From a virus, in IMG/VR virus record IMGVR_UViG_3300022208_000021, positions 1 to 32,333 of that record: DNA of 32,333 bases; one strand, given 5' to 3'. Below the pieces are notes generated by a model, which had not been told where the DNA came from, ran no database searches, and worked only from the letters and a program-made list of their open reading frames with translations. The position numbers and the translations under genes are program-made. Position 1 is the stretch's first letter, and every line of letters starts with the position of its first letter. This document shows positions 1-32,333 of the stretch, piece by piece.

Positions 1-2
1 TG

Positions 3-104
3 GCGGAAAACGCCTACAAGGAAGTTCGGAATCGGTACAACCTGGACTTCGTGGCTGACCGATGGGCAAAGATATTCAAGGAAACTCTAGGAGGAACTAA
101 CTAG
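3..104 (+). CDS. Glycosyltransferase-like protein, C-terminal end only
   Basis: The window opens inside an open frame that ends at TAG 102-104. The 33 visible residues (AENAYKEVRNRYNLDFVADR and onward) have the look of the last helix of a GT-B group 1 glycosyltransferase, where a tyrosine/asparagine, then a hydrophobic-V-A-x-x-W pattern, closes the protein. Such enzymes transfer a sugar from a nucleotide donor to a glycan. The catalytic part lies outside the window, so the call rests on a short tail. The next gene starts at the G of the stop codon. If correct, it fits with the methyltransferase-DUF115 gene at 4288 as part of a glycan-modifying group. Confidence 0.5.
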   Translation, partial: AENAYKEVRNRYNLDFVADRWAKIFKETLGGTN

Positions 105-550
105 TGGCTTACATTATTCCAAACCAGGGCGATAGCTTCATTATGAGTGGGGCGTTCGCCGGAAGTTCCACGTACCTGACGCTGAACCTGTACCTGAACA
201 GCGCAATGACAGGGTTGCAGGCAAACAGCCTGACAGCGACTATGGCGAGTGCGAACGTATCCGCGTGGACGGATACCCTTCACGGCGGGTACTCCGGGTT
301 GCAGATCCACAAGTCTGCGTGGTCCGCCCCGTACCTGTCCGCAGGTTCCGCCGAGGTGTCCGCTTCGGGGAACGACCCCAACGGGTTCAAGTTCTCGTTC
401 ACGGCGGCCCCCAATCAATCGGCTTTTGGGTACGTTATCAGCAACACGGCTGCCAACGCGTGTATCGTTGTAGAGTCCTTCGCGGCCTCGTACTATCTGA
501 GTAACGCGGGGGACACCATTACCATCAAACCCAAAATCCGTGCGTCGTAA
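104..550 (+). CDS. Small beta-rich phage structural protein
   Basis: This 148-residue protein has no named family that I recognise. The GTG start is supported by AGGAGG at 88-93 and by the TAGTG overlap with the preceding stop. The sequence is rich in Ser, Thr, Ala and aromatic residues and poor in charge, as expected for a virion beta-sandwich. It contains a GGYSG turn, an FGYVISN strand and a C-terminal DTITIKPKI strand. The 155-residue protein at 5703 shows the same order of landmarks (GGYA, YAVIRN, NTLTILP), so the two are probably diverged copies of one decoration or baseplate-type domain. There is no signal peptide. It overlaps the next gene by 11 bases. Confidence 0.8.
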   Translation: MAYIIPNQGDSFIMSGAFAGSSTYLTLNLYLNSAMTGLQANSLTATMASANVSAWTDTLHGGYSGLQIHKSAWSAPYLSAGSAEVSASGNDPNGFKFSFTAAPNQSAFGYVISNTAANACIVVESFAASYYLSNAGDTITIKPKIRAS

Positions 551-2057
551 ATGGAGTGGGGGTGGGTTCACCCCCACTTTCCTTATCCTGGTATTTCTTC
601 TTGCAGCAGTTACTGCACATGCATGGACTGTAACGACGCAATGGGTGCCTGGGCAGTTCAACGGTTGGTATACATGGGACTCAGCGGGGTATGTGGACGA
701 GAGCATTGTCCTGTCCCCGGCGCAGCCGGACGGGAACACCTACACGAACCGTATTGTGACCCCGGCGGGGATCTCGTCCGATCAGGGATTGCAGATCGCC
801 GGGATGAGTTACAGCTTCACCGATGAACAGGAGATGTGGCGGCAGTTCTATATCTATTATCCGTCGAATTACACGTTCCACCCCATCGCGGAGAAAATCT
901 GCGGATGGCATTTCCACACGAACACGAACGAGAATACCCAACTGGTGTGGGAATACGGTACGTTCTCCTGGGGACCCGGAAACGAATGGTGGCCGGAAAC
1001 GAACTATCCGACGTATCCGGGAAACGTCCCGGCGCAGCAGACCGGGGTTTGGTACACGTTCCGGGAACACGTAAAAATGAATACCGTTGGTCAGAACAAC
1101 GGCGTGTATGAGATGTGGGTAGCAGTTGGTAACGGCCCTTTGGCAAAAGTATACAATATAACAAACGTAGGATACAAGTATATAGGCGATGATCCTTCCT
1201 GGGGATTTGGGGGGCTACGGGAATACCTCGTATGGGGAGGACAGGGCGGAGGGATCACCCTAACGGAGGATATGTACTCCTACTACGGAACTTCGATAGT
1301 AGGGAATGAGAACTTCAGCTATGGAGGAGGCGGGGATATAACCCCCCCGTCCCTTGGCAGCCAGTCGCCTTCGTCTGGGCAGACCGGATGGCCCGTTGCA
1401 AGCCAGAATGTAACATTTTACGTTGATGATTCTTCCGGGGTTGATAGCAGTACGCTTAATTTCAATATCAATGGTGGAACGAACAGGACTTGTGCTTCCG
1501 GACTTTCATGTACTCCATCCGGAGACCCTACTTCCCTGTATGTTGTTTACGACAGGGGTTCCCCGTGGGAGTATGACACAACGTACACGGTCAACGTATC
1601 CAGCGTTTATGATATAGCGTCCCCGCCAAACCAGCAGTCTACGAGTTGGCAGTTCACCACGGAAGCAGCCCCTCCGGATGCAACAGACCCCACGCTCGAA
1701 TCCAGTACGCCATCTTCCGGTCAAACCGGATGGGAACTGAATAGCTGGCAAGTAGTGTTCGACGTGTCCGATGCCGGGAACGTAGACGAGACAACGTTGC
1801 AATTCAACATAGACGGAGGGGCAACGCAGACCTGCGGGTCGGGCCTTACTTGCAGTTGGGTGATTCCCACAACGCTTCTTCGCGCCACATATAGCCGTGG
1901 TTCCGACTGGCTATGCGAGACGACATACACGGCAAACATCCCGCAGGTGAAGGATACCACAGGGAATACGCTTACGACATCATGGACGTTCTCAACCGTT
2001 GCCTGCCCCGAGGCGGGTCCAGGCGGAGACATAATAATACATATCCACGAGGATTAG
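540..2057 (+). CDS. Secreted lectin/polysaccharide-lyase-like protein with two Ig-like repeats
   Basis: This 505-residue protein starts at GTG 540, inside the last codons of the previous gene. It begins with a textbook signal peptide: basic MRRK, a hydrophobic stretch at about 13-26 and a likely cut after AHA at residue 28. Residues about 30-260 resemble a concanavalin-A-like jelly roll of the polysaccharide-lyase/heparin-lyase kind: GWHFHTNTNENTQLVWEYGT, then GVWYTFREHVKMNT followed by NGVYEMWV, then LREYLVWGG. Two Ig-like repeats follow at about 268-375 and 383-490. Each opens with SPSSGQTGW or TPSSGQTGW, carries an NIxGG-T-x-x-C strand and ends in SWxFxT. The tail is GGDIIIHIHED. It may bind or cut host polysaccharide. 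A Sec signal is odd for a virion part; export to the host surface is the alternative. Lyase activity is not shown. Confidence 0.7.
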   Translation: MRRKWSGGGFTPTFLILVFLLAAVTAHAWTVTTQWVPGQFNGWYTWDSAGYVDESIVLSPAQPDGNTYTNRIVTPAGISSDQGLQIAGMSYSFTDEQEMWRQFYIYYPSNYTFHPIAEKICGWHFHTNTNENTQLVWEYGTFSWGPGNEWWPETNYPTYPGNVPAQQTGVWYTFREHVKMNTVGQNNGVYEMWVAVGNGPLAKVYNITNVGYKYIGDDPSWGFGGLREYLVWGGQGGGITLTEDMYSYYGTSIVGNENFSYGGGGDITPPSLGSQSPSSGQTGWPVASQNVTFYVDDSSGVDSSTLNFNINGGTNRTCASGLSCTPSGDPTSLYVVYDRGSPWEYDTTYTVNVSSVYDIASPPNQQSTSWQFTTEAAPPDATDPTLESSTPSSGQTGWELNSWQVVFDVSDAGNVDETTLQFNIDGGATQTCGSGLTCSWVIPTTLLRATYSRGSDWLCETTYTANIPQVKDTTGNTLTTSWTFSTVACPEAGPGGDIIIHIHED

Positions 2058-2058
2058 A

Positions 2059-3069
2059 ATGTGGCTTAGATTTTTCAAGAGATACCAGGGCGTTCTTATA
2101 TTTCTCCTGAACGCTCCGGGAATCCGTTGGTGGTTTCGATATGTACTTCGGATTCATGGGGAGAGGTCTTCCGTTGGGAAGAAGAGAATAGTCGCCATAT
2201 TGCCGAACGCTATCTGGTGGGTAGACGGAACCTCATACAAGGCGGAATTTCGGACGCACGGGAAATACAGCAAACGCCTCTACTACGCATTCAAGTGGAT
2301 ATTTTATGGGATGCACTTTTTTGACTGGCTCATTGCAGACAGGTTCGCACCGTCCCTTTCGTTCGGGTTCAATGAACTGACCGCCTACCCGGACCCGGAT
2401 GGCTCGGAAGACAACTCGACGGATGGACTTGTTTACCACCTCGCCTCCGGTTCCTCGTGGGCGACGATCCGCGACGGGGCGGGGAACGGATACAACGATA
2501 CGGCTGCGGAGGATTATTTCGCGGTTATCCGGGCGAATGTCTCGTCGAGTTTATGGGACTACATCCAGCGGGGGATCTACCTGTTCGAGACGGGTGGACT
2601 CGGCTCGGGGGCTACGGTCACGGCGGCTGTCATGTCGATCTACGGGACGAACAAGTGGGATGGACTGTCCTGCTCCCCGGACGCCAGAGTTGACGTCGTC
2701 TCGGCGGACCCTGCTTCCCTGAATGCTCTCGCGGCGGGGGACTTCGACTCGCTCGGGACGACTTCGCACACCTCGGACGCCGCGATCACGTATACCAACT
2801 GGAACACAAGTGCATACAACGACTGGACGATCACGAATCTCGGATACATCAGCAAGACCGGGACGACGAAGTACGGGGTCCGGGAGTTCTACTACGACGC
2901 GGGGAACACCCCTCCGAATTGGGTGACGGACGATGGGGTCTTCTTCGCCGGGTACTTCGCAGACCAGGCCGGGACTGCGAACGACCCGAAACTGGTTGTT
3001 ACTTATACTTTACCCCCCGAAGACAACGCACTGCGGTTCGTCATTACTTTAAGATCGGATGGTGTATAG
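2059..3069 (+). CDS. Phage fibre-like protein with hydrophobic N-terminus and DNRLRE-like beta domain
   Basis: This 336-residue protein starts at ATG 2059, one base after the previous TAG, with GAGG just upstream. The first 35 residues mix aromatic, hydrophobic and arginine residues (GVLIFLLNAPGIRWWFRYVL) and could sit in or on a membrane. Around residue 90 is FFDWLIADRF. From about 115 on, the protein is a beta-rich domain: SSWATIRDGAGNGYNDT, a YIQRGIYLFET strand, AVMSIYGT, a YNDWTITNLG strand and a C-terminal NDPKLVVTYT. This layout is like DNRLRE-type domains that recur in phage tail and surface proteins. The gene is markedly GC-rich compared with genes further right. Function is inferred only from this resemblance and from its position among fibre-like genes. 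Confidence 0.65.
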   Translation: MWLRFFKRYQGVLIFLLNAPGIRWWFRYVLRIHGERSSVGKKRIVAILPNAIWWVDGTSYKAEFRTHGKYSKRLYYAFKWIFYGMHFFDWLIADRFAPSLSFGFNELTAYPDPDGSEDNSTDGLVYHLASGSSWATIRDGAGNGYNDTAAEDYFAVIRANVSSSLWDYIQRGIYLFETGGLGSGATVTAAVMSIYGTNKWDGLSCSPDARVDVVSADPASLNALAAGDFDSLGTTSHTSDAAITYTNWNTSAYNDWTITNLGYISKTGTTKYGVREFYYDAGNTPPNWVTDDGVFFAGYFADQAGTANDPKLVVTYTLPPEDNALRFVITLRSDGV

Positions 3070-3546
3070 ATGGGGATGGTTTGGTTTGAGGATAGCAGAG
3101 GGCACAAATTTCATCTCCCGATTGTCGAAGATTCCATAAACACTCCAAACACGGCAATCCATATTGGCGAACTGAACATGGCCGGAATGATGTATAGCGG
3201 CAATGTTCAGGTAGCAATTCAGGGATACCCGACATTTACGTTCGCGTTTGAACTCCCTGGGAGGTCCGGATCTTGCATCCGCTGTGGACTCTGCTGCACC
3301 CATCCACCAGAAGATCCTCCAACGGTTTGCGCTTGGCCCCTCAACGAGGAATACGGCGTTCATGTTTGCCCTGAACTGATTATCGACCCCAGGAAAAACA
3401 GCCTCGGGAAATCAGGCAGGTGCAGTTGTGCGGCCCGTGGGAACCTCTTGGAACTATACAAGGGATGTGCGTTGTGGCCTCGCAATTTGGGAGACAAATA
3501 TCCTTGGTGCATGGGAACCTGCGGGTTCTCGTTCGTAGGAGAATAG
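3070..3546 (+). CDS. YkgJ-like cysteine-cluster protein with a beta-rich N-terminus
   Basis: This 158-residue protein has eleven cysteines, at 69, 72, 75, 76, 87, 100, 118, 120, 133, 147 and 151. C69-x2-C72-x2-C75-C76 is the opening signature of the YkgJ/UPF0153 zinc- or iron-sulphur-binding family; the later cysteines would complete the site. Residues 1-65 form a separate beta-rich section with hydrophobic strands and no cysteines. It starts directly after the TAG of the previous gene and its own TAG is followed directly by the TTG start of the next, so it is part of the same transcript. Metal-cluster proteins of this type are not usual virion parts. It could equally be a small modification enzyme. 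Metal type and reaction are unknown. Confidence 0.6.
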   Translation: MGMVWFEDSRGHKFHLPIVEDSINTPNTAIHIGELNMAGMMYSGNVQVAIQGYPTFTFAFELPGRSGSCIRCGLCCTHPPEDPPTVCAWPLNEEYGVHVCPELIIDPRKNSLGKSGRCSCAARGNLLELYKGCALWPRNLGDKYPWCMGTCGFSFVGE

Positions 3547-4272
3547 TTGGCAACACGATTTTATTTTGATCCCGATAATGCCCCAAGCGTAAGCCCCGCC
3601 TTCGGTGGGGGTGTCAGTTGGTGGGACGGCAATACGACGGGTATGGTGCGTCGGAAACTCAACATCACAAGGGGGGACAACAACTCCGTTACATTCGAGA
3701 AATCAGAAACAGATACGACGAAAGACCTGAAATACGGCATGATTCAGTTTGTATCCGAACCGGTGGAAGCGATCACATGGAGCCACAATGATGTAAGCGC
3801 GGCAGTTCGGCACATGGAAAGTGACGCCGGCGCGAATTACAAGATGTCGATAGTTCTCGCCTATTGTGATGAGGACGGGTCGAACGTCACATATATTGCT
3901 GATGGCGGATGTGAAGGTGAAAATGATTTCACTGCCCTTACAGAGATCCCATATTATATCAATACAATGGCAAGTGCTGCCGATGTCCCGTCCGGTAAGC
4001 GGCTCATCGTGGAACTGGGATTTAGAACACTAAATACGAAGTCCACCGAATATTTTTGTTATGAAAACATTACAGACAACCATGCCACGACAGACTTAGC
4101 CATTGAAGGATATGAAACAGCCGCCTACAACTCGTGGGTGGAGTTTTTTGAAACGATCACGGAGGCAACTGCCTCTGTCAATAAAACTCCGGGATCTGGA
4201 TCTGCAACAATAGGTGGAGTCCAGCCGGTACAGGGACTTGGGATTTTCGTCCCTACGGAAGTGGACGTTTAA
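3547..4272 (+). CDS. Hypothetical beta-rich phage protein
   Basis: I do not recognise a family for this 241-residue protein. The frame starts at TTG 3547, immediately after the previous stop, and reads ATRFYFDPDNAPSVSPAFGG. It continues with WWDGNTTGMVRRKL, a strand-rich core (KYGMIQFVSEPV, YKMSIVLAYCDEDGSNVTYI, KRLIVELGFRT) and a Gly/Ser/Thr-rich C-terminal segment (TPGSGSATIGGVQ) ending in VPTEVDV. Composition and alternating strands suggest a jelly-roll head or fibre section. No signal peptide, membrane span or catalytic motif is visible. It sits between the cysteine-cluster gene and the methyltransferase-DUF115 gene. A fibre or tail-decoration role is inferred from neighbourhood only. Confidence 0.7.
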   Translation: MATRFYFDPDNAPSVSPAFGGGVSWWDGNTTGMVRRKLNITRGDNNSVTFEKSETDTTKDLKYGMIQFVSEPVEAITWSHNDVSAAVRHMESDAGANYKMSIVLAYCDEDGSNVTYIADGGCEGENDFTALTEIPYYINTMASAADVPSGKRLIVELGFRTLNTKSTEYFCYENITDNHATTDLAIEGYETAAYNSWVEFFETITEATASVNKTPGSGSATIGGVQPVQGLGIFVPTEVDV

Positions 4273-4287
4273 CCGAAAGGGGGAGAT

Positions 4288-5700
4288 ATGAAAACGCACC
4301 ACAGTTTTTTCAAGGGGTATCCACCGGTCTTAAAGGTAGGGCAGGGCAATCCAGAAGCGTTGAAGTATGGGATGCTCTGGAAAACAACAGAGTACCGCAA
4401 ACATTCTCCGGGGGAGCATTTCATTCCGTACTTCGTGCAACAGATCCATCCACGGACGGGGGCTCATGTCATTGATTTTGGATGTGGCACAGGGAGAGCC
4501 GCTGCGAAGCTCAAGGATCTCGGGCTGAGGGTTACAATGCTGGATTTCGCAAGAAACTGCCTTGACGATAACGTGAGGGCAATGCTTGGGGAGGGATTTG
4601 AATTTATCAAGCACGACCTGAAGGACCGCATTCCCCTTGTAGCGGAGTACGGGTACTGCACGGACGTAATGGAGCATATCCCGCCAGAGGACGTAAATCT
4701 GGTGATAAACAACATCCTTCGTGCGGCAAAACATAACTTCTTTGCGATCAGCACAGCCCCAGACGATTACGGTTATCTTGTCGGTGGCCCATTGCACCTT
4801 ACAGTAAGCCCCTACGAGTGGTGGAAAGAGGTTTTCAGCAACTTCTCATGCGTTGTGCATTGGTCAGAGAAGATAGGATCCTACGCTTTCTTTTCCGTGT
4901 CTGCTTGGGAAGAAGCCCAGATCCTTGTGGAGCATGGGAAGCTCAATACGGCTGAAGAACTGATCCTACAGAATGTGGAGACAAACTGCCAGCAGGAGTA
5001 CCAGCTTTGCACTCCGCATCCCACAAACGATGTAGAGGTTATGATTGTGGGGTCCGGTCCATCCCTATCAGATTATGAGAATGAGATCCGGGAAAAGAGG
5101 GCAGACGGGGTAAAACTAATTACCCTTAACGGTTCATATAATTGGTGTCTGGAGAGGGGAATAAAACCATCTGGCACAGTAATCGTTGACGCAAGGGAAT
5201 TTAACAAGAGATTTGTTACTCCTGTTGTTGACGATTGCAAATACTTCCTCTCTTCCCAATGTCATCCATCTTTGTTTCAGGACATACCAAAGGGGCAGAT
5301 ATGGCTATGGCATTCCATGTCTGAGGTTACGGACAAGACAATCCGCAAGTATTACTCTGCTCCTTTTCCCATCCCCGGTGGCAGTACGGTGTTCCTCCGC
5401 ACCGTAGTTCTTCTTCGCCAGCTGGGTTTTCATAAGTTCCATGTTTTCGGATGCGATTCCTGCTTGACCAACGGGGAGCATCATGCGTTTTCTCAGCCAG
5501 AAAACGATGGGCAGATTGTTATCCCAATGATTATAGCAGGAAGAGTGTTCTACTGTCATCCGTGGATGGCTTCTCAAGCAAGGGAATTTATCACGCTTAT
5601 TCAACGTCTGGGGGAGACTTTCGACATGGTTCTATATGGGGACGGGCTTCTGTCCTACATCATTAAGACCGGGGCTGAATTGGCTCCGCAGGAGGACTGA
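4288..5700 (+). CDS. SAM-dependent methyltransferase fused to DUF115 (Maf/MptE-like) domain
   Basis: This 470-residue, two-domain protein has GGGGGAG just before ATG 4288. Residues about 58-170 carry the class I methyltransferase motif I DFGCGTG (63-69), an acidic motif II (TMLDFA, 83-88) and CTDVMEHIPPEDV (124-135), as in methyltransferase type 11/12 enzymes. Residues about 250-460 match DUF115: VMIVGSGPSL (251-260), TLNGSYNWCLERGIKP, VIVDARE and GGSTVFLRTVVLLRQLG followed by FHVFGCD. DUF115 includes archaeal MptE and the Maf flagellin glycosylation factors thought to move nonulosonic acid sugars. The fusion therefore suggests sugar transfer and methylation on a virion or host-surface glycan. 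Neither substrate is visible from sequence. A glycosyltransferase-like tail lies at the left edge. Confidence 0.8.
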   Translation: MKTHHSFFKGYPPVLKVGQGNPEALKYGMLWKTTEYRKHSPGEHFIPYFVQQIHPRTGAHVIDFGCGTGRAAAKLKDLGLRVTMLDFARNCLDDNVRAMLGEGFEFIKHDLKDRIPLVAEYGYCTDVMEHIPPEDVNLVINNILRAAKHNFFAISTAPDDYGYLVGGPLHLTVSPYEWWKEVFSNFSCVVHWSEKIGSYAFFSVSAWEEAQILVEHGKLNTAEELILQNVETNCQQEYQLCTPHPTNDVEVMIVGSGPSLSDYENEIREKRADGVKLITLNGSYNWCLERGIKPSGTVIVDAREFNKRFVTPVVDDCKYFLSSQCHPSLFQDIPKGQIWLWHSMSEVTDKTIRKYYSAPFPIPGGSTVFLRTVVLLRQLGFHKFHVFGCDSCLTNGEHHAFSQPENDGQIVIPMIIAGRVFYCHPWMASQAREFITLIQRLGETFDMVLYGDGLLSYIIKTGAELAPQED

Positions 5701-5702
5701 CA

Positions 5703-6170
5703 ATGGCAGCTGGACCGTGGCAAGTATTCACCAGAGCAAAGCGTCATATCGGGCTCAACAACATCGACTTGAGCGGTGTTTTCCGTATGTGCTTGATGAC
5801 CAACGGGGCAAGTGCGGATATGCTCAAAATCACCAACACCGGAGTCTCAACGTGGTCAAGCATCTCTGCCAACGAGATTTCGGCCCGGGGGGGGTACGCT
5901 GCAAACGGGAGAAGCGTCCCGAACATCATGTGGACCGTGGGGGCTTCGACCAAGCAGTATCAGTTCGACTATACCGCAACCGGGATCATCTTCACGGCTT
6001 CAGGATCAGCTCTTAACAACATCAAGTACGCTGTTATTCGGAACAGCTCCGGGGCTGGAACGGGATACGTTCTCTGCTTCTGCACCCTCAGCAGCACGCA
6101 GTTTACGATCTCCAGCCCGAACACGCTGACGATTCTTCCTGCTTCAACGGGTGTCTTTACTCTCGCATAG
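5703..6170 (+). CDS. Small beta-rich phage structural protein, likely paralogue of the gene at 104
   Basis: This 155-residue protein starts at ATG 5703, one base after the preceding TGA (GGAGG lies at 5690-5694, inside the end of the fusion gene). It begins MAAGPWQVFTRAKRHIGLNN, followed by IDLSGVFRMCLMTN, a GGYAANG turn, an IKYAVIRNSS strand and NTLTILPASTG near the end. The first part resembles the short phage proteins that begin with a few helical residues and then an L-x-x-x-x-F-x-x-x-L-x-x-N strand. The order of landmarks parallels the protein at 104. There is no signal peptide or catalytic motif. A virion decoration or baseplate role is inferred from composition and location. Confidence 0.75.
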   Translation: MAAGPWQVFTRAKRHIGLNNIDLSGVFRMCLMTNGASADMLKITNTGVSTWSSISANEISARGGYAANGRSVPNIMWTVGASTKQYQFDYTATGIIFTASGSALNNIKYAVIRNSSGAGTGYVLCFCTLSSTQFTISSPNTLTILPASTGVFTLA

Positions 6171-6183
6171 CAGGGGGTAGTCG

Positions 6184-8655
6184 GTGAAGTTTACCGGTGT
6201 AGCTCCACTTGTAGTAGTAGCTACGCTCATAACACCGGGAACCGGATCTCTAGGTGTATCCGGTGCAGCCCCAAGGCAAGACAATGCTATTGTCTGCCAA
6301 ACGGGTTCTGTTTCCCTTGAAGGGTACGCCCCTAAAGCGGTAGAGCCGGTCAAAATAACCCCGGATACGGGTAGCCTTACTGTATCCGGGGTTGCTCCCA
6401 CAACCGCTTTAGGGGTCTTTCTAACACCCGGAGCGGGAGCCCTGTCTTTAACGGGGCAAGCACCATCTACAAAGCAAGATATATATGTAGCTCCGAATAC
6501 AGGCTCTCTTTCTTTATCCGGTCAAGATCCATCCACAAAACGGGCATACATCGTTGCCGTACCGTCAGGGGAGCTATCTCTTTCTGGGTATGCTCCAAGC
6601 TTAGGAGCTGATGTTGAACGGACACCGGATTCTGGATCTATTTCCGTATCCGGTTATGCCCCTACATTAGAGGAAACGGATCATCACGTTATAACTCCCG
6701 GTGCGGGAGCTTTATCTTTTGATGGTCAAGCACCGACAGATTTAATTGATTACAGGTTCCAACCAAGCTCCGGTATCTTACGGATTGGTCTTTTTGAAGA
6801 TACCCCGGTAATTACCCCGGATTCAGGGTCTTTGTCGTTTGTCGGCTATGCCCCATCTGTAGAAGTTCCTACCGTAATAACGCCACAAACAGGGTCTTTA
6901 TCTGTATCTGGTTATGCTTCGTCAGCAAAAGAAGATAGATTTGTAACACCAGATTCCGATGACTTGTCTCTCGTTGGCTATGCCCCTTCGGTTCAACTGG
7001 CTACGTTTATACAACCGGGGTCCGGTTCTGTATCGCTTGTAGGACAAGCTCCATCGGCAGAGCAAGCATCGTTTATCACCCCCGGTACTGGATCCCTTGG
7101 TCTTTCGGGACTAAGCCCGTCTTTAGAGAAAGAGAACTTTGTAACCGTCCCTTCCGGTAGTCTGTCTATCGTAGGGTACGATCCAACCGTACAAGAAGCA
7201 GCAGTAGAGAATACGAATAGATCCCCCGGGGCTGGGGCTCTAAGCATTGTAGGATATGCCCCTACGGTAATAGCTCCTGTAGAGATTACGGTCCCTACAG
7301 GGTCTATCTCCATATCCGGGTATCAGCCGATTGTAGGCGGGGATCTTTTTGTAACGCCAGATTCGGGATCCCTTTCGATATCTGGCTACGCACCGGCACT
7401 CCTTGTACCGATCTCTATAACCCCTCAAACTGGTTCCCTAAGCTTACAGGGAGCAGCCCCATCAACAGAAAAAGAGCTATTCGTTACCCCCGGCACGGGG
7501 GTTCTATCGCTTTCAGGGCAAACCCCCGTTGTTGGAGGGGACAGGTTTATCACTCCGGGGGCTGGCTCCCTATCGTTTGTAGGGTATTCTCCGGTAGCTC
7601 AGCAGACCGGAGAAGAAATACGGACACCTACAACCGGGGCTCTATCCATATCCGGTCAGAGTGTCCGTACAGCAATCGGCACATTCACTCAGGCAGGATC
7701 CCTATCAGTCCAAGGAAGTGCGCCAAATGTAAGGGTAAATTCGATAATTCAAGTCCCTTCTGGGGCTTTGTCGATAGCGGGGGCTACTCCCAAGCAAGGG
7801 CTTCAGACAACCCCGGGAACTGGAAGCGTATCCGTTGCTGGGGTAGCCCCGGCTGTAACTACCGCAGAAGCAACGATAATTACCCCGCCTTCTGGCTCAC
7901 TACAAGTATCTGGATACATACCGGGAATAGGTATTGCCGTTTACCCGCAAACCGGCTCTCTGGCTTTATCCGGGTACTCCCCGTCCCTGCTGGTCAAGCA
8001 GAATTTCGATATCCAGCCGGGGACAGGCTCTCTTGCCCTTGCTGGGGTATCCCCGAGGTACGATTGGGCTCTCCTGACGCAATCTGGAGCGATTGCGCTG
8101 GATGGAAACGCCGGTTCTGTCGGAAAGGGGATTGTCCCGGGATCTGGATCCCTCTCGCTGGCAGGGGTAGCCCCCACCTTCAGCTATACAGAGAACCACG
8201 AAAGGACCGTACCTTCAGGGCAGCTCTCTATAGTCGGGAAAGGCATTGCAATCGACTTGGACGGGGATATCTACCTGTCCCCGGGAGCTGGAGCTATTCT
8301 AATAGGGGGTCAGATCCCCGCTCAGGATCATGGGGTATTCGTCCCCGCTGGATCCTTGGAGCTGGACGGATCGGCCCCCCCGGTAGGGGAAGGCATCCAG
8401 ACGCAAGCAGGAAGCCTTGTCCTAACCGGGGTAGCTCCATCAGTCGTTCCAAGCGTTGTTACCCAGATCCTCACTCAAACAGGGGAGCTTATCGTAATCG
8501 GTGGGGATGCCCCATCCATCCTGAGAGGAAATGCGATAACCCCGCCTTCAGGAAGCATTTGGATATACGGGATACAGCCGAAAGACTATGTAAGTATGAT
8601 CTTCACGAAGCTAATCTTTGAATTCGACAAGGTTATCATACACATAGGGGAATAG
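6184..8655 (+). CDS. Giant short-repeat adhesin-like protein (about 36 repeats)
   Basis: This 823-residue protein starts at GTG 6184 with a weak AGGGGG site upstream. Nearly the whole chain is a repeat of about 22-25 residues whose core reads T-P-x-[TSA]-G-[SA]-L-S-[LVI]-x-G-[YQV]-A-P-S. I count about 36 copies by eye, one clearly degenerate (near residue 200) and several with changed AP positions. Each copy probably gives one or two beta strands, so a long solenoid or fibre is likely. The last 25 residues break the pattern (SMIFTKLIFEF, then a KVIIHIGE tail) and may be an anchor or capping unit. DNA copies differ strongly although residues are conserved, so the array is old and under selection. 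It is followed by tail and fibre genes; host binding or tail decoration is inferred. Confidence 0.75.
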   Translation: MKFTGVAPLVVVATLITPGTGSLGVSGAAPRQDNAIVCQTGSVSLEGYAPKAVEPVKITPDTGSLTVSGVAPTTALGVFLTPGAGALSLTGQAPSTKQDIYVAPNTGSLSLSGQDPSTKRAYIVAVPSGELSLSGYAPSLGADVERTPDSGSISVSGYAPTLEETDHHVITPGAGALSFDGQAPTDLIDYRFQPSSGILRIGLFEDTPVITPDSGSLSFVGYAPSVEVPTVITPQTGSLSVSGYASSAKEDRFVTPDSDDLSLVGYAPSVQLATFIQPGSGSVSLVGQAPSAEQASFITPGTGSLGLSGLSPSLEKENFVTVPSGSLSIVGYDPTVQEAAVENTNRSPGAGALSIVGYAPTVIAPVEITVPTGSISISGYQPIVGGDLFVTPDSGSLSISGYAPALLVPISITPQTGSLSLQGAAPSTEKELFVTPGTGVLSLSGQTPVVGGDRFITPGAGSLSFVGYSPVAQQTGEEIRTPTTGALSISGQSVRTAIGTFTQAGSLSVQGSAPNVRVNSIIQVPSGALSIAGATPKQGLQTTPGTGSVSVAGVAPAVTTAEATIITPPSGSLQVSGYIPGIGIAVYPQTGSLALSGYSPSLLVKQNFDIQPGTGSLALAGVSPRYDWALLTQSGAIALDGNAGSVGKGIVPGSGSLSLAGVAPTFSYTENHERTVPSGQLSIVGKGIAIDLDGDIYLSPGAGAILIGGQIPAQDHGVFVPAGSLELDGSAPPVGEGIQTQAGSLVLTGVAPSVVPSVVTQILTQTGELIVIGGDAPSILRGNAITPPSGSIWIYGIQPKDYVSMIFTKLIFEFDKVIIHIGE
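6205..8590 (+). repeat. Protein-level tandem repeat array, period about 22-25 codons
   Basis: About 36 diverged copies coding for the core ITPxTGSLSLSGYAPS run through this stretch. Synonymous and conservative differences are spread over all copies. Stretches such as tctttatccgg or tctgtatccgg recur, but I found no long identical DNA block. Confidence 0.85.
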
Positions 8656-8657
8656 AC

Positions 8658-9221
8658 ATGGCGAATGTAAAGAAGCTCTGGACGAAAACGACAACGGGAT
8701 CCACGGTCTACGTCATCGTCAGGAGGGAATTAGACAGTTACCTTTTGAATGACGCTGGGGGGGATTTCGCTTCCTCACCGGCAGATCCATACGTTTCCCT
8801 GACGGAGAATACCGTAATCAAGAGCCTGTACGAGCTTTCCGAATCACGGGTAGCTTGGGAACCGGGACAATACAAGTCCTTCTTCTACCGGCAAGTAGGT
8901 GGATCTCCCGTCCCAGCTTCCGATACATTGCTTGAGGTTACGGATTTCTACGTTGTTGGAGACAGGGTAGTAGTTAATTTCCCCTACGAATACGGTAAGG
9001 TCGTAACCCATGCCTCAAACGGGGCGAATATCTTCAAAACAGACCTTTTGAATCCGACTACGGATTACTGCGTAGGATCCTTCGTGAAGTTCGTAAGCGG
9101 AGATTTGATAGAACAGGTCAGGAGGGTAACGTCTTTCTCCTCTTCTGCTTTCATAACGGTTGCAACATCATTTACCGCTACCCCAGCCGGGGATGATGAA
9201 TTCTTCTTGGTGAATCAATAA
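8658..9221 (+). CDS. Hypothetical phage tail-region protein
   Basis: This 187-residue protein begins MANVKKLWTKTTTGSTVYVI two bases after the previous stop; AGGGGAA lies upstream of ATG 8658. It is rich in beta-forming residues and aromatic residues, with FYRQVGGSPVPASDTLLEVTDF in the middle and DDEFFLVNQ at the end. There is no signal peptide, membrane span or catalytic motif, and I do not recognise a family. Its stop TAA shares its last A with the ATG of the Mtd/C1q-like gene, so the two are translationally coupled. It is probably an adaptor or fibre part. It comes just after the repeat protein and before the receptor-binding candidate. Confidence 0.7.
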   Translation: MANVKKLWTKTTTGSTVYVIVRRELDSYLLNDAGGDFASSPADPYVSLTENTVIKSLYELSESRVAWEPGQYKSFFYRQVGGSPVPASDTLLEVTDFYVVGDRVVVNFPYEYGKVVTHASNGANIFKTDLLNPTTDYCVGSFVKFVSGDLIEQVRRVTSFSSSAFITVATSFTATPAGDDEFFLVNQ

Positions 9222-9862
9222 TGCCTACATGGGGACCAGCAGGGTTTAGGCTTTCACCCTCATCTACTGCTTCTTACGGGTATCTCTTAGGAGGTCAGGC
9301 GAAATCTTGGGAGTACACGCAGATAAATCCTGTAGTCCCGGCGTATGTATTTGCATGGGAATCCGATACGGGAAGAATGAAGATCGGGGATGGGGTGTCA
9401 GATTGGAATACACTTCCATACTACACAATACCGATGCCGTATGGATCATGCTACGGGCTAAACATTGGCTTTACGAAAACATCTATGGTTCAAAACACTT
9501 GGTATGACGTATTGGATTCGGACATACAATCTGGATCCATACAGTTTACTTCTCATAGTCAAGGATTGATATCTTATCCAACCCCCGGGCATTATCACGT
9601 TAGCTTCCAAATAAGCATGGAGTGTAACGCAAACAACAAGCATATAGAGGTTGGGATAAAAAAGACCGGTACAGTAGTAGACAATGCACGGGTTATCTAC
9701 GAAACGAAAACAGCAAATTCGCAGTTCTCCGTATCCGGGGCTTCGATAGTTAGCATAGTGTCGGGCGGGACGATAAACATATCTGTACGGACAACGGATA
9801 CCGGGACACCGAATATAATCGTGTATAACACAAACCTTACGTCAGTATATTTGGGGCTATAG
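9221..9862 (+). CDS. Receptor-binding fibre candidate: Mtd-N-like segment plus C1q/TNF-like head
   Basis: This 213-residue protein starts at ATG 9221 within TAATG. No strong ribosome site is seen, so it relies on coupling to the gene upstream. Residues about 30-70 hold FAWESDTGRMKIGDGVSDWN followed by TLPYY. This motif is shared by many phage fibres and the N-terminal domain of the major tropism determinant (Mtd). Residues about 90-213 form a jelly-roll pattern (GHYHVSFQISMECNANNKHI, then IEVGIKKTGT, ISVRTTD and a terminal TSVYLGL) close to the C1q/TNF-like head of trimeric receptor-binding tips. It probably contacts the host. No variable repeat or reverse transcriptase is seen here, so diversity generation is not claimed. 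Confidence 0.7.
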   Translation: MPTWGPAGFRLSPSSTASYGYLLGGQAKSWEYTQINPVVPAYVFAWESDTGRMKIGDGVSDWNTLPYYTIPMPYGSCYGLNIGFTKTSMVQNTWYDVLDSDIQSGSIQFTSHSQGLISYPTPGHYHVSFQISMECNANNKHIEVGIKKTGTVVDNARVIYETKTANSQFSVSGASIVSIVSGGTINISVRTTDTGTPNIIVYNTNLTSVYLGL

Positions 9863-9871
9863 GAGGGAAAG

Positions 9872-10366
9872 ATGCCGATAACTTCAGGGCAATTAAAACT
9901 GTATCTGACCGGAGGGGCAAGCAATAACGACCCGGATCTTTCCCTTGGTGGGGTAATATCTACCACGGAATTTCAAAATGACACATTAGAGAATCTATTC
10001 TCCAGCATCCCACCACAAGAGGCTTTAACTGGATCCGTAAAGTATCGGGCTCTTGACTTGAAAAACACATCTGGGCTTACAGCTTATGACGGGATACTTT
10101 ACATCTCTTCGGAAACGACTTCTACTTACACAAAAATAGACATAGGAATTGATTCTGGGACTCAAACAATAGCAGATGAGGATACCGCTCCAGCTTCTCC
10201 AGCTATCACCTTTTCTCACCCCCTGTCTCTTGCTGGCGGCTTAAGCCTTGGGGATGTCTCTGCCGGGGGTACAGTAAGGCTTTGGTTTAGAAGAACCGTA
10301 ACCGCTGGCGCAACATCCTTGGCTACTGATACCGGAACTATTCTGGTTTCGTTTGGGACAATATGA
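9872..10366 (+). CDS. Hypothetical tail-region beta protein
   Basis: This 164-residue protein has AGGAGGG seven bases before ATG 9872, a strong initiation site. The sequence is beta-rich and low in charge: VKYRALDLKNTSGLTAYDGI, then LYISSETTSTYTKIDIGID, LSLGDVSAGGTVRLWFRRTV and a final TGTILVSFGTI. The phrase KYRALDLKNTSG, followed by a strand and then by VSAGGTVRLWFRRTV, is common in small phage proteins near fibres, though I cannot name a family. There is no signal, membrane span or catalytic motif. Its stop overlaps the next start (ATGA at 10363), coupling it to the tryptophan-periodic protein. Confidence 0.7.
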   Translation: MPITSGQLKLYLTGGASNNDPDLSLGGVISTTEFQNDTLENLFSSIPPQEALTGSVKYRALDLKNTSGLTAYDGILYISSETTSTYTKIDIGIDSGTQTIADEDTAPASPAITFSHPLSLAGGLSLGDVSAGGTVRLWFRRTVTAGATSLATDTGTILVSFGTI

Positions 10367-10698
10367 GCTATTTCCTTCTAAGCTCAGAGCTTGATACTCA
10401 TGCTGTAACAATAGAGCGAAAGTATTCTTGGAGTGTTTTTGCTGGTGTAGAGGAAACTTTTACTTTCGTCTGGGATATTCTTGAAACCGTGTCTGGAACA
10501 TTCATTACGAAGTGGAGCATATTGCAGAATGTTTATGCTGTTGGAACTATATATATAAAGTGGAGTATTTCAGTATATGTAGAGAGAAGTTTTTCCTATG
10601 TATGGGATGTTGCTACAAGGATTGGAACGAAGATAAAGTATACGTTTAGCGCAGCGAAACTAAAAAGCAGAATCTTCAGGAGAGATAGGATTGGCTGA
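10363..10698 (+). CDS. Tryptophan-periodic small repeat protein
   Basis: This 111-residue protein starts at ATG 10363 overlapping the preceding TGA. Five to six units of about 14 residues are visible. Tryptophans fall at 23, 37, 51, 67 and 81, with F95 in the next slot, giving spacings of 14, 14, 16, 14 and 14. The unit reads [FY]-x-W-[DS]-[IV]-x5-V-x3-[FT], for example FVWDILETVSGTFI. The pattern predicts a regular beta repeat with a stacked aromatic face. Related W-D-I repeats occur in some phage tail-region proteins, from memory. The C-terminal 17 residues are basic (KLKSRIFRRDRIG). A very short TTG frame begins inside its last codons. Confidence 0.75.
   Translation: MSYFLLSSELDTHAVTIERKYSWSVFAGVEETFTFVWDILETVSGTFITKWSILQNVYAVGTIYIKWSISVYVERSFSYVWDVATRIGTKIKYTFSAAKLKSRIFRRDRIG
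10678..10684 (+). promoter_or_regulatory. Ribosome binding site for the 15-codon frame at 10691
   Basis: AGGAGAG lies six bases before TTG 10691, inside the end of the tryptophan-repeat gene. It is a better Shine-Dalgarno match than the GGTGGGG before ATG 10735, which favours translation of the micro-frame. Confidence 0.5.
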
Positions 10699-10738
10699 CT
10701 TTTATAACGAAAGCATATATTGGTGGGGTGCAGGATGA
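10691..10738 (+). CDS. Possible 15-residue leader or micro-protein
   Basis: The frame from TTG 10691 to TGA 10738 encodes MADFYNESIYWWGAG. It has a good ribosome site (AGGAGAG, six-base spacer), starts within the last three codons of the preceding gene and ends in an ATGA overlap with ATG 10735 of the next gene. That arrangement is the same as for long genes in this window. The peptide is rich in aromatic residues and ends WWGAG. It may be a real small virion peptide, or only a coupling device that delivers ribosomes to the next gene, which has a weak site of its own. No function can be given. Confidence 0.45.
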   Translation: MADFYNESIYWWGAG

Positions 10739-11319
10739 GAAGCGTTAAGGCTCCAGCAGAGAAACGCCCATACTACTTTAACTTCTCTCACGATCTGCTT
10801 CCAGACGAAGAGATAGTAAGCTATGACCTTGCTTGCGTTGACGTTTCCGATTCTACCGACAGTTCTGCAACGATCATAAGCTCTGATTCGGTTGTCGGGA
10901 AAGAGGTAGAGGTTATAGTGCAAGCCGGTACAGAAGCGGAGATGCACAAGATAACCTGTACTGGACAAACCAGCTACGGATCAGAATACGAAAGGGAACT
11001 TTTCCTTGAGATAAAAACTGTCGTAACGGATGACTTCATCAAGCAGCCCGGGGCAAGCTTTACGTTTGCCGTAAAGTTCGACAACAGGCTTGCAAACGGG
11101 GAAAGCCTTGCTTCTGTAGCCGGTGCAGCTACGAGGGAGTCAACAGGAGCAAGCGTATATGGATCAATCGTATTGACTATGTATCTAGTGGGTACGCAAT
11201 GCTTGGTCCCTGTAACCGGAGGAACTAATGGGGAAACGTATCTCATTGAGGCAAGGGGTACGACCAGCTTGGGAAGGATACACCAGAAAACCATACGAAT
11301 GATCTGCAAGGAGAATTAG
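10735..11319 (+). CDS. Phage fibre-tail adaptor-like protein
   Basis: This protein has 194 residues from ATG 10735. I prefer this start to TTG 10720 because residues from MRSVKAPAEKRPYYFNFSHD match the usual opening of the phage fibre-tail adaptor family (K-x-P-A-E-x-x-x-Y-x-F-D/S-x-x-L), followed by a polar linker and an Ig-like sandwich. The first domain (to about residue 90) ends with EMHKITCTGQTSYGSEYERE and is of the kind that joins fibres to the tail. The second, from about 100, has FTFAVKFDNRLANGESLASV and a GTTSLGRIHQKTIRMIC strand near the end, another Ig-like unit. ATGA couples it to the micro-frame upstream. The next gene begins directly after its TAG. Confidence 0.6.
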   Translation: MRSVKAPAEKRPYYFNFSHDLLPDEEIVSYDLACVDVSDSTDSSATIISSDSVVGKEVEVIVQAGTEAEMHKITCTGQTSYGSEYERELFLEIKTVVTDDFIKQPGASFTFAVKFDNRLANGESLASVAGAATRESTGASVYGSIVLTMYLVGTQCLVPVTGGTNGETYLIEARGTTSLGRIHQKTIRMICKEN

Positions 11320-12834
11320 GTGTCTGTAACGCTAAGTGCATCCTTAGTAAATCCAACGAGTGTGATGCTTTCGTGGGAATATGACGGTGCGTTCGCACAA
11401 TCTGGCGGGGCAAACTTCATTATATATTGGAAAAACAATACACCACAAGGGCAAAGCTGGAAAAAGTTAGGGGTAACGAGCGAAAATGAATACCAAGTTA
11501 GCGGGTTAAACTGGACTACGATATATTCCTTTTACGTTGCAGCCCACCGTTATACAGACGCATACGGAGAGACAGTAGAAATAAGCAACGTAGTACAGAT
11601 ATTCTGCCAATGTGGGCAAGGGTTTGAGATCCCCCCAGAGAACATACCCCCTGAAGGGCCACCCAGCCTCTATGCTTGGGATCAATGGCAGCAATCGGTA
11701 GACATACAGGACGGTGTTGTAATGTTCTCATGCCAACAATGGGTAGGTCCGAATTACATATACCTGTTCAAGATTGTTGACGATACAGATTGGTATTTCC
11801 TTGGATATTACGAATCGGATTCTACTTTCCAAGCAGAACCACAAGTAAGATATGTCGGAGATAATGTGCTGATTTGCAGACCAAAGTACGAATTTAACCC
11901 AAGGACTATAGCCTTTCAAGACGGGGGGTTTACAGAAGTCCAATTCGACTATTACGTTTTAGACAAAGCTGTAAACGGGCTTTGCCTAAATTCATCTGGA
12001 CGGGCTGTTTATATCGTTAGGGCTCCTAATCCTTATCCCGGGGATCCATATTTATATTACCAGTATGGTGCTTGGGTGTCGTACAATAGCGGCTTAACTT
12101 ATGGTGTGGCTGAAGATATAATATACTTCCCCACATACCCGTTTATATCTACCGGATATGCTTCTTATGATGAGGCAGACGATGGTAATATATGGATAGC
12201 CGTAAATGTGCAATCCGCTTCTTCCCCACCACCCTATACCTATGCGAATAACATATACAAGTATCGGGTAGGAAGTGGATGTACGTTTGTCCAAAGCTTC
12301 GGGACAAATGTTAAAACTAACCGGGGTTATTGTTACGCAGAGGGAACCAAAATAGTATATAGCTATGTTGAAATGAATGTCGCATCTGGGACTCCACGCA
12401 TTTGCATAAGCACGGATAATGGAGCAAGTTGGAATACGAAAACCATTACAACAGCGAAAACCGGGGATCGTTATACCGGCCCAGTATGCTTGGCTAATGG
12501 AGTCATTTTAGTTCAAGCACCGGACAACGCAACAGGCTTTGATGTAGGAATACATAGAAGTACAGACAATGGAAATACTTGGTCTGTCGTTATGACTTTA
12601 GACCCGAGTGAATGGAACGAAGGATATATAACTGCAAGCACAATGAGGTCTGACGGGGATGACGTAGTGTTTACAACGTGCGACCTTTCTAAGTATCCAT
12701 ACGAAACAAACCGGCTTGCTTATTTGATTTCGCATGATGCTGGAGCAACATGGTCTACGGTTGTAGCCCCGCCGCTTAACGAAGTTATCTTCCCAGAAGG
12801 AGTTCCGATAAATCTTCCTTTTTATGTTCCCTGA
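11320..12834 (+). CDS. FN3 plus Asp-box (BNR) beta-propeller-like fibre or tailspike protein
   Basis: This 504-residue protein starts at GTG 11320 with AAGGAG upstream. Residues about 1-95 are a fibronectin type III domain (VNPTSVMLSWEYD, then YQVSGLNWTTIYSFYVAAHR). The rest is a long aromatic-rich beta region with at least three Asp-box motifs (S-x-D-x-G-x-x-W): STDNGASWN near residue 364, STDNGNTWS near 414 and SHDAGATWS near 471. Asp boxes mark sialidase-type beta-propellers and other glycan-binding phage proteins. No arginine triad or catalytic tyrosine can be assigned, so enzymatic activity is not claimed. Carbohydrate binding on the host surface is inferred from the fold and from its place between the adaptor and the gp10-like tail protein. 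Confidence 0.7.
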   Translation: MSVTLSASLVNPTSVMLSWEYDGAFAQSGGANFIIYWKNNTPQGQSWKKLGVTSENEYQVSGLNWTTIYSFYVAAHRYTDAYGETVEISNVVQIFCQCGQGFEIPPENIPPEGPPSLYAWDQWQQSVDIQDGVVMFSCQQWVGPNYIYLFKIVDDTDWYFLGYYESDSTFQAEPQVRYVGDNVLICRPKYEFNPRTIAFQDGGFTEVQFDYYVLDKAVNGLCLNSSGRAVYIVRAPNPYPGDPYLYYQYGAWVSYNSGLTYGVAEDIIYFPTYPFISTGYASYDEADDGNIWIAVNVQSASSPPPYTYANNIYKYRVGSGCTFVQSFGTNVKTNRGYCYAEGTKIVYSYVEMNVASGTPRICISTDNGASWNTKTITTAKTGDRYTGPVCLANGVILVQAPDNATGFDVGIHRSTDNGNTWSVVMTLDPSEWNEGYITASTMRSDGDDVVFTTCDLSKYPYETNRLAYLISHDAGATWSTVVAPPLNEVIFPEGVPINLPFYVP

Positions 12835-12845
12835 AGGAGATACAA

Positions 12846-14318
12846 ATGCCGGTCAAATATTACGCAAACATGGAGCTTGACAAGGGGATCATAACCCAGC
12901 TTCCGTCGGTTAGGACTGTCTGGGCATTTGGAAGGAATGTGCGCTTTAAGCCGGGATATGTATACAAGAGCCCCGGGAAGTCTATCATTACAAGGATTCC
13001 TTCTGGGTATCCGATCCGTGCCATGTTCTCCTTCGTAGGAACTGATGGGGCTGTACGAACCATCGTTTGCTGTGATGACGTAATATACTCATACAATTCG
13101 GACTTTTCCAGCTATTCCACGATAACTCCTTCCCCGGCTCCAACCGGAGGGGAAGATAACATCTGGCAGTTTGCCCTTGTTGCTGGGCTCCCGGTAATTA
13201 CCAACGGAAAGGATAGGATCTGGAAATGGTCAAGCTACGCCGGGGCTCTGTCTGTAATTACCGACTCCCCTACATACGCAAAAAACCTTTCTTCTTGTAT
13301 GCACCGGCTTGTTGTATCAAACGTATCGGAGGACGGATACACCTATACGGGTAGGATCCGGTGGTCTGAAGTTAGCAGACCAGAAAACTGGACTGTGGAT
13401 ATGACGAACAAATCCGGTTATATGGATTTGATGCAATACGATACCGGTGTAGGGGCGCACCAGAACATAAAGGCCCAGATAGCCATAGGGAATAAGATTT
13501 ACTTCTTTACGGAACGTGGGGTATGGCTTACGAACTTTGCGGAGCCAACGAAGGGGTTCTATATCGCTGGCTACGAAGCAGAGATTATATCAAGAAGGGC
13601 TGTTTGCCGTGTTGACAATACGATCTTCTGGGCTGGGAAAAAGGATTTCTTCTCTGCAACAGATGGGGCAGTAAAGCCTATCGGGATGCCGATCCGTAAC
13701 GATTATCTGAATTACCGGAGCAGCAGCTATCTTCAAAGGGCATTCTCCTTCCACAACAGGAACAACCGTGAAGTATGGTTCTGCGTACCCACGACACTCT
13801 CTACCGACACTCCAGACACGGCATACATCTACAACTACGAAATGGACAACTGGAGTATTTCAGATGTGAATTTCATTTCCGCTGGGGAATCGGATTTCTT
13901 GGCTTTGCCTTACGAGATTGTAGGGAACCAGAACGGAGATATCCTGAAGCTGGACGATGGGGACAACGATTACTATGCGGGGGCTGAATACCCGTTGACC
14001 GGATTCATAGAGACAGGGGATATGGCTTTTAACGCTCCAGACTTCACGAAGAAGATATCAGATGTCATGGCAGAGCCAGCTCCCCAGACGGATGTAACGG
14101 AGATGATGATCCAAGTGGGAGTTAAGAACCGTCTTTCCGATGATATCCGCTGGTCAGATCCAGTACCGTTCTCCCTTGGAGTGTCTGACTTTGCGGATTT
14201 CAACCACTTCAGGAAGGACGGTAAATACATAAGGCTACGGTTCTATTCGGACCAGCTGGATACCCCGTGGACTCTGGCTGGCTACTCACTCAAATACGAA
14301 ATGGGGGGGACAAGATGA
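12846..14318 (+). CDS. Tail / packaged-DNA stabilisation protein (P22 gp10-like)
   Basis: This 490-residue protein has AAGGAGA before ATG 12846. Its size (P22 gp10 is 472 residues) and motifs fit the short-tail hub family. Seen here are NVRFKPGYVYKSPG near residue 30, DNIWQFALVAGLPVITNGKD around 105-124, GRIRWSEVSRPENW near 170, a long beta region with IAIGNKIYFFTERGVWLTNF and REVWFCVPT, a YIYNYEMDNWS strand near 330 and a C-terminal sandwich ending YSLKYEMGG. Proteins of this type attach below the portal and seal packaged DNA in podoviruses. T7 gp12 is a longer relative by fold. It is the strongest single marker of a short-tailed phage in this window. Its stop overlaps the next start (ATGA). 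Confidence 0.75.
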   Translation: MPVKYYANMELDKGIITQLPSVRTVWAFGRNVRFKPGYVYKSPGKSIITRIPSGYPIRAMFSFVGTDGAVRTIVCCDDVIYSYNSDFSSYSTITPSPAPTGGEDNIWQFALVAGLPVITNGKDRIWKWSSYAGALSVITDSPTYAKNLSSCMHRLVVSNVSEDGYTYTGRIRWSEVSRPENWTVDMTNKSGYMDLMQYDTGVGAHQNIKAQIAIGNKIYFFTERGVWLTNFAEPTKGFYIAGYEAEIISRRAVCRVDNTIFWAGKKDFFSATDGAVKPIGMPIRNDYLNYRSSSYLQRAFSFHNRNNREVWFCVPTTLSTDTPDTAYIYNYEMDNWSISDVNFISAGESDFLALPYEIVGNQNGDILKLDDGDNDYYAGAEYPLTGFIETGDMAFNAPDFTKKISDVMAEPAPQTDVTEMMIQVGVKNRLSDDIRWSDPVPFSLGVSDFADFNHFRKDGKYIRLRFYSDQLDTPWTLAGYSLKYEMGGTR

Positions 14319-14857
14319 GCGAAGTAAGAGAAATCAGACCGAAGGACACATCTATCAATGATAAGCAGCTGATCGTAGGCTTAATACCGTGCCAGAACAG
14401 ATATTTCCTTGATATCATCTGGCCCGTTATCAAACCGGGGCTTGACAGTCTTTGTGAGCAAAGCATGGGGGAACTAACTGCTTATGAGGTCTGGAGAGAT
14501 GTTTTCCACGGCAAGCAGCATTTGTATTTGCTGTATTCCGATGACAGCGGAATGCCAGTTGACGAATTTAGATTCCAAGAGGTTTTCCTTGATAAGATGA
14601 AAAGCCCGAGAAAGGGTTTCGTAGCGTTTGGACTTATGTCTTTCTTGCCACACACCGCTTTGATAACCATAGCGCACATAGAGCCTGAGTATAGAGGAAC
14701 AGTCGTTTTCCAGAAAGCATATGACTTCCTTGAAAGAGAGGCTAAAAAAATGAATGCCCCTTACCTTTCTGCTGCAACCCCGTACCCACCGTTAGAGGAA
14801 AAGCTGAAGAAGGCTGGATATACAGCTGTATATACAGTTTATAGGAAAAAATTATGA
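14315..14857 (+). CDS. GNAT-like acetyltransferase-fold phage protein
   Basis: This protein has 180 residues from ATG 14315. This start overlaps the previous TGA and has a G-rich site just before it; the longer TTG start at 14267 would add shadow sequence within the gp10-like gene. Residues about 110-175 look like the second half of a GNAT fold: ALITIAHIEPEYRGTVVFQK, AYDFLEREAKKMNAPYLS and LEEKLKKAGYTAVYTVYRKK. The acetyl-CoA loop, normally R/Q-x-x-G-x-G/A, reads YRGTVVF, so the second Gly/Ala is missing and enzymatic activity is doubtful. GNAT-like genes near head and tail genes are common in podoviruses. The stop overlaps the next gene. The substrate is unknown. Confidence 0.65.
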   Translation: MSEVREIRPKDTSINDKQLIVGLIPCQNRYFLDIIWPVIKPGLDSLCEQSMGELTAYEVWRDVFHGKQHLYLLYSDDSGMPVDEFRFQEVFLDKMKSPRKGFVAFGLMSFLPHTALITIAHIEPEYRGTVVFQKAYDFLEREAKKMNAPYLSAATPYPPLEEKLKKAGYTAVYTVYRKKL

Positions 14858-15792
14858 CCCTAAAAGCCTACGATATGATGGTTGAAAGAATTTTCCCTCA
14901 CCGGAGCGGTGGAGGGGGGGGGACATCTACCTCAACAGCATATACGAACATGATTCCGGATTACATCCCGGGCTTTCAAGCGTGGACCGAGGAATATCTT
15001 TCGGAAGCGCAAGCTCTTGCCGGTGGGAACTTCTATCCGTATCCCGGAACAACGTATGCCCCCCAGAATGCCAATGAGACAGATGGAATCGCTGCGGTGG
15101 CTACAAGGGGCAGGTTTGGATCCCAAGTGGAGCTGGATGGGAAAGCACACCTACGGGATCTTTACGATGGGCTGAAGATAAACCAAAACGATAAGCTTGA
15201 TAATTTCTTGGCGGCAAAAATCGAGGAGCTTGTTGAGGAACTTGAGTGGGAAGTTTTGCCAAGCATACGAAATAGTCATGTAATGGCCTTCGGTGGTAGC
15301 GAACACAACGTAGCAGAAGCGAAAGCTGCCTCTGCAATGATGAAGAAGATAAACGAATTCGCAAGGATGTACTACGACGATTACAAGTCAGAGCGTGATC
15401 TTCAGGAACAGGCGATGATCCATGCCACTCCTTACGGGTTGCAATGTATCCGGGATATGGAGATGCTTCGCACGGCTGGGGTATACGAGAGGGAATACGA
15501 ACAGGGAGCGTTAGGAGATGCTTGGGACTCTTTCAATGAGGCACAAGTGTTGCCTATGAGGAATCTCGACATTTACGGGAACGCAGTAAGAACGATACTT
15601 TCTACATACCGGGAGCAGACTGTTACTTACCACAAGCCCCCCATGATTGCACAAATAGCTGGAGTGGCGATGACAGGTCTTGCCCTTTACTCCATGTTCT
15701 CCGGTACGTCTTTGAACCCATACGGGAAAGGGCAAGCGAGTACAGACAAGGCTTTCGGTCAGGTTATACAGCAGCCGGGAGGATTTACTTAG
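14854..15792 (+). CDS. Ejection/internal virion protein candidate, copy 1
   Basis: This 312-residue protein starts at ATG 14854 in an ATGA overlap. After a glycine-rich N-terminal segment (SGGGGGTSTSTAY), the core is mostly helical. It has GIAAVATRGRFG near residue 80, LREL/YDGLKINQN-like helices and LRTAGVYEREYEQ followed by SFNEAQVLPMRNLDIYGNAV near 205-245. A hydrophobic stretch (IAQIAGVAMTGLALYSMF) lies near 265-282, ahead of a polar tail. The next gene shares the TRGR-F/Y-G, the LR-x-AG-x-Y-x-REY and the x-EIFGN blocks in the same order, so these are tandem paralogues. Helical virion proteins with one membrane-prone segment downstream of tail genes fit the role of ejected pore proteins (T7 gp14 or P22 gp7/16/20 as functional parallels). 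Confidence 0.65.
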   Translation: MTLKAYDMMVERIFPHRSGGGGGTSTSTAYTNMIPDYIPGFQAWTEEYLSEAQALAGGNFYPYPGTTYAPQNANETDGIAAVATRGRFGSQVELDGKAHLRDLYDGLKINQNDKLDNFLAAKIEELVEELEWEVLPSIRNSHVMAFGGSEHNVAEAKAASAMMKKINEFARMYYDDYKSERDLQEQAMIHATPYGLQCIRDMEMLRTAGVYEREYEQGALGDAWDSFNEAQVLPMRNLDIYGNAVRTILSTYREQTVTYHKPPMIAQIAGVAMTGLALYSMFSGTSLNPYGKGQASTDKAFGQVIQQPGGFT

Positions 15793-15807
15793 AAATGGAG
15801 GCCGATT

Positions 15808-16689
15808 ATGGCAAGTAAGGGTGGTGGTGGAGATTCGGAAGCTTATGTCAAGCACGTTCCCCCTTGGGCAGAGGACGAGGTAGCTGCGTATGCCCAGCAA
15901 GCCTACGATCTTTGGCAAGGGTCTACGATCTCTTCCTATACTGGAGATATTGTTGCTGCCCAGACAACCGATGAGTTGGAGGGAATAGACGGTCTTGCTA
16001 CCCGTGGGCGGTATGGGGATCAGGTTATTACGAAGGCGATCGCCTATCTTGATAAGGTAATCAACGGGGAATTCCTTGACGGGACGGAAGCTGCGTTCCT
16101 TCTTGCGCTTTCCGAAACCCTAACTGGCGCAGAGGACGGCTTTAACAACGAAGTATATCCGCTTATAGGGAGGAAGCCCTACTATGTAGGGGATTCAGAC
16201 CCCTCTTACCTTGCTCAGAGCTTAGCGGCTGGCTTCCCGGCGACATACAACGCAAGAACTCAGGCTGCGATTTATGCGGAGAACTACGGTAGGGAAAGAG
16301 GACTACAACAGCACGGTCTTGGATTCGGTGTAGAGATGGGGAAACACGCAGCTATAGACGCTGAGGCATTGCGTAGGGCTGGGCTCTATGTGAGGGAATA
16401 CCTTCAGTCTACCTACGTCTTGGAGCATAAGCTTTTCGTAGAAGCTCAGGAAGTGAATGTTGTAAAGCTTGAAATATTCGGGAATTGTCTTAGGGCTCTT
16501 ACCGGAAGTTCACAAAAGACTACGAAGCAAGGCCCAGAGCAAAACAAGATGATGAGTGCGGTTGGTGGTGCGGTTGTTGGTGGGGTAGCAGGGTGGTATA
16601 TCGGGGCAGAACTTGGATTTGCTTACGGCGGTCCCATTGGTGCAGCGGTTGGATTTGTTGCCGGGGGTCTGTTAGGTTGGCTTCTGTAA
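15808..16689 (+). CDS. Ejection/internal virion protein candidate, copy 2, glycine-zipper tail
   Basis: This 293-residue protein has TGGAGG eight bases before ATG 15808. The GIDGLATRGRYGDQV block near 55, the LRRAGLYVREYLQS block near 191 and the VKLEIFGNCLRALTG block near 220 repeat those of the preceding protein. The last 45 residues differ: MMSAVGGAVVGGVAGWYIGA followed by a GGPIGAAVGFVAGGLLGWLL end form a glycine-zipper hairpin that should insert in a membrane. Such tails are typical of proteins that line a phage DNA-ejection channel or other small pores. The divergence of the two tails after duplication suggests that the copies have separate jobs in one complex. Ejection function is inferred. 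Confidence 0.65.
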   Translation: MASKGGGGDSEAYVKHVPPWAEDEVAAYAQQAYDLWQGSTISSYTGDIVAAQTTDELEGIDGLATRGRYGDQVITKAIAYLDKVINGEFLDGTEAAFLLALSETLTGAEDGFNNEVYPLIGRKPYYVGDSDPSYLAQSLAAGFPATYNARTQAAIYAENYGRERGLQQHGLGFGVEMGKHAAIDAEALRRAGLYVREYLQSTYVLEHKLFVEAQEVNVVKLEIFGNCLRALTGSSQKTTKQGPEQNKMMSAVGGAVVGGVAGWYIGAELGFAYGGPIGAAVGFVAGGLLGWLL

Positions 16690-16704
16690 ATATAGGAGGA
16701 TAAG

Positions 16705-17973
16705 ATGGCACTTACCGACAATCCAGATTACAGATTACGAAGGATAGGGGAGAGTGAACCGGACTTGTTTACCCAATGGTATAACAAGTACGTCAAGAAC
16801 TTGCCTACCCCGGGATCACAATTCTTCCCGCCATCCACGGTTTCAGGAGAGAAGCCCCCGGCTGGGTTAGCAACACCCGGGACAGTACCCCAGATCCCGG
16901 CTGTTCCGTCAGTCCCACAGACCCCGGGGATCGCACCAGATCCGACAAGCTCCACGCCAATCTTAGACTCCCTGAAAGACCCGACAGCCATGAAGCCAGC
17001 GCAAGGATGGTCAGAAAGGCTCTCTGAGGGGCTAAGGGATCCAGCCAAGTACGGCTTGCTTGCTGCCGGTCTTACGATGATGGCAACGCCCCCGAGGGAA
17101 TACCCGTACTCCGGTGGAGAGATCATAGGCAGGGCTGGTCTTGCCGGTCTTGGAGCATTTCAAGACGCAGCTACCGCAAAGAGAAGGGATCAGCTTGCTC
17201 AGGCAGAGGCAGACTACAGATCCGCAAGGCTGGAGATTGAGAAGCAAAAGCTGTCAAAGTTGGATGCTGAAGATACCATCATATCAAGAGATGAGGCAGT
17301 ACGCATGGGGATTCCTTGGGCTGAAGGGAAAACCTACGGGCAAGTGGCTAAGGTTTCCCCAGCCATTCCAAAGCCAGAGAAGCCCGAGAAGAAAGGAAAG
17401 CCAGATTTTGTTGAGGTTCAATGGACTGATTCTGAAGGGAGAAAACAAAGGGCAACGGTGGATCAAAATAGAGAGGACTTCCAAGAGTTAATGGTGAAAA
17501 ACCCTGACATTGAAATCGTATCCGATAAAAAAGGTGGCTCCCCGGCTGCTGGGCTTGAAACTGTAGTTAGGGGAGGTAAAACATTTATCATAAACAAGAT
17601 TGCTGGCACTTCTGTTGAGGTAAAAGGACTACCGGAAAGCGAAAAAGATGACCTGAAACCAACGGTATTTGCGCAAAAGTGGACAAAAGCAGAGGTATTA
17701 ACGCAGGAAGATGGATGGCTCCCAAGCATGAAGGGGTATCAAAAGGCTGTTGCACAAAGGTACAAAAAACATTTCGGAGCTTCGCAAGCCTTGATGGATT
17801 TACTTCTTCAGGGAGCATTGGGAGAGGACATGGGGGGGTTGACAGGAGAGGGAGAAGGATTAAGTATGCCACCAACTTCCCAGCCAAAGAAGCCACCGGG
17901 AACGAAAAAGACAGTTAGATTGAAAGACGGGACTCTTCTTTATTTTGATGAGAGAGGGAATCAAATCCAATGA
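16705..17973 (+). CDS. Proline-rich internal virion protein candidate
   Basis: This 422-residue protein has AGGAGGA seven bases before ATG 16705. An N-terminal part to about residue 90 is rich in proline (LPTPGSQFFPPSTVSGEKPP onward). A weakly hydrophobic section (KYGLLAAGLTMMATPP) lies near 110-130 and is followed by a coiled-coil helix around 155-185 (AKRRDQLAQAEADYRSARLE). The rest alternates charged linkers (KPEKPEKKGKP) and small beta motifs, ending in the KTVRLKDGTLLYFDERGNQI strand pair. No catalytic motif is visible. The order (ejection pair, then this gene, then the giant protein by an ATGA overlap) suggests one virion subassembly. I do not recognise a family. Confidence 0.6.
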   Translation: MALTDNPDYRLRRIGESEPDLFTQWYNKYVKNLPTPGSQFFPPSTVSGEKPPAGLATPGTVPQIPAVPSVPQTPGIAPDPTSSTPILDSLKDPTAMKPAQGWSERLSEGLRDPAKYGLLAAGLTMMATPPREYPYSGGEIIGRAGLAGLGAFQDAATAKRRDQLAQAEADYRSARLEIEKQKLSKLDAEDTIISRDEAVRMGIPWAEGKTYGQVAKVSPAIPKPEKPEKKGKPDFVEVQWTDSEGRKQRATVDQNREDFQELMVKNPDIEIVSDKKGGSPAAGLETVVRGGKTFIINKIAGTSVEVKGLPESEKDDLKPTVFAQKWTKAEVLTQEDGWLPSMKGYQKAVAQRYKKHFGASQALMDLLLQGALGEDMGGLTGEGEGLSMPPTSQPKKPPGTKKTVRLKDGTLLYFDERGNQIQ

Positions 17974-20900
17974 GCAGAAAGCCCATGACATACGAAGAGG
18001 CTATCCGTGCCGGTGGGGTTTTAGTCGAAGAAGATAAGCCCCTAACGTATGAAGAGGCTATCCGTCTTGGTGGTGTAGATGTAGATGAGGAGGGGACCAA
18101 GAAACCGTCTTTAATAGAGAGGGGTCTTGGACTTGCTAAGGGGTACGGGGAAAGATGGAGGATTGCCGAAGAGAAACGGGGAAAAGAGTTTAGGGAGGGA
18201 ATCGCAAGGCTCAGGCCCGTACCAGAAGAAACCCCGGGAGTTGAGCCGAAACCAAGGTATGAAGGTTATAGGCTGGATATATCTCCCCCGGAGGGAATTT
18301 CAGAAGAACAAAATAAGTTTTACTTGGGGTGGCTGGACGAAAAGCTTACCGACCCCAATCTAAAAGGACAAGAGCAAAAATATGTAGATTACCTAACAAG
18401 GATAGGTTACAGGGATAACGAAGCGAATTTCAGGAAGTGGTATGCGGATCAAGTAGCTTTTCTTGAGTCAAAGGGGCAGAAGCTATCCCCAGATCCGTAT
18501 GCGCCAGAGCATGAATATGATTATAAGAAAGCATACGAGCAAAGACTTACTCCACAGCTTACAGAGCATGGGGATTACAGATGGCCCGACATTGGGAAGC
18601 CCCCGGAAAGGTTAGCACGGGAAGCTGGCATCAAAGCATTCCCAGACAAGATGATGGAAGCGTACCCGCTTGGAGAAGCGATGGTAGGGGAGCCTTGGGA
18701 GCCAGAGCTGAAACCTCAAGCTCCGTCAGAATCCCCGATAGGGGATGTTCCTATGGCAATGGCCCCCCCCAGCCTACAGGATCTTCCTTGGGGTTCCAGA
18801 GAGGAATTCGTCAAGGGAGAGATAGAACAGCCAGCAAAGAATATTTTAAGGGGAGCGAAGGAATCTTCAAGGGCTTTCTGGCATAACGTAGCAAACATCC
18901 CAATGGTGATTGGCAAAGGGATCTCTGCCGGGACAGTATCGGGTGATGTAACGATTCTTGATCGTGCAGCGACAATCCTTTCGGAAAAAACTGGAGAGAA
19001 ACAGCCTCATGCCTTGCAGAAGGTAGAGGATTTTATCCGTGGCTTTGCTGATTTAGCTGCCGAAGCAGAGCCCGGTCTTGAGGTTGTAGACCAATTCCCA
19101 GACTCAGATACTCTTATTGACAAACTATACCAAGCAATCGGGCAGACACCCGGGGTCATTGGAGAGTACGCTGTCGGATCCAGACTGTTCGGGAATGTAG
19201 CTGGGATGGCTTTTGTAGATGCCCTGAAGGAAGCTGGGAAGGAACCACTTGATGTCTTAATCGGGGCTGTCCGTGGGGCAACATTGGGGAGAGCCCTTGA
19301 GGGGACTCATGCCCTAAAACGGCTACCCCGTGCCGGTGCGATGGCTTCCCTTTTTGGTGTTCCTGCTGCCGTAGAAACAGGAGATACGAAGGAAACAGCG
19401 GTTGCAGCTCTAACAGGCGCAGGACTTGGAGCTTTCGGGAAGCCGGGACACATGGACACCAGAGATGTAATCCGTGCTGGACTTGAAGGAATAGCGAGAA
19501 GGAACGTAGAGAGGAAGATAGAAGCTATCCAAACGGCAAGAGCCGTGCAAGAGATGGAAAGAAAAATCAGAGAATCGAAAGAAAAACCGAAAGAGGCAGA
19601 AGCAAAACCAAAAGAGGGAATACCAACAGAGAAGCCAAAGCCTTCAAAGCCAGAGAAACCTACCCCGGAACCAAAGCCAACAGTTCCTGTCCCGGCTGTA
19701 AATGAATCAGAGATAGCTACAATACCTGAAGCTGAAGCTGCGCTTGCAGCTGCGAAAAAAAGATTCGATATGGTTGCTGGGGAATACAACGCAGCAGACG
19801 CAGCGGGGAAAAGGGATCTGATAGACGATTGGGAGAGAGCCCAGAAATCCATTATTGCCATAGAGGACAGGATTGCTGAGCTAAAGAAGGGTATACCCCC
19901 AGCTGAGCAACCGAAAGCTCCCGAGGAAAAGCCGAAAGCACCGGCGAAGCCAGAAGCAGGGTGGGCTCTCCCACCGGTAGGGGAATTTCTCAGCACGGTA
20001 AAGAAGAACCAAGAGACATTTAGGCAATCCCTAAATGTTACCCAGCCCGGGGTGAAGGCTCTTTACGATGCTGCCCGGGGATACCACCGTGAAATGGTTC
20101 TCCGTGCTATCGAGGGAAAGACAGAAATCCCTTGGAAGGTTGCTGACGATTACTTCCGGTGGAGTAAGGAAGATGGTTGGGAGTACCACAATGCCGGTGG
20201 GATCTGGATGACTGTCTCCAAGGAGAACGCCAGATTCCTATCGGAAAGCTACCCGGAGATATCTGGGAAGCCGGTAGAGCCAGCAAAGCCAGAAGCACCG
20301 ACTGTTGGGGCTCCCGTGGAAGCTCCAACCGGCAAACCGGGAATAGAACCGGGGAAGGGTGTGGTTCCCGGGCTCCCAGAAGGGGAGGCTCCACCCCAAA
20401 CTCCCTCTCTTGAAAACGACTTCCTCATAGAGGGGAAAGGTTATAAGAATTGGAGGGAATTTCTTGATAAAGACGCATACATATCTGATGAACACATGGG
20501 GCATAAGCTATACCTAAGTCGCCCCGGAGGGTTGACGGTTATCGTCGGCCCGGACAAGTCCGTGATGGCGGGGAATCCTTCTGTCATGGAGCAAGCGTGG
20601 GGGCAATTCAAGGAAATGCCCGGGATGGAGCTTAATCGTGGATTATGGAGGGAAAGACCAGAAGGTGTCTCCCCACCCCAAACTCCCGTATCGGAAACAG
20701 TAGCAGAAGCAGTAGACGCATCCGATTACGGTGGGCTAACCAATCCAGAAATGAAGAAGTACCTCTTGGAAAACATCGACCAAGCAATCAAGGATCAGAA
20801 GATGGGAATTTCCAAGGGGGAGATGGTAGAGATCCACATCCCGAGAGATGGGGATTTCAAGGTCTACAACAACCCGGAAGCCCTAAAACGATACCGGGAT

Positions 20901-23900
20901 GCCGTGCAGAAACTCTTCCCTACAAAGTCCGAAACGGGGAAGCTAAAGCCAGCTGGAAAGGTTGCAGCGGTATCCAAGGGGGAAAAGCGACCTACAGGAA
21001 CGATAGGGGCTGTAACCGTAGCCGGGGATTACGTTACTGACGGGCATTTTGCACTAAGAGCGAAAAAGAGCCAATTCAAGATACGTCCATCTCAGAGGGA
21101 TGCCGATGTTTTTGCGGATAGAGGCAGGACGATAACCCCAGAAGAGGTTCAAAAGGTTATCCCTAAAGCCAAGGATATAGAGCTGGTCAGCAAAGAGGAA
21201 TTCCTATACAGGGAAACAGACTTTCTTGGTGGGGGAGAGCAGGAAGCACTTGGGATTGCCGACTTCCCGATAGCATTGACGGGGAAGGACGCAATAAATG
21301 TGGTACGACTTATTGATCGTAAGGGGAACGAAGCGTACATAGACCAAGACTATTATTCAGCTGTAAAGAATGTCTATCCTGATGCAGAATTCGGACTGAG
21401 TAAGAAAGAGCCGGGGAATAGTGCTGTTGCCGTTCTGCTGCCAAAGGAGAAAGAGCCTATCGGGGCAATCATGCCTTTGGATCCAGATACGCTTGGTCAG
21501 CTGATAAAGGAGACACGGGAGGGGAAATTCCCAGAGATCCCGAAGGAAAGGGTAGAGGAAGCAAAGAAGAGGGCTGAGGAAGCAGAGGAAGTACCCGAAG
21601 AGGAATATCCAGAGGAAGTACCCGAAGAGGAATATCCAGAGGAAGTACCCGAAGAGGAATATCCACCGGAAGAAGAGATTGTAGGGGAAGCAGAACCTTG
21701 GCAAAAGAGCATGAAGGATTATGTAGAGGGAGAGATAGAAAATCTAAGACAAACGAAAGCTTGGAAGGAAGCCCCCAATAGCTATATTCGGACTCTTGAG
21801 GAATCAGAGAAGAGGAAGGCAGAAGATCGGTGGCTTGAGGCTACAGAAAATGCGTTCATAGAAGGGAAGGATGTCCCAGCAGAGAATAGACCAAGCTGGG
21901 CTCTGACCGCAAAGGAATGGGCTAACAGGTCTGGAGATACGCTTGACCAAAGCATAATCGACTCTCACAGGAAGATGGTAAAAGAAGCAGCAAAGGAAGG
22001 GAAGCCTGTCCCGCAGAAAGTTATTGATGATGTTTACGGTAAAGAAGAGTATGGTACGGATCTGGATGTAATACAAAATGAGTTAGACAAGATGGGGGAT
22101 AGGAAAAAGATACTAAAGACAAAGCTACGCAATAGGTATGACGTTCTACAGGATCTTGAGAAAAGGCTTAAAGAAAACCCAAAGCTAACGGCTGAGGATG
22201 CAATCATAGATTACTTGGCAGAGGTTAATAAAAACGAATATTTGAGCCTGATAAATAAGTCGAACAAACGGAAAGCTGCAATAGCAGTACGAGATTCCCT
22301 TCCCGCTCTCCGCAAGGAAGCGCAGGAGTTTGCTGAGGGAGAAGCAGAAGAGGAAGTCCTTGAATCCCGTGGGCCACGGTTGCGTCCCGAGCCGGGATTT
22401 AAGAGGACGAAGGAAGATGTACGGGAAACGGAAGTCCCTACTGATGAAATATATGCTGGGGTTACAAAAAGATCAGACATAATAAAGCTTTTCCAAGAGA
22501 AATTCGATATCCCAATCCGTGTAGGTAGAATGCCAAAAATAAAGGGGCTTCTTGGCATATACAAAGTGAAAATCGAAGCGATACGCTTAAAGCTTGCAAA
22601 CGACATTGCTACCGCTGCCCATGAAATCGGTCATGCTTTGAATAAGCATTTGTGGCCCACCAAGGGACTTAACTTGTCTATCCGTGCTTTTGCGCCATTC
22701 GCAGATGAACTAAGACCTTTGGCAACGATGGGCCATCCAATGAAGGAGGGCTTTGCAGAATTCCTGTCCAAGTATGTTGTCGATGAGGCTGACGCTAAAG
22801 CAAAAGCCCCGAAGTTCTACGCCTTTTTTGAAGAGGCACTTGCAGAGAAAGCACCAGAAGTCAGGGAAATCCTTCTGGAAGCAAGGAAAATGTATAAGCT
22901 GTATGAGAAGCAGGGACCAGAAGCCCATTTTCTCTCTATGATGGATTACGAAGGGGAAGGAAGGATAGGGGTTACATTTTCAAAGATTTACACGCACTTC
23001 GTACATGATCTCTATCCGATGGAGAAGGTGGTAATGGAAATGGCTGAGGGCGGGAAACTGCCCCCAGACATGGATCCCCATGTACTAATGAGGCTTTTTG
23101 CAGGGAATGAGGGACGGGCAGATGTCTTTATGAATTATAGGCCGTTCAAATTCGGCACATACGAATTCTACGGGAAGAGCCTGAGAGAGATCCTTGATCC
23201 AGTAAAGGATGATGTTGTTCTCCTTGAGGTTTACTTGATGGCTAAGAACGCTATCAGGTGGAACAAAAAGGGGCTTGAGACAGGATTTGATATGGGACAC
23301 GCAAGAGCGATTGTAGAGAAGTATGATTCAAGATTTAGAAAGACCCATAATGAGATCATAAACTTCCAAAAAGCAGGGCTACGCTATATGTTGGATGCGG
23401 GAGTTATTGACGTAAAGGGATATCTCCGTATGCGTAAAGCCCATAGGGATTATATTCCTTTCTTCCGTGTTGCTGATTACCTTAATGGTAAGCGTGGATT
23501 CAAGAAGGGGAAGGGTTACGAGATCCAGAGATCGCCATTAAAGTATGCCTTTGGTGGGGCTGGGGACTACATACCACCCTTGGAATCAATCATAAAGAAT
23601 ACCCATCTGTATATTAACTCAGCGGAAAGAAATGCTATCGGAAGGGCTCTTGTTAAGTTATCCCAATCCAAGCATGGGCTTGGGAAATACGTTGAGAAGA
23701 TCCCGGCAGACAAACGTGTTGCAGCAGCTATGGGGGAGACAGAGCTTCGGAGCATTTTGGCGAAGTACGGGAAATGGGTAGAGACAGAGGAATACAGGAC
23801 TCTTCATCAGACAGTCAGGGAATCAATCCGGGATGAGGCAGCAGGGGATACTGCACAAACGATGGACAGCAAGATTGAATCAAAGCTGTTAGAAGCCCTA

Positions 23901-25778
23901 ACTGCAAGGGGTTGGAGTCCAGCGGAAGCCCAGCAGATAATTGACAGGATAAAGAAAGCCCCAGCTGGAGAATCAAGAAATAGGGTAATAGAGAGAGAGC
24001 TTACCAATACAGTTGTCCTTCAGAAAACGAGAACAATGGGAATAGATATGCCAGAGGGTCCACATCTTCTCTGGAGGGATTCACCTTACAAGCCAGCAGG
24101 AAATGTAATAGCGGTAATGGAAAAAGGGAAAGCGGAGTTCTACGAAGTACATCCAGATATATACAGAACATTCATGGCTCTTGACAAGGAAAGTGTTTCA
24201 ACCCTGATGAGGATCATGGGGGCTCCAACAAGAGTTCTACGGGCTGGGGCTACCCTGTCTTTTGAATTCATGGCAAGAAACCCAATACGGGACCAAATTA
24301 CAGCTTACGTTTTCAGCAAATACGGATACAAGCCGGGGATAGATTGGTTCCGTGGGATATACTCTGTGCTGAAAAGGGATGAGTATTACCAAATGTGGAA
24401 GATGTCTGGTGCAGAACAGGCTGCACTTGTTTCTATGGATCGACAGAAGCACATGACAACGCTTGAAGATATTTTAAGGGATACAAGACTCAAAAAGCTA
24501 TCTGGATGGAAAGAGGCAAGCAAGTACGCTATAAAGCATCCGCTTGATGCTCTTCGTGCGCTATCCGAGATAGGAGAAGAAGGCACAAGAGTTGGAGAAT
24601 TCCGAAAAGGATTAAAGGCTGAGGGTAGGACAAAAGCCGGTATTCAAAAAGCGGGACTCGCTTCCAGAGATGTTTCCTTGGACTTTAGAAGGATAGGCAT
24701 TACAGGAAGGTCTATGAACCAGCTTATAGCATTCTGGAATGCAAACGTACAAGGAATTGACAAAACATTCAGGGAGCTTAGGGATAACCCAACGGTAGTT
24801 CTTCCACGGATATTCGCAAGTATAACGCTACCAAGTGTTTTGCTTGCGATTGCAAACCAAGACGATAAAGAGATACGAAGATTGCCAGCTTGGGAAAAAT
24901 GGGTGTTTTACCATATTAGGGCTGGGAAGCATATATTGAGGCTACCGAAAGCACCTGTTTTGGGGACGATCTTTGGTACAATTCCACAGACAATCGTATG
25001 GTCTACCATGGATAATAAGAAAGCTGATTATGAAGAGATGACATCAGAAATACTAAAGGCAGTATCCCCCGGGTGGATGCCTACCGGCCTAAGCCCGTTT
25101 GTTGAGGCTATTGCCGGTAAAAGTTTATTCTTAGACCGCCCCCTTGTCCCTGCTGGGAAAAGAGGGGTGAGGAATGGATATCAGTATACCCCTTATACAA
25201 CAGAGGTTGCCAAGAAGCTTGGTGAGCTGATGGATGGCATACCGATTGTCGGAGATTCTATGTTAGCAAACCCTATAATGGTGGAAAACCTAATACAGTC
25301 ATGGACCGGGAATCTCGGGAAGTTAATACTTCAGACAGCAGATGAATCGTTAAAGCTTGCTGGGGTCTTTGGCGATCTCCCCCCGGAGCCAACAAAAACA
25401 TGGTCAGACATACCATTGGTCCGTGGATTTGTTTCCAGATATCCATCTTACGGGATGGAGCCCATAAACAAATTCTATGAAGATTACAACTCAGCACAGG
25501 AAACACTTGCAACAGTAAAGGCTCTGGTAAAAGAAGGAAGAATAAAACCAGCGAAAAAAATGTTGGTGGCTTCGGATATAGTGAAGATCGAAACGGTAAA
25601 AAAAGCTATTTCGACACAGAGAGAAGTTATACAGTTAATCAGATACAACCCAAATATGGACCCGGATAAGAAGAAGGAGCTGATTGATAAGCTGCTAATT
25701 TCGATGGCTATTTCTGCCGAAAGAGGGAATGAGCTTCTTGACAAAGTTAAGGCAAGGCTTAAGGCAGTAGGGAAATGA
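17970..25778 (+). CDS. Giant polyvalent / internal virion protein with HEIGH metallopeptidase motif
   Basis: This 2602-residue chain starts at ATG 17970 overlapping TGA. Residues 7-17 and 26-36 hold a duplicated T-Y-E-E-A-I-R-x-G-G-V motif. Residues about 520-600 and 640-680 are K/E/P/A-rich linkers. Near 1015-1170 lies a compact domain (VTDGHFALRAKK to GAIMPL). An acidic 9-residue triple repeat is at 1206-1232. HEIGHALNKH starts at H1551, with EGFAEF at 1593-1598, so H1551, E1552, H1555 and a glutamate of the second block could form a zinc site. From about 2095 to 2270 the sequence resembles large-polyvalent-protein domain LPD38 (FEFMARNPIRDQITAY, SRDVSLDFRRIG, NQLIAFWNANVQGIDKT). Such proteins are packaged and injected. 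Peptidase activity is plausible but unproven. It is longer than T7 gp16 (1318 residues). Confidence 0.8.
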   Translation: MSRKPMTYEEAIRAGGVLVEEDKPLTYEEAIRLGGVDVDEEGTKKPSLIERGLGLAKGYGERWRIAEEKRGKEFREGIARLRPVPEETPGVEPKPRYEGYRLDISPPEGISEEQNKFYLGWLDEKLTDPNLKGQEQKYVDYLTRIGYRDNEANFRKWYADQVAFLESKGQKLSPDPYAPEHEYDYKKAYEQRLTPQLTEHGDYRWPDIGKPPERLAREAGIKAFPDKMMEAYPLGEAMVGEPWEPELKPQAPSESPIGDVPMAMAPPSLQDLPWGSREEFVKGEIEQPAKNILRGAKESSRAFWHNVANIPMVIGKGISAGTVSGDVTILDRAATILSEKTGEKQPHALQKVEDFIRGFADLAAEAEPGLEVVDQFPDSDTLIDKLYQAIGQTPGVIGEYAVGSRLFGNVAGMAFVDALKEAGKEPLDVLIGAVRGATLGRALEGTHALKRLPRAGAMASLFGVPAAVETGDTKETAVAALTGAGLGAFGKPGHMDTRDVIRAGLEGIARRNVERKIEAIQTARAVQEMERKIRESKEKPKEAEAKPKEGIPTEKPKPSKPEKPTPEPKPTVPVPAVNESEIATIPEAEAALAAAKKRFDMVAGEYNAADAAGKRDLIDDWERAQKSIIAIEDRIAELKKGIPPAEQPKAPEEKPKAPAKPEAGWALPPVGEFLSTVKKNQETFRQSLNVTQPGVKALYDAARGYHREMVLRAIEGKTEIPWKVADDYFRWSKEDGWEYHNAGGIWMTVSKENARFLSESYPEISGKPVEPAKPEAPTVGAPVEAPTGKPGIEPGKGVVPGLPEGEAPPQTPSLENDFLIEGKGYKNWREFLDKDAYISDEHMGHKLYLSRPGGLTVIVGPDKSVMAGNPSVMEQAWGQFKEMPGMELNRGLWRERPEGVSPPQTPVSETVAEAVDASDYGGLTNPEMKKYLLENIDQAIKDQKMGISKGEMVEIHIPRDGDFKVYNNPEALKRYRDAVQKLFPTKSETGKLKPAGKVAAVSKGEKRPTGTIGAVTVAGDYVTDGHFALRAKKSQFKIRPSQRDADVFADRGRTITPEEVQKVIPKAKDIELVSKEEFLYRETDFLGGGEQEALGIADFPIALTGKDAINVVRLIDRKGNEAYIDQDYYSAVKNVYPDAEFGLSKKEPGNSAVAVLLPKEKEPIGAIMPLDPDTLGQLIKETREGKFPEIPKERVEEAKKRAEEAEEVPEEEYPEEVPEEEYPEEVPEEEYPPEEEIVGEAEPWQKSMKDYVEGEIENLRQTKAWKEAPNSYIRTLEESEKRKAEDRWLEATENAFIEGKDVPAENRPSWALTAKEWANRSGDTLDQSIIDSHRKMVKEAAKEGKPVPQKVIDDVYGKEEYGTDLDVIQNELDKMGDRKKILKTKLRNRYDVLQDLEKRLKENPKLTAEDAIIDYLAEVNKNEYLSLINKSNKRKAAIAVRDSLPALRKEAQEFAEGEAEEEVLESRGPRLRPEPGFKRTKEDVRETEVPTDEIYAGVTKRSDIIKLFQEKFDIPIRVGRMPKIKGLLGIYKVKIEAIRLKLANDIATAAHEIGHALNKHLWPTKGLNLSIRAFAPFADELRPLATMGHPMKEGFAEFLSKYVVDEADAKAKAPKFYAFFEEALAEKAPEVREILLEARKMYKLYEKQGPEAHFLSMMDYEGEGRIGVTFSKIYTHFVHDLYPMEKVVMEMAEGGKLPPDMDPHVLMRLFAGNEGRADVFMNYRPFKFGTYEFYGKSLREILDPVKDDVVLLEVYLMAKNAIRWNKKGLETGFDMGHARAIVEKYDSRFRKTHNEIINFQKAGLRYMLDAGVIDVKGYLRMRKAHRDYIPFFRVADYLNGKRGFKKGKGYEIQRSPLKYAFGGAGDYIPPLESIIKNTHLYINSAERNAIGRALVKLSQSKHGLGKYVEKIPADKRVAAAMGETELRSILAKYGKWVETEEYRTLHQTVRESIRDEAAGDTAQTMDSKIESKLLEALTARGWSPAEAQQIIDRIKKAPAGESRNRVIERELTNTVVLQKTRTMGIDMPEGPHLLWRDSPYKPAGNVIAVMEKGKAEFYEVHPDIYRTFMALDKESVSTLMRIMGAPTRVLRAGATLSFEFMARNPIRDQITAYVFSKYGYKPGIDWFRGIYSVLKRDEYYQMWKMSGAEQAALVSMDRQKHMTTLEDILRDTRLKKLSGWKEASKYAIKHPLDALRALSEIGEEGTRVGEFRKGLKAEGRTKAGIQKAGLASRDVSLDFRRIGITGRSMNQLIAFWNANVQGIDKTFRELRDNPTVVLPRIFASITLPSVLLAIANQDDKEIRRLPAWEKWVFYHIRAGKHILRLPKAPVLGTIFGTIPQTIVWSTMDNKKADYEEMTSEILKAVSPGWMPTGLSPFVEAIAGKSLFLDRPLVPAGKRGVRNGYQYTPYTTEVAKKLGELMDGIPIVGDSMLANPIMVENLIQSWTGNLGKLILQTADESLKLAGVFGDLPPEPTKTWSDIPLVRGFVSRYPSYGMEPINKFYEDYNSAQETLATVKALVKEGRIKPAKKMLVASDIVKIETVKKAISTQREVIQLIRYNPNMDPDKKKELIDKLLISMAISAERGNELLDKVKARLKAVGK
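17988..18077 (+). repeat. Duplicated TYEEAIRxGGV motif at the N-terminus of the giant protein
   Basis: Two 11-codon copies (17988-18020 and 18045-18077) sit 19 codons apart within the first 40 residues, both preceded by a lysine/proline step and followed by V and acidic residues. DNA differs at several third positions. A docking or packaging tag is possible but not shown. Confidence 0.7.
21585..21665 (+). repeat. Three perfect 27-bp tandem repeats coding for EEVPEEEYP
   Basis: Units at 21585-21611, 21612-21638 and 21639-21665 are identical in DNA as well as in protein. They add an acidic, proline-spaced linker between two parts of the giant protein. Perfect identity points to recent or unstable copy number, unlike the diverged repeats at 6205-8590. 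Confidence 0.9.
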
Positions 25779-26128
25779 GATCCGTCTACTTCTCAGCGAA
25801 AGAACTGGAATGCCCGTGCTGCGGGAAGTGCAATATGGATCCCCGGTTCCTTTCGGAGCTTGACAACCTTCGTGTAAAAGCTGGCATCCCTCTTGTCTTG
25901 AACAGCTCTTTCCGTTGCCCTGCACAAAATACTCTTGCAAAGGGAGTGCCGAATTCAGCCCATACCGTAGGAAAAGCTGTAGATATAAGGGCAAGATCCT
26001 CAAGGACAAGGCATATAATTCTCAAGGCTGCATACGGAATGAATTTCAAGAGAATCGGTATCGCAAAAGGATTTATTCACGTTGACACCGATGACTATCT
26101 ACCACAAGAGGTAACATGGACGTACTGA
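25775..26128 (+). CDS. Peptidase M15-type endolysin
   Basis: This 117-residue protein starts at ATG 25775 overlapping TGA of the giant gene. The M15 zinc site is clear: S-A-H63-T-V-G-K-A-V-D70 gives two ligands and G-F-I-H102-V-D104 the third with its partner acidic residue. NSSFRCPAQN before it is the usual substrate-loop strand. An extra CPCCGKC cluster at 13-19 is often seen in the short phage M15 proteins and may bind another metal. M15 enzymes cut peptide cross-links or stems of peptidoglycan. At 117 residues this is a minimal single-domain form with no cell-wall-binding domain. There is no signal peptide, so release would need a holin. It heads the lysis-like gene run. Confidence 0.85.
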   Translation: MRSVYFSAKELECPCCGKCNMDPRFLSELDNLRVKAGIPLVLNSSFRCPAQNTLAKGVPNSAHTVGKAVDIRARSSRTRHIILKAAYGMNFKRIGIAKGFIHVDTDDYLPQEVTWTY

Positions 26129-26271
26129 TGTGGGAGGAGGATATTGCAATTACGGTTTACTTCCAGCAAGAGCATGGATTGTACCGGAAACCGGCAAACC
26201 GGCAACAATAGAACAACTATGTGCAGTTTGTATGCACGAATTCGGCAGATGCCAGAAGGGAGATAGCAAAA
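26128..26271 (+). other. Ambiguous small-gene region, three overlapping frames
   Basis: No single gene is clear here. Frame A opens at ATG 26128 in a TGATG overlap with the endolysin stop and gives 27 residues (MWEEDIAITVYFQQEHGLYR onward) to TAG 26211. Frame B opens at GTG 26130 and runs to 26417, 95 residues, with ARAWIVPETGKPATIEQLCA and a C-x2-C-x6-C pattern, but overlaps the next gene by 146 bases. Frame C opens at TTG 26144, seven bases after GGAGGA, and gives about 41 residues ending near 26269. Frame A has the best coupling and frame B the most protein-like sequence. Confidence 0.35.
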
Positions 26272-26730
26272 ATGAGAAACCGGTCAAGGAGGCTAAACGT
26301 AGCGGTAATATTGTTCACATTCATCGTGGCGATATGCGTAGGGTCGATTGCTCTATCTGCAAGTCTGCATTGGACGAATCCAACAACCTATGCAGACGGG
26401 ACGAATATCCCGGATAGTGTAAAAGCCACCCTCACGGGGTATATCCGTATTAACAAGACAAATCCACGGGATACGACAGGAAAGAACGGTTGGTATTACG
26501 CAGGAGAAGCCAGAAACGGGGGAACTTCATGGCCCTCCGACAATGACATTGATGCGCTTCTCCGGTCATGGGGATTTGAAGGTCAGGAGATCCAGCTGAC
26601 GGTTTCCTCTGCATACAAGGCAAGTGATGGTCAGGAATACGATTCTGCTTTGTCGGAGGTGCTGGCCTACACCGTCCCTTTCGTGGTGAGGGGGGCGACA
26701 CAAGCCCCTACGGTGTTGGAGGTTCGTTAA
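26272..26730 (+). CDS. Signal-anchored protein with FN3-like domain
   Basis: This protein has 152 residues from ATG 26272, which has AAGGGAG at a good distance. An upstream start at 26221 would add sequence without a site. Basic MRNRSRR is followed by a hydrophobic segment (VAVILFTFIVAICVGSIALS, about 10-29), a signal anchor or cleavable signal. The rest is an Ig/FN3-like sandwich: LHWTNPTTYADGTNIPDSVK, GYIRINK, a loop with NGWYYAGEA, and EIQLTVSSAYKASDGQEYDS before ALSEVLAYTVPF. It resembles short phage or prophage FN3 proteins that open L-x-W-T-x-P-T-x-x-x-D-G-T. It should face the periplasm. A role in lysis control, exclusion or adhesion cannot be told from sequence. Confidence 0.75.
   Translation: MRNRSRRLNVAVILFTFIVAICVGSIALSASLHWTNPTTYADGTNIPDSVKATLTGYIRINKTNPRDTTGKNGWYYAGEARNGGTSWPSDNDIDALLRSWGFEGQEIQLTVSSAYKASDGQEYDSALSEVLAYTVPFVVRGATQAPTVLEVR
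26718..26722 (+). promoter_or_regulatory. GGAGG ribosome binding site deciding the ATT start at 26730
   Basis: GGAGG lies seven bases before ATT 26730 and within the last codons of the upstream gene. The only nearby canonical start is TTG 26731, which lies in a frame whose product does not look like a protein. Confidence 0.5.
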
Positions 26731-26861
26731 TTGCAGCCGTTCTTGCGCTCTTTGGGGCGATTCATTTTCTGTCAGCTGGTAACGTATGGCTGGGAATTGC
26801 CTTTCTTGCGGGGGCTGTCATTGCGATTGGCTTTGCCATCTACCTTAAAAGGAGGAAATGA
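26730..26861 (+). CDS. Two-span membrane micro-protein, probable ATT start (holin-like)
   Basis: A 43-residue frame, ATT 26730 to TGA 26861, reads IAAVLALFGAIHFLSAGNVW followed by LGIAFLAGAVIAIGFAIYLK and RRK. It has two hydrophobic helices split by a short NVW turn and a basic end. The codons are typical of the neighbours, so it is very likely translated. There is no ATG, GTG or TTG in frame before an upstream stop at 26625. GGAGG seven bases before ATT makes that the best start and gives a TAATT overlap. The alternative is a -1 frameshift from the upstream gene, in which a run of six G (26690-26695) lies, or a sequence error there. Size and hairpin topology fit a small holin. Confidence 0.6.
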   Translation: MAAVLALFGAIHFLSAGNVWLGIAFLAGAVIAIGFAIYLKRRK

Positions 26862-26864
26862 AAA

Positions 26865-27005
26865 ATGTCGCTACTGCTCGGAGCGTTTATCTTTTTGGCG
26901 GGGTTCGCTACGGGTGCATTCGTATTCCGAAACAACCCAATCACAGGGGAGCGGATAGCAAAGATGGTCGAGGAAAAGTTTGAGGAGCTAAAGGGAAAGC
27001 TATGA
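26865..27005 (+). CDS. Single-span membrane micro-protein
   Basis: This 46-residue protein has GGAGG nine bases before ATG 26865. MSLLLGAFIFLAGFATGAFV is a membrane span. A short amphipathic, charged tail follows (TGERIAKMVEEKFEELKGKL). Its TGA overlaps the next ATG (ATGA at 27002). It is too short to assign to a family. Position among lysis-like genes suggests a holin partner or other inner-membrane component. Codon use is like the neighbours and the frame is well marked at both ends. Confidence 0.75.
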   Translation: MSLLLGAFIFLAGFATGAFVFRNNPITGERIAKMVEEKFEELKGKL

Positions 27006-27286
27006 CCAACGTGCAAAAGATTATCGGCTTAGTCCTTGGGTTGGCTGCGCTTATAGGGCTATGCTTCCAGCTGGACCGGACATACGCAAAGGCTGAGGAA
27101 CTTGTAAAGGTTGCGAAACGGCTTGACCAAAAAATCATGGCAGACAAAGCATTTAACATCCGGGAAAGGATATACCAGCTGGAAAGGATGTACCCAAAGA
27201 ACCCCCCGGTTCAAGTGCAAAACGAGATCCGATACCTGAAACAAGAGCTAAGAGAGCTGGACGAAAAGATGCGGAGGACGCAATGA
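27002..27286 (+). CDS. Membrane-anchored coiled-coil protein
   Basis: This 94-residue protein starts at ATG 27002, in an ATGA overlap. One membrane span (KIIGLVLGLAALIGLCFQL, about 6-24) is followed by a long charged helix (AKAEELVKVAKRLDQKIMAD, then FNIRERIYQLERMYPKNPPV and QNEIRYLKQELRELDEKMRR). A heptad-like pattern is visible in the last 25 residues. The layout, a short N-terminal anchor and a helical tail, is that of an inner-membrane spanin subunit, but also of generic prophage coiled-coil proteins. Three genes in this cluster share it. No motif separates these options. Confidence 0.75.
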   Translation: MTNVQKIIGLVLGLAALIGLCFQLDRTYAKAEELVKVAKRLDQKIMADKAFNIRERIYQLERMYPKNPPVQVQNEIRYLKQELRELDEKMRRTQ

Positions 27287-27606
27287 CCGGAGAACTTCAG
27301 AACGTACTCTCTGCATACGCAGACCAAGGGCTTGCCTGTTTAACGGTTATCATGGTGCAGATCGTGAAGCTATATCTCCCGTCTGATCCTTCATCCTTGG
27401 ACAAGTACAGCGTGGATCCGAAGTATAAGAAGCACCTACTTTCCCTATCGTTTGTTGTCGGGATAGGGCTCTCTCTCCTGTTTGCCCCCAGCGAAGGCAA
27501 GAATGCGGTAATGCGGTTAAAGTCTGGGCTATACACCGGGGGGATGGCGGTAGTGGTCTGGGAAGCCTACTCTAATTGGGTACGTCCCTTCCTTGAGCGA
27601 AAATGA
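27283..27606 (+). CDS. Multi-span membrane protein, holin candidate
   Basis: This 107-residue protein has an ATGA overlap at 27283. Hydrophobic segments lie near residues 17-32 (ACLTVIMVQIVKLYLP), 52-68 (LLSLSFVVGIGLSLLFA) and 82-97 (GLYTGGMAVVVWEAYS). The C-terminus is short and basic (WVRPFLERK). Three weak spans in about 100 residues, a polar loop of charged residues between the first two and its position two genes after the endolysin make it the best holin candidate by topology, together with the ATT-start gene. No conserved holin motif can be named. Its TGA overlaps the next ATG. Confidence 0.65.
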   Translation: MTGELQNVLSAYADQGLACLTVIMVQIVKLYLPSDPSSLDKYSVDPKYKKHLLSLSFVVGIGLSLLFAPSEGKNAVMRLKSGLYTGGMAVVVWEAYSNWVRPFLERK

Positions 27607-27968
27607 ACTTACCGCCAAAGTCTGTCCTGAGTGTGGCAAACAGCTTGGTTTCACGGCTTGCTACAAATCCGATGCTTGTCCTTATAGTCCTAATAATCCT
27701 TCTGGCATTGGCATCTGGCATATCGGCAAAGATTACCAGAGATCGGATGCTGAAGAAAATGGAAGTCGAGATCCGAATGGAGAAGAAAGCCTTGGAGGAA
27801 AGGGAAAGGGAGCTGAGGAAGGACTACGAAAGAAGCCTAAAGAGCATACGAGCGGAAAGGGACCGGCTAAAGGGAAGGCTCGGGGAGCTGGAAGGGCTCA
27901 GGGAGGATCTAAAGCCCCCGGAAAGCGTAAATGAGCTGATTTCCCGTTTTCGGGCCTTGGGGTATTGA
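27603..27968 (+). CDS. Inner-membrane spanin-like protein (N-terminal span plus coiled coil)
   Basis: This 121-residue protein starts at ATG 27603 in ATGA. A strong membrane span occupies about 22-41 (NPMLVLIVLIILLALASGIS). It is followed by a long, highly charged coiled coil (KKMEVEIRMEKKALEERERE, LRKDYERSLKSIRAERDRLK, GRLGELEGLRED) and a short tail with a proline step (KPPESVNELISRFRAL). This is the layout of the lambda Rz type i-spanin, which bridges the periplasm to fuse membranes in Gram-negative lysis. It lacks an identified lipoprotein partner: a nested frame at 27593 has no lipobox. It could be an unrelated coiled-coil membrane protein. Confidence 0.65.
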   Translation: MNLPPKSVLSVANSLVSRLATNPMLVLIVLIILLALASGISAKITRDRMLKKMEVEIRMEKKALEERERELRKDYERSLKSIRAERDRLKGRLGELEGLREDLKPPESVNELISRFRALGY

Positions 27969-28381
27969 AAAAAACGCTCATATTTGCCCTGTACGGGGCG
28001 ATCTTGCTCTGCCTCAGCACTCCCCTACCCGCTGCGGAGCCGTTATCTGAGGGTCAGGCAGCTCCAGCAGCCGGGGTATTTTTCGATACCCTTACCTCTT
28101 ACCGGTTGCTTGATGAACTGGAGCAATGCCGTATAATCAAACAAGAGGCTTTCGTACTCCGGGAGCTGGACAAGACAAACGAAAGGATGGTGAAGGTTCT
28201 GGAGGAAAGAATCAAAATACTTGAGAAAAATCAAGCTGATCTGCTCAGGATGAACGAAGCTGCGTTGAAAAACGCAGAAGAAGCCAGAAAGGTTGCTGGC
28301 GGTAAGTGGTACGAAAAGCTTTGGGATACAGGAAAGTGGATTGGATTGGGTATTCTGGTCGGATTGGCAGCAGGAGGCTAA
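27965..28381 (+). CDS. Secreted coiled-coil protein with C-terminal hydrophobic tail
   Basis: This 138-residue protein has a TTG start at 27965 in an ATTGA overlap. A signal peptide is clear (KKTLIFALYGAILLCLSTPL, then PAA with likely cleavage before E25). ILLC does not satisfy the lipobox, so lipid attachment is not expected. Residues about 70-112 form a coiled coil (KVLEERIKILEKNQADLLRM, then NEAALKNAEEARKV). The last 15 residues are hydrophobic and glycine-rich (IGLGILVGLAAGG). This makes a periplasmic protein anchored or membrane-active at its end. It may pair with the i-spanin-like gene before it. A spanin role is inferred from place and topology only. Confidence 0.65.
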   Translation: MKKTLIFALYGAILLCLSTPLPAAEPLSEGQAAPAAGVFFDTLTSYRLLDELEQCRIIKQEAFVLRELDKTNERMVKVLEERIKILEKNQADLLRMNEAALKNAEEARKVAGGKWYEKLWDTGKWIGLGILVGLAAGG

Positions 28382-28382
28382 T

Positions 28383-28748
28383 TTGACAATAGGATTAGAG
28401 CATTTTGAGCTTGTTAAGTTTATCCTGCAAATATTAGCAATGGTAGGGACTCTCTTTATAATTGGCATAAAATATTCTCAAAGGATGGACGAAAGGACTG
28501 AGAAGATCGAATTTGCCATATCTAAGCAGATAAACGAATTAAAATCGGATATGAGAAGTACCTTCAACAGAATATTTTCAAACCAAGAGGTAATAGGAAC
28601 AAAGGTAAATGGGCTTAAATATACCCTTACTTCCCTTAAATCAGAGCATGATATATTGAAGGCACAACACTTCCTATGTCATTCCTGCAAAGCACTTGGT
28701 AGGAAGCAAGACATTAGATTCAACGATGAAGATGATGGTGGAGATTAG
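28383..28748 (+). CDS. Membrane-anchored coiled-coil protein, last gene of the rightward unit
   Basis: This protein has 121 residues from TTG 28383, which has AGGAGG at 28372-28377 and a five-base spacer. The longer ATG frame from 28293 overlaps the preceding gene and has no comparable site. A membrane span (LVKFILQILAMVGTLFIIGI) near residues 10-29 is followed by a helical section (RMDERTEKIEFAISKQINEL, then KSDMRSTFNRIFSNQEVI) and a C-x2-C pair (HFLCHSCKALG) near 100-107. The end is acidic (FNDEDDGGD). It is AT-richer than its neighbours. Its last 29 bases overlap the tail of the leftward zinc-ribbon gene. Function is unknown. Confidence 0.75.
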   Translation: MTIGLEHFELVKFILQILAMVGTLFIIGIKYSQRMDERTEKIEFAISKQINELKSDMRSTFNRIFSNQEVIGTKVNGLKYTLTSLKSEHDILKAQHFLCHSCKALGRKQDIRFNDEDDGGD

Positions 28749-28923
28749 AACGGGCCTGATCTTCTCCCCCTAACCGTCCCGGGCTCTTGCCCGTTCTGCC
28801 CGGGACTCTCAATTCACCACTACACGCTTCGCACCTATGGATACACCCCCAGCAATGGCTTGGGTAATCCTTTGACTTATGAAGCTGGTAAGCCCCCTCA
28901 GTAAAGCAATAGGGGCATATCAC
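28720..28923 (-). CDS. Small zinc-ribbon protein coupled to the annealing-protein gene
   Basis: This 67-residue leftward frame begins at GTG 28923-28921, which overlaps the TGA of the upstream gene (GTGA), and ends at 28720. Six cysteines form three C-x2-C pairs at 3/6, 24/27 and 31/34 (MICPYC, HCWGC, RCEAC), a compact zinc ribbon of the treble-clef kind. From residue 38 the tail is Gly/Arg/Ser-rich and ends HHHLHR; these codons contain the convergent hairpins, so sequence may be shaped by them. Short zinc ribbons at the ends of phage early operons often bind nucleic acid. The call is supported by the GTGA overlap and regular cysteines. Confidence 0.6.
   Translation of the reverse strand: MICPYCFTEGAYQLHKSKDYPSHCWGCIHRCEACSGELRVPGRTGKSPGRLGGEDQARSNLHHHLHR
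28747..28806. terminator. Possible bidirectional terminator: two mutually exclusive 9-bp hairpins
   Basis: AGAACGGGC (28747-28755) pairs with GCCCGTTCT (28789-28797). GTCCCGGGC (28776-28784) pairs with GCCCGGGAC (28798-28806). Arms are interleaved, so only one stem can form well at a time. The second is a perfect GC-rich stem with a 13-base loop. There is no T-tract on either strand, so an intrinsic terminator is not proven. Its place at the meeting point of two convergent operons is as expected for one. Confidence 0.45.
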
Positions 28924-30077
28924 GGGTTTAATTCGGCAAACTTCGCTTGGTAGGCTTCCGTTATTTTTGCTCTATCCGATTGGCTGAGCCCCTGAATAAA
29001 GGAAAGGTTGTCCCTGACAACATTATCAAGCTGATCCCCAGCGGTTACTTTCAGGATCTTGTCGATCACCGTCTGGATCTGGATTGCCGAATCGAACCTT
29101 GGGGGATCACCCTTGGGGGGCTCCCTCTTTTTGGGGGGCTCTTTCTTAGGTTCTTCCTTCTTTGGTTCCTCTTTTGGCTCTTCCTTCTTTGGCTCTTCTT
29201 TTTCTTTAGCTTCCACCTTTTCTGGATCTACCACGGCATACTGGACTTTTGGCTCTTCCTTCTTCCCGCCCAGAAGATCCTTTAACCCTTCCATTCCCTT
29301 CCCAGACTTCTTCTCTGGCACTTGAAATGCGTTCTCCGGGGTGATATCCCCTTCCTTTATAGCCTGAGCAATCCCCTTCAGCTGCGCCAGCTCATCCAGC
29401 CCTACGTTATCAATGCTCTCAACCCCCAGCGTTGTGCAGATCATCTCTGGAGAAACACCGAACTTCTGGAAGTGAGCCACCATTGCAGCTCTCTTGTTTG
29501 CCAGCGTTTCCACCGTACCGATTGCTGCTTCCCGGGAGCTGCTGTAGATATCTACCCAGATAGCCTTGGGGATCACGGCAAGGGTAGCATTCCTCTCAGC
29601 TACGGATATGGCTGCGTTCTTTGTAACGCCGATCATGTCATCGTCGTACCTCTTGCCGTACTTGTTCGTTATCCTTCTCTCTGACTCCCTGACCCGGATC
29701 ACGTTCCGTTCCAGATCGAATGCAATGCCCTGACCGGTTACGGACTTCTCATCTTCCTTGATGCAGCGTCCAAGGATCCTCATGTTTCCCCAGCAGTAGG
29801 CAATAATCTCAGCAAACCGTGCTGACGGTCCTTCGATGGTCTTGCCCCCCCGGGGGATAGCATACATACACTCTTCCGCTATCTTTTCGTTGAGGGTAGC
29901 CAGAGACATTGCTTCGTTGCGGAACTTCTTGATGCTGCGGGGGTACTCCTTTGCCGTTGCGATCTGCTGGTTTATCTCTGACTTGTTGAGAATCGCCAGA
30001 GCCCCAGCGTCTACTACCTCTACTTCCTGAGCTGGGCTTTCCGCATCCACCACTTCGTAACCCTTGTCTTTAGCCAT
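28920..30077 (-). CDS. Putative single-strand annealing/recombinase protein with charged linker
   Basis: This 385-residue protein has AAGGGGGAG before its ATG at 30077. The core at about 45-175 has MYAIPRGGKTIEGPSARFAE near 71-90, a CWGNMRILGR strand, a FDLERNVIRVRESERRI block and DDDMIGVTKNAAISVAERNA with LAVIPKAIW at 146-174. This pattern is common in phage proteins annotated as recombination or annealing factors (Sak3 or RecT-like groups); I cannot choose a family safely. Residues 285-328 are a K/E/P-rich linker and 330-385 a small helical domain, a layout like SSAPs that carry a C-terminal host-SSB-binding part. The exonuclease in the same operon supports a two-component recombination pair. 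Catalysis is not expected. Confidence 0.6.
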   Translation of the reverse strand: MAKDKGYEVVDAESPAQEVEVVDAGALAILNKSEINQQIATAKEYPRSIKKFRNEAMSLATLNEKIAEECMYAIPRGGKTIEGPSARFAEIIAYCWGNMRILGRCIKEDEKSVTGQGIAFDLERNVIRVRESERRITNKYGKRYDDDMIGVTKNAAISVAERNATLAVIPKAIWVDIYSSSREAAIGTVETLANKRAAMVAHFQKFGVSPEMICTTLGVESIDNVGLDELAQLKGIAQAIKEGDITPENAFQVPEKKSGKGMEGLKDLLGGKKEEPKVQYAVVDPEKVEAKEKEEPKKEEPKEEPKKEEPKKEPPKKREPPKGDPPRFDSAIQIQTVIDKILKVTAGDQLDNVVRDNLSFIQGLSQSDRAKITEAYQAKFAELNP

Positions 30078-30081
30078 CTTT

Positions 30082-30336
30082 TTACTCCCCCTTGATTGAG
30101 TATAATGCGTCTGCTACTTCTCCCACCTTCGATGACAATACTTCAATGGCCCCCATAGGAGTACCGGCATCTGCAAGGCCAAGGTGTTTTATCTGGACAG
30201 CAATCTCATGTAAACCTCTTCCTATAAAGTATAGCGCATCGACTATGTTCCCTGACTCATCATCATCGTCCGTATTAGACGTTAATGAAGTAAGGAAAAA
30301 CTCTTCCAGAATTCCCTTAACAGTTTCTTCATCCAT
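30082..30336 (-). CDS. Small early hypothetical protein
   Basis: This 84-residue protein has a strong GGGGGGGAG site before ATG at 30336. It begins MDEETVKGILEEFFLTSL, has a strongly acidic loop (SNTDDDDESGN) and continues as predicted helices (VDALYFIGRGLHEIAVQIKH; GAIEVLSSKVGEVADALYSI). Only four bases separate its stop from the start of the annealing-protein gene, and that gene's ribosome site lies in its last codons. I do not recognise a family. It is acidic and mostly helical, so it could be a binding partner or an anti-host factor, but the sequence alone does not tell. Confidence 0.75.
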   Translation of the reverse strand: MDEETVKGILEEFFLTSLTSNTDDDDESGNIVDALYFIGRGLHEIAVQIKHLGLADAGTPMGAIEVLSSKVGEVADALYSIKGE

Positions 30337-30354
30337 CTCCCCCCCCTTTCTTTA

Positions 30355-30531
30355 TTACTTCTCTCTCAGCTTGTTCCAAAATATCCATGCTTGAGCGTCT
30401 GCAAATGCTTCTGGACCCTTTGCCCAGCACGTTTCGCATACAACAGTATAATATGCAGTTTCCCCATCATCATACTTTTTTACATCCAATTCAGTACCAC
30501 CACAAAACGGACAAGGTTTACTATTTTCCAT
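30355..30531 (-). CDS. Lar-like small zinc-finger protein
   Basis: This 58-residue leftward frame runs from ATG 30531 to TAA 30355. It has GGGGGAG before the start and overlaps the last 11 bases of the preceding gene. It opens MENSKPCPFCGGTELDV, with a second C-x2-C (VVCETCWAKGP) and AWIFWNKLREK at the end. This is the signature of the restriction-alleviation Lar / phage zinc-finger family: C-P-F-C-G-G, then V-x-C-x-x-C-x-A-x-G-P, then a final A-x-x-x-W-N-x-R. In Rac, Lar modulates EcoKI. Most family members have no tested function, so anti-restriction is only a possibility. Confidence 0.75.
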   Translation of the reverse strand: MENSKPCPFCGGTELDVKKYDDGETAYYTVVCETCWAKGPEAFADAQAWIFWNKLREK

Positions 30532-30832
30532 CTTCTCCCCCTTTCACTTCTTCATGGGTTGCCTCAAAAATGTCTGGCTTACAGGGATACAGCTCACCCT
30601 TAATACCCCGGATGATCCAATCATCCGTAAAAACGGTCATTACACCTTCTAACGTTGCTACATTAAAAGTAGGCTCGTCAATGGTTTGGGCATTCCATAG
30701 AGATCCAATCTCACCTATAGGCAGATTCCAAGCTCTATGTAACCACAAAGGCCAATCGACATTTGACTCCATTCTTGCAGTTGTCATTTGAAATGCCTCA
30801 ATCACGACAGGCTTTTTCCTAAACTTAGCCAT
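30521..30832 (-). CDS. Conserved phage protein of the PGDYI/PGDYG type
   Basis: This 103-residue protein has GGGAGGGAAG before its ATG at 30832. MAKFRKKPVVIEAFQMT is a well-conserved opening of a small phage family, and the middle to end shows VATLEGVMTVFTDDWIIRGI followed by KGELYPCKPDIFEATHEEV. In most members the central turn reads P-G-D-Y/W-I-I; here it is T-D-D-W-I-I. The family is widespread in tailed phages and has no established function to my knowledge. It overlaps the Lar-like gene at its end and the preceding gene at its start. The identification rests on the two end blocks, which are distinct. Confidence 0.75.
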   Translation of the reverse strand: MAKFRKKPVVIEAFQMTTARMESNVDWPLWLHRAWNLPIGEIGSLWNAQTIDEPTFNVATLEGVMTVFTDDWIIRGIKGELYPCKPDIFEATHEEVKGGEDGK

Positions 30833-31127
30833 CTTCCCTCCCTTCTATAGAGTTTGTCCCTGTAAATACTGTCGGGAATTTATGCCTCTTGCCCTCAAGC
30901 CATATCTCTTTCCGTTCTTCCCTGCGTCTTATCATCTCTATCGGATCGTAAATGGTAAGCCCTTCCCCGTTGTAGACCTTCAAGAACATCGGTCCTGTGC
31001 GCCTGTACCTGTCGCACCTTGGGCATCTATGCAGCGTATCGTATCCTTCAATAACAACCGTTATAAACCCAGACCGGCACTCAGCAACAACGCAATCATC
31101 GTCTATGAAGCGAACAAAATCCTTCAT
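30825..31127 (-). CDS. Small early protein with a C-x2-C site
   Basis: This 100-residue protein reads MKDFVRFIDDDCVVAECRSG from ATG 31127. Two separated cysteines (12 and 17) precede HRCPRCDRYRRTG near 33-45, so a four-cysteine zinc site is possible. A charged helix (MIRRREERKEIWLEGKRHKF) occupies about 64-84. The ribosome site is poor (AAGAG), so translation may be coupled to the HTH gene 15 bases upstream. It overlaps the next gene by eight bases. No family is recognised; small zinc-binding proteins of phage early operons often act in DNA or RNA binding. Confidence 0.65.
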   Translation of the reverse strand: MKDFVRFIDDDCVVAECRSGFITVVIEGYDTLHRCPRCDRYRRTGPMFLKVYNGEGLTIYDPIEMIRRREERKEIWLEGKRHKFPTVFTGTNSIEGREDG

Positions 31128-31142
31128 GGCATTGGCTCTTTT

Positions 31143-31370
31143 TTATATTTCGCTTGATTCGATATATTTTTCTATATCGGCTTTGTTAAAACGAATTGAG
31201 TTAGATCCAACCCTGTATACTTTTATCTTATCCCACAAAAGAGTATACCCATGTGTCATTTTAGATATATATATCTGGTTATAGATTGTTTGCGTTGCCA
31301 TCCCAAGCATTTCCGCTGCTTTACTTACCTTTATAAGCTTTATATCTTCTTGCTGCTTGTCTTTCTTCAT
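31143..31370 (-). CDS. Excisionase/MerR-type helix-turn-helix protein
   Basis: This 75-residue protein starts at ATG 31370, two bases after the exonuclease stop. LIKVSKAAEMLGMATQTIYN near 12-31 is a helix-turn-helix of the MerR/excisionase (HTH_17) kind, followed by a strand (IKVYRVGSNSIRF) and NKADIEKYIES, the standard closing helix. Such small proteins act as excisionases, directionality factors or early repressors. With a recombination operon around it, a regulatory or DNA-architectural role is most likely. No integrase is seen in the window, so excision is not claimed. It is AT-richer than its neighbours. Confidence 0.75.
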   Translation of the reverse strand: MKKDKQQEDIKLIKVSKAAEMLGMATQTIYNQIYISKMTHGYTLLWDKIKVYRVGSNSIRFNKADIEKYIESSEI

Positions 31371-31372
31371 TG

Positions 31373-32333
31373 CTATACCTTGCCTTTCAGGGCTGGTGTC
31401 AGCGGGTAGACGTTGAACCTACGGGAGCCTTCCTTGATGGTTGTATGCTCCTTCAACAGCCTTCTCATCTCACCCTCTTTCATTGCAAGCATCTGGAAGC
31501 ATTGCTTGGCAATCCTTTCCCAATCCACCACTTCCTTGTCCTTCGTCTTTTTCCACAAGATTTTCACATCTGGGGATAAAATCCCTTCAGCTTCCCCTAT
31601 CCGTGCCTTTAGCTCGTTTGCCAGTTTCATCTCCTGCTTTTCCCAATCTGCTATGCGCCAGCGAATCTCAAAAAGGTTATACATCAGCATCTCTTCGTCA
31701 ACGTCTGCTTGCTTCATAGGAAGGATATTAGATGGGTACTTTTTTATGAGGTAATTGGCGTATGCCTTTGATGCGTCTGGTGCTGGCTCTTCGTTGCCGA
31801 TTATATACCGCTCCCAGAATTCCTTGCACTTCTCAAGGATCATGTTCTCCAGCTCCAGATCCCGGTGCAGCCTATATACCCTGAATTGCTCCGTCCCGAA
31901 AAGCACGGCAACATCCCACTCCGGGTATCCGGTCAAGCTCATATAGAGAGCTGTTTGCGTAGCGTAGTAAAGGGGAATGTCCCCGCTGCCATCCTCACCC
32001 CATTGGTGCATCGTGGCTGGATGGGCTGTCTTGATTTCTACCCCACGGGACTTGTCCTTCACCAGCCGGTCAGGAGTGCCGAATACATGATGCACTTCGT
32101 TCCATATAGATCCCTGCACCTTCACAAGCTCTACATTCTCCTGCTCAGCGTACAGCTCCGCAACCGGGGCTTCCAGCTTCCTTCCCATTTTCATCGCAAA
32201 GTTATCGGGCTGCTCCGGTATCAGTCCCTTCTTCCTTGCCCATACGTCAGCCGGGGATTGCCAAGGGCTTAGCCCAAGGACAGCAGCGACTTCACTCCCC
32301 CCGATTCCCTTTTTTCTTTCTTCCAGCCACTTT
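31373..32333 (-). CDS. YqaJ/lambda-type exonuclease (5' end beyond the window)
   Basis: The visible frame is open to the right edge. The first codons seen read KWLEERKKGIGGSEVAAVLG, then LSPWQSPADVWARKKGLIPE. This continues upstream of ATG 32194, so that ATG is internal. The family blocks follow: MGRKLEAPVAELYAEQE, FGTPDRLV (metal-binding Asp), GVEIKTAHP (catalytic Glu and Lys of the E-x-K motif), YYATQTALYMSLTGYPEWDV with the conserved Gln, and FRVYRLHRD. These are PD-(D/E)XK 5'-3' exonucleases that make single-stranded tails for an annealing protein. The C-terminal 130 residues hold a coiled-coil-like helix (EIRWRIADWEKQEMKLANEL) and a final basic tail. The annealing candidate lies four genes downstream in the same operon. 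Confidence 0.85.
   Translation of the reverse strand, partial: KWLEERKKGIGGSEVAAVLGLSPWQSPADVWARKKGLIPEQPDNFAMKMGRKLEAPVAELYAEQENVELVKVQGSIWNEVHHVFGTPDRLVKDKSRGVEIKTAHPATMHQWGEDGSGDIPLYYATQTALYMSLTGYPEWDVAVLFGTEQFRVYRLHRDLELENMILEKCKEFWERYIIGNEEPAPDASKAYANYLIKKYPSNILPMKQADVDEEMLMYNLFEIRWRIADWEKQEMKLANELKARIGEAEGILSPDVKILWKKTKDKEVVDWERIAKQCFQMLAMKEGEMRRLLKEHTTIKEGSRRFNVYPLTPALKGKV

Follow-up and report, generated by a model that had tools for sequence, protein, structure and literature searches.

A two-span membrane protein frame without an ordinary start codon

The 32,333-nucleotide IMG/VR virus record IMGVR_UViG_3300022208_000021, analyzed at its full length and referred to here as the window, contains a frame for a two-span membrane protein that lacks the usual start codons and adjoins an FN3-like secreted protein gene. 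This locus raises the question of how such a frame could be translated and whether the missing start is biology or damage to the sequence. The features of the junction are as follows.

26272 to 26730, plus strand: gene for the FN3-like secreted protein, assigned from a family alignment, chromosomal relatives, and a low-confidence beta model
26718 to 26722, plus strand: Shine-Dalgarno (SD) sequence GGAGG, 7 nt before ATT (duplex, −10.0 kcal/mol)
26728 to 26732, plus strand: TAATT overlap, in which the A of the FN3 stop codon TAA (26728 to 26730) is common with ATT
26730 to 26861, plus strand: two-span membrane protein gene of 43 codons, product (M)AAVLALFGAIHFLSAGNVWLGIAFLAGAVIAIGFAIYLKRRK, assigned from codon score, a homologue in a distant phage, and hydropathy
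26730 to 26732 and 26859 to 26861, plus strand: putative ATT start and TGA stop of the 43-codon gene

Rereading of the sequence showed that the frame opens at 26628, directly after an upstream TGA (26625 to 26627), that it encodes IAAVLALFGAIHFLSAGNVWLGIAFLAGAVIAIGFAIYLKRRK, and that it terminates at 26859 to 26861. The preliminary description had stated that no standard start follows this upstream stop, and this was confirmed: ATG, GTG, TTG, and CTG were all absent from the 34 codons scanned between 26628 and 26729, where one ATA was found at 26637. ATG, GTG, and TTG are absent as well from the 43-codon frame downstream of ATT 26730.

The codon score of the 43-codon frame is like that of real genes in the window, and a score as high was obtained for 2.3% of equal-length open stretches taken out of frame or antisense. 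A sliding codon score favored the FN3 frame up to the FN3 stop and the 43-codon frame beyond it. The gene-like score, the switch of frames at the FN3 stop, and the homologue described below uphold the earlier statement that the frame is protein-like. Its 3' end also doubles as the ribosome site of the next gene, as had been proposed, since it includes the AGGAGG that serves ATG 26865.

A distantly related phage carries the same gene in the same arrangement

Single-sequence queries with protein or DNA against phage records, plasmids, and IMG/VR returned nothing useful, and no near relative of the window was found in the collections searched. Relatives were reached through the conserved C-terminus of an LPD38 polyvalent protein, which led to L010, and through a downstream gene, which led to L095. 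In both of these contigs, the FN3-like secreted gene is followed directly by the counterpart of the one-span gene at window 26865, and the two-span gene is absent. A search with the syntenic FN3 gene reached L120 (IMGVR_UViG_3300031949_000168), an independent contig from a distantly related phage and the one relative that has the membrane gene. Relatives obtained through the M15 gene did not share the cassette. Three profile hits in bacterial genomes were rejected because they lie inside large unrelated open frames and because the two with readable ends, both C-terminal anchors, have only a YLRRRK/YLKRRK ending in common.

In L120, the FN3 gene (4001 to 4360) is followed by LIALLVAAVLGALALFATGHPWLAVLLLVVAGVAVVAWYLRRRKGQ in the same −1 relation. 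The two membrane proteins are ∼45% identical, with a local alignment score of 70 (the best of 5,000 shuffles scored 55). Substitutions between the window and L120 number 20, 11, and 20 at codon positions 1, 2, and 3, respectively, and the minimum at position 2 is what a conserved hydrophobic frame should show. The L120 membrane frame has no ATG, GTG, or TTG start, upstream in frame or otherwise, and its ATT and the FN3 stop again have one A in common, as TGATT. The start region reads GAA CTG ATT GCG in L120 and TCG TTA ATT GCA in the window, and ATT represents only 12% of the Ile codons in L120. The comparison of start codons suggested in the preliminary description thus found ATT, not ATG, kept at the same site in this one relative.

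Because L120 repeats the layout, the absence of ATG, GTG, and TTG, and the ATT overlap, an isolated sequencing error or a dead gene is unlikely. Since the gene recurs at this position in a distant phage, again without a standard start, the oddity is probably real biology. A start lost by mutation of ATG to ATT, or by an error or indel of a single base near TAATTGCAG, would leave the gene dead or misassembled; ATT does differ from ATG by one base, and a one-base indel could bring TTG 26731 into frame. However, the L120 contig was obtained independently and has ATT at the same place without ATG, GTG, or TTG, and the 43-codon frame of the window is intact and gene-like in its codons, making a lost start improbable.

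The FN3-like gene ends at its natural stop

The FN3-like product has a signal peptide, a beta domain, and a C-terminal VP..P.AP..L.V motif. Alignment across seven lineages showed TTYTDNTAI and a VP..P.AP..L.V-type ending before the stop to be common to the FN3-like proteins, and the FN3 frame is conserved up to the last residues in relatives. Chromosomal stand-alone FN3 proteins end alike, with VPTKSPSAPSNLQMN before the stop in L126 and VPAFTPSSPVNLRIQ before the stop in L127. Because both the relatives and these chromosomal proteins end with the motif found in the window, the FN3 stop is, as judged from the alignment, the natural and normal end of the gene. The AlphaFold model of the protein was of low confidence (pLDDT, 68), and none of its best PDB matches was significant; thus, "FN3" remains a likeness.

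Of 395 bacterial genomes from a single phylum, 15 carried homologues of the phage FN3-like protein (L124 to L133); some of these stand alone, and others have a C-terminal membrane anchor. In the window, a second zinc-ribbon-like open reading frame (26130 to 26417) extends into the FN3 gene at its 5' end, and L120 has a similar one (3222 to 3680) that overlaps a different secreted-protein gene.

The preliminary description had also proposed a frameshift within the FN3 gene, at the following site.

26690 to 26695, plus strand: G6 run, earlier proposed slip site, not conserved

A −1 slip at this run, or a true extra G, would produce a single FN3-membrane fusion. The run is indeed present in the window, and codon scores past it do not separate the frames. 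However, L120 has no G6 and yet displays the same two-frame layout; the phasing (AGG GGG GCG) would allow single-tRNA slippage only; and both the relatives and the chromosomal proteins retain the FN3 frame past the run as far as its stop. The FN3 residues of the window after G6, GATQAPTVLEVR followed by the stop, fit the family ending. With the run absent in L120 and the window ending typical of its family, a slip or a missing base at G6 is both unneeded and unsupported. The proposal is largely refuted by L120, and we consider it highly improbable.

A conserved slippery heptamer upstream of the membrane frame

If a frameshift exists, a better candidate site, which the preliminary description did not mention, lies upstream of the G6 run.

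26676 to 26682, plus strand: slippery heptamer C CCT TTC, canonical X XXY YYZ in the FN3 frame, identical in L120
26691 to 26709, plus strand: G+C-rich hairpin, candidate frameshift stimulator, 8 nt after the heptamer (z, −1.46; p, 0.08; not significant)

Programmed −1 frameshifting at the heptamer would yield free FN3 protein together with a minority FN3-linker-membrane fusion. The heptamer is in the correct phase, and after a slip both tRNAs would re-pair (CCU to CCC and UUC to UUU). The −1 frame is open from the heptamer to the membrane stretch in the window and in L120, and the heptamer with its flanks (ACCGTCCCTTTC) is identical in the two. C CCT TTC/G occupies one FN3 column in five of the seven FN3 lineages, yet CCT is little used for Pro (about 9 to 21%), and C CCT TTZ occurs no more than once in the other genes scanned in each contig. 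Hairpins following the heptamer are of borderline strength in both phages (p, 0.095 in L120), and in the tails of the two FN3 genes, identical residues have identical codons in 7 of 10 cases; outside the tails, the count is 7 of 22 (p, 0.05). In addition, the chromosomal FN3 proteins L128 and L133 have an in-frame C-terminal TM segment and a basic tail.

Against a frameshift, the heptamer is also kept in L095, L115, and L117, three loci whose −1 frame runs into a stop within 20 codons. Of 566 comparable stretches, 62 were at least as identical in the −1 frame as the tail (7 of 14), and similarity in the +1 frame was about equal; therefore, conservation from the slip site to the zero-frame stop does not exceed what DNA similarity would produce, and selection on the −1 frame is not apparent. 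Because FN3 is exported, the two further spans of a fusion would leave KRRK on the outer side, contrary to the positive-inside rule. A frameshift at the heptamer would also leave the SD sequence and the stop/ATT overlap unexplained. Programmed frameshifting here is possible but unlikely. The elaboration in which the FN3-family heptamer would let a fraction of ribosomes shift, so that in some phages an added membrane hairpin would tether FN3 to the membrane and one gene would give soluble and anchored forms, is unlikely as well.

The FN3-family column with C CCT TTC/G was seen in the window and in L010, L095, L115, L117, L119, L120, and L121, and the heptamer is kept even when no membrane frame follows in −1. 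In L010 (7545 to 7760) and L121 (4252 to 4467), the −1 frame from the heptamer is open through the next one-span gene, past its ATG. A "QSPGC" sequence recurring in the −1 frame of FN3 relatives resembled selection but was set aside because the close pairs L095/L115 and L010/L121 differ nonsynonymously in that frame.

Proposed stop-coupled initiation at ATT

The best reading of these sequences, which we favor with some reserve, is a stop-coupled start of a 43-amino-acid membrane hairpin at ATT, a very rare start codon. Ribosomes ending the FN3-like protein at TAA (26728 to 26730) would be held by the GGAGG just upstream and would reinitiate at the overlapping near-cognate ATT (26730 to 26732). 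Stop and start would overlap by one base, as in the common TAATG arrangement, with ATT replacing ATG. Discrimination by IF3 against ATT would result in low output tied to FN3 translation. The product would be a free-standing protein of two short hydrophobic spans, a tight turn, and a basic KRRK tail, forming a hairpin with both termini probably cytoplasmic.

The GGAGG and the TAATT overlap had been pointed out previously, and the coordinates proved correct on rereading, with a well-suited spacer of 7 nt (TTCGTTA). Among random positions, 2.2% had anti-SD pairing at least equal to that in the 20 nt before ATT. The SD sequence of L120 is weak: its −5.7 kcal/mol is equaled at 33% of random positions, and with an extended anti-SD the values are −8.7 kcal/mol and 18%. 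Tight stop/start overlaps are usual in the window phage, and RNA structure around ATT 26730 was not stronger than that of shuffled sequences. The stop/ATT overlap is constant, while the slippery site and the stop lie 18 codons apart in the window and 15 in L120. The charges of the hairpin are confined to the tail (KRRK in one phage and RRRK in the other), which agrees with a free protein that has its two termini inside. Initiation at ATT would thus explain the SD sequence, the overlap that is constant despite a varying FN3 tail, and the lone positive tail. Counted against it are that the gene is known in two phages only, that L120 has a weak SD sequence and a CTG directly before ATT, and that both phages have a conserved heptamer upstream from which the −1 frame is open.

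That CTG, or TTA or ATA in the window, might itself be an unusual start, or translation might begin in the wrong frame at TTG 26731 and shift later. CTGA in L120 would form a 4-nt overlap resembling ATGA, and a TTG follows the FN3 stop in both phages. However, TTA is not a start codon in table 11, and ATA 26637 is in a noncoding part of the frame, 31 codons upstream. The frame of TTG 26731 has a noncoding score and the substitution pattern of a shifted frame. We give these alternative starts very little weight.

Genomic neighborhood and possible function

Around the 43-codon gene lie genes for an M15 endolysin, the FN3-like secreted protein, and several small membrane proteins.

25775 to 26128, plus strand: M15 peptidase endolysin, upstream (Peptidase_M15_3, 4e-11; phrog_894 endolysin, 1.6e-26)
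26865 to 27005, plus strand: 46-amino-acid single-span membrane protein with ATG and AGGAGG (phrog_3879, E 1.6e-5)

Relatives of the 46-amino-acid one-span gene were found in L010, L095, and L121, and the gene at 27283 has a weak holin-like match (PHROG holin, E 0.013). A small two-span protein close to an endolysin is what would be looked for in a holin or antiholin, and searches of Pfam and PHROGs gave no holin or lysis family match for the 43-amino-acid protein. The earlier designation as a lysis gene whose low expression would serve timing is based only on the position after the M15 endolysin. From that position, a part in lysis or in the envelope may be suspected; our guess would be a low-dose accessory protein for either, of the holin or antiholin type.

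Farther downstream, two genes (27593 to 27934 and 27603 to 27968) overlap in different frames and encode a zinc-ribbon protein (C..CGK.LG...CY..DACPY, with a TTG start) and a spanin-like membrane coiled-coil protein. Both frames are conserved in L120 (5308 to 5694 and 5321 to 5677). A secreted coiled-coil protein (27965 to 28381) has a TTG start in a TTGA overlap, which suggests that weak starts occur elsewhere in the cassette of the window phage.

Comparison with known systems

Programmed −1 frameshifting cassettes include the phage tail chaperones G/GT, dnaX, and copA. Like these, the window has an in-phase X XXY YYZ heptamer, an open −1 frame, and a nearby hairpin, here of borderline strength; unlike these, it lacks dual-frame conservation, the heptamer is kept where the −1 frame is closed, and the topology of the fusion is unlikely. 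With the coupled overlaps of phage operons (TAATG and ATGA), the locus shares the one-base geometry and an SD sequence inside the upstream gene but has ATT rather than ATG. The protein is like class II holins and antiholins in its size, hairpin, basic tail, and nearby endolysin, although it matches no holin profile.

An AUU start is established for infC (PMC5472188), and Staphylococcus aureus cvfC1, which encodes 61 amino acids, has an AUU start with an extended SD sequence and about 10% of the output of AUG (PMC13009471). The window gene is without a standard start, as are infC (E. coli, AUU), cvfC1 (AUU), and ccpN (S. aureus, AUA), and like the first two it has AUU; it further has in common with the group a strong SD sequence at good spacing and a nonstandard start kept in a relative. 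In contrast to all three, it is a phage gene with two members, its start overlaps an upstream stop (TRATT), and the SD sequence is weak in the relative. In anatomy, it resembles the near-cognate-start genes, of which it would be a candidate member.

Gene finders limited to ATG, GTG, and TTG overlook the 43-codon gene in both phages. By either mechanism, ATT initiation or frameshifting, a small conserved phage protein would depend on nonstandard decoding. If initiation at ATT is right, the gene would join infC and a handful of bacterial genes as a further case of near-cognate start use, and its coupling to a stop would suit low, ratio-controlled expression.
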